A stretch of DNA of 53,638 bases from Actinomycetota bacterium. GTDB lineage: Bacteria > Actinomycetota > Acidimicrobiia > IMCC26256 > VFJJ01. Position 1 is the first letter of the stretch. The number at the start of each line of letters is the position of its first letter. A model generated the notes under the pieces. It made no database searches. It had not been told where the DNA came from and worked only from the letters and a program-made list of their open reading frames with translations. A program made the position numbers and the translations under genes. Shown piece by piece: positions 1 through 53,638 of this stretch. The stretch is taken from positions 1-53,638 of the forward strand of contig VFJJ01000103.1 in assembly GCA_009886115.1 (NCBI GenBank), written 5' to 3'.

Positions 1-185
1 AGGCCGACCGTCGCCCAGACGTCGTCGTGACGGGACGCGAGGTCTATGGCGGCCTGCGAGCGCGCCGCGTCGGTCCCGACGGTGACGAACAGCTCCACGC
101 CGGCCGCGCGGGCCTCGTCGAGGACGCCGTCCGGGCGCTCCTCGCCATCCAGGTGGCAGTGGCTATCCGCCCATCTGAGCGTCAT
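1..185 (-). CDS. tatD: TatD-family metal-dependent hydrolase, N-terminal part (runs off window)
   Basis: Only the first ~61 codons are inside the window; the C-terminus lies beyond base 1. The product starts MTLRWADSHCHLDGEE, and the S-H-C-H-L-D motif holds the two N-terminal metal-binding histidines of TatD-type DNases/hydrolases. A GVELFVTVGTD stretch follows, also typical. The ATG overlaps the metG stop by 4 bp (ATGA), so it is the distal gene of the DUF192-rsmI-metG-tatD operon. metG-tatD adjacency is common in actinobacteria. Family members are reported as 3'-5' exonucleases or D-aminoacyl-tRNA deacylase-like enzymes; the exact substrate cannot be told from this fragment. Confidence 0.88.
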   Translation of the reverse strand, partial: MTLRWADSHCHLDGEERPDGVLDEARAAGVELFVTVGTDAARSQAAIDLASRHDDVWATVG

Positions 186-1723
186 TGGATGCGGGGGAAG
201 AGGGGGGCGCCCTTCTCGAGGATCGACCCCGCGGGAAGGCCGCCCCAGGCCGCGGCCGCGGGCAGGCGCTCGTCCTCGGGGCGACCGGGGAGGCCCAGGC
301 GCCGCCACAGCTCGGCGCAGGCGCTCGGGATCACCGGCGAAGCGAGGAGGGCAACGATGCGCAGCGCCTCGAGGCAGTCGCCCAGCACCCCGGCGACCGC
401 GGCCGTGTCACCGGCCTTGTTGAGCGCCCACGGCGCCCGGTCCTCGATGAACGCGTTGGTGGCCCGGATGAGCGCCCACACCGCCTCCAACCCCGACGCG
501 AAGTCGTACCGGGCGAACGCCGCACCCTGGAGCGCGAACACCCGCTCGGCCTCCTCGCGCAGCAACCCGTCCTCGCGACGCTCGGGCACGACGCCGCCCA
601 GGTAGTTGACGGCCATCGTCAGCACCCGGTTGGCGAGGTTGCCGAAGTTGTTCGCCAGGTCGGCGTTGTACCGGGCGATCATCCCCTCGTACGAGAGATC
701 GCCATCGGGCCCGAACCGCTGGTCGGCCATGAAGTGGTACCGGAAACCGTCGACGCCGAACTCGGCGACCAGGTCGGCCGGGAAGATCTGGTTGGCCTTC
801 GACTTCGACATCTTCTCGCCGCCCGCGAGCAGCCAGCCGTGGGCCACGACCTGGCTCGGCGGGAGCTCGCCTGCAGCCATGAGCATCGCCGGCCAGTAGA
901 CGGCATGGAAGCGCAGGATGTCCTTGCCCACGAAGTGCACCACCGACGGCCAGTAGCGGTCGAAGCGCTCCCGATCGCTCGGATAGCCGGCTGCGGTGCA
1001 GTAGTTGATGAGCGCGTCGAACCACACGTAGGTGACGTGGCGGGGGTCCCACGGCAACGGGATGCCCCACGTGATCGACGATCGCGACACCGAGAAGTCC
1101 TGCAGGCCGCCCTTGATGAAGCCCAGCACCTCGTTGCGGCGGGTCTCGGGGACGACGGCATCGGGATGGGCCGCGTAGTAGTCGAGCAGGGGTTGCTCGA
1201 AGCGCGAAAGCTTGAAGAAGTAGTTCTCCTCGGTCACCCGTTCGACGGGACGCCCGTGGATCGGGCAGGTGCCGTCGTTCAGCTCGTCCTCGGTGTAGTA
1301 CGCCTCGCACCCCACGCAGTAAAGGCCCTCGTAGGTGCCGAGCTCGATGTGGCCGTTGTCGTAGACCGTCTGGAGCATGTGCGAGACGGCCGCGTGGTGG
1401 CGGGGCTCGGTGGTGCGGATGAAGTCGTCGTTGCTGATGCCGAGCAGGGTCCAGGCTTCACGGAACCGGGCGCTGGTGCGGTCGGCGTGCTCGAGCGGCG
1501 TGAGCCCGGCGGCCTCGGCGGCCCGCTGGATCTTGAGGCCGTGCTCGTCGGTCCCGGTGAGGAAGAGAACGTCGTCGCCCCACAGGCGTCGCCACCGGGC
1601 CATCACGTCGGCGGCGACCGTCGTGTAGGCGTGACCCACGTGGGGCACGTCGTTCACGTAATAGATGGGCGTCGTGAAGAACGCTGGCGCGCCCGAGGGC
1701 TGGTCGATTCGGTCGGTGCTCAC
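182..1723 (-). CDS. metG: Methionyl-tRNA synthetase
   Basis: Class I aminoacyl-tRNA synthetase that charges tRNA-Met in the cytoplasm. The 513-residue product has the HIGH-type signature (H28-V-G-H31 after FFTTPIYYVNDVP), a single knuckle with CVGC and a downstream CPIH, and the KMSKS loop at residues 304-308. The C-terminus is the helical anticodon-binding domain with no appended EMAP/Trbp111 dimerisation domain, so this is the short form usual in actinobacteria. The start is a GTG at 1723 whose GTGA overlaps the rsmI stop; a longer open frame upstream lies inside rsmI antisense-phase sequence and lacks family similarity. Translational coupling within the operon is likely. Identification is firm. 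Confidence 0.97.
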   Translation of the reverse strand: MSTDRIDQPSGAPAFFTTPIYYVNDVPHVGHAYTTVAADVMARWRRLWGDDVLFLTGTDEHGLKIQRAAEAAGLTPLEHADRTSARFREAWTLLGISNDDFIRTTEPRHHAAVSHMLQTVYDNGHIELGTYEGLYCVGCEAYYTEDELNDGTCPIHGRPVERVTEENYFFKLSRFEQPLLDYYAAHPDAVVPETRRNEVLGFIKGGLQDFSVSRSSITWGIPLPWDPRHVTYVWFDALINYCTAAGYPSDRERFDRYWPSVVHFVGKDILRFHAVYWPAMLMAAGELPPSQVVAHGWLLAGGEKMSKSKANQIFPADLVAEFGVDGFRYHFMADQRFGPDGDLSYEGMIARYNADLANNFGNLANRVLTMAVNYLGGVVPERREDGLLREEAERVFALQGAAFARYDFASGLEAVWALIRATNAFIEDRAPWALNKAGDTAAVAGVLGDCLEALRIVALLASPVIPSACAELWRRLGLPGRPEDERLPAAAAWGGLPAGSILEKGAPLFPRIQ

Positions 1724-2595
1724 GGCTCGGAGGTTACCGGCGCGGTCACCGTGGCCTTGATGCGATTGGCGATCGTGTAGGCGCGCCGGCGGGGCACCCC
1801 GAAGCGCTCGGCGATCTCGTCGGCTGCGTCGCGGGCCGATGAGCCCCCGTCGAGCAGGTCCTCGATGGCATCGGCCAGGTCGTCGTCGTCGACGGTCGTC
1901 ACGATGACGGGCGCCGGTCCGACCACGATCACGAACTCCCCCAAGGGGCTCAGGGTGCCCCAGTGCTCGGCGCCGGCCGCGGCCGAGCCGCGCCACACTT
2001 CCTCGAAGCGCTTCGTGAGCTCGCGAGCGACGGCCACGCGACGGTCGGCTCCACACGCCTCGGCGAGGTCGGCGAGCGTGGCTGCGACCCGATGGGGCGA
2101 TTCGTAGATCACCGTCGTTCGATCATCGGCGGCGATCCGGGCGAGACTCTCGGCCCTCCGGCGGCCTCGTCGGGGCAGGAACCCTTCGAACGAGAACCGG
2201 CTCGTGGGCAAGCCGGAGATCACGAGCGCGGCCAGGACAGCCGAGGGTCCGGGCACGACCTCGGTGGGGAGCCCTGCGGCCACGCAGGCGGCCACGAGCT
2301 GCTCGCCGGGGTCGGAGATCCCGGGCATCCCGGCGTCGGTCACATACGCCACCCGCTCGCCCCGCCTGATCCGCTCGACGATCTCGCCGGCGATCCGACG
2401 CTCGTTGTGGGCGTGGACGGCGATCAGGCGCGACCCACCGGGAATTTCAGCGTGGCTCATGAGACCGCGCGTGCGGCGGGTGTCCTCGGCGCAGATGGCG
2501 TCGGCATCACGCAACGCGGCAACCGCACGCGGCGAGAGGTCGCCCAGGTTCCCGATGGGCGTGCCGACGAGGATCAGCGCACCGTGTGCGGTCAC
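1720..2595 (-). CDS. rsmI: 16S rRNA (cytidine-1402-2'-O)-methyltransferase
   Basis: Tetrapyrrole-methylase-fold enzyme of 291 residues that 2'-O-methylates C1402 in the decoding centre of 16S rRNA using SAM. Visible signatures are LVGTPIGNLGDLSPRA near the N-terminus, CAEDTRRT, the YVTDAGMPGISDPG SAM-site loop, VVPGPSA, and FEGFLPR, followed by a C-terminal helix-turn-helix-like segment (residues ~240-285). The GTG start at 2595 overlaps the DUF192 stop by 4 bp (GTGA), and the stop overlaps the metG GTG by 4 bp. It is therefore tightly coupled on both sides, which fits a translation-related operon. Confidence 0.95.
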   Translation of the reverse strand: MTAHGALILVGTPIGNLGDLSPRAVAALRDADAICAEDTRRTRGLMSHAEIPGGSRLIAVHAHNERRIAGEIVERIRRGERVAYVTDAGMPGISDPGEQLVAACVAAGLPTEVVPGPSAVLAALVISGLPTSRFSFEGFLPRRGRRRAESLARIAADDRTTVIYESPHRVAATLADLAEACGADRRVAVARELTKRFEEVWRGSAAAGAEHWGTLSPLGEFVIVVGPAPVIVTTVDDDDLADAIEDLLDGGSSARDAADEIAERFGVPRRRAYTIANRIKATVTAPVTSEP

Positions 2596-3083
2596 GGATG
2601 GGAGTCTTGCCGGCCTGTACGCCCGTCCCCCGGTCGGCCGTCGCCCGTGCGTCCGTCGCCCGTGCGTCCGTTGCGGGTGCGCGCGTCGCGGGTGCGCCCG
2701 TCGCCCGTGCGTCCATTGTGGGTGCGCCCGTCGCCGCTCCCCGCGCCGGTACCGGTACCCGTGATCTCGACGACGTCGCCGGGGGCGAGCCGCCACCGCT
2801 CGAACGTGTTGGCCTCGGCCTCGATCACGAAGCGGGCGCGCCACACCGGTCGGCTCAGCCGCCAGGGCGAGAGCGTGGCCGTGTAGAGCACGAGACCCTC
2901 GCGGTCGCAGAACGCCACGTCGATCGGAAAGCGCATGCGAGCGGTGTGCACCTGGCGGCACGGCGCGAGCACGATCGCCCCGTCGATGCCGTCGCGTCCC
3001 AGCAGGCCCCGCCTGCGGGCCCGCGCCGAGTCGGCCACCTCGACGGCGGCGAGCACGGCTCCATCGCGCAGCAACCACGACAT
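2592..3083 (-). CDS. DUF192 family protein with a repetitive C-terminal tail
   Basis: The first ~115 residues match DUF192: MSWLLRDGAVLAAVEVAD, RRRGLLGRDGIDGA, RMRFPIDVAFCDREG and EAEANTFERWRLAPGDVVEI, a small beta-fold domain of unknown function. The last ~47 residues are a low-complexity tail of repeated NGRTGDGRT-type units encoded by a 15-bp tandem repeat; the family normally ends near GDVVEI, so the tail is an addition. First gene of the rsmI-metG-tatD operon. A TACACT -10 element at 3098-3093 leaves almost no 5' leader before the ATG at 3083. Confidence 0.85.
   Translation of the reverse strand: MSWLLRDGAVLAAVEVADSARARRRGLLGRDGIDGAIVLAPCRQVHTARMRFPIDVAFCDREGLVLYTATLSPWRLSRPVWRARFVIEAEANTFERWRLAPGDVVEITGTGTGAGSGDGRTHNGRTGDGRTRDARTRNGRTGDGRTGDGRPGDGRTGRQDSHP
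2629..2738. repeat. 15-bp-type tandem repeat at the 3' end of the DUF192 gene
   Basis: Roughly seven degenerate copies of a 15-bp unit (cgtcgcccgtgcgtc and variants) encode the Arg/Asp/Gly/Thr-rich tail of the DUF192 protein just before the rsmI overlap. The unit length is a multiple of three, so copy-number change would keep the frame. Confidence 0.85.
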
Positions 3084-3092
3084 GGCCCTGGC

Positions 3093-3098
3093 AGTGTA
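3093..3098 (-). promoter_or_regulatory. -10 element, near-leaderless promoter of DUF192-rsmI-metG-tatD
   Basis: Minus-strand TACACT fits the actinobacterial TAnnnT consensus. Nine bases separate it from the ATG at 3083, so transcription should start within a few bases of the start codon. Inferred from spacing; no -35 element was assigned. Confidence 0.5.
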
Positions 3099-3165
3099 GA
3101 GAGCCCGGAGCCACCGCGATCCGAGATCGTCAACCCGACCCGATCGGTGGCCGATACCCAGGAAC

Positions 3166-3699
3166 GTGAGGACCGTGAGGACCGTGAGGGCACGTGTGAC
3201 TTCGAGCGTGAGGCGACGAGCCCGCGCGCGACTCGCTGCGGTCGGGACGATGCTCATGGCCGGGCTTCTGGCAGGGCTCCTGGCCTCGTGCGGTGGCTCA
3301 GAGGCCACCACCGGCAACGTGTACGCCGTCACGGCTGGAACATGTTTCGGGCCGGTCGAGGGACACGAGGTTCGCGATCTCCCGATCGTCGACTGCGCGC
3401 TCGGCCATCCCAATGAGGTCTTCGCCGTCTTCGAGTACGACGCGATCGAGGCTGGAGCCCCCGCCGAGGAGGGCGCCGCTTTCCCGGGCGACGAGAACCT
3501 CTCGGAGTACTCCACCAGCCAGTGCCAGCAGCGCCTCGGCGAGTACGTCGGCACGCCCTACGCCCAGTCGGATCTCGAGATCTCGTCGATCTACCCCACC
3601 AGCGCATCGTGGACGCAAGACGACCGACAGATCATCTGCGCCGCCTTCAGCCGAGACGGCGAGCCCCTCGTGGGATCGGTGGCGGGCGCCCAGATCTGA
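3166..3699 (+). CDS. Putative lipoprotein with septum-formation-like domain
   Basis: 177 residues. An Arg-rich N-terminus is followed by a hydrophobic segment (MLMAGLLAGLLA) and the lipobox LLASC, so the mature protein should be lipid-anchored on the outer face of the membrane from Cys ~42. The remainder (GTCFGPVEGHEVRDLPIVDC, then HPNEVFAVFEY, then CAAFSRDGEPLVGS) has the Cys pattern and HxxEV(F/Y) motif of the actinobacterial septum-formation family, best recognised by this motif order. The GTG at 3166 starts inside a short 9-bp repeat (gtgaggacc); the internal ATG near 3250 is a possible alternative start that still keeps the lipobox. Divergent from the DUF192 operon. Function unproven. 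Confidence 0.75.
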   Translation: MRTVRTVRARVTSSVRRRARARLAAVGTMLMAGLLAGLLASCGGSEATTGNVYAVTAGTCFGPVEGHEVRDLPIVDCALGHPNEVFAVFEYDAIEAGAPAEEGAAFPGDENLSEYSTSQCQQRLGEYVGTPYAQSDLEISSIYPTSASWTQDDRQIICAAFSRDGEPLVGSVAGAQI

Positions 3700-3800
3700 G
3701 GCGGGACGGCGCCAGCGCTCGCCTCAGCTCCCAGGCCACGGTCGACGGCACGTCACGAGGTGGGGCAAGCTCCCGGCATCGTCTCCCGGGAGGGTGTGCC

Positions 3801-5168
3801 ATGCGATTCGGCCTGTTCTACGAGCACCAGATCCCCCGCCCGTGGGGACCGGAAGCGGAACGGCAGCTGCTCGCCGATGCGCTCGACCAGATCGAGCTGG
3901 CCGACCGGCTCGGCTTCGACTACCTGTGGGAGGTCGAACACCACTTCCTCGAGGAGTACTCGCACTCCTCGGCGCCCGAGGTGTTCCTCGGCGCGGCGAG
4001 CCAGCGGACCACACGGATGAGGCTGGGTCACGGGATCGTGCTCACGGCCCCGGCGTACAACCATCCGGCCCGTATCGCCGAGCGCATCGCCATGCTCGAC
4101 CTGATCTCGGGCGGACGGGTCGAGTTCGGCTCGGGCGAGTCGGGCTCGATCTCCGAGCTCGGCGGGTTCGGGATCGACCCGGCGCTCAAGCGCGAGCAGT
4201 GGCGCGAAGGCCTACAGGTGGCGTTGCGCTGCATGACCGAGGAGCCGTTCACCGGTCACGACGGCGCCTTCGTCACGATGCCGCCCCGCAACGTGGTGCC
4301 CAAGCCGTACCAGAAACCCCATCCGCCGGTGTGGGTGGCGTGCTCGCGCCACGACACCGTGCTGCTCGCCGCCCGGGAAGGCATCGGCGCGCTCACCTTC
4401 ACGTTCATCGACCCCGAGGAAGCCGCCAAGTGGGTGGCCGACTACGAGCGGGTGATGGCCGAGGAGTGCGTGCCGATCGGCCTCGCCGTCAACCCCCGCA
4501 TCGCCTGCGTGACCCCGATGATGTGCCATCACGACGCCGAGACCGCGCTGCGGATGGGCCTCGAGGGCGCCAACTTCTTCGGCTACTCGCTGGCGCACTA
4601 CTACATCTTCGGCGAGCACGTTCCGGCGCAGACCCACGTGTGGGAAGAGTTCCAGGCCAAGCGCGACGAGATGGGCTACTCCGCCGAGGTTGCCGTCGCT
4701 CTCGAGCGCGAGGTCCTCGGGGCCAAGATCGCCGCCGGCCAGATCGAGGGCCTGCGGGGCGCCATCGGCACACCCGACCAGATCCGCGAGTTCCTGCGTC
4801 GCTACGAGGCGGCCGGCATCGACCAGGTGATCTTCGTCATGCAGTCGGGCCGCAACCGCCACGAGGACATCATGTCTTCGCTGGAGCTGTTCGCGGCCGA
4901 GGTCATGCCCGAGTTCGCCGACCGGGCCGACGCGTTCGACACGGCCAAGGCCGTCCGCTTGGAGCCGGCGATCGCCGCAGCCTTGGCCCGCAAGGTCGAC
5001 GACCGTCCCGCCATGCCCGACGGCTACACGCTCACCGCGCTCCCCAAGCAGTTCCTCCAAGCCGCCGGCGGCGACGAGCTCGTCGAAGCCGTCGCATCGT
5101 CGACCGCCAAGGGCGACTCGTCGCTGCTATCCAAGCTCGGCGAAGCCGAAACCGAAGCCGGCCGCTAG
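3801..5168 (+). CDS. LLM-class flavin-dependent oxidoreductase
   Basis: TIM-barrel luciferase-like monooxygenase. N-terminal MRFGLFYEHQIPRPWG, the ADRLGFDYLWEVEHHF motif, then GHGIVLTAPAYNHPARIAER and DLISGGRVEFGSGES are hallmarks of the bacterial-luciferase/F420- or FMN-dependent superfamily. At 455 residues it is longer than the usual 330-380, with an extra C-terminal helical extension from about residue 360. The ATG at 3801 follows a good ribosome-binding site (gggagg, 8 bases upstream). Cofactor (FMN or F420) and substrate cannot be read from sequence. It converges on the damaged monooxygenase gene at 5032-6885. Confidence 0.9.
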   Translation: MRFGLFYEHQIPRPWGPEAERQLLADALDQIELADRLGFDYLWEVEHHFLEEYSHSSAPEVFLGAASQRTTRMRLGHGIVLTAPAYNHPARIAERIAMLDLISGGRVEFGSGESGSISELGGFGIDPALKREQWREGLQVALRCMTEEPFTGHDGAFVTMPPRNVVPKPYQKPHPPVWVACSRHDTVLLAAREGIGALTFTFIDPEEAAKWVADYERVMAEECVPIGLAVNPRIACVTPMMCHHDAETALRMGLEGANFFGYSLAHYYIFGEHVPAQTHVWEEFQAKRDEMGYSAEVAVALEREVLGAKIAAGQIEGLRGAIGTPDQIREFLRRYEAAGIDQVIFVMQSGRNRHEDIMSSLELFAAEVMPEFADRADAFDTAKAVRLEPAIAAALARKVDDRPAMPDGYTLTALPKQFLQAAGGDELVEAVASSTAKGDSSLLSKLGEAETEAGR

Positions 5169-5289
5169 CCCATACGACGGCGCCGCGAACCCCTCGTCGA
5201 GCTGGTCGTAGTAACCGAACAGCGAGATCGATGCCGCAGCGGAACTCGACGGGTTCCTCGCCGTCTGCCCTGGCACTCCCTGCCGTCGA

Positions 5290-5332
5290 TTCTTCGCGCT
5301 TCTTCACCAGGGGTGCGCGAAATCGCGAAGAA
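5290..5332. repeat. Inverted repeat at the monooxygenase deletion junction
   Basis: Nine-base arms ttcttcgcg (5290-5298) and cgcgaagaa (5324-5332) enclose a 25-base loop that contains a smaller CACC/GGTG hairpin. It lies between the converging LLM and monooxygenase genes and could act as a terminator or mark the rearrangement. Just beyond it (about 5128-5250, minus) a short frame ending ...YYDQLDEGFAAPSYG has strong GC3 coding character, as if the tail of another gene was joined here. Confidence 0.5.
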
Positions 5333-6751
5333 ACGCCCGGCTGTCGCCGATCGCCGGTGACGATGCCCGTGGACGTGATCTCGGAGATGGCGTCGGTGAT
5401 CAGCTCGACGTTGTCGCGCTTGAGCGCGGCGACCCACACGCCGTTGTCGAGCACGACCCGTTTCGACGTGGGCGGATACGGCGGCACGACCTCAGCCAGC
5501 AGATCGGGACGGTCGGCGAACATGACGTCGAACCACATCGTGAGCAGCTCGCGCAGCTCCTGGTTGGCTTGGCCGACCGAGCGGGTCATGTCGGGCCAGT
5601 CGTCGTCGACACGACAACTCGGCAGCATCCCCTCGGCAGCGCGCCAGAACAGCTGGAACCGGTGCCAGTGCGCATATCCCGGGACGTGCGCGAGGAGCCA
5701 ACGCATGCCCGGGGTGACCTCGGCGTGGTAGTCGAGCACGGGGAAGAACCAGTTGGGCGTGCGTTGGTACACGTCGAGTCGCGCCAGCTTCCCGGCGATC
5801 TCGGGGACGAGCTGCACCGAGCTGGCGCCCGTCCCGATCACCGCCACCCGCTTGCCGGTGAGGTCGACGTCGTGGTTCCAGCGCGACGAGTGCCACGACG
5901 GGCCGGCGAAGGTGTCGACGCCGGCGACGGCGGGCATCTTGGGCCGATTGAGCTGACCGACGGCGCTCACGACGGCCTGGGCCTCGATGGTCTCGTCGCC
6001 ATGGGCCGTGGCGAGCTCGAGGGTCCAACGCGCCCGAGCCTCGTCGTAGGTCATCGCCGTGACCTCGGTGCCGAAGCGGATGCGGTCGCGCAGGCCGAAG
6101 TCGTCGGCGAAACGGCGGAAGTACCCGAGGAGGGCCGGGCCGGTGGAGAAGTGGTGCGACCAGTCGTGGCGCTGGGCGAACGAGTAGCTGTAGCAATGGT
6201 TGCTGATGTCGACGCGACATCCCGGGTAGCTGTTCTCGAGCCAGGTACCGCCGACATCGTCGTTCTTCTCGATGATCACGAACGGTACGCCCGCCTGGTC
6301 GAGCCGATGTGCGGCGAGCAGGCCCGACATGCCCGCGCCGACGATCACCGTCGTGAAAGCTCGCTCGGGCGCCAGGTCGTCCTTGTGCCACATGGGCGCG
6401 CGTAGATCGTCGCCGGTGACCGAGAGCTCCTCGCGCATCATCGGCACGTAGTCGTCGCCCACGGTCTGGCCGACCGCCTGCTCCATCAGCCGGTTGATCG
6501 TGTCGGCATCGGGCTGCGGCGCAAGCCGGCACCCGCTGTCGCGATAACGCGCCAGCGTGGCGGCCGCGAGCTCGATGATCGCGCTGCGCTGCTCGGGCGA
6601 GTAGCCGTTGTTCGGCTCGCGCACCTTGAGGGGATCGGGTGCGAGGTCGTCGCGCAGCAACGACAGATCGCCGGTGAGCGCTGCCAATGCAGGCAACAGC
6701 GCCGGGAGCTCGGCCGTCTCGACGGCCGCTCGGATGAACTCGTCGTCCTCG

Positions 6752-6865
6752 GTGATCGGCGTGATCGGCGTGTTCGGCGTGATCGGCGTGATCGGCGCGT
6801 TCGGCGTGATCGGTGTCTTCGGCGTCTTCGGCGTGTTCGGCGTGTTCGGCGTGTTCGGCGTGGTC
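6752..6865. repeat. 9-bp tandem repeat encoding an (X-Thr-Pro)n N-terminus
   Basis: About twelve copies of a 9-bp unit (gtgatcggc / gtgttcggc and variants on the plus strand). On the minus strand it encodes NTPNTPNTPKTPKTPITP-like sequence at the start of the monooxygenase. Unit length preserves frame. Confidence 0.9.
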
Positions 6866-6881
6866 AGGTCGACGCCTCGGG

Positions 6882-7349
6882 TCACGTCGATGGGCCCTGC
6901 GCCGACCCCTCACCCGTGTCGGACGGCTGCGGGTCGCCCGTCGCCGATGTCTCGTCGGTCGTCGCGAACTCGAGCGACAGGGAGTTCATGCAGTAGCGCA
7001 GACCTGTGGGACGGGGCCCGTCGGGGAAGACGTGCCCGAGGTGCGAATCGCAACGGGCACAACGACTCTCGGTGCGGCGCATCCCGTGGGTCGTGTCGTC
7101 GATCTCCTTCACGGCGTCGGGCCCGACCGGCTCCCAGAAGCTGGGCCAGCCCGAGCCCGATTCGAACTTGGTGTCGCTCGTGAACAGGTCGTTGCCGCAC
7201 GCCCCGCACTGGTAGATGCCCGTCTGCTTGTTGTGCAGCAGGGCGCCCGTCCCCGCCCGCTCGGTGCCGCCTCTGCGCAGCACGGCAAAACGCTCCGGCC
7301 CGAGCTTGTCGAGCCATTCCTTGTCGCTGAGTTCGATCTTGTCGCTCAT
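6882..7349 (-). CDS. msrB: Peptide-methionine (R)-S-oxide reductase
   Basis: Reduces the R-epimer of methionine sulfoxide in proteins, using thioredoxin as electron donor. The 155-residue product has both zinc CxxC pairs (CGAC and CARC), the SGSGWPSFWEP substrate loop, HLGHVFPDGP, and the catalytic Cys in GLRYCMNSLSL. Residues after ~130 (TTDETSATGDPQPSD...) are a disordered tail. The ATG at 7349 is clear. A CAGACT element seven bases upstream may be a weak -10 of a leaderless promoter. The stop overlaps the GTG of the monooxygenase. Confidence 0.96.
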   Translation of the reverse strand: MSDKIELSDKEWLDKLGPERFAVLRRGGTERAGTGALLHNKQTGIYQCGACGNDLFTSDTKFESGSGWPSFWEPVGPDAVKEIDDTTHGMRRTESRCARCDSHLGHVFPDGPRPTGLRYCMNSLSLEFATTDETSATGDPQPSDTGEGSAQGPST

Positions 7350-7391
7350 GCCGTGCAGTCTGGCACCTCGGCAGTTCGCCGCGGCGGGCGC

Positions 7392-7790
7392 TCAGGTGAG
7401 CGAGGCCGGATGAACTCTCAGCACCGTGTGACGGCTCAGCGTCGCGAAGTCGGAATCGAAGTGGAGGACGGGGGCGTCCGCTCGGATGGCGACTGCAGCG
7501 ATCAGGCAGTCGATGAGCTTGCGGACCGGCTCGCCGCTGCGGCGGCATGCCCGGTACAACGCTGCTGCCTCGTCGTAGTCGCCGGGCTCCATCGAGATCA
7601 CACGAGCCCGACCCAGCAATCTCCTGAGCTGGCTGAGATGCCGCTCGTCGCGTGCTCCTGCGAGCACCTCCATGCTGACCACGTCGCAGATCGCCATGTC
7701 GTCACCGAGGAGCAGGTCGACCGCGTCACACGTGACCGACCCGGTGTCGCGGAGGAACTCGACCCAGGCTGAAGTGTCGATGAGGATCAT
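7392..7790 (-). CDS. vapC: VapC-type PIN-domain toxin (module 1)
   Basis: 132-residue PIN-domain ribonuclease. It has the catalytic acidic residues in order: ILIDTSAWVEFLR (Asp), VVSMEVLAGA (Glu), KLIDCLIAAVAI (Asp) and HFDSDFATL (Asp). This is the usual VapC length. It should cleave RNA when released from its antitoxin. The ATG at 7790 overlaps the vapB stop by 4 bp (ATGA), the classic antitoxin-first operon. The RNA target cannot be inferred. Confidence 0.92.
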   Translation of the reverse strand: MILIDTSAWVEFLRDTGSVTCDAVDLLLGDDMAICDVVSMEVLAGARDERHLSQLRRLLGRARVISMEPGDYDEAAALYRACRRSGEPVRKLIDCLIAAVAIRADAPVLHFDSDFATLSRHTVLRVHPASLT

Positions 7791-7990
7791 CCGGCGCGGC
7801 TGGCCCGAATGCCTTCGAGATCGCCATCCCAACCGGAACCTCGGAGCCGGCGGGCGTCGTCGAGATCGAGGGGCTCGGCGGCCAGCTTCCGGAGGGCCAA
7901 GTTGACCGCATCGCGCTTGGTGGCCAGCTGGTAGCGCTCCATCACCGCCCGGCACGCCTCGTCGTCGATGTCGATGTTCGTCCGGCTCAT
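7787..7990 (-). CDS. vapB: VapB-type antitoxin (module 1)
   Basis: 67-residue protein beginning MSRTNIDIDDEACRAVMERYQ with KRDAVNLALRKLAAEPL, the ribbon-helix-helix pattern of VapB (a beta strand followed by two helices) that binds DNA as a dimer. The C-terminus (RLRGSGWDGDLEGIRAS) is the toxin-wrapping tail typical of this subfamily. A leaderless promoter and four 11-bp-spaced ACACC(A/T) repeats sit immediately upstream, consistent with autorepression. Confidence 0.92.
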   Translation of the reverse strand: MSRTNIDIDDEACRAVMERYQLATKRDAVNLALRKLAAEPLDLDDARRLRGSGWDGDLEGIRASRAG

Positions 7991-8029
7991 ACACCTATTT
8001 TACACCATAGAAACACCAGCGCGACACCA
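7991..8029 (-). promoter_or_regulatory. vapB module 1 promoter with 11-bp-phased repeats
   Basis: Minus-strand TAAAAT (-10) at 8002-7997 leaves 6 nt to the ATG at 7990, predicting a leaderless mRNA. On the plus strand ACACCT/ACACCA hexamers start at 7991, 8002, 8013 and 8024, exactly 11 bp apart, with a poorer fifth copy at 8035. The array spans the -10 and the presumed start site. It is probably the VapB(C) operator; the periodicity is seen, the role inferred. Confidence 0.7.
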
Positions 8030-8114
8030 TCGGGGCACCCGTCCCCGCAGGCAGTCGACCAGCCCGTCGCTCATCTGCCGGACGGTCGGTCGTCGCCACC
8101 TGACGGACAACGGC

Positions 8115-8150
8115 GCTGTATGTGGTGCTGTATGCGGCGCTGTATAATGT
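8115..8150 (+). promoter_or_regulatory. vapB module 2 promoter with three 12-bp repeats
   Basis: Three direct repeats start with GCTGTAT at 8115, 8127 and 8139 (12-bp period). The third contains a perfect TATAAT -10 at 8143-8148, seven bases before the GTG at 8156, so the transcript should be leaderless. Likely an autoregulatory operator overlapping the promoter. Confidence 0.7.
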
Positions 8151-8155
8151 GCCAC

Positions 8156-8377
8156 GTGACGGCGACGAGAACGCAGATCTACCTGACCACCGAGCAACGT
8201 CGACGTATCGACGAGATCACCTCGACGCAGGGGACCACCCTCGCCGACGTGGTCAGGAGAGCGCTCGACCGCTACCTCGCCGACGAGCAAGCCGACCCGG
8301 CCAGTGCGCTCGCTTCGACATTCGGCGCCGCGCCCGGGATCGACATCCCCGATCGCGACGAGTGGGGCCGTGGCTGA
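8156..8377 (+). CDS. Ribbon-helix-helix antitoxin (VapB-like, module 2)
   Basis: 73-residue protein starting VTATRTQIYLTTEQRRRIDEIT, then TTLADVVRRALDRYLADE: an RHH DNA-binding domain in the first ~45 residues, then an acidic tail (PGIDIPDRDEWGRG) to bind the toxin. The GTG at 8156 is preferred because TATAAT ends eight bases upstream; an in-frame ATG at 8147 would overlap the -10 box and is unlikely. It overlaps the downstream PIN gene by 8 bp. Divergent from module 1, so the two promoters share the ~165-bp gap 7991-8155. Confidence 0.88.
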   Translation: MTATRTQIYLTTEQRRRIDEITSTQGTTLADVVRRALDRYLADEQADPASALASTFGAAPGIDIPDRDEWGRG

Positions 8378-8717
8378 CGTCCTCGTCCACACCGACATCT
8401 TCATCGATCACCTGCGCGGCGCCCACCAGCTGAAGCCGGGCAAGCACCGCCTCCACTACTCGGTGGTGACGCGGGCCGAGCTGTTCGCGGGGACGACCGC
8501 CATCGACGCCGTGAGCAGGCTGTTGGCCCCGTTCCGGGAGCTGCCGGTCGATCGGGCGGTCGCCGAGCGGGCCGGTCGCATTCGGCGCGACACCCGCATC
8601 CGCTTGCCCGATGCGCTCATCGCGGCGACGGCGTTGGAGCACGGCCTCGGCCTGGCCACCCGCAACCGATCCGACTTCGCCACCGTCGCCGGCCTCCGGC
8701 TCCGGGCGCTGCCGTAG
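8370..8717 (+). CDS. VapC-like PIN-domain toxin (module 2)
   Basis: 115-residue PIN protein: VADVLVHTDIFIDHLRGA, VVTRAELFAGT, RIRLPDALIAATAL and ATRNRSDFATVAGL give the usual order of acidic residues. In most relatives the first strand ends in D-T-D/S; here it reads H-T-D, so the first catalytic Asp appears replaced by His, leaving the Asp two residues on. The GTG start at 8370 lies inside the antitoxin's last codons (8-bp overlap). Probably a ribonuclease toxin, with activity uncertain because of the substitution. Confidence 0.85.
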   Translation: MADVLVHTDIFIDHLRGAHQLKPGKHRLHYSVVTRAELFAGTTAIDAVSRLLAPFRELPVDRAVAERAGRIRRDTRIRLPDALIAATALEHGLGLATRNRSDFATVAGLRLRALP

Positions 8718-8753
8718 CTCGGTGTCGCCGCGCTGTGACCCCGGCGTCCGGTC

Positions 8754-9000
8754 TCACCAGGAGATGGTGACGTCGATGACGCCCGTCTCGAGCTCGGCGA
8801 TGACCTCGAACTGGTCGGGGTGCATGTCGATCACCCTGCCGGCGCCGTTGGCGGCGCCGTAGGGGCCACGGTCGTTGACGGTGCACGTGACGCTCGCGCC
8901 GGTGTCGTCGTTGGTGACCGTGACAACCGTGCCGATGGGCAACGTCCTGTGCGCGCACCCGAGACCGGGGCGTGGGCGTAGAACGTGGCCCCGGACCGAC
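8754..9000 (-). pseudogene. RlpA-like double-psi beta-barrel gene, frameshifted and leaderless
   Basis: The C-terminal frame (8754 to ~8960) reads CAHRTLPIGTVVTVTN, TCTVNDRGPYG, GRVIDMHPDQFEVI and ETGVIDVTISW, the RlpA/expansin-like double-psi barrel with its conserved His and DRGP motifs. The expected beginning of the domain, GATFYAHAPVSG, is present just upstream but in another frame; loss of one base in a G-run near 8957-8962 would explain the break. No signal peptide or start codon can be placed, because a 13-bp repeat occupies the upstream DNA. A peptidoglycan-binding or lytic protein was probably encoded once. Confidence 0.55.
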
Positions 9001-9021
9001 CTCGGAGCAGCGCCGAACCTG

Positions 9022-9085
9022 TGCTGGCGCCGAACCGCAGCGCCGAACCGCAGCGCCGAACCGCAGCCCTGAACGGCAGCGCCGA
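9022..9085. repeat. 13-bp tandem repeat between the RlpA remnant and enoyl-CoA hydratase
   Basis: About four copies of gccgaaccgcagc (the last degenerate), 13 bp long and so not frame-preserving. It lies where the signal peptide of the RlpA gene would be expected and ends just before the enoyl-CoA hydratase stop at 9112. Confidence 0.75.
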
Positions 9086-9111
9086 AGCTCGACGCGCTCT
9101 GCGCTGGTGCG

Positions 9112-9897
9112 CTACCTGTCGTCGCGCTGCGCCTGGCGACTGCGCCATGCGGCCACCGCTGCTGGGTAGTCGGGGAGCTCCCGCGAGATGGCCTCGTAGG
9201 CGAGCGAGACGTCGAGGGTCTGCTCGACCATCCAGCGCACGTATCGGTTGACGGCCATCTTGGTGGCCCGCGCCGCGTAGGCGGGCTGCGCGGCGAGGCT
9301 CCGGGCCAACTCCTGGGCGGCCGCAGCCAGCTCCCCCGCCGGGAGAGCACGGTTGACGAGACCCATGGAGGCGGCCTCGGTGCCGGTGACGTTCCGGCCC
9401 GACAGCAGCATCTCCTTGGCCCGATGGGGTCCGATCACGATCGGCAACACGACTGCCGCGCCGTCGCCGGCAACCAGGCCCAGGTTCACGTGGGGATCGC
9501 CGATCGTGGCGTCGTCGGCCATGAGGACGATGTCGCACAGCAGCGCGATGGTGAGGCCCATCCCGATCGCCGGGCCGTTCACCATGGCCACCATGGGCTT
9601 CTCGACCTCGAGCATGCGGTGGACGAGGTGCCAGCCCCGCCGGTTCACACGGGGATCGTGCTTGGTACCGAACGAGCGCACGTCGCCACCGGCGGTGAAG
9701 GCCCGCCCGGCGCCGGTGAGCACGATGGCGCCCGTCGACTCCTCGAGATCGACTCGGCGAAGGGTTTCCATGAACAGCTCGACCGAGTCGGGATCGAGCG
9801 CGTTGAGACGCTCGGGCCGGTTGAACGTGATCGTGGAGACCGCATCCGCGTGCTCGACGAGAATCGTGGGCTCCTCGGTCCGGACTTTGGCTGTCAC
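9112..9897 (-). CDS. Enoyl-CoA hydratase/isomerase family protein
   Basis: 261-residue crotonase-fold enzyme that hydrates or isomerises an enoyl-CoA in the cytoplasm. Oxyanion-hole motifs GAGRAFTAGGDVRSFG and NGPAIGMGLTIALLCDIV are clear. The usual catalytic PE(I/V) of hydratases reads DPHVNLGLVAGDG here, so the first catalytic Glu is replaced by His; such variants are common in a crotonase subgroup and may not be true hydratases. The GTG at 9897 overlaps the upstream acyl-CoA dehydrogenase stop (GTGA), so the two are translationally coupled. Confidence 0.88.
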   Translation of the reverse strand: MTAKVRTEEPTILVEHADAVSTITFNRPERLNALDPDSVELFMETLRRVDLEESTGAIVLTGAGRAFTAGGDVRSFGTKHDPRVNRRGWHLVHRMLEVEKPMVAMVNGPAIGMGLTIALLCDIVLMADDATIGDPHVNLGLVAGDGAAVVLPIVIGPHRAKEMLLSGRNVTGTEAASMGLVNRALPAGELAAAAQELARSLAAQPAYAARATKMAVNRYVRWMVEQTLDVSLAYEAISRELPDYPAAVAAWRSRQAQRDDR

Positions 9898-11072
9898 GGT
9901 GCTCCTCGGGGGCTGGGGTCGCGGGGGCTGGGGTCGCGGGGGCTGGGGTCGCGCGGCAGACCCAGGACCTGCTCGGCGATCGTCGTTCGCTGGATCTCCG
10001 AGGTGCCGGCGAAGATGGTGCAGGCCCGGTAGTAGAGGTAGTCGCGCTCGCGCTTTCCTCCACTGAGAGCGGCCGCCGGGCCGAGCATGCGCAGCGACGT
10101 CTCGTGCATCCGTTGGGCCATCTCGCTCCAGAAGAGCTTCACGACCGAGCTGGTCGCGCCGGGGCCCCGGCCGGCATCGAGCGCGCTCAGCACCCGGTAC
10201 AGGTGCAGCCGGTAGATCAGGAGCTCGGTGTAGCCGCGGGCCAACTGTTGACGGGTGACGGGGTCGACCCGAGCGCGCCGGGCCTCGTCGAGCAACACCT
10301 GCATGAGGATCGAGTGGACGATGAGCTGGCGGGGCGAGGTCGCACGCTCGTAGCCCAGCGTCGTGCGCATGACCGCCCACCCGTTCGCCGGGTCGCCCAC
10401 CACCGAGTCGTCGGGCACGAAGGCGCCGTCGAGGAAGACCTCGTTGAACTCCGACTCGCCGGTGAGCTGACGCAGGGGTCGCACGTCGATCTCCGGCTGG
10501 TCCATGTCGAGCAAGAAGTATCCGATGGGCGCCCGAGCCCGCTCGCGCTCGGCGGTCCGGGCCAGCAGAACGCCGAAACCGGAGTACTGGGCGTTGCTGG
10601 CCCACACCTTCTGCCCGCTCACCCGCCAGCCTCCGGGCACCCGCGTGGCTTTGGTGCGCAGCGAACCGAGGTCGGAGCCCGCCTCCGGCTCGCTGAAGAG
10701 CTGGCACCACAGGTCTTGCGCCGTCACGATCCGGTGGAGGTGACGAGCGCGCTGCTCGGCGGTGCCGTGCTCGAGGAGCGTGGGGCCCACGAGGTTCACG
10801 GCCACGCGGTTGACGATCTCGGGCGCTCGGGCCAGCGCCAGCTCCTCCTGCACGATGAACGCCTCGGTCCAACCGAGATCGCGCCCGCCGAAGGCGCTCG
10901 GCCAGTGCACGGCAACCAGGCCGGCGCTCGCCAGCTCGGCCTGCCAGGCCCGTTGACGCTCGACGAGCTCCCGTCCTGCCATGAGGGTCTCGGGGGCGGG
11001 GGCGTGCTCGGCCAACCAGGCTCGGACCTCGCTGCGGAACGCATCCTGGGCCGGCGAGAAGTGGAGGTCCAC
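9894..11072 (-). CDS. Acyl-CoA dehydrogenase (A)
   Basis: 392-residue FAD-dependent acyl-CoA dehydrogenase. N-terminal VDLHFSPAQDAFRSEVRAWLAEHAP, the FAD/substrate loop QLFSEPEAGSDLGSLRT, GQKVWASNAQYSGFG, and the C-terminal FAGTSEIQRTTIAEQVLGLPRD are all diagnostic. After GLPRD comes a threefold DPSPR repeat encoded by a 15-bp tandem repeat (9908-9955), an added tail. The GTG at 11072 fits the family N-terminus; an in-frame TTG at 11108 is an alternative. It probably introduces the alpha-beta double bond for the coupled crotonase. Confidence 0.93.
   Translation of the reverse strand: MDLHFSPAQDAFRSEVRAWLAEHAPAPETLMAGRELVERQRAWQAELASAGLVAVHWPSAFGGRDLGWTEAFIVQEELALARAPEIVNRVAVNLVGPTLLEHGTAEQRARHLHRIVTAQDLWCQLFSEPEAGSDLGSLRTKATRVPGGWRVSGQKVWASNAQYSGFGVLLARTAERERARAPIGYFLLDMDQPEIDVRPLRQLTGESEFNEVFLDGAFVPDDSVVGDPANGWAVMRTTLGYERATSPRQLIVHSILMQVLLDEARRARVDPVTRQQLARGYTELLIYRLHLYRVLSALDAGRGPGATSSVVKLFWSEMAQRMHETSLRMLGPAAALSGGKRERDYLYYRACTIFAGTSEIQRTTIAEQVLGLPRDPSPRDPSPRDPSPRGAP
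9906..9957. repeat. 15-bp tandem repeat at the 3' end of acyl-CoA dehydrogenase A
   Basis: Three near-perfect copies of gcgggggctggggtc encode RDPSP units at the C-terminus, directly before the GTGA overlap with the next gene. Confidence 0.9.
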
Positions 11073-11174
11073 CGGGCGACCGTAGGTGAGGCCCGATCTT
11101 GACGCCAAGCTCGCCCGACACCGAAGATGCCCCGCTCCCCCTCACGGACCTTCGAGGGAGCGCCGGGAGGTTCC

Positions 11175-11969
11175 ATGTCGAGCACGCCCACCTATTCCGA
11201 CCGGTGGGAGACGATCCACTTCGAGCGCCGTGACGGCATCCTCGAGATGCGTCTCCACACAGACGGCGGCTCGCTGCGCTGGGGTGCGGGGCCCGTGCGC
11301 GACCTCCAGGAAGCCTTCGGCGCCGTCGCGGCCGACGCTGAGAACCGGGTGGTGATCCTCACCGGGACGGGCGAGGAGTTCAACGGCCCCAAGGGCAGCC
11401 CCGACACCTTCCCCCGGGCCACGCCCCGCGGGTGGGAGACGGCGCACTGGAACGTCCGCCGCCTGCTCACCAACCTCCTCGACATCGAGGCGCCGATGAT
11501 CTCGGCGATCAACGGCCCGGCCTGGCGCCACGCCGAGACGCCGCTGCTCTCCGACATCGTGCTGGCCTCGGAAACCACGGTCTTCTCCGACACCGGCCAC
11601 TTCGTGAACGGCCTGGTTCCCGGAGACGGGATGCAGCTCGTGATGCCGCTCGTGATGGGCCTCAACCGCGCCCGGTACTACATGCTCACCGGTCAGGAGA
11701 TCGACGCCCGCACGGCACTCGAGATCGGGATGGTCAACGAGGTGCTGGCGCCCGACCGCGTGCTGCCGCGGGCGTGGGAGCTGGCCGAGCAGATCGCCCG
11801 CCAGTCTCAGCTCGTCACCCGCTACACGCGGGTGGCGTTCGTGCAGACGATCAAGCAGTTGCTGGTGGCCAACCACGGCTACGGGATCATGCTCGAAGGC
11901 ATGGCGTGCATCGACGACGCCGACCGGGGCGGGGGCTACGAGCTGACCGAGCGCGCCGAGCGCGCCTAG
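11175..11969 (+). CDS. Enoyl-CoA hydratase/isomerase family protein
   Basis: 264-residue crotonase-like protein. VVILTGTGEEFNGPKGS and INGPAWRHAETPLLSDIVLASE correspond to the two oxyanion-hole segments, and TGHFVNGLVPGDGMQLVMPLVMG to the catalytic loop, again without a classical catalytic Glu pair. Substitutions in the first segment (GEEFNGPKG rather than GxAFxAGxD) make it an atypical member. The ATG at 11175 follows gggagg by 4 bases. Its stop shares the four bases ctag (11966-11969) with the stop of the opposing acyl-CoA dehydrogenase. Confidence 0.88.
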   Translation: MSSTPTYSDRWETIHFERRDGILEMRLHTDGGSLRWGAGPVRDLQEAFGAVAADAENRVVILTGTGEEFNGPKGSPDTFPRATPRGWETAHWNVRRLLTNLLDIEAPMISAINGPAWRHAETPLLSDIVLASETTVFSDTGHFVNGLVPGDGMQLVMPLVMGLNRARYYMLTGQEIDARTALEIGMVNEVLAPDRVLPRAWELAEQIARQSQLVTRYTRVAFVQTIKQLLVANHGYGIMLEGMACIDDADRGGGYELTERAERA

Positions 11970-13141
11970 CGCGAGCGGGGGAGGCCGAGGCCGGCGGTGG
12001 CGACGATGTCGCGCTGGATCTCGCTGGTGCCGCCGGTGATGGTCTCGAGCGGGGCATGGCGGACGGCTCGTTCGAAGGCGCCGCCGGCAACGGCCCCCGA
12101 GGCGCCGTCGGTCACCAGGCCTGCCGGGCCGACCAGATCGAGCAGGGTCTCGACGAGGTCCTGCATGGCCTCGGTGGTGAAGAGCTTCGTCATCGAGCCC
12201 TCGACCACGGGCACCCGGCCCTCGGCGTGGGCGGCCACGGTTCGCAGCGCGAGCAGCCGGCCCACCTCGTTGGTGACGGCGATCCAGGCCAAGCGCTCGG
12301 CCACGTGCGGATCGGCCATCCGGGGCTGGCCGCCGTCGCCGGGTGTCGTCCGGGCCCATTCGACGGCCTGCTCCAGCAGCCCGTCGCAGCGCCCGGGCAC
12401 GACCGGGAACACGCCGCGCTCGAGCGACAGCACGAGACCCATCATCGCCCAGCCGTCGTTCACCTCCCCCACCCGTGCCGTGTCGGCGACGATGACGTCG
12501 TCGTAGGACGTGACGTTGGTGCGCTCGCCGCCGAGGGTGGCGACGGGGGCCACGCTGAAACCGGGGCTCTGCGTGGGCACCAGGAACGTGGTGAGGCCGC
12601 GGTGCTTGGGAAGGACGTGGTCGGTGCGGGCCAGCACGAGGACGAACTCGGCAACCTCGGCGAACGTCGTGAACATCTTCTGGCCGTTGAGGATCCAGCT
12701 TCCGTCGTCGGCCCGGTCGGCCCGGAGTCGGGCCGCTGCGGCGTCGGAGCCCGAGTCGGGTTCGCTGATCCCCAGTGCCACGAGCGCCTCGCCGCGCACG
12801 AGACGGGGCAGCACGTCGACCCGATGGAGATCGGAGCCGACCCTCCTCAGGAGCTCGGCCACCAACATGGTGTTGAGGTAGCCCTCGAAGGGAGCGCCGC
12901 AGCGGCCGGCTTCGTCGAACAGCGGGGCAGCGCTCAGGCCGTCCCAACCCCGTCCCCCCTCCTCGGTCGGCCAGTGCGAGATCAGCCAACCTCGTTCGGC
13001 GATGGCCCGCCTGAGCACGGGATCGTCGTGGGTTCCGGTGGACCGCACGCGCTCGTGCATCTCGTCGGTGACGAGCTCGTCGAAGAGGGCTCGCACCTCC
13101 GCTCGCAGCTGCACGGCCTCGGGGCCCCACCCGAACTCCAT
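11966..13141 (-). CDS. Acyl-CoA dehydrogenase (B)
   Basis: 391-residue acyl-CoA dehydrogenase: MEFGWGPEAVQLRAEVRALFDELV, LGISEPDSGSDAAAAR, SWILNGQKMFTTFAE, and the C-terminal flavin motif ITGGTSEIQRDIVATAGLGLPR. It is followed by acyl-CoA dehydrogenase C after one base. Two adjacent short dehydrogenases, one with intact flavin motifs and one diverged, are the arrangement of the heterotetrameric FadE/ChsE enzymes of mycobacterial sterol side-chain degradation; by analogy B would carry the flavin-binding half-sites. The substrate is unknown. Confidence 0.92.
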   Translation of the reverse strand: MEFGWGPEAVQLRAEVRALFDELVTDEMHERVRSTGTHDDPVLRRAIAERGWLISHWPTEEGGRGWDGLSAAPLFDEAGRCGAPFEGYLNTMLVAELLRRVGSDLHRVDVLPRLVRGEALVALGISEPDSGSDAAAARLRADRADDGSWILNGQKMFTTFAEVAEFVLVLARTDHVLPKHRGLTTFLVPTQSPGFSVAPVATLGGERTNVTSYDDVIVADTARVGEVNDGWAMMGLVLSLERGVFPVVPGRCDGLLEQAVEWARTTPGDGGQPRMADPHVAERLAWIAVTNEVGRLLALRTVAAHAEGRVPVVEGSMTKLFTTEAMQDLVETLLDLVGPAGLVTDGASGAVAGGAFERAVRHAPLETITGGTSEIQRDIVATAGLGLPRSR

Positions 13142-13142
13142 C

Positions 13143-14252
13143 TCAGGCCCCCCACAGCGTGCGAGCCAGGTGGCGCAGCTCGTCGGGAACCGACTGGTGC
13201 ACGAGGGTCCACGACCGGGCCCTGCGGTGGTACAGCTGAACGTCGTACTCCTCCATGAACCCGTAGCCCCCGAAGGCATGGAGCGCCCGGGTCGTCGTGG
13301 TCCGCGCCGTGTGGGCGGCGAAGGCGAAAGCCATGGAGGCCAACGCCGGGCCGCCGGGATCGCCGATGCCCAGCGCCCAGGCGGCCTCCAGCGCGAGCAG
13401 ACGAGCCCCGTCGACGGCTGTGGCCACGTCGACCAGCCCGTGGGCCAACGCCTGGAACGATCCGATCGGCCGTCCGAACTGGTGGCGCTCCTTGGCGTGG
13501 TCGACGGCCATCCGCAGGGCCTCGGCAGCCAGACCGACGAGCGCGGCCGCCTGGAGCGCGCGCCACTCGTCGAGCGCCCGGGCCGTGAGCCGCTCGGCGT
13601 CGGAGCCACGGGCGAGCTCGACCTCGAGCTCCACGACGGCGTCGGCGTCGGCCAGGACCACATCGGCGAGGGCCGGGGCGCCCATCCCCGGCTGGGGAAC
13701 CGGGCTCGACGATCGCACGAGCACCAGGGTGTCGTCGACGGTGACGATCACCGACGGGACGACCGCCGCCCAGGGGACGAGCCGAGCGACGCCGTTGACC
13801 GCGGGCCGGAGCGCCATGGTGACGGGAGCGTCGCGCTCGACCAGCGCCGCCAGAGCCGCCAGCGCCCGGCCGGCAGCGGCACCGGCAGCGGCACCGGCGA
13901 AACCCGCACCCGCGCCGTCGGCACCGGCGAAACCCGCACCCCCGCCGTCGGCACCGGCGGCGGCGGCCAGGAGACGCATCGCCACCGTCGCCTCCACGAG
14001 CGGTGCCGACCCCAACCAACGACCGTGCTGCTCGGCCACCAGCGCGGCGTCGAGCAGGGTCCCACCGCCGCCGCCATGCCCAGCGTCGAGCGCCACCGTC
14101 GGACCGCCGACGGCGACGAGCGCCCCCCACAGATCGGCGTCGTAGCCGAGGGGCTCGGCGGCGCGCACCCGGGCCGCCGTCGACTCACGGGCGTAGAACA
14201 TGGCGAAGGCCTCGGCCACGGCCAGCTGGTCAGCATCGAGCGTGAGCCGCAT
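13143..14252 (-). CDS. Acyl-CoA dehydrogenase (C), diverged partner subunit
   Basis: 369-residue acyl-CoA dehydrogenase homologue starting MRLTLDADQLAVAEAFAMFY. The C-terminal helical domain is recognisable (ALDEWRALQAAALVGLAAEAL, KERHQFGRPIGSFQALAHGL, HAFGGYGFMEEYDVQLYHRRA), but the middle beta domain is reduced and holds an Ala/Gly-rich repeat (AGADGGGAGFAGADGAGAGF, then AGAAAGAAAG). Likely the non-canonical half of a heteromeric dehydrogenase with B, encoded one base downstream. An in-frame GTG at 14255 directly precedes the chosen ATG. Confidence 0.88.
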   Translation of the reverse strand: MRLTLDADQLAVAEAFAMFYARESTAARVRAAEPLGYDADLWGALVAVGGPTVALDAGHGGGGGTLLDAALVAEQHGRWLGSAPLVEATVAMRLLAAAAGADGGGAGFAGADGAGAGFAGAAAGAAAGRALAALAALVERDAPVTMALRPAVNGVARLVPWAAVVPSVIVTVDDTLVLVRSSSPVPQPGMGAPALADVVLADADAVVELEVELARGSDAERLTARALDEWRALQAAALVGLAAEALRMAVDHAKERHQFGRPIGSFQALAHGLVDVATAVDGARLLALEAAWALGIGDPGGPALASMAFAFAAHTARTTTTRALHAFGGYGFMEEYDVQLYHRRARSWTLVHQSVPDELRHLARTLWGA

Positions 14253-14305
14253 CACCGACCAGCCACGGCGAGGCGCTCGCGGTCGAGCCCGGCGCGTGTG
14301 TGCCT

Positions 14306-14335
14306 GCCCCCGGTCGCCTGGCCCCCGGTCGCCTG
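14306..14335. repeat. 15-bp direct repeat in the gap between SDR and acyl-CoA dehydrogenase C
   Basis: Two perfect copies of gcccccggtcgcctg, followed by a G/C-rich gcccgggggc palindromic stretch. This 123-bp gap (14253-14375) holds no gene; the repeat is its only visible structure. Confidence 0.7.
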
Positions 14336-14375
14336 GCCCGGGGGCACCGGGGGCGTGGAGGGTGTGGGGTCGGGA

Positions 14376-15182
14376 TCAGCCATCGAGGTGCCCGACCGGG
14401 TAGGGGAACGACTGGTGCCCGCCGCCGTCGACCACGAGCACCTGACCGTTCACGAACGAGGCCAGGTCGCTCACCACGAACAGCAAGCTCCCGGCGATGT
14501 CGGCCGGCTCAGCCATGCGGCGCAAGGGAACGGCCTGGGTGATGGATTCCCTAGCTTCAGCGTCGAGCACCTCCAGCATCCGGGGCGTCGTGGTGCCCGC
14601 CGGGGCCACGGCATTGACGCGGACCCCGCGGGGGCCGAGCTCGACGGCCGCCGAGCGCACGAGCGACATCAGGCCGGCTTTCGCCGCGCCGTACGCCGCG
14701 TGCAGGGGCGAGCTGGTGAGTCCGCTGATCGACGCCACGAATGCCAAGACGCCGCCGCCGCGCTCGGCCAGCGCCCCGCCACCGATCTGCGCGACCAGGA
14801 AGGCCTGGCGCAGCACGAGATCGAAGGTCCACTCCCAATCGTCGTCGGTCGTCGAGAGGAACGCGCCGAACCGGGACGCGCCCACGATGTCGACGATGCC
14901 CTCGATCGTCCCGAACGTCGAGACGACCTCGGCCACGATCCGCTCGACCTCGGCGCGCTCGCGCACGTCGGCCACGCAGGCGACGCCACCGACCTCGTCT
15001 GCGATCTCCCGGGCCCGCTCGGGGTGGCTGTCGACGCACAGGAGCCGGGCCCCGGCCTGGGCCAGGGCGTGCGACGTCTGGCGCCCGATACCCCGGCCGG
15101 CACCGATGACCGCAAACGCCCGGCCGTCGAGGCGCAGCCGGCTGAGGTAGTCGGGGACCGGGCTGTGGTCGCCTGTCGTCAT
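14376..15182 (-). CDS. Short-chain dehydrogenase/reductase (SDR)
   Basis: 268-residue classical SDR. NAD(P)-binding motif GAGRGIG with AVIGAG before it, catalytic Ser in FVASISG, catalytic YGAAK (Tyr-x-x-x-Lys), and C-terminal LLFVVSDLASFVNGQVLVVDGG. An Asp in the VDSHPER segment after the second strand suggests NAD preference. In this cluster it is well placed to oxidise the hydroxyacyl-CoA produced by a crotonase. The ATG at 15182 is unambiguous. Confidence 0.92.
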   Translation of the reverse strand: MTTGDHSPVPDYLSRLRLDGRAFAVIGAGRGIGRQTSHALAQAGARLLCVDSHPERAREIADEVGGVACVADVRERAEVERIVAEVVSTFGTIEGIVDIVGASRFGAFLSTTDDDWEWTFDLVLRQAFLVAQIGGGALAERGGGVLAFVASISGLTSSPLHAAYGAAKAGLMSLVRSAAVELGPRGVRVNAVAPAGTTTPRMLEVLDAEARESITQAVPLRRMAEPADIAGSLLFVVSDLASFVNGQVLVVDGGGHQSFPYPVGHLDG

Positions 15183-15212
15183 GGCGTCCCCGGCGTCATC
15201 GCGTACCCGAGG

Positions 15213-15662
15213 TCACGACGGGTCTGCCTCCGGGTGACGTTCCATGACGCCGAGGGTGATCCGCATCCCGTGGACCGCCGGGAGCACGCGCTCCTCCAGA
15301 ACCGCCCACTCCTCGCTCCACGGCCGTCGGCCGGTGTAGACGAGACGGTCGATCACCTCGACGCCACGACCGGCCACGCTGGCCTCGGCGACGTCGAGGT
15401 CGGCCACCACGTACACCACCGTGTAGACGCCCTCGCCGTTGCGCGCGAGGAAGTCGAGGAACTTGGCCGGACCCTCGCGGGACGGGGCGACGACCTCCAC
15501 CCCGTTGTCCAGCGAGAACGCGACGCGCAGGCCGCCATCGTGCATGTCGAGGCGCTCGAAGACGACACCGAGCGCTTCGCTCCACAGGGCGACGGCGTCG
15601 TCGAACGACTCGTCGTGCACGCAGTACACGACATGGCTGAGACGGTCGACACGCGGGTTCAC
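15213..15662 (-). CDS. VOC (glyoxalase/bleomycin-resistance-like) family protein
   Basis: 149 residues with the VOC beta-alpha-beta-beta-beta pattern: VDRLSHVVYCVHDESFDDAVALWSEALG, GGLRVAFSLDNGVEVVAP and a second module AKFLDFLARNGEGVYTVVYVVADLD. Potential metal ligands are His10 and Glu residues near the ends of each module. GTG start at 15662, two bases downstream of the acyl-CoA synthetase stop. Members include epimerases and dioxygenases; in this acyl-CoA cluster a methylmalonyl-CoA-epimerase-like or accessory role is possible, not shown. Confidence 0.78.
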   Translation of the reverse strand: MNPRVDRLSHVVYCVHDESFDDAVALWSEALGVVFERLDMHDGGLRVAFSLDNGVEVVAPSREGPAKFLDFLARNGEGVYTVVYVVADLDVAEASVAGRGVEVIDRLVYTGRRPWSEEWAVLEERVLPAVHGMRITLGVMERHPEADPS

Positions 15663-15663
15663 C

Positions 15664-17214
15664 TCAGGTCGCCTCCTTGGTCGGCGAGCACCCGAGCGCC
15701 CGAGCGCGCAGATCAGCCTTGAGCACCTTGCCGACCTGGTTGCGCGGCAACTCGTGTACGGCGATCCACTGCTCGGGGATCTTCTGGATCATCAACCCGC
15801 TGTCGCGCAGATGCCTCGTGAGCTCGCCCACGGGCAGCGGACCCGACGGGTCGGCCGGCACCACCACAGCGCAGCAGCGTTCACCGCTCTCGGGATCGGG
15901 TAGTCCGATCACCGCGACTTCACGGACGGCTGCGTGCTCGAACAGGAGATCCTCGATCTCCTTGGCGCTGATGTTCTCTCCCTTGCGGATGATCACATCC
16001 TTGAGCCGCCCGACGATCTGCAGGTAGCCGTCGTCGTCCTGACGGGCCAGGTCGCCGGTTCGGAAGAACCCCGCCTCGTCGAAGGCCGCGGCGTCGAGCG
16101 CACGATCGACGTAGCCCGAGAACAGCAATGGCCCCTTGAGGCGGAGCTCGCCGGTCTCGCCGGGGGTGCCGGGGACGCCCGGGGCGCCCGGGGCGCCGAG
16201 GGCGACATCGCGCCCGGCGGCGTCGACGAGGCGGATCTCCATGCCCCGCACCGGCCGGCCCTCGGTCAGAGCCCGCTTCTCGTCGGGGGCCGAGAGCGGG
16301 GTGCACACCGCCAACGGGCACTCCGTGAGCCCGTAGTTCGAGTAGAGGCCGGCGCCCATCACCTCGGTGAGCCGATGGTGGAGGTCGGGGCTCTTGGGCG
16401 CGCCGCCGTTGGTGTAGCCCCGGGCTGCGGGAAAGATCCGGGTTCCCGGACGGCGGCGTTGCTCGTCGATGTAGGCCAGGTGGAAGACCTGCGACACGCC
16501 GGGCAGAGTGACGCCCTCGCGCGCCAGCACCTCGATGACGGTCGCCGGCTGGAAGTGCTCGACAAGGATGCTGGCCGCCCCGGTGAGCAGCGTGCAGCCG
16601 TGGACGATGACGCCGCCGATGTGGGCGATGGGAAACACGATCGGCAGACGGTCGGCGGCCGTGAGGCCGATGGCTTCGACGTAGGCCCCGGCCGCGGCGT
16701 GGAGCGAGGCGTCGGTGTGGCGGGCCCCCTTGGGCTCGGCGGTCGTGCCCGAGGTGTGGAACACCCAGCGGGGGACCGATGCCTCGACGGGCGGCGGCGG
16801 GAGCCGGTCGGGATCGGAGCGGGGAAGCTCGTCGCGCTCGATCACCAGCGTGCACGCCGCCCCAGCGTGCAGGTCGGCCGATGCCGCCGTCACGATCGAG
16901 AAGGCGGCGCCGGTGCTGCGCAGCGCGTGGTCGACCTCACGGGCACGGTAGATGGGCAGCAGCGGCACCTGCACCACCCCGAGGCGGGCCAGCGCGCTGA
17001 ACACGACGACGGTCTCGATCCACGTCGGGAGCTGCCAGGCCACGGTGTCGCCGGGTCGCACCCCGAGCTCGTGGAACCCAGCGGCCACCTCTACGGCGGC
17101 GGCGGCGAGCTCGGCGAACGTCAGACGCTGGGCGCGTTCGTCGACCAGGCACAACCGATCGGGCGTGGCGGCCACGCGCTGCTCGAGCAGGTCCCACCAC
17201 GTCGATCGGTCCAC
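15664..17214 (-). CDS. AMP-dependent acyl-CoA synthetase/ligase
   Basis: 516-residue ANL-superfamily enzyme that activates a carboxylic acid to its CoA thioester via an acyl-adenylate. P-loop FHTSGTTAEPKGARHT, SNYGLTECP adenylate motif, FRTGDLARQDDDGYLQIVGR hinge and VIIRKGENISAKEIEDLL are present. The catalytic Lys motif is unusual (PRNQVGKVLKADL rather than PRTxSGKxxK), but the Lys is kept. A collagen-like GAPGAPGVPGTPGETG insert, encoded by 9-bp repeats at about 16158-16200, precedes the hinge. GTG start at 17214. First gene of the catabolic cluster, which suggests that it primes the pathway substrate. Confidence 0.92.
   Translation of the reverse strand: MDRSTWWDLLEQRVAATPDRLCLVDERAQRLTFAELAAAAVEVAAGFHELGVRPGDTVAWQLPTWIETVVVFSALARLGVVQVPLLPIYRAREVDHALRSTGAAFSIVTAASADLHAGAACTLVIERDELPRSDPDRLPPPPVEASVPRWVFHTSGTTAEPKGARHTDASLHAAAGAYVEAIGLTAADRLPIVFPIAHIGGVIVHGCTLLTGAASILVEHFQPATVIEVLAREGVTLPGVSQVFHLAYIDEQRRRPGTRIFPAARGYTNGGAPKSPDLHHRLTEVMGAGLYSNYGLTECPLAVCTPLSAPDEKRALTEGRPVRGMEIRLVDAAGRDVALGAPGAPGVPGTPGETGELRLKGPLLFSGYVDRALDAAAFDEAGFFRTGDLARQDDDGYLQIVGRLKDVIIRKGENISAKEIEDLLFEHAAVREVAVIGLPDPESGERCCAVVVPADPSGPLPVGELTRHLRDSGLMIQKIPEQWIAVHELPRNQVGKVLKADLRARALGCSPTKEAT
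16155..16203. repeat. 9-bp-type repeats encoding a Gly-Ala-Pro linker in the acyl-CoA synthetase
   Basis: Repeated ggcgcccgg/ggtgccggg-like nonamers encode G-A-P, G-V-P and G-T-P triplets between the core and the hinge of the synthetase. In frame. Confidence 0.75.
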
Positions 17215-17404
17215 GGCAGCAGTATTGCTTGATTCCTCGCCTGTCGGCAGCTGTCAGCTCAGCTCGGTCTTCCTCGAAGGTACGGAAGCCGTGGCCGCCG
17301 CGTTTGACGTTCTACCTGGCCGAACGCGCCGAGCTTGCGGGCCTTCTCGACCACTGGGACGCCCCGCGCGTCCGCCTCTTCGCGACAACCCTGCAGCCCC
17401 GTCT

Positions 17405-18241
17405 GGTGACCCCTACCGGCTGATCCTTGCCCAAGACACGCTGGGGATCGTGCCGAGCATTCAGGAGAACGTTGTCGACCCCCAGGCGACCATCGACGCG
17501 CTCCGGAACCTCGCGGCCGACAACCAGGTTGTCATCGGCATCGGGGCCGAATTCGCCGAGGCCGGAGTCGTTGTCGCCCCGCAGTTCCCGGACGTCGAGT
17601 TCATGATCATCAACGGTCAGACGTCGGACGCTCCCAATCTTCACGTGTACGGGATCCGTCAGGGCGTACCCGCCTACGTGGCGGGCGTGCTCGGGGCGTC
17701 GCTGACGACGGTGAACAAGGTGGGCTTCGTGGGTGGGGGCGAGATCCCTCCGACCACGCAATCGGCTGATGCTTGGGCGGCAGCCATCGAGACGAGCAAC
17801 CCCGACATCGAGAACGCGTCGACGATCACCGGCGACTTCAACGACGCAGCTCTGGCCAAGGAAGCGACCGCGGCCCAAATCGCCGGCGGTGCCGACGTGA
17901 TCTTCGGCTTCCTCGACGCCGCGCTTCCTGGTGCCATACAGGCGATCGACGAGTCGGGCTCCGAAGTGCTGATCTTCGGTGTAATCTTTCCCCGGTGTGA
18001 GGAGTTCCCACAGATCGTTGGCACGGCGTTGTTGAACTCCGGGAAGCTCGTTCTCTCGATGATCGAGGACTACATCGGGGGGACGATCCCTGCTGTGCCG
18101 CTCTTCTACGGATTCGAAGACCCCGATATCCAGAGTTTCCAGCTCTGCCCAGGGTACGACACACCCGAAAACCAGCAGATCGTCGACGACACGACGGCCG
18201 GGATCCTCGACGGTTCGATCGCGCTCCCTGCGGGCGTCTGA
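17405..18241 (+). pseudogene. BMP-family (basic membrane lipoprotein/PnrA-like) substrate-binding protein, 5'-truncated
   Basis: The frame PYRLILAQDTLGIVPSIQENVVDPQATIDALRNLAADNQVVIGIGAEF, PDVEFMIINGQ, YVAGVLGASLT, VGFVGGGEIP, GADVIFGFLDAALPGAIQAI and PLFYGFEDPDI follows the BMP periplasmic-binding fold to its C-terminus. The expected start (signal peptide, lipobox, first beta-alpha units, ~60-80 residues) is missing; upstream of ~17405 the frame has no homology and no signal sequence. An internal GTG near 17449 could start a shortened product. No ABC partner genes are near. A nearby overlapping frame (17275-17423) ending ...LFATTLQPRLVTPTG may be another fragment. Third-position GC is lower than in neighbours, suggesting acquired DNA. 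Confidence 0.6.
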
Positions 18242-18303
18242 ACGAGCTCGCCCGACCCGATGTGTCGCAGATCGCTGGCCGCGGCCAGGGGGAGGGGAAC
18301 GAG

Positions 18304-19068
18304 GTGGACGATGTCACGGTTGGTGGTGACGGGCCTGTCGTCGTGCTGGGGCACGCGCTCACGACCGACCAACGGATCTTGAACCATCAGCGACAGCGGC
18401 TCTCTACGCGGTATCGGGTCGTCACCTGGGACGCTCGGGGGCATGGTCAACGTCCCTCACCGGATGGACCGTTCTCCTACGCCGACCTGGCGCGCGATCT
18501 CGGCGCACTGCTGCGAGACCAGGGGGCCACTCGGGCGGTGGTCGGAGGCGTGAGCCAGGGAGCCTTTGTGGCCCTCGAGTTGGCGCTCCTGGAACCCGAA
18601 CTCGTTGCCGGCTTGATCCTGATCTCGTGTCAGGCTGGGATCGAGCCGCCCGAGGTGGTCCCACCCCAGCGGGAAGCGATCGCGGGCTGGGCGCGAGACG
18701 GCCTCGACCCGGCATTCGCCAGTTGGATGGCGACGATGAACTTCGGGCCTGACTTCCCCGGCAACGAGGAGTGGTTGTCGTATTGGGCTGGCCGCGACGG
18801 GCGGTGTTACGTCGAGGCGTTCGAGGCCCTGTTCTCCCGGCCGGACTACACGGCTGCCCTGTCGTCGATCACGGCGAAGGCGATCGTGATCCGCGGCGAG
18901 CACGACGGGTGGATCACCGACGAGCGCGCACGAGCACTCGCGGCCGGCCTTCGGGACGGGGGTGAGCTCGTCACGATTGCCGGCGCATCCCACGTCCCGA
19001 CCCTCACGCACCCTGAGGCAACGACGGCGGCGATCGAGTCGTTTCTCGACGGGCTCGAGCCGTGGTGA
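18304..19068 (+). CDS. Alpha/beta-hydrolase fold protein
   Basis: 254 residues. Oxyanion strand VVVLGHALTTDQRILNHQ, nucleophile elbow GGVSQGAF (G-V-S-Q-G), acid in RGEHDGWI and His in AGASHVPTLTHP complete a Ser-Asp-His triad. VVTWDARGHGQRPSPDGPFSYADLARDL is typical of the lactone-hydrolase/haloperoxidase-like group. The GTG at 18304 is chosen because ggggagggga lies 4-14 bases upstream; an in-frame GTG at 18262 gives a longer, unconserved N-terminus. 62 bp after the BMP remnant and in the same slightly lower-GC segment. Substrate unknown. Confidence 0.88.
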   Translation: MDDVTVGGDGPVVVLGHALTTDQRILNHQRQRLSTRYRVVTWDARGHGQRPSPDGPFSYADLARDLGALLRDQGATRAVVGGVSQGAFVALELALLEPELVAGLILISCQAGIEPPEVVPPQREAIAGWARDGLDPAFASWMATMNFGPDFPGNEEWLSYWAGRDGRCYVEAFEALFSRPDYTAALSSITAKAIVIRGEHDGWITDERARALAAGLRDGGELVTIAGASHVPTLTHPEATTAAIESFLDGLEPW

Positions 19069-19199
19069 CGACCTGCTGAGGCGGTAAGGGCCGGGGCTCG
19101 TCATCTTCGAGTGGCTGGCACCATCCAGACGCCGAATTCGCACCGCCTCGGCGATCACCGCCGCCTGGTTGAGGCAGCCCAGGCCACGGCGCCAGCTCA

Positions 19200-19378
19200 G
19201 CTCCTGTCGCGCCCGTTGCCTCCCCGACGGTCTTGACGACGTCGATGCTCTTGACCTCGCAGGCCCGAGGGTCGGCGGGGTCGACCCACTCGTAGTCGTA
19301 CTTGCCGTGCGCTGTCGGAATGAGCGCCATGTCCTTGCCCATCCAGGTGAGCTCCAGCCGCGCCTTCGGAGACCTCAT
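19200..19378 (-). pseudogene. Adenine-specific DNA methyltransferase, N-terminal fragment
   Basis: The frame starts MRSPKARLELTWMGKDMALIP and continues GKYDYEWVDPADPRACEVK. This is the characteristic beginning of type III-like/adenine-specific DNA methyltransferases (RLELTWxGK, YDYEWVDP), proteins normally of many hundreds of residues. Similarity fades after ~55 residues at about 19200, and the frame then runs into the end of the hydrolase gene. No DPPY catalytic motif exists in the window. The ATG overlaps the ATPase stop (ATGA), so the two were once an operon; the rest was deleted. The 150 bp from 19069 to here hold no recognisable gene. Confidence 0.65.
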
Positions 19379-20658
19379 GACCTGTCATCCTCCAACGAAT
19401 CCTTAGCCTTGGAGACCCCGTCCCACAGTGCGGCGACCGGGACCGCCCACACCCGTTCACCGAGGCGTGCGGTGAGCGGACCCGTGTGGAACAGAATGCC
19501 GCACTGGTAACGGTCGCCGAGGCGATCCCGAAGGAACGTCAGGCCGCTGGCGTCGCGCTGGTTCACGGATCGGGCGGACTTCACCTCGATGGCCACCACG
19601 TTGCCGTCGGGGCGTTCGATGATGATGTCGACCTCGACCCCCGATCGATCGCGGAAGTGGGCGAACGTGAGCGCTTCGTCGATGGTGGTCGCCTGCCGCG
19701 TCAGTTCGGCGACCACGAACGATTCGAGGAACGCACTGCCCATTGCGGCGGTGGCGAGGCGGTGCGCCGAGAGCGACAGGACACCGGCGGCGAGTCCGGT
19801 GTCGGTGACGTGGACCTTCGCCCGGTGCCCGGTCTTGGCGGAGACGCCGACCGTCCAGCCGGGCAGCTCGGTGGTCAGGTAGAGGCGCTCCAGCAGCCGT
19901 CGGTACGTGGACGCTGTCGGCTGGGTGACGTCGAGCGCCTGTGACAGCTCGGTGTTGACCGCGATCGACGAGGTCCGTTGGGCGATGAGCCGGTAGAGCC
20001 GTGACAGTGCCCCCGAGTGGCGAACGTCGATGAGGTCGGGCAAATCGCGATCGGTCACGGTCGCCAGGTAGCTCGCGAACCAGCGGGTTCGTTGCGCCGG
20101 CGTCGCACGCCGGAGGGCCGCCGGGTAGCCACCCGCAGCGACCACATCGAAGACGTCGCTTCGTTCGAGGGTCGTGCGGAAGTTGCGCGGCTCGCCTGCG
20201 GCAAGCAGCTCGGCCAACCACCGATGCATCGCACCGAAGACTTCAGCGGCAGCGAGCGGCATGAGCGAGAGCCGATGTGCTCGACCCGTGAGCGTCTCGG
20301 TCCCAGGCGGCAACAGGAACGAGCTCACCGACCCGGCGAGCAGGAAACGACCCGTGCCACCTTGGCGATCGACGACACGCTTGACGGAGGAGAGCACCTC
20401 CGGGGCGCGATGGAACTCGTCGATCGCCACGAGCCCTGGCGATGCCAGTGCGGATCCGACGTCCTCGCGAACGAGCTGGAGCACGCTGTCGTCGTCGAGG
20501 TCGAGCACGAGCGCGTTCCGTCGACGGGCGATCGAGCGCAGCAGCGTGGACTTGCCGGACCCGCGAGGGCCTTCGAGCAGGATCGCCGGCTCTTCGTCGA
20601 GCAGCCGGTCGATGAACGGATCGGCCCACCGTTCCACGTGCTCGATCGTCGGGATCAC
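19375..20658 (-). CDS. AAA-family ATP-binding protein with DUF4143 domain
   Basis: 427 residues. P-loop LLEGPRGSGKSTLLRSIARR (Walker A ~ residues 29-37), Walker B LVAIDEFHRAP and sensor LLAGSVSSF form the N-terminal ATPase. Residues ~190-270 form a winged-helix-like segment (ELSQALDVTQPTASTYRRLL). The C-terminal DUF4143 part has HFRDRSGVEVDIIIE and VVAIEVKSAR, which match the acidic-x-ExK core of PD-(D/E)xK-like nuclease folds. These proteins are often found in variable islands; their role is not established. GTG start at 20658 with TAGGCT six bases upstream (leaderless). Coupled to a methyltransferase remnant. Confidence 0.9.
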   Translation of the reverse strand: MIPTIEHVERWADPFIDRLLDEEPAILLEGPRGSGKSTLLRSIARRRNALVLDLDDDSVLQLVREDVGSALASPGLVAIDEFHRAPEVLSSVKRVVDRQGGTGRFLLAGSVSSFLLPPGTETLTGRAHRLSLMPLAAAEVFGAMHRWLAELLAAGEPRNFRTTLERSDVFDVVAAGGYPAALRRATPAQRTRWFASYLATVTDRDLPDLIDVRHSGALSRLYRLIAQRTSSIAVNTELSQALDVTQPTASTYRRLLERLYLTTELPGWTVGVSAKTGHRAKVHVTDTGLAAGVLSLSAHRLATAAMGSAFLESFVVAELTRQATTIDEALTFAHFRDRSGVEVDIIIERPDGNVVAIEVKSARSVNQRDASGLTFLRDRLGDRYQCGILFHTGPLTARLGERVWAVPVAALWDGVSKAKDSLEDDRS

Positions 20659-20664
20659 GCTCCC

Positions 20665-20670
20665 AGCCTA
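20665..20670 (-). promoter_or_regulatory. -10 element of the DUF4143 ATPase gene (leaderless)
   Basis: Minus-strand TAGGCT at 20670-20665 with 6 nt to the GTG at 20658. The first of the 23-bp-spaced repeats begins 15 bp further upstream. Confidence 0.55.
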
Positions 20671-20684
20671 GCTCAAACCGACGA

Positions 20685-20761
20685 ATCGTCCCGCGCCAAC
20701 TTGCATGATCGTCCCAGCGCTCTTTACATGATCGTCCCATGTCTGGTTTCACGATCGTCCC
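20685..20761. repeat. Four ATCGTCCC repeats at exact 23-bp spacing
   Basis: ATCGTCCC starts at 20685, 20708, 20731 and 20754; copies 2-4 share the longer core A(T/C)GATCGTCCC. Read on the minus strand the unit is GGGACGAT. Regular multi-copy short repeats of this kind are known as transposase-binding ends of IS21-type elements; alternatively this is a repressor array upstream of the ATPase gene. Confidence 0.8.
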
Positions 20762-21082
20762 GGCCTCCGATCGTTGTGATGTGACACCCTCGAGCGAGGC
20801 TTGACGTCGACAACCCAAGGAGGCCGTGATGGTTGTGTATGTGACCCATCAAGGGCCGTCTCAAGAAGCGGGCGCTGGATCTCGTCGAGGTGGCCGAGTG
20901 GCCCGGCTGGACCTTCGGCTACTGACCCACACGACGACCGGTCGCGACCCGCTTGGTCCCGGATTGGTCCTTCTCAGGTCCTTCCTCCAAACGCACAGGG
21001 CGAAACTGGACGCACCCAGAAGGACACAAAAGACCAGCTCAGAGGCACAACGGCCGAATCGCCGCAGCCCGCAAAACCCCTG
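20762..21082. other. Intergenic stretch with a gene remnant, no intact gene
   Basis: A strong ribosome-binding site (aaggagg, ~20817) precedes an ATG at 20829, but the frame it opens has poor codon character. A different frame, 20848-20925, has excellent GC3 and ends IKGRLKKRALDLVEVAEWP then GWTFGY and a stop, as if the tail of a lost gene. From 20930 to 21082 the DNA is less GC-rich and shows nothing recognisable up to the ychF stop. Confidence 0.5.
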
Positions 21083-22165
21083 CTACACGTTGAAGCGGAT
21101 CTCGAGGACATCGCCGTCGTCGACGACGTAGTCCTTGCCTTCGACGCGGAGCTTGCCGACGTCCTTGGCTTTCGACCAGGAGCCGATCTCGAGGAGCTCG
21201 TCCCAGCGGATGACCTCGGCCCGGATGAAGCCGCGCTGGAGGTCGGAGTGGATCACGCCGGCGCACTCGGGGGCCTTGGCGCCGGCCCGGAAGGTCCAGG
21301 CGCGGCTCTCCTTGTCGCCGGTGGTGAGGAACGTGCGCCGGCCCAGCATGTGGTACGCCGAGCGGGCCACCCGGGGCACGACGCCTTCGCCGAGACCGAG
21401 CCCCTCGAGGAGCTCGGTGCGCTCGGACGGGTCGAGGCGCGAGGCTTCCATCTCGAGCTGGAGGCAGGCGGCGACGGCATCGGGACCGAACGGCGCGGCG
21501 ATGGCGGTACCCGACTCGATCTGGTCGTCGCCGATGTTCACCACGACCAACGTGGGCTTGGCCGTGAGCACGAACGCCTTGCGCAGCACGTCGATGTCGT
21601 CGGGGGAGAGGCCGCCCGTCGAAAGTGCAGCAGCCCGATACAAGGGCGTGCCGGCCTGGAGGAACGGCAGCGCCCGGTCCATCACCTCGACCTCGCCGAC
21701 GAGTGACTTGTCGGTCTTGGCGGCCTTGCGGCGGCGCTCGACGAGGGCCGTGAGCATGTCGAGATCGGCCACGACGAGCTCGAACTCGAGGGTCTCGAGA
21801 TCGTCGGCGGGATCGGTGTCGCCCATCACGTTGGCGTCTTCGAACGCCCGCAGCACGAAGAGGATGGCGTCGACCTCGCGAAGCGAGCCGAGGAACCGGT
21901 TCCCCAAGCCCTGACCGGTGTTGGCGCCCTTGACGAGCGCCGCGATGTCGACCATCTCGAACCCGGTGTGGACCGTCTTCTTCGACTCCGACATGGCCGC
22001 GAGCCGCAGCAGACGGTCGTCGGGGACGGTGGCGATCCCGACCGTGCTCTCGGTGGTGGAGAAGGGGTGCGGCGCGACCACGGCCTCGCCACCGGTGAGC
22101 GCGTTGAAGAGGGTCGACTTCCCCGAGTTGGGCAGACCGAGCAGACCCAGACGTTCCATTGCCAT
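21083..22165 (-). CDS. ychF: Redox-regulated ATPase YchF (Obg-like)
   Basis: 360-residue P-loop protein of the OBG family. G1 is GLLGLPNSGKSTLFNAL, switch regions FSTTESTVGIATVPD and TGFEMVDIAALVKGA follow, and VVVNIGDD replaces the usual NKxD, which is why YchF prefers ATP to GTP. The coiled-coil helical insert is at residues ~130-195 and the C-terminal TGS domain ends KDYVVDDGDVLEIRFNV. Binds ribosomes and is linked to oxidative stress in other bacteria. The ATG at 22165 has TAGCCT seven bases upstream. Identification is firm. Confidence 0.97.
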   Translation of the reverse strand: MAMERLGLLGLPNSGKSTLFNALTGGEAVVAPHPFSTTESTVGIATVPDDRLLRLAAMSESKKTVHTGFEMVDIAALVKGANTGQGLGNRFLGSLREVDAILFVLRAFEDANVMGDTDPADDLETLEFELVVADLDMLTALVERRRKAAKTDKSLVGEVEVMDRALPFLQAGTPLYRAAALSTGGLSPDDIDVLRKAFVLTAKPTLVVVNIGDDQIESGTAIAAPFGPDAVAACLQLEMEASRLDPSERTELLEGLGLGEGVVPRVARSAYHMLGRRTFLTTGDKESRAWTFRAGAKAPECAGVIHSDLQRGFIRAEVIRWDELLEIGSWSKAKDVGKLRVEGKDYVVDDGDVLEIRFNV

Positions 22166-22172
22166 TGGCCCG

Positions 22173-22178
22173 AGGCTA
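22173..22178 (-). promoter_or_regulatory. -10 element of ychF (leaderless)
   Basis: Minus-strand TAGCCT at 22178-22173 with 7 nt to the ATG at 22165. It lies over the last codons of the upstream YihY-family gene, giving ychF its own promoter within the apparent operon. Confidence 0.5.
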
Positions 22179-23327
22179 CCGGGGGCGCCGCGACCAGCCG
22201 GAAGAGAGCTGCTCGACGCTCACGCCCTTGGGGAGGACGGCCTCCACGTGCATCTCCAGCACGCGCTCGTCAGCCTCGGTCGGCGTGAGACCGGTGAGGC
22301 TTCGGGGCCAGAGTCGCCACGCCTTCACCACGTTGAGCTCGGCGCTCAGGATCGTGAGTTGCGCCAGGAGGAAGAAGAACGAAAGAAGTCCGATGACTGT
22401 TCCAAACGTCCCATACGTTGCGGCTTCGTCGCGCAGCGCTGCGTTGTACACCCAGGTGCCGAGGAACTGCAGCGCGAACCAGAGCGTGCTGGCCAGCGTG
22501 GCGCCAGGGACCAGCTCGCGCCAGCGCAACCGACGGCTCGTCAGCACTTGGAAGGCCAGCACGAAGACGCCGACGTTCACGATCCAGGAACCGCCGAGCA
22601 GCGCCACCCGTCCGAGCGCGGCGAGCCCCTCGAGCCGGGTCGCGATGTTCGCCACGACGGCCGTCCCGATCGAACCCAGCCCGATCACCCCCAACGCCCC
22701 CATGGCTCGGAGGCGTCGCTTCAGGGGGTTCGGCCAGTCGCGCCGGGGCACGTACCAGATGCGGTTCATGGCCGTCTGGGCTGCGTACATGGCGCCCATA
22801 CCGGCGAAGAGTGCGCCTCCCACGCCAATGACGAGTGCCAGGGGGCTCCCCGTGAGCGATCCCGGTTCCGTGATCTCGTTGCCGATCACCGGGAGCTGAG
22901 CCAGCGCCGAATCAACGAGATCGGCGCTCAGCTCGGGTCGGCCGTCGAGCACGAAGCCCAGCACCGTGACCGCCGCCAGGATGAGCGGGAAGATCGAGAA
23001 GAACGAGTAGTAGGCCACGAGGGCGGCGAGGTCACCGGCTCGATCGTCGGTGAACTTCTTCACCACGCCAGCCACGAACGACAGCCGGCGACGGCGAGCC
23101 TGAGCCCGGTCGAGCATCACCAGGTAGCGCCTCGGGGAATCGGGCGAGACCGGAGGCTGAATCCACCGGGATCGATCCGTTGGCTCGCCTGTGGCTGGCG
23201 ACGGCGGGTTCGCGGCGGATGGGCGACGACACCGATCGAGGGCGATGGTCGCCACGACGATCGCCAGCGCCCACAGGGCGTCGTTGCGGCTCGACCGATC
23301 GTCGCGCGGCCGTCGTCTCGTCACCAT
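22176..23327 (-). CDS. YihY/BrkB-family inner-membrane protein (UPF0761)
   Basis: About 383 residues with six predicted membrane segments. The family signature FTDDRAGDLAALVAYYSFFSIFPLILAAV comes first, then GVGGALFAGMGAMYAAQTAMNRIWYVPRRD, VIGLGSIGTAVVANIA, WIVNVGVFVLAFQVL, LVPGATLASTLWFALQF and YGTFGTVIGLLSFFFLLAQLTILSAELN. Once misassigned as ribonuclease BN; the true function is unknown. The start is uncertain: ATG 23327 keeps an extra N-terminal hydrophobic helix (ALWALAIVVATIAL) with good codon usage, while ATG 23117 gives the more usual family N-terminus. Confidence 0.85.
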   Translation of the reverse strand: MVTRRRPRDDRSSRNDALWALAIVVATIALDRCRRPSAANPPSPATGEPTDRSRWIQPPVSPDSPRRYLVMLDRAQARRRRLSFVAGVVKKFTDDRAGDLAALVAYYSFFSIFPLILAAVTVLGFVLDGRPELSADLVDSALAQLPVIGNEITEPGSLTGSPLALVIGVGGALFAGMGAMYAAQTAMNRIWYVPRRDWPNPLKRRLRAMGALGVIGLGSIGTAVVANIATRLEGLAALGRVALLGGSWIVNVGVFVLAFQVLTSRRLRWRELVPGATLASTLWFALQFLGTWVYNAALRDEAATYGTFGTVIGLLSFFFLLAQLTILSAELNVVKAWRLWPRSLTGLTPTEADERVLEMHVEAVLPKGVSVEQLSSGWSRRPR

Positions 23328-23390
23328 CCCTCGACGGTAGAGGACGCACGCTCCGCCGTTCCGGGTGGCGGCGCGGCCCGCCCGTGCGGC

Positions 23391-23396
23391 TAGTGT
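23391..23396 (+). promoter_or_regulatory. -10 element upstream of bL37
   Basis: TAGTGT fits TAnnnT. It predicts a leader of about 30 nt ahead of the bL37 ATG, which carries a ggag Shine-Dalgarno at 23424-23427. Confidence 0.45.
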
Positions 23397-23434
23397 GCGG
23401 GCCCCGCCCAATCGTCACGTCTCGGAGCCCGGCC

Positions 23435-23521
23435 ATGAGCAAGAAGACCAAGAAGCGCAGGCTGCGCGCCCGTCGCAGCAAGGCCAACCACGGCAAGCGT
23501 CCGTTGGTCGGCCGCCGGTAG
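23435..23521 (+). CDS. Ribosomal protein bL37 (28 residues)
   Basis: A 28-residue basic peptide MSKKTKKRRLRARRSKANHG followed by KRPLVGRR. The S-K-A-N-H-G-K-R-P core matches bL37, the very small extra 50S protein found in mycobacterial ribosome structures and conserved in actinobacteria. It is too short for most gene finders. The ATG at 23435 has ggag seven bases upstream and a plausible promoter. It stands alone between a divergent membrane-protein gene and a strong bidirectional hairpin. The match rests on recalled sequence of the mycobacterial protein; length, charge and core motif all agree. Confidence 0.88.
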   Translation: MSKKTKKRRLRARRSKANHGKRPLVGRR

Positions 23522-23584
23522 TTGTCGGCCGCTGGTGGTCGTCGGTTGACGGCCACCGCAGCACGAACGCCACAATGTGAGCAG

Positions 23585-23628
23585 CCCCGACGCCGCGGCG
23601 ATGCCGCGGCGTTGTCGCGCCGTCGGGG
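23585..23628. terminator. Bidirectional hairpin terminator between bL37 and membrane protein
   Basis: Outer arms ccccgacg (23585-23592) and cgtcgggg (23621-23628) enclose a second perfect hairpin, cgccgcggc / gccgcggcg (23591-23599 and 23603-23611, 3-nt loop). It sits between converging genes. No U-tract, as usual in very GC-rich genomes. Confidence 0.7.
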
Positions 23629-23634
23629 CGGGCG

Positions 23635-25032
23635 TCAACGATCGGGCTGCGGGTGGCGCTGCTGGCCTTCGATCCGCTCCCTGATGACCTGATCGGCACC
23701 GACCGTGCCGCCGCTGCCGGGTCGGGGCCGTTGCGCCGGCGGGACGATCGGAGCCCGGGGGGCGCCGCTCGGGTCGGGGCGGGGCGGGGGGCTCGCCACC
23801 GGAGCGGGCGGGAGCCATTGACCCGACGGCGTACCGGACGGGGCCGTCGCCGCCCACGGATCGGGCTGCTGTGGCTGCGCGTACTGCTGGGGCTGGGTGT
23901 ACTGCGGGCGCGGCGCGTACTGCTGTGGCTGGGGTGCAGGCACCTGCTGGGCTGCCGGAGGTCGGTAGGTGACCGTCGGTGGAGCTGCCGGCTGATGCTC
24001 GTAGGCCTCCCAACCCTCACGCGACAACGCGACGGAATCGCCCCGACGCAGTCGGGCACCACGGCCGCCACCACTCGTTGCGGCGCCCGCGGCGCCGGCC
24101 GCCGCTGCGGGACGCCGCCCCGGCGCACCCGAGTCGGGCTGGCGGGCGGGTCTCGCACCTCCCGACCGAGCGCCACGCATGGCAAAAGCCGAGCCGGTGT
24201 TGGCGAACCAGGCTGCTCGACGGGCGACCGTCAGCACGATGCCCACCGCGGCGGCAACGAGCCCGAGCGCGACGAGCAGGAAGGTCCGCGACCGGAGGTC
24301 GTCGGTGACCGCAGCGATCAGGGTCCTCACGGCGGACTTCGATGCGCCGTCGTGCACCCGCGACAGCACAGCAGCACGGCCCAGCGACATCGTGGCCAGC
24401 GTGATTCCCGCGCCGATGGCCACGCCGACACCGCCCATGATGAGCGTCCCGGCCCGATTGGGCGACAGCACGAAGGCGGCCGCGAACAGTCCGATCGCCA
24501 AGACGACCGTGAGCGTGGCTGCGCTTCGCGCCCATCCGCCGTAGCGGTGCAGGCCCGGCAGGTCGCCGGGATCGACGAGCTGGACCGGTCCGACCTGAGC
24601 CGCCGTGGGGAGGAGCGCGCCCAGCCCGGGCTGGAGCTCATCGGCGATCTGACGGATCTGCGGTTCAACGGTGGCGAGGTCGAACACCAGACCGTCGTCG
24701 GTCTCGTCGAACACCGACTCGTGGGCGCTGGCGACGGCAGCGCCGAACACCTCGGCGAAACCGGGCGAGTCGACGACATCGGCGGTGGCCCGCTCGACCA
24801 CCGGCCGCTGTGCGGCGAGCTGCGGATCGACCTGCAGCATGATGGCGTCGGTGATGCGAGTGGCCAGCACATCGCGAACGGCCGAGCTGTCGAGAACGCT
24901 CGTGGTCGTGGTGGCGAACTGCTGGCTGTCGAGGAGCTGAGCACGAGCCCACAACGTGAAGCTGGCGAAGACCGTGCTGGCGACGGCCAAGCTCACGAGC
25001 CAGGCCGCCAGCGCTCGTCTGACCACGATCAC
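23635..25032 (-). CDS. Multi-pass membrane protein with Pro/Gln-rich cytoplasmic tail (unknown function)
   Basis: 465 residues. TM1 is near the N-terminus (ALAAWLVSLAVASTVFASF), followed by a ~130-residue extracytoplasmic region (FATTTTSVLDSSAVRDVLATRI...). Three further helices come at ~170-190 (SAATLTVVLAIGLFAAAFVL), ~195-215 and ~250-268 (TFLLVALGLVAAAVGIVLTV). From residue ~285 the protein is disordered, Pro/Gln/Tyr-rich (repeats such as QPQQYAPRPQYTQPQQYAQP). The pattern is common in uncharacterised actinobacterial membrane proteins. GTG at 25032; a second GTG at 25026 has a better-spaced ggggg upstream. I recognise no catalytic motif. Confidence 0.75.
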   Translation of the reverse strand: MIVVRRALAAWLVSLAVASTVFASFTLWARAQLLDSQQFATTTTSVLDSSAVRDVLATRITDAIMLQVDPQLAAQRPVVERATADVVDSPGFAEVFGAAVASAHESVFDETDDGLVFDLATVEPQIRQIADELQPGLGALLPTAAQVGPVQLVDPGDLPGLHRYGGWARSAATLTVVLAIGLFAAAFVLSPNRAGTLIMGGVGVAIGAGITLATMSLGRAAVLSRVHDGASKSAVRTLIAAVTDDLRSRTFLLVALGLVAAAVGIVLTVARRAAWFANTGSAFAMRGARSGGARPARQPDSGAPGRRPAAAAGAAGAATSGGGRGARLRRGDSVALSREGWEAYEHQPAAPPTVTYRPPAAQQVPAPQPQQYAPRPQYTQPQQYAQPQQPDPWAATAPSGTPSGQWLPPAPVASPPPRPDPSGAPRAPIVPPAQRPRPGSGGTVGADQVIRERIEGQQRHPQPDR

Positions 25033-25216
25033 CCCCGGGACTCACGGCGCCACGACCGGCGCCACACCACCAGTATCGGCCAGAACGGCCGTCAGCTGGT
25101 GCCACCTCGACCAGAATGCGCCTGGCGAGCGCGGCGAGCCCCGCACCGCCGGCTGCGAGCAACGGGTAAACCTCCACCCGTCGGCCCGCGAACGCGTCGT
25201 CGGACCACCGGGGCCC

Positions 25217-25222
25217 TACGCT
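25217..25222 (+). promoter_or_regulatory. -10 element of the lytic transglycosylase gene (leaderless)
   Basis: TACGCT with 7 nt to the GTG at 25230. The same hexamer serves the NYN-LOTUS gene at 40761. The rest of the 197-bp divergent gap 25033-25229 shows nothing else distinctive. Confidence 0.6.
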
Positions 25223-25229
25223 GCAGACG

Positions 25230-26294
25230 GTGCCTTGTCGGAGCGTGCGATCTGGCCTGATGCTGGCTGTCACCGTCGCCACGATCGCCGGCACAGGCGT
25301 CGGATGCTCCGACAGCCAGGCTCCGGCGAGCACCGCCACCCCGTCGGCGTCGATCCCGATCGGCGATCAAGCGGCGGTGCCTGCCAACGAATCTGCCAAC
25401 GAATCGCCCGACGGACCGACGGGCGGATCGGGCAGCGAATCCCCCATCGGCCCGACCGCCGATACGGCCGCCGACCCGAGCCTCAGCGCCGGCGCCGTCG
25501 CCCCGGCCCCGGGGAACCCGACCGGGCCGGCCAGCCCGGGTCCGTTCGATCTTCTTCGCCGACGGCTCCCCGACACGGTGCCGGACGGGCCGGCCCTCGG
25601 TCAGCTGCTCGCGACCGTCGAGGCTGCGATACGCGACCCGGCGACGACCATGCCCGACCTGGCCGCGTGGGGCGCCCTCCAGCAACGTTCGTACCGGTTG
25701 CTGCGGTCGCGCCCGGAATGGGTCGAGGAAGCGGTCACCCAGGTGCCAGAGGGTCTGCTGCGCGATGCCGTGCAGCGCAACGCCCTGGCCGGAGGCCGCC
25801 TCTCGGCCACGACGCCGCCCCAGACCGAGCTCCCCGACTGGGAGATCGTGGCTCCCCTGGCGCCCGCCGAGCTGCTCGCCATCTACCACGAAGCCGGGGA
25901 GCGCTTCGGGATCCCCTGGGCCTACCTCGCGGCGATCAATCTCATCGAGACCCGGATGGGCCGGATCCGGGGCCTGAGCACCGCCGGAGCCCAGGGGCCC
26001 ATGCAGTTCCTCCCGTCGACGTGGGCGGAGTTCGGGCTCGGGGGCGACATCGACGATGTGAGGGACGCGGTCCACGCCGCGGCGAACTACCTCGCAGCGC
26101 GTGGCGGCCCCGACGACATGGACCGGGCGATCTTCGCCTACAACCGGAGCGACGCCTACGTCGTGGCCGTCACCATGTACGCCCGCACGATGCTCGACGA
26201 CGAACGGGCGTTCCTCGGATACTGGCACTGGCAGGTGTACTACCGAACCGTCGACGGCGACGTCTTGCTCCCCGAAGGCTGGACCCGCCCCTGA
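25230..26294 (+). CDS. Lytic murein transglycosylase lipoprotein (SLT domain)
   Basis: 354 residues. The signal peptide ends in the lipobox GTGVGC, so the enzyme should be lipid-anchored outside the membrane. A ~90-residue Pro/Ser/Gly-rich linker (with a VPANESANES duplication) leads to a helical region, then the catalytic domain: GIPWAYLAAINLIETRMGRI (catalytic Glu in LIETRMG), GLSTAGAQGPMQFLPSTWAEFG and AIFAYNRSDAYV. It cleaves peptidoglycan glycan strands to 1,6-anhydro products. The 3' end overlaps the oppositely directed GGDEF/EAL gene by 55 bp. Confidence 0.93.
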   Translation: MPCRSVRSGLMLAVTVATIAGTGVGCSDSQAPASTATPSASIPIGDQAAVPANESANESPDGPTGGSGSESPIGPTADTAADPSLSAGAVAPAPGNPTGPASPGPFDLLRRRLPDTVPDGPALGQLLATVEAAIRDPATTMPDLAAWGALQQRSYRLLRSRPEWVEEAVTQVPEGLLRDAVQRNALAGGRLSATTPPQTELPDWEIVAPLAPAELLAIYHEAGERFGIPWAYLAAINLIETRMGRIRGLSTAGAQGPMQFLPSTWAEFGLGGDIDDVRDAVHAAANYLAARGGPDDMDRAIFAYNRSDAYVVAVTMYARTMLDDERAFLGYWHWQVYYRTVDGDVLLPEGWTRP

Positions 26295-28354
26295 CGCTCG
26301 ACGGGAGACAGAACGTCGGCGAAATAGGGGCCCTGGGCGAGATCGCAGCCGAGCGTGTGCAACGTGACGACCTGATCGTACGACTCCACGCCGGTGACGC
26401 CGACCGTGTACTCCATGGCATGGGCCATGTCGACGAGCGATCTGACGGTCGCGGCCTGCCGGGCATCGCGAGCGACGCCGGCGACGAGCGTTCGGCTCAG
26501 CTTGAGACCCTCGACCGGGAAGTGCCGAAGCCGCGCCAGCGACGCGTACCCGGATCCGTACTCACCGACGACGAGACCGACTCCGAGCGCCGACAAGTGC
26601 TCCAGTGTTGTCTCGAGCCGCGGCTCTTGCTCGGTGAGCAAGCGCTCGCTCACCTCCAGGACCACCTGTGAGGCACCGATCTCGGACAGCTCCAGGGCCC
26701 GACGGACGAGGTCGACCACCGAAGGATGCCCGAGCAGGCGAGATCCGACGTTGACGTGGATGCGACGCTCCGAAGGCCCAGCCCCTGGCGAGGTTCCGGG
26801 AACGACGACCACACGTCGGGCAGTGTCACCGATGATCCAGGCGTGAAACGACGACAGGAGACCGGCCGGGGGTGCAATCCCCAGGGCCTCGTCTCCCGGG
26901 AGCTCGTCGCGTCCGGCGCCCCGCCAGCGAGGTGTGGCCTCGAGCCCGACGACGGCCCCCGAGTCGAAGGCGACGATCGGCTCCCAGCGCAGCGCCAAGT
27001 CCCCGTCCTCGACCGCGCAGGCCAGATCGCTCTCTCCACACAATCCTGAGGACGAGCGCCGACGCCGGGCCTCGTCGAAGACCTCGTGGCAGTTCTTGCC
27101 CCGGCGCTTGGCGTGGTGGAGCGCGAAGTCGGCGTCGCGCAGGAGCGCATCGGCGGTGTCGTCGCCATCCTGCGCCAACGCGATACCGATCGAAGCCGAG
27201 ATTCCCACCTCGCCCGCCGCCAGCGCGAACGGCCGGTTCAGGGCGGCGGCGATCCGGGCCGCGATCTGCTCCAACTCGTCGGTTCCCGCGACCTCGTCGC
27301 ACACGAGGACGAACTCGTCGCCACCCAGGCGAGCGACGGTGTCACCTGCGCGCACGACGTCGACGAGGCGTAGAGCCGTGGCCACGAGCACCTGATCGCC
27401 GGCCTCGTGGCCGAACGTGTCGTTCACCGCCTTGAACCCGTCGAGATCCAGGAACATCACTGCGAGGGTCCGGTCGCGGCGGTCGCGGCGGTCGAGCCGG
27501 GTCAGAGCCTGCCGGAGTCGATCGACGAGCAGCGACCGGTTGGGAAGCCCGGTGAGCGAATCGTGCGTGGCTTGGTACTGCAGGTCGTGCTCGAAATGCA
27601 TGCGATCGGTGACGTCGCTGATCATGCCGACCATGCCGGCGAACCCGTCCCTCTCGTCGCTGATCGATGCGAGGCCGAGGCTGACCCACCGGATCTGGCC
27701 TTCGGAGTTCCTGACCCGGTACTCGTGGCGCAGCGCCACGCCCGAGGTACGAGCGTTCGCGATGGCCCCCCGCAAGCCGGGCATGTCGTCGGGCTCGACC
27801 CGCGCAGCCAGATCGGCAGCGGTGGGCTTCGAAGCGGGCGCGAACCCGTAGAGGCGCTCGAGGGCCGGATTGACGAAGTCGAGTCGACCGTCATCGCTCG
27901 TCGAGAAGATGCCCACGGGGGTGAAGGTCGCCAGAGCCCGGAAGCGCGCCTCGCTCTCGGCCAGATGTCGCTCGACGTCGTGTCGATCGGTCACGTCCCT
28001 GATCATCACGAGGACTCCATCGACCTCAGGATCGCTGAGGATGTTCAGCGTGTGCCCCTCGACGTGGCGCCAGGTCGCATCAGTGTGGAGGACCCGAAAC
28101 TGCGCCAACCGAAACCCGCCGGGCCGCTCCAGATTCTCGTGGAACTGCTCGAGAATTCCGGCCCGATCGTCAGGATGGACCACCTCGGTGAAGCTTCGAC
28201 CGACCCCGTCTTGGCGGCGGTAGCCGAAGAGCGCTTCCACGTTGGCGTTCTGGTAGCGGATGATGCCCGAGCGATCGAGGAGGATCACCGCGTCTGGCCA
28301 GCCCTCGATGAGAGCGGCGAGACGCCGTTCGCTGGCCAGCAATCCGAGATCCAC
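26240..28354 (-). CDS. PAS-PAS-GGDEF protein with degenerate EAL domain
   Basis: 704 residues, cytoplasmic. Two PAS domains (about residues 8-115, with LLDRSGIIRYQNANVEALFGY, and 125-250, with GIFSTSDDGRLDFVNPALERLYG), a GGDEF domain with intact signature G344-G-D-E-F348 preceded by DLDGFKAVNDTFGHEAGDQVL, then an EAL-like domain. The EAL domain reads E-A-T at ~472, the metal-binding DDFGTGY reads GEYGSGY (~597), and the ELTE motif reads LEVSER, so phosphodiesterase activity is probably lost. Best read as a sensor-controlled c-di-GMP synthase whose EAL half may bind ligand. GTG 28354 is chosen for an upstream gggagg; the open frame extends to 28477. Confidence 0.9.
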   Translation of the reverse strand: MDLGLLASERRLAALIEGWPDAVILLDRSGIIRYQNANVEALFGYRRQDGVGRSFTEVVHPDDRAGILEQFHENLERPGGFRLAQFRVLHTDATWRHVEGHTLNILSDPEVDGVLVMIRDVTDRHDVERHLAESEARFRALATFTPVGIFSTSDDGRLDFVNPALERLYGFAPASKPTAADLAARVEPDDMPGLRGAIANARTSGVALRHEYRVRNSEGQIRWVSLGLASISDERDGFAGMVGMISDVTDRMHFEHDLQYQATHDSLTGLPNRSLLVDRLRQALTRLDRRDRRDRTLAVMFLDLDGFKAVNDTFGHEAGDQVLVATALRLVDVVRAGDTVARLGGDEFVLVCDEVAGTDELEQIAARIAAALNRPFALAAGEVGISASIGIALAQDGDDTADALLRDADFALHHAKRRGKNCHEVFDEARRRRSSSGLCGESDLACAVEDGDLALRWEPIVAFDSGAVVGLEATPRWRGAGRDELPGDEALGIAPPAGLLSSFHAWIIGDTARRVVVVPGTSPGAGPSERRIHVNVGSRLLGHPSVVDLVRRALELSEIGASQVVLEVSERLLTEQEPRLETTLEHLSALGVGLVVGEYGSGYASLARLRHFPVEGLKLSRTLVAGVARDARQAATVRSLVDMAHAMEYTVGVTGVESYDQVVTLHTLGCDLAQGPYFADVLSPVERQGRVQPSGSKTSPSTVR

Positions 28355-28606
28355 GACGCCGGAGCCTCCCTTCGGTCCGTCCCGTCCACCAGCGCGCACG
28401 TGCTTCGACAGACTCGTGTGGAGATCTCGGCGCTCGCGACCGGTTCCTGGAGCCCGTTCGGCCGATCCTGCCGGCATCGGTGTCGAGATGCCCAGCGGAT
28501 CAGGGGACCAGAACCCTCAAGAGGACGGGCACTCCGGTCGACGGGTGCAACACAGGCTCCAGATCTGCTGGAGCCACCCGAGCCATTGCCGCGACCCGAG
28601 GCCCCC
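28355..28606. other. Divergent intergenic region between the GGDEF and HDOD genes
   Basis: 252 bp separating two oppositely oriented signalling genes. It must hold both promoters if the starts chosen are right. No clear TAnnnT element at leaderless spacing and no terminator were found. Either gene could start further upstream within it. Confidence 0.5.
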
Positions 28607-29461
28607 GTGGATCAAGCCGAGATCCTGAGCGAGCAACTGCGAACGCTCCCGGTGCGCGCCGGCGCAGCCGTGCGGCTGCTCCAGCTGCTCGACGACCCCG
28701 ACGTCTCGGCGCTCCAGCTCGCCGAGGTGATCGAGACCGATCCTTCGCTCACCGGCCGCATCCTGCAGCTGGCGAATTCACCCCTGTACGGGGTGCAGCG
28801 AGGCGTGGGCAGCGTCACCCAGGCCACCGTCGTCCTCGGCCTGTCTGTGGTGCGGGCGTTCGCCGCCGGAATGGCCGCCGGGGTGCTCACCAAGCACGAC
28901 GGCGCGATGCCCAACGACTACTGGGAGCACTCGATGGCGACGGCGGCCGCATGCTCGGCCGTCGCCCGTCGGCTCCGTCTCGACACCGGCGAGGCGCTCA
29001 CCGTCGGCCTGCTCCACGACCTCGGAGCCGCGCTGCTCTTTCGCTCCGACCAACGCCGCTACCGCATGGCCGAGCGAGGCGCTCGCGCCAGCTCACAGCC
29101 GAGGGTCGATGCCGAGCGTGAGACCTTCGGTCTCGACCATGCCCGCGCTGGTGCGGTCGTGCTCGAGGCCTGGCGGCTCCCCGAGCGGATCGTTGCCGCC
29201 ATCGGAGACCACCACGCCGATCCCCGCGAGGTCGTCGCGCCGCTCTCTCGACTCGTGATCGCCGGCGACGCGTTGGCTCATGCGACCGGCACCGGCACCG
29301 GCACCGACTCTCACTCCGACTCCGAGCGTTCCCTCGACGAGCTCCTGGCCATCGTGGCCCCGGGTCTCATCAGCCCCGGCGACGTGGGCGCGCTGGACGA
29401 GCTCCTGGCCGAGGTCATCGAGCGCACGTCCCAGCTCGGCGCGTGCTTCGCCCTGGTGTGA
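28607..29461 (+). CDS. HDOD-domain signalling protein
   Basis: 284 residues. HDOD pattern: LSEQLRTLPVRAGAAVRLLQLLDDPDVSALQLAEVIETDPSLTGRILQLANSPLYG, with QATVVLGLSVVRAFAAGMAA. The HD-like positions are kept in part (WEHSMATAAACSAVARRL, GLLHDLGAALLF, IGDHHADP). HDOD proteins are output modules of c-di-GMP and stress signalling, mostly without proven phosphohydrolase activity. A short ATGTGTGTD repeat lies near residue 225. Start GTG 28607 is tentative; no strong ribosome-binding site is visible. Its divergent neighbour is a GGDEF protein, suggesting a shared pathway. Confidence 0.85.
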   Translation: MDQAEILSEQLRTLPVRAGAAVRLLQLLDDPDVSALQLAEVIETDPSLTGRILQLANSPLYGVQRGVGSVTQATVVLGLSVVRAFAAGMAAGVLTKHDGAMPNDYWEHSMATAAACSAVARRLRLDTGEALTVGLLHDLGAALLFRSDQRRYRMAERGARASSQPRVDAERETFGLDHARAGAVVLEAWRLPERIVAAIGDHHADPREVVAPLSRLVIAGDALAHATGTGTGTDSHSDSERSLDELLAIVAPGLISPGDVGALDELLAEVIERTSQLGACFALV

Positions 29462-29537
29462 CCCGCCGGCCCCGTGTGGGTCGCGAGCCCCCTGTGCATC
29501 AAGCCGGCCAGGTCCGGGTCTGACGGTCAGTGTTGGG

Positions 29538-30941
29538 TCAGGCCATCGAGTCGAAGATCAGGGCCAGGTCGTCGGGGGTCGTGCGGGGATTCACGATGCA
29601 CAGCCTGATGACCGTCTCGCCGTGGAGCGTCGTCGGCGCGCAGAAGGCGATGCCCCGAGCCAAGAGCGATCGCGACCACTCGTGGTAATCGGACGGGGCC
29701 CATCCGAGGCGGCGCACCACCACGACCGAGAGCTCGGGCTCGATCACCAGCTCGAGATACGGGCGGCGGTCGACGAGGCGAACGGCGCCGCGGGCCGTCG
29801 CCAGGGTCGTCTCGACGGCGTCGCGGTACGCGTCGGTGCCGTGGGTCGCCAACGAGAACCAGAACGGCAGACCCCGGACGCGCCGGGTGAGGTGGAACGC
29901 GAGATCGGAGGGGTTCGGCGGCTCTGACGGGTCGCCCCGGGCGTGGGCGCTCGCGTGCCCGTCCTGGCCGTCGTGGAGCACGTCGAGGTACTCGGCGTGC
30001 TGGGTGTGCGTGGCCAGTGCCAGCTCCGGGTTCCGGTAAAGGAGCGCAGCGCAGTCGTAGGGCGCGAAGAGCCACTTGTGCGGGTCGATCACGAACGAGT
30101 CGGCCCGCTCGATCCCGGCGAACCGCCATCGAGCGCTCGGCGCAACCAACGCCGCCCCGCCGTACGCGGCATCGACGTGAAACCAGAGTCCCCACTCCCC
30201 GCAGACCTCGGCGACGCCGGCCAGATCGTCGACGACCCCCACGTTTGTCGTGCCACCGGTGGCAACGACGGCGAAGAGACCGTCGCGCTCGTCGGGCGAG
30301 AGCACGTCGAGGCGGGCTCCCAGCGCCGCACCCGTCAGCCGGCCCCGCTCGTCGACCGGAACCGCGACCACGTCGACATCCATGACCAGGGCCGCCGCAC
30401 GGACCGATGAGTGCACACCGCCGGACGCTGCGATCGTCCATCGCTGCGGAGCGGGACCGGCCCGCAGCCGCCGAGCCGTGTGCCGGGCCGTCACCAACCC
30501 GCTGAGGTTGCCGGCCGATCCGCCACTCACGAACGTCCCCCCCGAGCGAGCCGGGAAGCCCGCCAGGTCGGCGAGCCAGCGGAGCGCTTCGTTCTCGGCG
30601 TGGACCGCGCCTGCGCCTTCGAGCCACGATCCGCCGAAGATCGATGACGCCCCCACGACCAGATCGAACAGGACCGCAGCCTCGGTGGGGGCCGTGGGCA
30701 CGAAGCTGAGGTTCCGGGGATGGTCCTGTGACAACGTCGCCGGGGCCAGGACGTCAGTGAAGATCCGCAGAGCCGCGAGCCCCCCGATGCCATGCGGGGT
30801 GACCGTGGGACCGGCAGCCGCCGCGAGCTCGCGGTCGGAGCGCGTCCCGTCGAGCGGGGGAGGGTCCATGCGGACGCGGTCGAGCGCGTACCCGAACACC
30901 GCCCGCGCCAGCTCGTCGGTGGCTTCGTCGTAGCGGTGCAT
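29538..30941 (-). CDS. Pyridoxal-phosphate-dependent amino-acid decarboxylase (group II)
   Basis: 467 residues. Group II decarboxylase layout: NPRNLSF-like HPRNLSFVPTAPTEAAVL, SGGSAGNLSGLVTARH, ATGGTTNVGVVDDLAGVAEVC, WFHVDAAYGG (PLP-stacking and Asp), and the Schiff-base lysine in IDPHKWLFAPYDCA. The family decarboxylates aromatic L-amino acids, glutamate or related substrates, or acts as an aldehyde synthase; the substrate cannot be chosen from sequence. ATG at 30941. Confidence 0.93.
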   Translation of the reverse strand: MHRYDEATDELARAVFGYALDRVRMDPPPLDGTRSDRELAAAAGPTVTPHGIGGLAALRIFTDVLAPATLSQDHPRNLSFVPTAPTEAAVLFDLVVGASSIFGGSWLEGAGAVHAENEALRWLADLAGFPARSGGTFVSGGSAGNLSGLVTARHTARRLRAGPAPQRWTIAASGGVHSSVRAAALVMDVDVVAVPVDERGRLTGAALGARLDVLSPDERDGLFAVVATGGTTNVGVVDDLAGVAEVCGEWGLWFHVDAAYGGAALVAPSARWRFAGIERADSFVIDPHKWLFAPYDCAALLYRNPELALATHTQHAEYLDVLHDGQDGHASAHARGDPSEPPNPSDLAFHLTRRVRGLPFWFSLATHGTDAYRDAVETTLATARGAVRLVDRRPYLELVIEPELSVVVVRRLGWAPSDYHEWSRSLLARGIAFCAPTTLHGETVIRLCIVNPRTTPDDLALIFDSMA

Positions 30942-30975
30942 GGACCGGCGAGGTGGCGAGCGAGGCCCCGGGGCC

Positions 30976-31224
30976 TCAGCCCTGCTTCAGCTCGAGGTAC
31001 TCCTCACGAGCCTTGCGATGGCCTTTGGCCCCATGGCCGATGAGCCCACCGGTGCGCACTTCCTTCACCGCGCTCTCGAGCTTGTCGAGCAGGTCGAAGA
31101 GATCGTCCTCCGGGCCGGCCTCCTCGACCTTGTTCAAGGCCTGATGGATGTTGTCGAGGTGCCGGCGCACCTGCCCGTACTCGTCATCGAGCTTCTTGCG
31201 GGCATCTTCGAGCGACTTCGCCAT
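30976..31224 (-). CDS. Small charged protein of unknown function
   Basis: 82 residues, about 40 percent charged, predicted mostly helical: MAKSLEDARKKLDDEYGQVR, then RRHLDNIHQALNKVEEAGPEDDLFDLLDKLESAVKEVR, then a His/Gly-rich GLIGHGAKGHRKAREEYLELKQG. Heptad-like spacing suggests a helical hairpin or coiled coil. ATG 31224 has ggagg six bases upstream; an adjacent ATG at 31227 is possible. A TAGGCT -10 at 31299-31294 gives a ~65-nt leader. Not recognised. Confidence 0.75.
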   Translation of the reverse strand: MAKSLEDARKKLDDEYGQVRRHLDNIHQALNKVEEAGPEDDLFDLLDKLESAVKEVRTGGLIGHGAKGHRKAREEYLELKQG

Positions 31225-31293
31225 CATTCGCCTCCGTGGTCGTGCGCGGCCGACGCGGTGCCACACCGTCACCGTCGTCGAGGACTGGCGCAA

Positions 31294-31299
31294 AGCCTA
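31294..31299 (-). promoter_or_regulatory. -10 element of the small charged-protein gene
   Basis: Minus-strand TAGGCT about 70 nt upstream of the ATG at 31224, which has its own Shine-Dalgarno; a leadered transcript is predicted. A CGTTGT-CA-ACAACG palindrome at 31335-31348 lies behind it and could be an operator. Confidence 0.4.
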
Positions 31300-31391
31300 A
31301 CGGCTCACCTGGCGCCCTCCGCGCCGACCTGGCACGTTGTCAACAACGACAGTCCCGGTGATCCAACGGGGCAGGCACGGCGAAGGGAGCC

Positions 31392-33059
31392 ATGATGACG
31401 GACACGACGACATGGGAAGCACCGGGACCGGGGCACTGGGAGCTCGATCGATCGCACTACCCCGGAGGCACCACGCCGATCTCCATCTGGTTGATGGAGC
31501 TCGGGATGGAGCGGGGCATGGCCCGCATGGCCGAGGACTTGGGCGCGCCGATCTCCACGCTCCGGGCGCGCTTCGTGAACGGGTTCATGTACACGCGACT
31601 CGTCCCGCTCGTCGGCGCCGACAAGACCACCACCAAGCTGCCGCCGACGATCGTCTTGAAGATCGCGGCTCGCCTGCACCCTGAGTTCCGCCGGCGGACC
31701 CGGACCGCGACCGCCAACCTGGCCCACCCCCCTGGACCCGCGGTGGTCAGGCGTTGGGAAACCGAGCTGAAGCCCGAGATCGTGACCAAGAACCGGGCGT
31801 TCGACTCGGTCACGCTCGCAGCCCTGGCTGACGCTGCGCTCATCGAGCACCTTCGGGCGCTCCTCGATCACGCCCTCGCCATGAGCGAGTTGCACTTCTG
31901 GCTGCACGGCTACGACACCGGCGCGGTGGCTCGCTACATCGTCTTCACGAAGGCGGCCGGGATTCCGACGTCGGTCGCTGTCACGGCACTCGCCGGCGCC
32001 TCGCCATCGACCCATGCGCCGAGGCAAGAGCTGGCGGCGATCCGCGGCGCGCTCGCAGGGCGCCAGCCGGGATCGCTCGACGAGGTTCGAGCGGCGTCTC
32101 CGAGCGCAGCCGCGCTCCTCGACACCTACCTCGCCGATCGGGCCAGCACGCTGGTCACCCGGTACGACATCGACGGTCTCACTCTGGGCGAGCTCCCCGA
32201 GACGGTCCTGGCCAGCATCCTCCAGGCCGACGATGGGCCGGATCAGCCCAGCGGCAACCGCGGTCGTGGTGGCCCGGGCGATGGAGCTGATGCCGTTGCG
32301 ACCGTCCGAGCACTCGTCCCGACGAGCCAGCAGGTCGAGTTCGACCTGGTGTTGGCTGACGCCCGCGACGTCATGGACATGCGCGACGACAACGGCCCCA
32401 CGGTCTTCGAGTGGCCCGTCGGGCTCATCCGCTTGGCCCTGCTGGAGCTGGGGCGACGCCTTGTTGCAACCGGGCGTGCCCATCGGCCCGAGCACGCGCT
32501 CGAGCTCGACCCCGACGAGATTCGGCATCAGGTCGCCGGCGGTCAGGGGCCGAGTCCCGACGAGTTGGCCGCCCGCCGCGATGCGCGCCTGGCCCTGGCC
32601 CGCCTCGTTCCCCCCGCGACCCTCGGACCGATCGAGCCGAAGCCTCCGCTCGAAGCGCTTCCTCGCCCCCTCGCCCAGATCGTGCTCATGATCACGACGG
32701 CGTTGGAGGAGCTGGGCATGAGCGGTCGCCTGCAGCAGGATCCGTTCGTCGGTGTCGGCATCGGCCAGACCGTGTACCGCGGCCGGGTGCGCCGGGGCGA
32801 CACTCCCGAAGAAGCGATCGAGGCCATGGAACCGGGTGACGTCCTCGTGGTGCGGGCAACGTCGCCCGCGTTCAACAGTGTGCTGGCCATAGCCGGGGCG
32901 GTGGTCACCGCCGACGGGGGCGCGCTCTCGCACGCCGCCGTGCTCGCCCGGGAGCTCGGCATCGCGGCCGTCGTCGGGGCCGCCGGTGCACTCGACCTGC
33001 CCGACGGGGCGATGGTCGACGTCGACCCGATCGCCGGGCGAGTCACGATCGTGACCTGA
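31392..33059 (+). CDS. PEP-utilising-enzyme mobile-domain protein without ATP-grasp
   Basis: 555 residues. The C-terminal ~90 residues are a phosphohistidine swivel domain: VLVVRATSPAFNSVLAIAGAVV, then TADGGALSHAAVLARELGIAAVVG with the candidate phosphorylated His at ~514, and VDVDPIAGRVTIV. The ~430 residues before it resemble the helical linker of rifampin-phosphotransferase/PEP-synthase-like proteins, including MELGMERGMARMAEDLGAP. No ATP-grasp domain is present in the protein or its neighbours. ATG 31392 or 31395 follow aagggag. It could work with an ATP-grasp partner encoded elsewhere. Confidence 0.78.
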   Translation: MMTDTTTWEAPGPGHWELDRSHYPGGTTPISIWLMELGMERGMARMAEDLGAPISTLRARFVNGFMYTRLVPLVGADKTTTKLPPTIVLKIAARLHPEFRRRTRTATANLAHPPGPAVVRRWETELKPEIVTKNRAFDSVTLAALADAALIEHLRALLDHALAMSELHFWLHGYDTGAVARYIVFTKAAGIPTSVAVTALAGASPSTHAPRQELAAIRGALAGRQPGSLDEVRAASPSAAALLDTYLADRASTLVTRYDIDGLTLGELPETVLASILQADDGPDQPSGNRGRGGPGDGADAVATVRALVPTSQQVEFDLVLADARDVMDMRDDNGPTVFEWPVGLIRLALLELGRRLVATGRAHRPEHALELDPDEIRHQVAGGQGPSPDELAARRDARLALARLVPPATLGPIEPKPPLEALPRPLAQIVLMITTALEELGMSGRLQQDPFVGVGIGQTVYRGRVRRGDTPEEAIEAMEPGDVLVVRATSPAFNSVLAIAGAVVTADGGALSHAAVLARELGIAAVVGAAGALDLPDGAMVDVDPIAGRVTIVT

Positions 33060-33117
33060 GCCCTCCGGCCCCCTGGGAGATGGTCATCGACCAGAGCCGC
33101 TGGCCCCGGCTGAACCC

Positions 33118-33828
33118 TTACGACGGCTCGGTCTCCTCGGCGCGCAGCGCGTCAGCGTCGGTGAAGAGGGCGACGGTGGGGGTGCGGCGGACGAGGGAGG
33201 CGGGGACGGTCGGATCTCCGGAGCGCATGCGGCGCACGACTCCGGCCTTGGTGGCGCCGGTGACGAGCCAGAGGATCTGGCGGGACCGGTTGACGGCGGG
33301 GACGGTGAGGGTCATGCGGCGGCGGCCCTGATATGGAGCAGACAGGGCCACGTCGGCGTCGATGACGGTCGACACGGGGTCGCCGGGCGGCCAGCTCGCG
33401 GTGTGGCCGTCGTCGCCGAGGCCGAGGTGCACGAGATCGAGAACAGCCGGCGTGGTACCACAAGCCATCTCGAGCGCACGCTGGTACGCACCACAGGCCC
33501 GGTCGAGGTCGGCGGCTTCGACGGGCATGGGGTGCACATGGGCCGGCGGGATGGACACGTGGTCGAGCAACGTCTCGCGCAGCCCGGTGAGGTTCCGGTC
33601 GGCGTGACCGGCCGGGGCGATGCGCTCGTCGATCTGGAACAGGTGCAGCCGGTCCCAGGGCACGTCGAGTCCGCGCAAGACCCCGAACATCGCCCATGGC
33701 GAGCTCCCTCCGCTCACCGCCAGCGTGAAGTGGCCCCGATCGGCCACCCCGAGGCGAGCCATGTCGGCCACGAAGGCGGCGGCGTCGTGGGCGGCCTGCG
33801 CAGGCGAGTCGGCGACGTGAAGGAGCAT
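33118..33828 (-). CDS. pgl: 6-phosphogluconolactonase
   Basis: 236 residues of the DevB/SOL family; hydrolyses 6-phosphogluconolactone, the second step of the oxidative pentose phosphate pathway. Motifs: FTLAVSGGSSPWAMF, LFQIDERIAP, DRNLTGLRE, HLGLGDDGHTASWPPGDP and LTVPAVNRSRQILWLVTGA. ATG 33828 has a ggggagg ribosome-binding site; an ATG at 33900 in the same frame is less likely. Last gene of the zwf/gnd block. Confidence 0.95.
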   Translation of the reverse strand: MLLHVADSPAQAAHDAAAFVADMARLGVADRGHFTLAVSGGSSPWAMFGVLRGLDVPWDRLHLFQIDERIAPAGHADRNLTGLRETLLDHVSIPPAHVHPMPVEAADLDRACGAYQRALEMACGTTPAVLDLVHLGLGDDGHTASWPPGDPVSTVIDADVALSAPYQGRRRMTLTVPAVNRSRQILWLVTGATKAGVVRRMRSGDPTVPASLVRRTPTVALFTDADALRAEETEPS

Positions 33829-33854
33829 GGCCTCCCCGCGAGCCCCCGAGCCGG

Positions 33855-34466
33855 TCAGCGTGGGGCCTCGATCCCTTGCAGGTGACAGGTTTCGTTCCAC
33901 ATGGCCAGTGCCGGCGTCTCACGCTCGTAGCTGAGGACGCTGATGGCCGCCGTGCCCATGGTGAACAGCCGGCCGCATCCCGCCGGCAGGCCCAGCCAGC
34001 GCGCCGTGAGGATCCGCAACAGATGGGCGTGGGCGAAGAGGATCGTGTTGCCGTCGATGGAACGGGCACGGGCGATGACGCGGTCGCAGCGGACGCCGAC
34101 CTCGTCGACCGTCTCACCTTCGATGATCGGATGGGTCCACACGCTCCAGGCGGGAATCGTCTCGCGCACTTCGGGGGTGGTCCGGGCCTCGTAGATGCCG
34201 TAGTTCCACTCCAGGAGATCGTCGTCGACCTCAGCGACGCGCCCATAACCGGCGAGGCGACTCGTGTCGAGGGCCCGCTGCATGGGGCTCGTGTAGACGG
34301 CCGCGTACGTGCGCCGGGCCAGCATCTCACCCAGATGCATGGCTTGGCGCTCGCCGAGCTCGGTGAGCGTGATGTCGGTCCTGCCGGTGTGCTGCCCCGA
34401 CTTCGACCATTCGGTCTCACCGTGGCGCACCAACACCAGCTCGGGTCGCTGCACGTGCGCGCTCAT
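33855..34466 (-). CDS. Histidine phosphatase family protein (phosphoglycerate-mutase-like)
   Basis: 203 residues. Phosphohistidine motif LVLVRHGETEWSKSGQHTGRTDI, then MQRALDTSRLAGY, the acid residue in LLEWNYGIYE, and the second catalytic His in ILFAHAHLLRIL. A hydrolase of a phosphorylated metabolite rather than glycolytic mutase is likely, given its place between glucokinase and pgl. ATG 34466 has ggag at a 6-base spacing; a GTG at 34502 in frame would place the start directly beside a 31-bp palindrome. Confidence 0.88.
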   Translation of the reverse strand: MSAHVQRPELVLVRHGETEWSKSGQHTGRTDITLTELGERQAMHLGEMLARRTYAAVYTSPMQRALDTSRLAGYGRVAEVDDDLLEWNYGIYEARTTPEVRETIPAWSVWTHPIIEGETVDEVGVRCDRVIARARSIDGNTILFAHAHLLRILTARWLGLPAGCGRLFTMGTAAISVLSYERETPALAMWNETCHLQGIEAPR

Positions 34467-34502
34467 CGTGGGCTCCAGACGATCAGGCCGAGACTCCGAC
34501 AC

Positions 34503-34533
34503 ATACCGATAGTCACAACGTGACTATCGGTAT
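34503..34533. promoter_or_regulatory. Perfect 14-bp inverted repeat (operator or terminator)
   Basis: ATACCGATAGTCAC at 34503-34516 and GTGACTATCGGTAT at 34520-34533 with a 3-nt centre. It lies between the ROK kinase stop (34558) and the phosphatase start. It is unusually AT-rich for this genome and has no T-run, which favours a repressor operator over a terminator. Confidence 0.75.
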
Positions 34534-34557
34534 CCAGGATCGCGCATGGCATGCAGA

Positions 34558-35457
34558 TCACGTTGCCCGCCTCCACGCCGCGCCGCCGATGAGCGCGGCA
34601 TCGTCGCCCAGCGCGGCCTCCGCGACGTCGATCGGCTCGGTGAGCCCCACGGGCCCGAAGCGCGCGATGACGGCACGGATCGGGTCGAGCACAAGCGAGC
34701 CGTTGCGGCCCAGCCCGCCACCGATCACGACGATCTCCGGGCTGAAGAGGTGACAGAGGTTCGTGATGCCGACTGCCGCAGCCTCGACCGTGCGGTCGAA
34801 CACCGCAGTTGCCGCCGGATCTCCCCGCCGGACGAGCTCGACGAGAGCCCGACCGGTGACGCCGAGCCCGGCTTCGGCTGCGTTGCGTCCGAGAGCGGTG
34901 CCCGAGCCCAGGTTCTCGACCGTCGCGTGGAGGAGATCGTCACGTCGAGCAGCGGCGATGTCGATGATCGTGTGTCCCAGCTCGGCCATCGATCGGCGCC
35001 CGTGCACGATCTTGCCGTTCAACACGACGCCGGCGCCGACCCCCGTCGACAGGGTGACGTAGGCCACGTCGTCCCGTCCCCGTCCGGCACCGAAGTAGGC
35101 CTCGCCCACCGCGGCCAGATCGGCGTCGTTGGCGAGGAGCACGTCGACGTGCAGGGCAGCTTCGAGTGCTCGCTCGTTGAGCGCCGGCACCCAGCTCTTG
35201 GGCAGGTTGGGCGCCATCTCGAGCACGCCGGCCCGGTGGTCGATCCGTCCCGGCATCCCGATCACGGCATGGTCGACCCCGGCCTCGACGGCTACGGTCC
35301 CCCGCAACTCGGCGCCGATCAACGACAAGAAGGCCGTCGGACGCTGATCGCCCTTGGGCGTCGGCTCGGTACGCCGACCGAGGATGGTCCCGTCGGCGGC
35401 GACGATCGCCACGCGCATGTTGGTGCCCCCGAGGTCGACAGCCAGCACGGCGCTCAC
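34558..35457 (-). CDS. ROK-family sugar kinase, probable glucokinase
   Basis: 299 residues. ATP-binding VLAVDLGGTNMRVAIV, GMPGRIDHRAGVLEMAPNLP, the catalytic Asp in VLLANDADLAAVGEAYFG, STGVGAGVVLNGKIVHG and EIVVIGGGLGRNG are typical ROK motifs. The zinc-binding CxCGxxGCxE that normally follows the ELGH motif is absent: ELGHTIIDIAAARRDDLLHA runs straight on. Directly downstream of zwf, so phosphorylation of glucose to feed the pentose phosphate pathway is the likely role. GTG 35457 sits at the edge of a 96-bp duplication; an upstream in-frame open stretch through the repeats is probably not translated. Confidence 0.9.
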   Translation of the reverse strand: MSAVLAVDLGGTNMRVAIVAADGTILGRRTEPTPKGDQRPTAFLSLIGAELRGTVAVEAGVDHAVIGMPGRIDHRAGVLEMAPNLPKSWVPALNERALEAALHVDVLLANDADLAAVGEAYFGAGRGRDDVAYVTLSTGVGAGVVLNGKIVHGRRSMAELGHTIIDIAAARRDDLLHATVENLGSGTALGRNAAEAGLGVTGRALVELVRRGDPAATAVFDRTVEAAAVGITNLCHLFSPEIVVIGGGLGRNGSLVLDPIRAVIARFGPVGLTEPIDVAEAALGDDAALIGGAAWRRAT

Positions 35458-35648
35458 GGATGCCACCCTACGGGCGACACCCATGAGCGCATCGCCACTC
35501 CGTGGCGGCACGGCACCATGACCCCTGATTCGCTCGCCTGCGGCTCCCTCACCGGATGCCACCCTACGGGCGACACCCATGAGCGCATCGCCACTCCGTG
35601 GCGGCACGGCACCATGACCCCTGATTCGCTCGCCTGCGGCTCCCTCAC
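35457..35648. repeat. Two perfect tandem copies of a 96-bp unit between zwf and glucokinase
   Basis: Copy 1 is 35457-35552 and copy 2 is 35553-35648, identical by eye. The unit contains a CGCCAC-TCC-GTGGCG hairpin and spans from the zwf stop to the kinase start, so it forms the whole intergenic DNA. Length is a multiple of three and all copies are open in the kinase frame. Confidence 0.95.
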
Positions 35649-37054
35649 CGGGTACTGCCGTGGGGGCATTCGACCCAGTCGCGGTCGTCGGGCAGCAGCA
35701 GGCTCGCCTGCACGGGTCCCCAGGTGCCGCGGTCGTAGGGGAAGGCGGTTCCGTGGTCGTCGAGCACGCCATCGGCGATCCGCCATGCCTCCTCGACGGC
35801 ATCCTGACGGGCGAAGAGCCGCTGATCGCCGGCGATGGCGTCGTGCAGCAGACGTTCGTAGGGCTCGGGTCCCTCGCCACCGAGCTCGCGCTCGTACATG
35901 ACCTCGAGGTCGACGGGGCGGCTGATGAGCTCGCCGCCGGGGACCTTGGCCTGCATGGTCAGCGTGATCGTGTCGTCGGGCTTCATCCGGAACCGGAGAT
36001 GGTTGGGGTGAGGCTGGGGATGCGCCGCGTCGGCGAACATCAGCCGGGGCGGGGCCTTGAACTCCACGAGCGCTTCCTGCACCGTCTGGGCCAGGCCCTT
36101 GCCAGCCCGGATGTAGAAGGGCACGCCGGCCCAGCGCCACGAGTCGATCTCGAGCTTCAGCGCCACGTAGGTCTCGGTGTCGGAGCCAGGGTCGACACCG
36201 GGCTCGTCGCGATAGCCCCGGTACTGGCCCCTGATCAGGTTCTCGGGCCGCCAGGCCTTCATCGACTTGAGCACCTTGACGGTCTCGTCGCGCAGCGCGT
36301 CGGCAGCGGCTGAGACGGGGGGCTCCATGGCCAAGAGGCACACCATCTGCAGGAGGTGGTTCTGCACCACGTCGCGCATGGCCCCGACGTTGTCGTAGAA
36401 ACCGCCTCGCCCCTCCACGCCGAAGTCCTCGGCCATGGTGATCTGCACGTGCTCCACGTAGTGCCGGTTCCACAGCGGTTCGAGCAGGGCGTTGGCGAAG
36501 CGGAACACCATCAGGTTCTGGACGGGCTCCTTGCCCAGGAAGTGGTCGATCCGAAAGATCGCTTCCTCGGGGAATTGCTCGTGCAGCGTGGCGTTGAGCT
36601 CGAGCGCGCTGGCGAGGTCGCGACCGAACGGCTTCTCGATCACGATGCGGCTGCCGGCAGCGAGCCCCACCCGGGCCAATCCGTTGGCAACATTGGGGAA
36701 CAGGACCGGGGGAATCGCCAGGTAGAAGACCGGTCGCACCGAACCGTGGATCGCCGCGGCCAGGCGCTCGTACACCGTCGGATCCTGGTAGTCGCCCCCG
36801 ACGTAGCTGAGTCGACGAGCGAACTCCTCGAAGGTGGTCTCGTCGAAGGTGCCGTGTCCCTGCAGCGCTTCTCGAGCCCGGAGCCGAAGTTGATCGTCGG
36901 TCCAGGGCTCGAACGCCACGCCCACCACGGGTATCTCGAGGTGGCCCCCGCGGAACAGGTCGTACACGGCACGGAACAGCTTCTTCTTCGCCAGGTCGCC
37001 GGTGATCCCGAACAACACGAGCACGTCGGCCCGCTTTCCCCGCTCAGCCGGCAC
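35645..37054 (-). CDS. zwf: Glucose-6-phosphate 1-dehydrogenase
   Basis: 469 residues; oxidises glucose-6-phosphate to the lactone with NAD(P). Cofactor motif [14 protein letters not shown], the EKPFGRDL segment and the active-site motif [15 protein letters not shown] are all intact, with [10 protein letters not shown] and [12 protein letters not shown] further on. GTG start at 37054, 18 bp after gnd. The stop lies in the 96-bp repeat. Confidence 0.97.
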
Positions 37055-37072
37055 GGTGCTCGTCCATCGATC

Positions 37073-38086
<1,014 letters not shown>

Positions 38087-38204
38087 TGCGGTCCTCTTCC
38101 CTGCTCGTGTCGATACGGGACCATGTTCTCACGTGACGAGACCCACGCAGAACACGCCTCGCCGGGCGCTCTTGCCGTCTGGCAGTGGCTCGAAGCGTTG
38201 CGAG

Positions 38205-40169
38205 CTATTCGCGCGGCTCGCCCACCCATTCGAAGTGCATGCCGTCGGGGATGGTGAAGCCGCCACCCCAGGCGAAACCCCAGCGGCGGAAGATCGCCAC
38301 GACCCTCGGGTCGATGCGAGGCGTGGCGCCGAAGGCGTTGGTGCGCGGGTTGATGTCGACGGCGATCCCCCACGAATGCCGGGAGAGGCTGCCGCCGCTG
38401 TTCGATCCGGGCGAGCGGATCTCGCGCGGGACGTAGCAGCCACCGTTGCGACGCGTGTCGGCGAGGTCGATCGCGCCGGCCAGGCCGGCAGCGGCCACCT
38501 CCCCGAGGGCCCCACGCAATGCGGGCATGATCGTCCGGTGACAGCGCAGGAGCCCGATGAGGGGGACGGGCTCGGTGACGATGTTCGCCGCGACCCATCC
38601 GGCCTCGGGGCTGATCGAGTTCCCGCCACCGGAGAACGCGAACTCACCCAGCCGGCGCTTGAGCTCGGCCGTGTCGAGGACCCGATCGGGGCTCGGCGCA
38701 TCCCATGAACGTCTGACCCGGATACCAGGGGTCGCGCCCAGACGGCGTCCGAGCACGAACTCGATCGCGGCCCGGGACCGGTAGCCCCAGATCCGTACCG
38801 ACGACGGCCGCACGAATCCGAAGGAGGCCGCCACCCCGTCAGCGAAGAGCAGCTCGATCGAGCCGACATCGGCGTCGTCGGCGACGAGCCCGATCGTCGC
38901 CGACGACACGGCGCCGTTCCATCCCAGGAACTCGACCACATCGCCGACCTGCGCCCCCCGCAGCGCTGCCGAGGTTGAGCCCATCACGACCTGCCCGGTG
39001 CTCAGCACGCGGCCGACCTCGGGGCTCATGAGCTCGACGGCGGCCGCGGGGTCGATCGCGGTCGAGGCCATGGGGTAGCGCATGCCCGGCGGCGCCGCCT
39101 GCACCACGGCGCCACCCCGCATCACGCGATACAGACCGATCGTCCCCGCGTGCACCACGGTGGAGAAGCCGCCCACGTCGTTGGCCGCCGCGACCGCAGA
39201 CCGGATCGTCGCCGCGTCGAGCTGTCTCGCCGCGCCGACCGTCACCAGCTCCCGGCCCCGTCCGAGCACGACCCAGGTGGACCCCGTCGGGGCGACTCCG
39301 ATGCCGACGGGCCAGTCGCCCGCCAGGTCGACGGGGGGGATGGTCGCCTTGGCGGCAACGCCGAACGTCGAGACGACACCGAGGTTGTCGACGGTTGCGT
39401 ACCCACCCGGGGCCACTGCGATGGCGGCGACCATGCCCTGGGTGACCGGCCGGCCCAGGAAGGCCGCGTCACCGAACGCGAAGATCCCACCGTCACGAGC
39501 GGCCAGCCAATACCCGCTGCCCGACGGTGTGGCGGCCACCCCCACGACCGGCGCCAGCAACGGGGATCCGCCCGTCGAGCCGAAGAACCGAGCATCACCG
39601 AACGCGAAGATCCCACCGTCACGAGCGACGAGCCAGTAGCCGTTGCCGGTGGGGCTCGCGGCCATGCCAACGATCGGTTGGTTGATCACCTGGCTTCCGG
39701 TGGATCCGAAGAAACGAGCATCGCCAAACGCGAAGATCCCACCGTCGGCGGCGACGAACCAGTACCCCTTGCCCGCGGGATGGGCGGCCATCCCCACGAT
39801 CGGCTGGTTGAGCGTCAGGTTGCCGGTCGATCCGAAGAAGACGGCATCGCCGTATGCGAAGATCCCGCCGTCGGCCGCGACGAGCCAGTACCCGTTGCCC
39901 GTTGGCGTGGGCGCCAGACCCACCAAGGGGAATCGGAGCGCGAGCTCGGCTGGCGAACCGAAGGATCGGGATCCGAAGACGGCAACCACGTCGGTCGCCG
40001 CAACGCCCAGCGGGCGGACCCGTTGACGGTCGTCGACGATCTCGACGTCGGCCGGATCGACATCGGCGTGCGCTGCGGTTCCTGTGAGCACCAGAGAGCT
40101 CACCAGGACACTCGTCAGCGCCGCCGCCACGACGTGGCGCGCGCGAAGAAGGTCGGGCGTTCGGGACAT
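38205..40169 (-). CDS. Secreted repeat protein with M15-type D-Ala-D-Ala carboxypeptidase domain
   Basis: 654 residues. Signal peptide (VVAAALTSVLVSSLVLTGTAAHA) at the N-terminus. Residues ~60-240 hold four to five ~43-residue repeats of the type GNGYWLVAADGGIFAYGDA, each followed by FFGSTG and an (P)IVGMAA segment, a cell-surface repeat frequent in Acidimicrobiia. The C-terminal ~110 residues are an M15/VanY-like zinc peptidase: SRHSWGIAVDIN gives His598 and Asp605, and MHFEWVG gives His645. It probably trims peptidoglycan outside the cell, with the repeats as a surface or spacer module. Confidence 0.88.
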   Translation of the reverse strand: MSRTPDLLRARHVVAAALTSVLVSSLVLTGTAAHADVDPADVEIVDDRQRVRPLGVAATDVVAVFGSRSFGSPAELALRFPLVGLAPTPTGNGYWLVAADGGIFAYGDAVFFGSTGNLTLNQPIVGMAAHPAGKGYWFVAADGGIFAFGDARFFGSTGSQVINQPIVGMAASPTGNGYWLVARDGGIFAFGDARFFGSTGGSPLLAPVVGVAATPSGSGYWLAARDGGIFAFGDAAFLGRPVTQGMVAAIAVAPGGYATVDNLGVVSTFGVAAKATIPPVDLAGDWPVGIGVAPTGSTWVVLGRGRELVTVGAARQLDAATIRSAVAAANDVGGFSTVVHAGTIGLYRVMRGGAVVQAAPPGMRYPMASTAIDPAAAVELMSPEVGRVLSTGQVVMGSTSAALRGAQVGDVVEFLGWNGAVSSATIGLVADDADVGSIELLFADGVAASFGFVRPSSVRIWGYRSRAAIEFVLGRRLGATPGIRVRRSWDAPSPDRVLDTAELKRRLGEFAFSGGGNSISPEAGWVAANIVTEPVPLIGLLRCHRTIMPALRGALGEVAAAGLAGAIDLADTRRNGGCYVPREIRSPGSNSGGSLSRHSWGIAVDINPRTNAFGATPRIDPRVVAIFRRWGFAWGGGFTIPDGMHFEWVGEPRE

Positions 40170-40234
40170 GCCACCAGTCTGGCCGGCGCGCGACCCGCTG
40201 CCGCGCCGACGCTGCCCGATGCACAGCGGGACGG

Positions 40235-40726
40235 TCAGCTCTGGTCATCCATCGGCTGGCAGGCGCGGTCGAGGCCCAGCACCCGGGTGAGGCGGCCGTA
40301 GGCCATCCACGATCCGACCGAGATCCCGAGATCGAGGATCTCTTCGTCCGAGAACAGGCCCCGCATCCGGGCGATGAGCTCAGGCGTGATGCTCTCGTGG
40401 TCGAGCGCGAACCGCTCGGCGTACTCGACGGCCATCCGCTCCTGGTCGGTGTAGCCCGGCCAGGTCGCCCAATCGCGCAGGTGCGTGTAGTGCTCCTCGT
40501 CGACACCTCGGTCCGCGAACTGCGGCACCCGGTGGTGGAGTCAGACGAAGCACCCGTTGATCTGGGCGATGCGCATGCGCGCCGCCTCCGAGACCCGAGG
40601 CTCGAGGATCGAGTGCCGGGCGATCGACCTCGAGAGACCGGTGACCGCGGCGCCCATCTCGGGTCGCAGGGCCCAGACCCGCCGCGCTTGGTCCCCGTCA
40701 CCGTCGGGCACTCTGATGTACGCCAT
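40235..40726 (-). CDS. AhpD-like/carboxymuconolactone-decarboxylase-family protein, probable CxxU selenoprotein
   Basis: One 163-codon frame with a single in-frame UGA at codon 62 (40543-40541). Upstream: MAYIRVPDGDGDQARRVWAL ... EAARMRIAQINGCFV; downstream: LHHRVPQFADRGVDEEHYTH ... EYAERFALDHESITPELIARMRGLFSDEEILDLGISVGSWMAYGRLTRVL. Both halves match the CMD/AhpD alkylhydroperoxidase fold, and relatives have a CxxC redox motif at C59-F-V-x62. The UGA stands where the second, reactive Cys belongs, giving C-F-V-U. A SECIS-like hairpin follows. ATG 40726 has ggggag at a 7-base spacing. Alternative: a simple nonsense mutation of TGC/TGT to TGA, in which case this is a pseudogene. Confidence 0.78.
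40504..40534 (-). promoter_or_regulatory. Candidate bacterial SECIS hairpin downstream of the UGA
   Basis: Starting 7 nt after the UGA the RNA folds as CACC / GGU / bulged G / CCGC, loop AGUUC, GCGG / ACC / GA / GGUG: three helices of 4, 3 and 4 pairs. The apical loop has G then U at positions 2-3, with that G 21 nt after the UGA. Known bacterial SECIS elements need a short stem, a small apical loop with an early G (GU in E. coli fdhF), and this distance range. Confidence 0.65.
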
Positions 40727-40757
40727 GGCAGCACTCCCCGCGACTTGAGCTTCCGCA

Positions 40758-40766
40758 GCCTACGCT
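40758..40766. promoter_or_regulatory. Overlapping divergent -10 elements (AhpD-like and NYN genes)
   Basis: TAGGCT on the minus strand (40763-40758) and TACGCT on the plus strand (40761-40766) share three bases. The plus promoter is 8 nt from the ATG at 40775 (leaderless); the minus one gives a ~25-30-nt leader with a Shine-Dalgarno. Only one direction can be occupied by polymerase at a time. Confidence 0.6.
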
Positions 40767-40774
40767 CGGAGTCG

Positions 40775-42148
40775 ATGATTCCTGACGACGAACGTATCGC
40801 TCTCTTCCTCGACTACGAGAACCTCGCCATCGGCGCCCGGGAAGGGCTGCGGGGGCACAAGTTCGACCTCCGCCCCATCGCCGACGCCCTGGCCGCCCGT
40901 GGAAGAGTCGTGGTGCGCCGCGCGTACGCCGACTGGTCGTACTTCAGCGACGACCGACGCATGCTCACGCACAACCACGTCGAGCTGATCGAGATCCCGC
41001 AGCGGATGGGCGCTGTACGCAAGAACGCCGCCGACATCAAGATGGCCGTCGACGCCATCGAGCTCTCGTTCGAGCGCGAGTACATCACGACGTTCGCCAT
41101 CTGTACCGGCGACAGCGACTTCACACCCCTCGTGCACAAGCTCCGCGAGCTCAACAAGAAGGTGATCGGGATCGGCCTCAAGTCGTCGACCTCGGCGCTG
41201 TTGCCCCCGGCGTGTGACGAGTTCCTGTTCTACGAGCGCCTCGAAGGCGTCGACCTGAGCGCACCCGCTTCCAAGACCGGCGGCGGGTCCGGTGGCGCCA
41301 GCGGCGGCTCGGGCGACCGATCCGACACCAGCGAAACCGCCAGCGACAAGCCCAAGACGCGTTCGAGACGATCGCCGCCGAAGAAGGCTGCGGTGGCCGG
41401 ACCCGATGCGGGCACCGACGGCACCGGGGCCGACGACGGCATGCCGTCCGACGGCGAGGCCCCTACGAGCGGGGTCCGTGTCGGCGCGGCCTCCGACACC
41501 GAGATCGCCAAGCTCGTCACCCAGACCTTGACCGGTATCAAGCGCAGCGTCGACGGGCCCGTGTCGGCCTCGGTGCTCAAGCGCACCTTGTTGCGCAAGG
41601 ACCCCACGTTCGACGAGAGCGACCATGGCTTCCGGGTCTTCGGCGAGCTGCTGCGCCATCTCGAGGAGCACAAGGTCATCTCGCTGCGGCCCGGATCGGC
41701 TCAGGGCGATCCCGAGGTCGACTTCCCCGAACAGACCGGCGAGGAGGAGATGGCCTTCCGGCTGCTGCGCGACGTCGTGCTCGAGCAGCAGCGCCGCGAC
41801 GGCCCTCCGCTGTTGTCGGGGCTCAAGAACAAGCTCCGCAAGCGCCAGCCCGACTTCACCGAGAAGCGCTTCGGGTACGCCGGCTTCCTCCAGTTCTGCA
41901 CGGCGGCTCGGGCCCGGGGCTTCGTCGACATGGATTGGGACGACGAGGCCGACGACTACTTCATCGAGGCCAGCGGCAACGTCGCCGAGCCGAGCCCTAT
42001 CGCGGCGACAACACCGACGGCACCGACGGCACCGGCAACGCCGACAGCGCCTGCGGCAGCAGCGGCAGCAGCGGCATCCACGCCCGAGCCCAAGGCTCCG
42101 CGCACCTCGACCCGAGCCCCTCGGCGCCGCACCGCCCCCCGGCCGTGA
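40775..42148 (+). CDS. NYN-domain (PIN-like) protein with two OST-HTH/LOTUS domains
   Basis: 457 residues. N-terminal NYN nuclease-like domain: IALFLDYENLAIGAR, KNAADIKMAVDAIEL and FAICTGDSDFTPLVHKLRE carry the conserved acidic residues of the PIN-like fold. After a Ser/Gly/Pro-rich linker come two OST-HTH/LOTUS modules, about residues 240-312 (EIAKLVTQTLTGIKR ... DHGFRVFGELLRHLEEHKVI) and 318-395 (EMAFRLLRDVVLEQQ ... KRFGYAGFLQFCTAAR), which bind RNA in other systems. The C-terminus is an Ala/Pro/Thr-rich basic tail. The combination suggests an RNA-processing or RNA-surveillance nuclease. Leaderless promoter TACGCT. Confidence 0.92.
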   Translation: MIPDDERIALFLDYENLAIGAREGLRGHKFDLRPIADALAARGRVVVRRAYADWSYFSDDRRMLTHNHVELIEIPQRMGAVRKNAADIKMAVDAIELSFEREYITTFAICTGDSDFTPLVHKLRELNKKVIGIGLKSSTSALLPPACDEFLFYERLEGVDLSAPASKTGGGSGGASGGSGDRSDTSETASDKPKTRSRRSPPKKAAVAGPDAGTDGTGADDGMPSDGEAPTSGVRVGAASDTEIAKLVTQTLTGIKRSVDGPVSASVLKRTLLRKDPTFDESDHGFRVFGELLRHLEEHKVISLRPGSAQGDPEVDFPEQTGEEEMAFRLLRDVVLEQQRRDGPPLLSGLKNKLRKRQPDFTEKRFGYAGFLQFCTAARARGFVDMDWDDEADDYFIEASGNVAEPSPIAATTPTAPTAPATPTAPAAAAAAAASTPEPKAPRTSTRAPRRRTAPRP

Positions 42149-42183
42149 ACCCCTCGAACCCCTCGAACCCCTCGAAGCCCTCG

Positions 42184-42230
42184 AAATTTGCGCGGAAATG
42201 CTCACCTGGTGAGCATTTCCGCGCAAATTT
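42184..42230. terminator. Perfect 47-nt palindrome, bidirectional terminator
   Basis: Two 23-bp arms with one central base: aaatttgcgcggaaatgctc (then acc) at 42184-42206 and its exact complement at 42208-42230. It begins and ends with an AAATTT tract, providing U-runs in both directions between the converging NYN-LOTUS and livF genes. A short cccctcgaa repeat (~42145-42180) precedes it. Confidence 0.9.
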
Positions 42231-42254
42231 GGGAGTGTGGGGGTCGCCCAGCGG

Positions 42255-43009
<755 letters not shown>

Positions 43010-43013
<4 letters not shown>

Positions 43014-43789
43014 GCCGAGACCCCGAGGTAGGCCGCCTGCACGGCATGGTTGCCTCGGATCTCGGTCGGGGTCCCCTCGGCGATCACCCGCCCGAAGTCG
43101 AGGACGGTCACCTGTTGGGCCAACGACAGGACGAACTCCACGTTGTGCTCGACCACGAGCAACGAGACCCCCTGCCCGGCGTGGAGGCGCCGCAGCGCCT
43201 CACCGAGCTGCTCGGTCTCGCGGGTGTCGAGGCCCGACGACGGCTCGTCGAGCAAGAGCACCTTGGGCTCGGATGCCATCGCGCGGGCCACCTCGACGAG
43301 CCGTCCGGTACCCAGCGGCAGCGCCGCAGCGCTGCGCGACGCGACGGACTCGAGCCCCAGGTCGCTCAGGACGGCATCGACGCGATCGTCCTCGCCCGGG
43401 CCCGGACGGGCCCCCAGCCCCAGGAGATCGAGCGCCAGGTTCAGCCTCCGATGCCGGGCTCGATGCGCGACCACGAGGTGCTCTCGCACGGTCAGCTCGC
43501 CGAAGAGCTCCAAACGCTGGAACGTGCGAGCCAGGCCACGCTTGGCCCGAGCCTGGGGCGAGGCCCGGGTGACGTCGTGACCGTCGATCGACACCGTCCC
43601 GGTGCGGGGCCGGAGCAGTCCCGACATCACGCCGAAGAGCGTGGTCTTGCCGGCACCGTTGGGGCCCATGAGACCCACGATCGTCGCCGGCGGCACGCTC
43701 AACGACACGTCGCTGAGCGCGACCAGCCCGCCGAAGGCAACCGTGACGCCCCGAGCTTCGAGGAGCGGCCCTCCCGCCACCTCGCTCAT
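43010..43789 (-). CDS. livG: Branched-chain amino acid-type ABC transporter, ATP-binding protein LivG
   Basis: 259 residues. Walker A GPNGAGKTTLFGVMSGLLRP, the LivG-type GLARTFQRLELFGELTVREHL, Walker B VLLLDEPSSGLDTRE and H-loop VVEHNVEFVLSLAQQVTVLDFG. The usual ABC signature LSxGxxR is diverged (ALPLGTGRLVEVARAM), but position and neighbours leave little doubt. Both ends overlap neighbours by 4 bp. Confidence 0.94.
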
Positions 43790-46005
43790 GGCAGCATCAC
43801 CTCCCGCTCGTCCTGAGCGCGCTGCGCCGCTTCAGGCGTCGTGAGGTCGAGGCCCGGCGACCCCGTCGTTCCCGGCGGTGGATCCGCCGAGCGCCGCGCC
43901 GCCCGTTCGGCTCGACGGGCCCGACTCCGATGGCTCACGTCGTAGACGATGCCCCGGGGTTCCTTGGCCAGGCCGATGGCGCCCAGGCCGAAGAGCGTGG
44001 TGGGGATCTCACGGATGCTGTCGGCGATGAGCGGTACCTCGTCGAGGTTTCCGTTCCACACGAGGAAGGCCCCCAGCCAGAACACCGCCCACGCGGCCAA
44101 GGCGACCCGCTGCACGACGACGCGACGGACGTTCGATCGGATCCCCAGCATGATGAGCCCGAACAACACGAGGATGAACCATTCGAACTCGGCGAAGATC
44201 TGCGGGAACAAGGCGAACGAGAGGCCGGCGAGCAACGCGCCGGCCACCGAACGCACCCCCCAGGTGACGGCGATGGCAAGCCACACCACGCCGATCAGCG
44301 CGTCGAACTCGCGGGCGGGGAGCGCAATGCCGACGTAGGTGACCGAGAGCCCCCCGGCGAACGCGGCGAGGAACGACGACACCCCGAAGGCGATCAGGCG
44401 GTTCCGGACCACGCTGATGCCGAGGGTCGCCGTGGCGATCTCCGACGATCGCGTCGCCGCCAGGTTGAGCCCGGTGGTCGAGCGCTTGACGTTCATCACC
44501 AGGATCGCTGCGAGCACGAACAGCACGACCAGCAGGTAGTAGAAGGGCGTGTCGCCCTCGAAGTCGATGCCGAAGACCTCGGGGCGGGGCACCTTCACGC
44601 CGCCGTCGAAATTGTTGATCGACGCCGACTGGAAGAACAGGTTCTGCGTGAGCACGGCGAAGGCCAGCGTGGCCATCGCCAGATACAGCTCCCCGAGACG
44701 CAAGCTGGGTAAGGCGACGAGCAGACCGAACGGCACGACGATGAGGGCGGCGAGGAAGATCGCCAGCAACCCGTTCACCTTCGGGAGCCACGTCCAGCTG
44801 TCGTTGGTGGCGAGCTGCGCGGTCATGGCTCCTCCGACACCGGCGAAGGCCACCTGGCACAGCGACACCATGCCGCCCTCGCCGGCCACGATCGTGTACG
44901 ACAAGAAGGCGATCCCGACGGCCAGGCCCTTGGCGATGATGGCCTCCCAACGGCCGGCCAACGGCACCGGAGCGAGCAACACGATCAGGATGAGGATGGC
45001 GGGAGTGCGCAGCCGCAACCAGCCGTCGCTGTCGCGCGCCGTCGGCGGCGGCGCCTCGGACGCGACCGCGCGCGTGTCGACCGCAAAGCGCTCGCGGTCG
45101 AGGCCCCGGTAGCAGAGCAAGAAGATGAGCAGCAGGATGAACGGCACACTGTCGGGGAGCTTGGAGATCAACACGTCCTGGCTCTGGTCGGGCAGGATCC
45201 GGTACAGGAAGTCGTCGCGCACCCACTTCGACGGGATGAAGCTCTGCGTCATGCCGATGAGCACGCAGCCGACGACACCCATCACGAGGCTGTGGAACCG
45301 GGCGATCACCGCAGCGGCGAACATCGCCAGGACCAGGGGCGTGAAGTTGAGCTCCTGATAGCCCTTCAGAGGCGCCAGGAGAACGCCCGCCGCTCCGGCG
45401 AGGGTCGTGCCGATCATCCACGATCCGGCCGAGACGATGTTGGTGTTGATTCCGCTGATGCCGGCTTGGCGGGGCGAGTCGACCGTCGCCCGCACCTGGA
45501 GCCCGTAGGGCGTGTACCGCAAGACGACCGTCATCGACACCGCGACGACCACCGACACGAGCAGCACGAGGAACTCGTCGGAGTCGATCACGGTGCCGGC
45601 GACCCTGATCCAGCTGGCGGCCGGCGTGGGCCCGACGCCCGTCCGGTCGAAGATCTCCTCACGCCCGACGAAGAGGATGCGGCCGATCGCGGGCAAGGCC
45701 ACCCACAGGCCGATGGTCGACACGAGTCGGATCGTCGATGTGGCGTGGGTCAGCCGCCGGAACAGCGCCCACCACAAGAACAGGCCGAACAGCGGCGCGC
45801 ACACGAGCACCACGAACGCGCCGGCCAGCTTGGGGTTCCAGCCGTGGTCGACAGCCAGCCAGTGGAAGAAGATCGCCAGGAAGAAGGCGATTGCACCGTG
45901 CGCGAAGTTGAACACGCGCGACGACGTGTAGGTGAGGATCAGGCCCAGCGTGGCGATCGAGTAGACGCCAGCGAGCACCAGCCCGCCGATGACGTACGGC
46001 CACAT
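43786..46005 (-). CDS. LivH-LivM fused ABC transporter permease
   Basis: 739 residues, about twice the usual permease. Residues ~1-300 are LivH (VLAGVYSIATLGLILTYTSSRVFNFAHGAIAFF, IGMTQSFIPSKWVRDDFLYRILPDQ), a ~40-residue charged linker (FAVDTRAVASEAPPP) follows, and ~330-665 are LivM (KGLAVGIAFLSYTIVAGEGGMVSLCQVAFAGVGG, LRLGELYLAMATLAFAVL). Both membrane halves of a branched-chain amino-acid-type transporter thus come from one gene. The C-terminal ~70 residues are cytoplasmic and Arg/Ala-rich. ATG 46005 with ggagg upstream. Confidence 0.93.
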   Translation of the reverse strand: MWPYVIGGLVLAGVYSIATLGLILTYTSSRVFNFAHGAIAFFLAIFFHWLAVDHGWNPKLAGAFVVLVCAPLFGLFLWWALFRRLTHATSTIRLVSTIGLWVALPAIGRILFVGREEIFDRTGVGPTPAASWIRVAGTVIDSDEFLVLLVSVVVAVSMTVVLRYTPYGLQVRATVDSPRQAGISGINTNIVSAGSWMIGTTLAGAAGVLLAPLKGYQELNFTPLVLAMFAAAVIARFHSLVMGVVGCVLIGMTQSFIPSKWVRDDFLYRILPDQSQDVLISKLPDSVPFILLLIFLLCYRGLDRERFAVDTRAVASEAPPPTARDSDGWLRLRTPAILILIVLLAPVPLAGRWEAIIAKGLAVGIAFLSYTIVAGEGGMVSLCQVAFAGVGGAMTAQLATNDSWTWLPKVNGLLAIFLAALIVVPFGLLVALPSLRLGELYLAMATLAFAVLTQNLFFQSASINNFDGGVKVPRPEVFGIDFEGDTPFYYLLVVLFVLAAILVMNVKRSTTGLNLAATRSSEIATATLGISVVRNRLIAFGVSSFLAAFAGGLSVTYVGIALPAREFDALIGVVWLAIAVTWGVRSVAGALLAGLSFALFPQIFAEFEWFILVLFGLIMLGIRSNVRRVVVQRVALAAWAVFWLGAFLVWNGNLDEVPLIADSIREIPTTLFGLGAIGLAKEPRGIVYDVSHRSRARRAERAARRSADPPPGTTGSPGLDLTTPEAAQRAQDEREVMLP

Positions 46006-46029
46006 TGCGATACCTCCAGCACGAGGAGT

Positions 46030-46065
46030 GGGAGGGGACGGCCCGACGCCGCGCCGTCCCCTCCC
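46030..46065 (-). terminator. Hairpin between substrate-binding protein and permease genes
   Basis: Thirteen-base perfect arms gggaggggacggc (46030-46042) and gccgtcccctccc (46053-46065), 10-nt loop. It lies just after the binding-protein gene in the direction of transcription; such hairpins usually reduce read-through or stabilise the upstream mRNA, so the binding protein is made in excess. Confidence 0.7.
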
Positions 46066-46086
46066 GGACGAGCTACCCGATCTCGA

Positions 46087-47535
46087 TCACTCGATGACGA
46101 GCGGTTCTCCGCACTTGGCCTTGCCTTCGAAGAGCGGGACGAACTTTCCCTCCTCGACCCGGACGTAATAGGTGCACGGGAACGGAGCGCCGAACGTGGA
46201 GATGAGGTCGATGGGGTCGAAGGCCCCGTTGGCCGTGTAGTCCTCGATGAGGCGCAGGTTGTTGATGAACGCCTCCCGGGTCGGGCACTCCACGCCGGCT
46301 TCCTTGATGCCCTGGATGAACATCTCGGCCGACAGCCAGCCGATGTAGTTCACCTGGTTGCGGGTCCCGTCCTCGGGCATCCACGTGTCGAACTCGGTGA
46401 ACGCCGGCGGCGTCGGCGTGGCCTCGAACGGGTAGAACTCCAGGCCGAACGACGCACCCTCGATGCCCTCGATCGCCAGCACTCGCGGGTCGTAACCGCC
46501 CGGGAACAGCACGGCATTGAGCTCCACCCCGGCGTCGGAAAGCTGCTTCACCAGCGCCGTGTTCTGGAGGAAGTCGACACCGGTCAACAAGCCGTCGGCC
46601 CCCGAGTCCTTGATCCGGTCGACGATCGCCGTGAACTCGGTCTGGCCGGGCTGGATCTCGGTCGAGGTGTACACCACCTCGAGCCCGGCAGCTTCGATCG
46701 ACTTGTTCTCACGGCCGACGAACGACGCTGACGACTGGTTGCCGCCGCCGACCGTCGCCACCTTGGTGGCCCCGAGCTCCGTCAGAACCTCGCCTGTCCG
46801 GGTGGTGTGATTCACCTCGGGCTCGGCCGCACCGGGCAGACGGAGGGCGAAGAAGTTGTTCTGCTGGCCCCAGTGGGGACGGCCCACGTGCCAGCCGGCG
46901 ACGGGGATCTGGTTCTCGTTCAGGTAGTCGGCCGACCCGTCGGACTGGTCGGAGATCTCGATGATCCCGTACACGTCCTCGCCCTCGACCAGCGTGCGGG
47001 CCACCTCGGAGTTGCGGGCCGCGTCCGACGCGTCATCGACTGCGACCAGCTCGATCGTTCGGCCGCCGAGCTCGCCCTCCTCGTTGGCCTTGTCGATGCG
47101 AGCCCGCACCCCGATCTCGGACGTGGCGAACGACGTCGCCCGCAGACCCGATTGGGGCACGATCATCCCGACCTTGATGGTGTCGTCGCTCACCCCGGGG
47201 ATCTCGGGACAGGTCGCCGGGGGCTCGAGGCGCTCGAGGTCGGCGAACTGGGCTGCGGACGGGAACGTCGCCGGTGTGGGCTCGGTGGCCTCGGTCGTCG
47301 TCGGCTCTTCGCCGGCGGCCGTCGTGCCGGTGCCCGAGGCTGCCGTCGTGGTCGCGGCGGCGGCCGTGGCCGCGGTGGTCGTGGCCGCGGCAGAGGTCGC
47401 AGCGGTGACGGGTGCCGCCGCGTCATCGTCGTCGTCACCACAAGCAGTGGCAACGAGGGCGAGCGAGAGCATCACCGCCCCCGCTGTCAGCCAACGGCGC
47501 CGTGTCGTGTCGGGCTCTCTGTCGGGACGGTCCAT
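46087..47535 (-). CDS. Substrate-binding lipoprotein of the Liv-type ABC transporter
   Basis: 482 residues. Signal peptide with lipobox LVATAC, an Asp-rich start of the mature chain and a long Ala/Thr-rich low-complexity linker (~residues 40-90) that spaces the binding domain from the membrane. The periplasmic-binding fold type I follows: TIKVGMIVPQSGLRATSF, GRTIELVAVDDASDAARNSEVARTLVE, GLTGVDFLQNTALVKQLSDAGV and VNYIGWLSAEMFIQGIKEAG. First gene of the transporter operon. ATG 47535 preceded by ggggg. A TetR-type palindrome lies in the promoter region. Confidence 0.93.
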   Translation of the reverse strand: MDRPDREPDTTRRRWLTAGAVMLSLALVATACGDDDDDAAAPVTAATSAAATTTAATAAAATTTAASGTGTTAAGEEPTTTEATEPTPATFPSAAQFADLERLEPPATCPEIPGVSDDTIKVGMIVPQSGLRATSFATSEIGVRARIDKANEEGELGGRTIELVAVDDASDAARNSEVARTLVEGEDVYGIIEISDQSDGSADYLNENQIPVAGWHVGRPHWGQQNNFFALRLPGAAEPEVNHTTRTGEVLTELGATKVATVGGGNQSSASFVGRENKSIEAAGLEVVYTSTEIQPGQTEFTAIVDRIKDSGADGLLTGVDFLQNTALVKQLSDAGVELNAVLFPGGYDPRVLAIEGIEGASFGLEFYPFEATPTPPAFTEFDTWMPEDGTRNQVNYIGWLSAEMFIQGIKEAGVECPTREAFINNLRLIEDYTANGAFDPIDLISTFGAPFPCTYYVRVEEGKFVPLFEGKAKCGEPLVIE

Positions 47536-47583
47536 GGTGACACCCCCTGAATCGGTGTGATCTGCTATCTGCCGACAAGCTAA

Positions 47584-47599
47584 CTGACATCGCTGTCAG
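47584..47599. promoter_or_regulatory. Palindromic operator-like site upstream of the transporter operon
   Basis: CTGACA (47584-47589), 4-nt spacer, TGTCAG (47594-47599), about 50 bp upstream of the binding-protein ATG and two bases from a minus-strand TAGCTT that could be a -10. CTGACA-n4-TGTCAG resembles operators of TetR-family repressors. Confidence 0.5.
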
Positions 47600-47688
47600 G
47601 TGCACGGGAGCGGACGGGCACCTGCCGAGAAGCCACCGCCCCCGCCGGAGCACGGTCGCAACCCGCCTCGAGCCGAGAGCCCTCGACC

Positions 47689-48831
47689 TCAGCCGTCGAG
47701 CGTCGCCGAGAGCCGGTCGGCGGCGGCGAGATACTCGTCGACCATGTCGACGATCACCTGGCGCACGGGCTTCACGTCGTTCATCTGCCCGACGACCTGA
47801 CCCACGAAGTAGTTGACGAGGGCCCGGGCGCCCGGATTGACGTGCGCCGCACGGGCGATGCGCTGCTCGGCCTGACCCACGAGCATGGGCTGCAACGGCA
47901 TCGGCAGCGGATCGGGGTTCGCCGGGTCGGCCCACTCGTCGGTCCAGGCACTGCGGAGTTGGCGGGCAGGCTTGCCGGTCTTGGCCCGCGACCGCACCGT
48001 GTCGGACGATCCCGCCGCGAGGAACTTCTCCTTCACGACCGGATGGGTCTCGGCCTCCTCGGTCGTGAGCCACACCGAGCCGCACCACACGCCCTCGGCA
48101 CCGAGCGCCAACGCCGCGGCGATCTGGCGGCCCGTTGCGATCCCGCCCGCCGCCAGCACCGGCAGCGGCGCCACGGCGTCGACCACCTCGGGGACGAGCA
48201 CCATCGTGGCGACCTCGCCGGTGTGCCCGCCAGCCTCGCCGCCTTGGGCCACGATCAGATCGACGCCCATCGCCTTGTGGCGCAAGGCATGGACCGGAGT
48301 ACCGGCGAGGGCCGCGACGAGCACGCCCTGGCTGTGGGCCCGCTCGACCAGCTCGGGGGGAGGCGGGCCGAGCGCGTTGGCGACGACGGAGACCCGGTGC
48401 GCCAGGGCCACGTCGAGCAACGGAGCGACCGTCTCGTAGGCCAGGTTCCAGCCTCGGACCGCGCCCGCGCGTCCACCGCCAGCGGGGCCATCGTCCGCAG
48501 GCAGCGGCGGCACCCCGTACTTGCTCATGAGCGAACGCACGAACTCCCGATGGGCATCGGGGATCAGGTCGCGGATCTCGGCCCCGTCGAGCCCGCCGCG
48601 ATCGCGGCCGACGAACTTCGCGGGCACCAGCACGTCGACGCCGTAGGGCTTGTCGCCGACGCGCTCCTCGATCCAGGCCAGCTCCACCTCGAGCTGCTCG
48701 GGCGTGAGCGCCGTCACGCCGAGCACCCCGAAACCCCCCGCCCTGCTCACCTCGGCCACGACGTCGCGGCAGTGGCTGAACGCGAAGATCGGAAGATCGA
48801 TGCCGAACAGGTCGCACACACGGGTTCGCAC
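47689..48831 (-). CDS. Nitronate monooxygenase-like flavoprotein (NPD family)
   Basis: 380 residues, FMN-dependent TIM barrel. Motifs: TRVCDLFGIDLPIFAFSHC, SRAGGFGVLGV, GVDLIVAQGGEAGGHTG (with the catalytic-region His in GGHTG), PVLAAGGIATGRQIAAALALGAEGVWCGSVWL. The family covers nitronate monooxygenases, quinone reductases and 2-enoyl-reductase-like proteins. The C-terminal PARQLRSAWTDEW is typical of the actinobacterial subgroup. GTG 48831 is favoured by TACCCT six bases upstream (leaderless). Confidence 0.9.
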   Translation of the reverse strand: MRTRVCDLFGIDLPIFAFSHCRDVVAEVSRAGGFGVLGVTALTPEQLEVELAWIEERVGDKPYGVDVLVPAKFVGRDRGGLDGAEIRDLIPDAHREFVRSLMSKYGVPPLPADDGPAGGGRAGAVRGWNLAYETVAPLLDVALAHRVSVVANALGPPPPELVERAHSQGVLVAALAGTPVHALRHKAMGVDLIVAQGGEAGGHTGEVATMVLVPEVVDAVAPLPVLAAGGIATGRQIAAALALGAEGVWCGSVWLTTEEAETHPVVKEKFLAAGSSDTVRSRAKTGKPARQLRSAWTDEWADPANPDPLPMPLQPMLVGQAEQRIARAAHVNPGARALVNYFVGQVVGQMNDVKPVRQVIVDMVDEYLAAADRLSATLDG

Positions 48832-48837
48832 GACCGC

Positions 48838-48843
48838 AGGGTA
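48838..48843 (-). promoter_or_regulatory. -10 element of the nitronate-monooxygenase-like gene (leaderless)
   Basis: Minus-strand TACCCT at 48843-48838, 6 nt before the GTG at 48831. Confidence 0.5.
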
Positions 48844-48948
48844 CGCGACCGGTCCGCGTCGCCCGCGGCATGCGCGAGACGCGGCATGCGCGGCGTGGTC
48901 GGCCGCCGCTGGAAAGCTCGGCCCATGGACGGAGTCCCCGACCCGGCA

Positions 48949-49083
48949 CCACGACGCGCCTGGCACGGTGGCGTCGCCACACCGACGGCCCACTGCTCGT
49001 GCTCGCCGTGGGCAGCCTCCCGCCGCTGTTGCTGGACGTCGAGCGCCAGGGGCCGGTCGAAGCGGCAGCCGAGTCGAGTCGAT
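48949..49083 (+). pseudogene. Possible remnant of a membrane-protein N-terminus
   Basis: The gap 48844-49082 has one stretch with clear GC3 coding character: TRLARWRRHTDGPLLVLAVG, then SLPPLLLDVERQGPVEAAAESSR and a stop. It looks like the start of a channel-type membrane protein (charged helix, then a hydrophobic helix) cut off by a stop. No start codon in a good context is visible. The stop overlaps the -10 of the MerB-like gene. Weak call. Confidence 0.25.
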
Positions 49084-49088
49084 AGCGT
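49083..49088 (+). promoter_or_regulatory. -10 element of the MerB-like gene (leaderless)
   Basis: TAGCGT with 8 nt to the ATG at 49097. Confidence 0.55.
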
Positions 49089-49096
49089 GCGCCTCC

Positions 49097-49822
49097 ATGG
49101 CTCAGAACGTTCCCCCCTTCGACTACACCGACGATGCGCTGGCCCTGCGACAGTTCGTGTTCGAGTACTGGTGCGAGCACGGCCGCGGGCCCAACTTCCG
49201 CAACGTGCACGAGGCCATCGGGCTCGACCGGCGACGGATCGTCCAGGCCTACAAGCAGCTCCAGCTCGGGATCACCGTCGTGGTCAACGCCGACGCCCAG
49301 AACTGCGACCTGTTGAAGATCCCCCCGTTCTCGTCGTTCCCGTCCCAGGTCGAGTGCTACATCGACGACCGGTTCCACAGCTACATCGGCTGCGCGTCGG
49401 AAGCTGTGGCGGTCTCGAACATGCCGCCCTTCCGAGACAAGGAACTGCGCCTCGAGTCGTGGTGCGCGTGCTGTCTCGCCCCGATCACCTTGGTGTCGAA
49501 GAACTTCGTGCTCGAGAGCGTGCGCCCCGAGGGCGTGATGGTGCACATCTCGGCCAGCCCGTGGGACTGGAACAACGACACGATGGGCTCCATGTGCGAC
49601 GCCATGAACTTCGTGCTCGATCACGAGCACGCCGATCGCTACGAGCGCCAGGTGAGCCGCCGGGGCATCCGGGTCACGCTGCCGGTGATGAAGGAGTTCG
49701 TCGCCAGCGTGGCCGAGGTTCGGATGTGGGACTACCACTGGCCACCCGGCGCCATGAACCCCGAGTCGGTGATCGACGTGTTCCGCTCGCGCGGCGTCGA
49801 CACGACGTGCTGGGACGGCTGA
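49097..49822 (+). CDS. Alkylmercury-lyase (MerB)-like protein
   Basis: 241 residues. An N-terminal winged-helix-like segment (ALRQFVFEYWCEHGRGPNFR, EAIGLDRRRIVQAYKQLQLG) is followed by a Cys-rich core. C99-A-S-E102 can be aligned with the MerB catalytic C96-A-L-D99, and C167 in SMCDAMNFVLDHEHADRY with MerB C159 and its (H)FF(x)SxxxA helix. Additional cysteines at 70, 87, 123, 125 and 126 are not MerB hallmarks. No mercury-resistance genes are nearby, so a non-mercury role (metal binding or a carbon-metal/desulfurising activity) is as likely. Alignment is by eye. Followed 17 bp later by an LLM oxidoreductase. Confidence 0.65.
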   Translation: MAQNVPPFDYTDDALALRQFVFEYWCEHGRGPNFRNVHEAIGLDRRRIVQAYKQLQLGITVVVNADAQNCDLLKIPPFSSFPSQVECYIDDRFHSYIGCASEAVAVSNMPPFRDKELRLESWCACCLAPITLVSKNFVLESVRPEGVMVHISASPWDWNNDTMGSMCDAMNFVLDHEHADRYERQVSRRGIRVTLPVMKEFVASVAEVRMWDYHWPPGAMNPESVIDVFRSRGVDTTCWDG

Positions 49823-49839
49823 GAGCCAAGGGGCGCATC

Positions 49840-50691
49840 ATGGATCTCGGCCTCGTCATCTTCCCCACCGACCTCTCGGCGCGCTTCGACGACGTGGCCG
49901 TCGAGGCCGAGGCGCGCGGGTTCGAGTCGCTGTTCATGCCCGAGCACACGCACATCCCAGCGAGTCGCGTGTCGCCGTATCCGATCGGCGGTGATCTCCC
50001 CGAGGAGTACCGCCGCATCCACGACCCCTTCGTCGTGATGGCCGCAGCGGGCGCGCGCACGTCTCGCATCAAGCTCGGGACGAGCGTGGCGCTCCTGGCC
50101 CAGCGTGATCCGATCGTCACCGCCAAGGCCGTTGCGTCGCTCGACATCATGTCGGACGGTCGCGTCGTGCTCGGCGTGGGCTACGGCTGGAACCGCGAGG
50201 AGGCAGCCGACCACGGGGTGGTGTTCGCGTCCCGACGCGAACGGTTGCGCGAGCACGTGCTGGCCATGAAGGAGCTCTGGACCCGCGAGGAAGCGAGCTT
50301 CGCCGGCGAGTTCGTGAGCTTCGAGCGGGTCTGGCAGTGGCCCAAACCCGTGCCGCGACCCGACCGTCCGCATCCCCCGGTCTACCTCGGCTCCAAGCCC
50401 GGGCCCCGTTCGTTCGCCCATGTCGTCGAGTGGTGCGACGGGTGGATGCCCATCCCCTTCCTCAGCCCCGACTTCGCGGCGACGCTGGCCGAGCTGCGCC
50501 AGACGGCCGAGGCAGCCGGACGCGACCCGGCGACCGTCCGCATCACGGCCTGCGGCGGCCTCCCGGATCGCGCGTTGCTCGACAGCTGGCAGGCCCTCGG
50601 CGTCGAGCGCACCATCCTGGGCCTCCCCAGCGCCGGCCTCGACGACGTCCGGCAGGTGCTCGACTCCCACGCAACGCTGCTCGACCGGTAG
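49840..50691 (+). CDS. LLM-class F420-dependent oxidoreductase
   Basis: 283 residues. MDLGLVIFPTDLSARFDDVAVEAEARGFESLFMPEHTHIP, then RTSRIKLGTSVALLAQRDPIVTAKAVASLDIMSDGRVVLGVGYGWNREEAADHG. This ASLDxxSxGR / GVGxGWN combination is typical of F420-dependent luciferase-like enzymes of actinobacteria. ATG 49840 with aagggg upstream; probably co-transcribed with the MerB-like gene. Substrate unknown. Confidence 0.92.
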   Translation: MDLGLVIFPTDLSARFDDVAVEAEARGFESLFMPEHTHIPASRVSPYPIGGDLPEEYRRIHDPFVVMAAAGARTSRIKLGTSVALLAQRDPIVTAKAVASLDIMSDGRVVLGVGYGWNREEAADHGVVFASRRERLREHVLAMKELWTREEASFAGEFVSFERVWQWPKPVPRPDRPHPPVYLGSKPGPRSFAHVVEWCDGWMPIPFLSPDFAATLAELRQTAEAAGRDPATVRITACGGLPDRALLDSWQALGVERTILGLPSAGLDDVRQVLDSHATLLDR

Positions 50692-50742
50692 CGCCGCCGA
50701 GTCGTGCGGGAGCCGGCGACTCAGGCACTGATCCGATCACGG

Positions 50743-51046
50743 TCACCGACTTCGCAGCGGCGCAGCGGCGCGGCGCAGAGCCACGAGTTCGGTGGGATCG
50801 GGGGTGAGCAGCTCGCCGCCCGATGACGAACACGGCGGGAGCGGCACAGATCTCGGGATGGCCCTCGACGGGGTACCAGAAGAGATCGCCCGTGACGTGC
50901 ACATCGGGGCGGTCGGCCAGGAAGGCGCGAAGCCCCGTCTTGAGGATCAGGATCGCGCGTTCCTGCCACTCGTTGTCGGCCATCGGCAACCCGTCGGAGT
51001 CGGGAGAGGCGACCGCGTCGCCGGGTTCCGGAGCGGTCAGGCTCAT
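50743..51046 (-). pseudogene. Uma2-family (DUF820) endonuclease remnant
   Basis: The 5' part encodes ADNEWQERAILILKTGLRAF, then LFWYPVEGHPEICAAPAVFVIGR, the beginning of a Uma2/PD-(D/E)xK-type domain (YPVEGHPEI is characteristic). After FVIGR the frame is lost. A second frame supplies a C-terminus-like GELLTPDPTELVALRRAAAPLRSR ending at 50743. The ~80-residue nuclease core between them is missing, so an internal deletion with frameshift is the simplest reading. Confidence 0.6.
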
Positions 51047-51188
51047 CCCCGGATCGAACCGGCGATCGTCGGCCCGGCGATCGATGCTCGATCGTTGGGG
51101 ACCGCCGACGACTCGCTGATCCCGTGCTCGCCGTTGTCCACCATGCTCGTCGCGGGCGCCGGTGCTCGTCGGACGTCCCTGCGGTCCG

Positions 51189-51194
51189 TACGAT
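51189..51194 (+). promoter_or_regulatory. -10 element of the LuxR-type response regulator (leaderless)
   Basis: TACGAT with 7 nt to the GTG at 51202. This spacing is the reason for preferring that GTG over upstream in-frame starts. Confidence 0.5.
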
Positions 51195-51201
51195 GCAGGT
51201 G

Positions 51202-51891
51202 GTGGCGATCAGGGTGGTGGTGGCCGATGACAACTACCTGGTGCGCGAGGGCGTCGTGCGCCTGCTCGCCCGGCTCGACGACATCGAGGTCGTGGCCGCG
51301 GCCAGCGACCTCGACAGCCTGCTCGCGGCGGTCGAGACCGAGAGGCCCGACGTGGTCGTCACCGACATCCGCATGCCTCCCACCGGGACCGACGAAGGCG
51401 TACGCGCCGCGAACGCCCTACGCACCAGCCATCCGACGGTGGGAGTGGTGGTGCTCAGCCAATACGCCAGTGCCGGCTACGCGCTGGCGCTGCTCGACGA
51501 CGGCTCCGATCGACGGGCGTACCTGCTCAAGGATCGGGTGTCCGACGTCGCCGAGCTCGCTTCGGCCATCCGCACGGTCGCCGCGGGCGGCTCGGTCGTC
51601 GACCCCAAGGTGGTCGAGGAGCTCGTCGCGGCCCGGGCCCGGGCCAAGCGCTCCCCCATCGCGTTCCTCACGGTGCGCGAGCGCGAGATCATGGGCGAGA
51701 TGGCCCAGGGCAAGAGCAACGCTGCGATCGCCGCTGCGCTGCACCTGTCGGATCGGGCGGTGGAGAAGCACATCAACTCGATCTTCTCCAAGCTGGGGCT
51801 CAGCGAGGAGCCCGACGTGAACCGGCGGGTCAAGGCCGTGCTGGTCTTCCTGGCCGACGGGGGTGGCCAGCACCCCCGGCCGGGGTCGTGA
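51202..51891 (+). CDS. NarL/LuxR-family response regulator
   Basis: 229 residues. Receiver domain: VVVADDNYLVREG (acidic pair), phospho-acceptor Asp in VVVTDIRMPP, Ser in VVVLSQYAS, Lys in AYLLKDRV. C-terminal LuxR-type helix-turn-helix: LTVREREIMGEMAQGKSNAAIAAALHLSDRAVEKHINSIFSKLGL. It should activate transcription when phosphorylated. No histidine kinase lies in the window. Start GTG 51202 by promoter spacing; ATG 51193 or a longer frame from 51124 are alternatives. Followed by a stand-alone receiver protein. Confidence 0.92.
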   Translation: MAIRVVVADDNYLVREGVVRLLARLDDIEVVAAASDLDSLLAAVETERPDVVVTDIRMPPTGTDEGVRAANALRTSHPTVGVVVLSQYASAGYALALLDDGSDRRAYLLKDRVSDVAELASAIRTVAAGGSVVDPKVVEELVAARARAKRSPIAFLTVREREIMGEMAQGKSNAAIAAALHLSDRAVEKHINSIFSKLGLSEEPDVNRRVKAVLVFLADGGGQHPRPGS

Positions 51892-51969
51892 CGGCATGGT
51901 TCTCGGACGCCGGGCCGTGTGTGACGATGGACGGGTCCCGACCATCGATCACTGCGGACCGAGCCCGCC

Positions 51970-52371
51970 ATGAGCGAGATCCCCGATACCGAACGACCTG
52001 TCGACGTGCTGATCGTCGACGACCAGGCGCCGTTTCGCGCGGCGGCACGGGCCGTGATCGCCCGGGTCGCCGGGTTCACGCTGATCGCCGAAGCGGAGTC
52101 GGGTGAAGAGGCGGTCGCGCTTCACGGCGATCTCCGACCCGATCTCGTCCTCATGGACATCAACATGGGCGGCATCGACGGCATCGAGGCGACCCGCCGG
52201 ATCACCGCGGTCGACCCGGCCACGATGGTGGTGCTCGTCTCGACCTACCGGCTCGACGAGCTCCCGGCGGGCGCACGAACGAGCGGCGCCAAGGCCTACG
52301 TGAACAAGGACGAGCTGAGCCCCCGTGTGCTGCGCCGCCTCTGGGCCGACGGCGGCGATCCCGCCTGGTGA
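51970..52371 (+). CDS. Single-domain response regulator (receiver only)
   Basis: 133 residues with no output domain. DVLIVDDQAPFRAAARAVI gives the acidic pocket, LVLMDINMGGIDGIEATRRI the phospho-acceptor Asp, VVLVSTYR the Ser/Thr and AYVNKDELSP the Lys. All catalytic positions are intact. It starts 78 bp after the LuxR-type regulator, so the pair may form a relay or share one histidine kinase encoded elsewhere. A bidirectional terminator follows. Confidence 0.92.
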   Translation: MSEIPDTERPVDVLIVDDQAPFRAAARAVIARVAGFTLIAEAESGEEAVALHGDLRPDLVLMDINMGGIDGIEATRRITAVDPATMVVLVSTYRLDELPAGARTSGAKAYVNKDELSPRVLRRLWADGGDPAW

Positions 52372-52388
52372 CCCAACCCCCAAACGAG

Positions 52389-52430
52389 CTGTCAGCGTCA
52401 CGGGCCGTATCCGGACCGTGACGCTGACAG
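52389..52430. terminator. Bidirectional hairpin terminator
   Basis: Fifteen-base perfect arms ctgtcagcgtcacgg (52389-52403) and ccgtgacgctgacag (52416-52430), 12-nt loop, between the converging receiver and lipoprotein genes. Confidence 0.8.
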
Positions 52431-52464
52431 GTGCGACGCCTCCTCCGTGCCAGGTTGCGCGACC

Positions 52465-53367
52465 TCAGTCGACCGTGAAGTCCGTTCGGAACAGTGCGAC
52501 GCCGTCATCCTCCGATTCGGAGACGACGATGTAGCTCCCCTTCGAGAGCTTCGGGAGGACGATCAGTGCCTGGTCGTCTGCGCCGACGGTGTCGAGCAGG
52601 CCACCGACGATGTCGGCGGGCCACTCACCGGCCGGGAACTCGCCCTCCCCGAACGATGCGGCGAAGTACTGGTTGATCCAGCCCTCGGCGTCGGCGAACG
52701 TCGCCCCCTCATGCAGCCGACCGATGGTGATCTCGTGCGGCTGACCCGACACGTTCCTCACGAGGAACGAGCCACCGTCGCCGATGTTGTCGGGCACGGT
52801 GTAGGAGCCGTCGTTGATGACGATCTCGCCGTCGGCATCGGGGAGCGCCTCGGCCGCAGCGCCATCGGGTGCCGCCCCCACCGTGAACGTGGTGACCATC
52901 CCGAGCGAGAAGTGCGGCTGACCGTCGGCCGTGCCGACGAAGCAGACGAGCGCGTAGTCGCCGGCGGTGATGCTATTGGTGACGACCGACGCCGAGCTGG
53001 CAGCGTCGATGAACGGTGGCATGCCGCGGAAGGCCTCGGGGTCCCCGGCAAGGAGGGGACCTGCGGCCGACTCGTCCTCCGACTCGAAGGCCGCGATGAG
53101 CTGTTGCTCGGTGACGCCTGCAGCGATCGGGAACAGCGCAGGGACGTGGAACTCGGCGCCGGCGTTCTGGAAGTCGATGCGCATGGGACCCTCATGCACC
53201 TCGCCCGAGAGCGCGAACGAGTAGTCCGCGGCCACGATGTCGAGCCGGTTGTCGCTCGCCGTATCCGCAGCGCTGTCGTCATCGTCGTCACCACAGGCAG
53301 CCGCCCCGGTCACCAGCACCAGGGCCAGGGCCAGAGCCGCCGTCGTCATCCTTCTCTGCTGCATCAT
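52465..53367 (-). CDS. Cupredoxin-like lipoprotein (two beta domains)
   Basis: 300 residues. Signal peptide and lipobox (VTGAAAC25), then an Asp-rich start. Domain 1 (~40-165) has a type 1 copper-like ligand set: H74 in AEFHVPAL, C142 in YALVCFVG, H152 and M157 in QPHFSLGM. Domain 2 (~175-300) is a similar sandwich (SFLVRNVSGQPHEITIG ... GSYIVVSESEDDG) but lacks the Cys, so only one copper centre is expected. An outer-surface electron carrier or copper-binding protein is plausible. ATG 53367 with gggag upstream; an adjacent ATG at 53364. Confidence 0.8.
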   Translation of the reverse strand: MMQQRRMTTAALALALVLVTGAAACGDDDDDSAADTASDNRLDIVAADYSFALSGEVHEGPMRIDFQNAGAEFHVPALFPIAAGVTEQQLIAAFESEDESAAGPLLAGDPEAFRGMPPFIDAASSASVVTNSITAGDYALVCFVGTADGQPHFSLGMVTTFTVGAAPDGAAAEALPDADGEIVINDGSYTVPDNIGDGGSFLVRNVSGQPHEITIGRLHEGATFADAEGWINQYFAASFGEGEFPAGEWPADIVGGLLDTVGADDQALIVLPKLSKGSYIVVSESEDDGVALFRTDFTVD

Positions 53368-53427
53368 GATCGCTCCCTCGTCGATGGATTCCCCGGTCGG
53401 TCGATTGCGGGCGTTCGTCACCCACTG

Positions 53428-53616
53428 CTACCGACGCACCACGAGCATCCGCGGGTGACAACCATCTGGCGAGGGCGCCACCCCTCCGATACGAGGGATG
53501 CCAGCCGAACCTGGCGCTGGGTGGCTGCGCCCGGTATCACGAGCACCGTGAGCAGCACGACGGTCGGCCATCCGCTCCTGAGGTCGGCTCCTCAGCCGGT
53601 ACAGGACCGTCGTCAC
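53428..53616 (-). pseudogene. Frameshifted N-terminus of an FtsX-like ABC permease
   Basis: The minus-strand frame from the GTG at 53616 starts VTTVLYRLRSRPQ, and after about 40 bases the sequence continues sensibly only in a second frame, SGWPTVVLLTVLVIPGAATQ, then RQVRLASLVSEGWRPRQMVV. Joined, this is the usual start of actinobacterial FtsX/MacB-type permeases (VLYRLRSELRxxW followed by a first membrane helix). No rest of the permease follows, so it is a remnant. Confidence 0.4.
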
Positions 53617-53638
53617 GACGTGACGTGTTGGGGCGTCA

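Follow-up and report, generated by a model that had tools for sequence, protein, structure and literature searches.

An AhpD-like gene from an Acidimicrobiia genome, with an in-frame UGA at its second redox position, as a probable selenoprotein gene

AhpD-like proteins carrying a CxxU motif have long been described among the selenoproteins of prokaryotes and of marine metagenomes (PMC1794560, PMC2398784, PMC9312934, PMC13188914), in line with the first-pass annotation of the locus presented here, which named them as a known family. Two groups have been distinguished, AhpD-like 1 with 299 Sec forms and AhpD-like 2 with 70 (PMC2398784). In Pseudomonas aeruginosa, the AhpD-like PA0269 shows weak activity as a peroxidase, with a relay for protons formed by Glu36-Cys48-Tyr50-Cys51-His55; its His55 corresponds to His137 of the Mycobacterium tuberculosis AhpD (PMC3141380). 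SelA/SelB have been seen in bins of sponge symbionts that belong to various phyla (PMC5649159), and none of the papers searched mentions Acidimicrobiia along with selenoprotein and selenocysteine.

The present gene lies in a 53.6-kb stretch of DNA from an Acidimicrobiia genome (the window, by which we mean the whole stretch analysed). We compared it with these systems by computation, through its frame, the Sec machinery of the genome, the Sec/Cys exchange among homologues, a SECIS-like hairpin and the predicted fold. It shares with the known AhpD-like selenoproteins (COG2128/YciW or pfam02627) the same domain, the CxxU motif and many Cys homologues, and the Sec would likewise occupy the second redox position (C59-F-V-U62). 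The features of the locus are as follows.

40235..40726, minus strand: predicted AhpD-like (CMD, probably COG2128/YciW-type) selenoprotein gene, 163 residues including Sec62 (sequence, CMD match, alignment, predicted fold)
40541..40543, minus strand: in-frame UGA, predicted Sec62, second redox residue of C59-F-V-U62 (only TGC, TGA or TGT in this column at 100 homologous sites)
40550..40552, minus strand: Cys59 codon TGC, first redox residue (invariant in the alignment)
40510..40529, minus strand: putative SECIS hairpin (fold; register and loop G common to UGA homologues; covariation)
40734..40739, minus strand: Shine-Dalgarno-like GGGGAG, 7 nt 5' of the ATG (read from the sequence)

The minus-strand frame (40726-40235) comprises 163 codons from the ATG at 40726-40724 to the terminal TGA at 40237-40235, the sole internal stop being the TGA at 40543-40541, and it passes through the site without a frameshift (codons TGC TTC GTC TGA CTC CAC CAC, in the context R I A Q I N G C F V (TGA) L H H R). 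When the TGA is read through, the product has 163 residues before the terminal stop, and its Pfam CMD match (residues 22-104, E 7e-9) spans the UGA and scores 35.9 bits against a cut-off of 23, which places it in the CMD/AhpD-like family (pfam02627); the homologue alignment is free of frameshifts on either side of the UGA. The first-pass annotation had claimed an otherwise intact frame, a UGA at the second redox position of C-F-V-U in a CMD/AhpD-like protein and a Shine-Dalgarno sequence, and all three are confirmed from the sequence. A normal promoter, also claimed, could not be recovered by a sigma-70-type scan of 40100-40900, which found none; in an actinobacterial genome of 70% G+C this is weak evidence either way. 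A six-frame scan of the whole window gave three TGAs lying between high-GC3 stretches of the same frame, and those at 15215 and 37075 (minus strand) turned out to be ordinary gene junctions, so that the UGA at 40543-40541 stands out.

Under table 11 the ORF list sets the halves apart as 40726-40541 (61 aa) and 40528-40235 (97 aa), the two short ORFs that had been foreseen. The gene might yield two proteins, a 61-aa piece and a 97-aa piece re-initiated at the in-frame GTG 40528, 12 nt past the UGA, or the UGA might be read as another residue by near-cognate suppression. However, both the CMD domain and the helix of the redox pair span the UGA, the GTG sits within the proposed SECIS hairpin, and Cys is the sole alternative residue in the homologues; we consider these readings very improbable, and Sec insertion remains the preferred explanation.

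The means for decoding UGA as Sec, which the first-pass annotation had proposed to look for, are encoded in the host genome (5.45 Mb in 224 contigs, with an estimated 95.6% completeness and 3.0% contamination). It has one tRNA-Sec (66.2 bits, above the Rfam cut-off), called by ARAGORN as tRNA-SeC with a UCA anticodon, on the same contig, C73, as the adjacent selA (8493-9821, 458.7 bits) and selB (7318-8412 with a C-terminal piece at 6586-6726, 320.5 bits including this second piece); selD is found on contig C57 (398.4 bits). The G+C and tetranucleotide profiles of these loci lie inside the spread seen among fragments of the window (correlation 0.83-0.92), contig C57 standing at its lower edge, and contamination is thus a poor escape from the presence of the machinery.

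Homologues were drawn from 80 related genomes and from GTDB species genomes, and at a threshold of E <= 1e-20 the column of Sec62 could be read at 100 homologous sites, where the codon is TGC in 63, TGA in 23 and TGT in 14, with no other codon. This is the alignment of Cys (77 sites) with UGA that the first-pass annotation had wanted checked among close homologues. The 23 UGA sites include near-duplicates and come down to 20 distinct downstream sequences, window gene counted. At 55% identity, the nearest homologues belong to the same order as the window genome and have Cys, and UGA homologues appear from 53% identity downwards; in plasmid records no homologue reaches 60% identity, the best standing at 41%. 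These data bear on the possibility of a pseudogene, in which a TGC>TGA nonsense mutation would have inactivated an ordinary Cys-containing AhpD-like gene: TGC and TGT are one base away from TGA and the halves are separate ORFs under table 11, but the frame has no other lesion, the conserved residues 3' of the UGA are retained, the Sec machinery is complete in the genome, and 19 other distinct sequences carry UGA at the same codon together with a covarying hairpin. We therefore hold it highly unlikely that the gene is inactivated, and return to the reading of the UGA as Sec.

The hairpin of the window gene extends from +15 to +34 counted from the U of the UGA (GGT-G-CCGC-AGTTC-GCGG-ACC), with a single-base bulge at +18 and an apical loop at 40521-40517 that contains the conserved G at 40520. 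The UGA homologues have a hairpin at the same place, most of them with the register i+j=50 for its pairs; in three the register is 49 and the loop has 4 nt. The G at +24 in the apical loop is invariant among the UGA homologues. Compared with synonymous recodings, the hairpins of UGA genes are more stable, with a mean z of -2.2 and 65% of the genes at p<0.05, whereas the same region of the Cys genes gives a mean z of -0.26 and 5.6%. For 15 sequences the covariation score is 0.373 against 0.199 +/- 0.031 after shuffling (0 of 500 as high), changes occur on both sides in five of the eight pairs, and sliding the hairpin register lowers the score every time. Taken alone the window hairpin is modestly better than its synonymous recodings (p about 0.1) and it is bulged, so its case rests on the family. 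Since the region of the terminal TGA also folds into a stable structure, folding energy by itself was not counted as evidence, and we used the position, the conserved loop G, the covariation and the synonymous-codon null. When the window was compared with Rfam, no known RNA was found, and hence no Rfam family covers the hairpin at gathering score.

Further UGA genes are present in the same genome. The gene for formate dehydrogenase alpha (fdhA, C80:17964-19832, minus strand), an independent and already known selenoprotein, carries UGA at its classical Sec position (SCNRT-U-HAPS), and a hairpin lies downstream of it. Besides the window gene there are three AhpD-like CxxUGA genes, four in the genome altogether. 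The closest paralogue (C122:2690-3157, plus strand; CHIU) is 38% identical to the window protein and has a SECIS-like stem of 8 bp; two more distant AhpD-like genes, C9:7658-8071 on the minus strand (CRTU) and C120:7880-8338 on the plus strand (CGFU), have strong hairpins with an AGTT loop 3' of the UGA, the loop of the window gene being AGTTC. Against the Pfam cut-off of 23 for CMD, the C9 protein scores lower (20.5) and the C120 protein higher. The C9 and C120 genes each adjoin another AhpD-like gene without an internal UGA. A search of the host genome for the SelW-type family found none.

With these genes a sequencing or assembly error at one base, in which the true codon would be TGC or TGT, can be weighed. 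The assembly is made of many contigs, but UGA stands at the homologous codon in the three paralogues of the same assembly and in unrelated assemblies, and the window hairpin is in the register of the UGA homologues while Cys homologues are without it. As the same codon and the same hairpin recur in 19 further distinct UGA sequences, drawn from many assemblies, a base-call error is implausible, and we judge it the least probable of the alternatives. We thus propose, with a probability of about 0.96, that the gene encodes a selenoprotein whose UGA 62 is read as Sec via SelB and the downstream hairpin; the selenocysteine first suggested for this codon is supported by the machinery, the Cys/UGA column and the covarying hairpin. 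That the gene is an additional member of the already known AhpD-like selenoproteins, with three relatives in the same genome, is well supported.

The protein was modelled with AlphaFold2 using 37 homologues, which gave an all-helical model (pLDDT 91, pTM 0.85) whose best PDB matches are PA0269 and Atu0492, in agreement with an AhpD-like fold. The best of them, PA0269 (2IJC, 2O4D), is matched with TM 0.71/0.81 and 29% identity, and both proteins share Glu-x11-Cys-x-x-[Cys/Sec] on two adjacent helices, Cys51, His55 and Tyr50 of PA0269 corresponding to Sec62, Arg66 and Val61. In the alignment of the window protein with its 36 homologues, Glu47, Cys59 and Cys/Sec62 are invariant; so is Arg66, at the C+4 position, whether the form is Sec or Cys. 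The characterised AhpD proteins have His at C+4, the proton-relay position, and Val61 replaces the residue at the His132/Tyr50 position. Thus, Glu47, Cys59 and Sec62 are present but the canonical peroxidase relay Glu...Cys-x-[His/Tyr]-Cys-x3-His is incomplete. Of the first-pass assignment to CMD/AhpD peroxidases the CMD/AhpD-like part stands and the peroxidase part is a guess: with the invariant Arg66 in place of the relay His, an AhpD-type peroxidase mechanism is unproven, though peroxide may plausibly be a substrate.

On this basis we suggest that SelB and Sec-tRNA(Sec) would decode the UGA at codon 62, directed by the hairpin 15-34 nt downstream and within the coding sequence, with formation of an all-helical AhpD-like protein in which the Cys59-x-x-Sec62 pair would be placed at the start of a helix, beside Glu47 of the neighbouring helix. 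Such a protein is most likely a thiol/selenol oxidoreductase, in which Sec may attack a peroxide, a disulfide or another oxidised substrate, Cys59 may resolve it through a selenenyl-sulfide, and a cellular reductant would recycle the latter.

Among curated NCBIfam models the best for the window protein is NF053654 (GroundWater_YciW, YciW-related (seleno)protein), which matches all 37 aligned homologues; the window protein reaches 60 bits against a cut-off of 310 and is a relative of that equivalog family, not a member, and the COG2128/YciW-type assignment, which follows from this match, is accordingly a probable one. NF041238 (AhpD_rel_CFYUT) and NF041047 (GSU3128 family) describe AhpD-related (seleno)proteins that are CxxU like the window protein; neither matches it at E <= 0.001, and they match weakly 1 and 3 of the 37 homologues. 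No curated NCBIfam selenoprotein model reaches its cut-off on the window protein, and with the best at 60 bits versus 310 automatic annotation would probably split the gene. With table 11 and the curated selenoprotein models, this gene and its relatives would be broken off at the active site.

In the tree, Sec forms and Cys forms are intermingled. On its 98 rows the Sec/Cys label changes 10 times by parsimony, at least five of the changes being forced by well-supported branches; the window's order has Sec forms in several of its families, marine Acidimicrobiaceae have them too, and all 36 mycobacterial rows are Cys. With a midpoint root only and the placement of the window gene unsettled, the tree is silent on the direction of change. 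Either selA or tRNA-Sec was found in 9/9 genomes with a UGA homologue versus 15/24 with Cys homologues only (Fisher p 0.034, a value that ignores kinship among the genomes). The Cys-only relatives in which neither was found (G006, G013, G019, G024, G043, G051, G055, G056 and G076), several of them incomplete, are consistent with loss or replacement of Sec. The result extends the use of AhpD-like selenoproteins to Acidimicrobiia, one actinobacterial genome having at least five UGA genes; the intermingled forms are well suited, as a natural experiment, to asking why Sec is retained in some cases and replaced in others, and the His-to-Arg change is a subfamily trait of interest. It is possible, if rather doubtful, that these proteins form a distinct Acidimicrobiia-centred CxxU...Arg selenoprotein subfamily with three further AhpD-like UGA paralogues in one genome and repeated Sec/Cys exchange, in which Arg in place of His would mark a substrate or mechanism other than that of AhpD peroxidases.

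The gene neighbours, which give no hint on function, are a secreted M15 peptidase-like gene downstream on the same strand and a divergent gene (40775-42148, plus strand) for a putative RNA-binding or nuclease protein with a NYN domain and a LOTUS (OST-HTH) domain.
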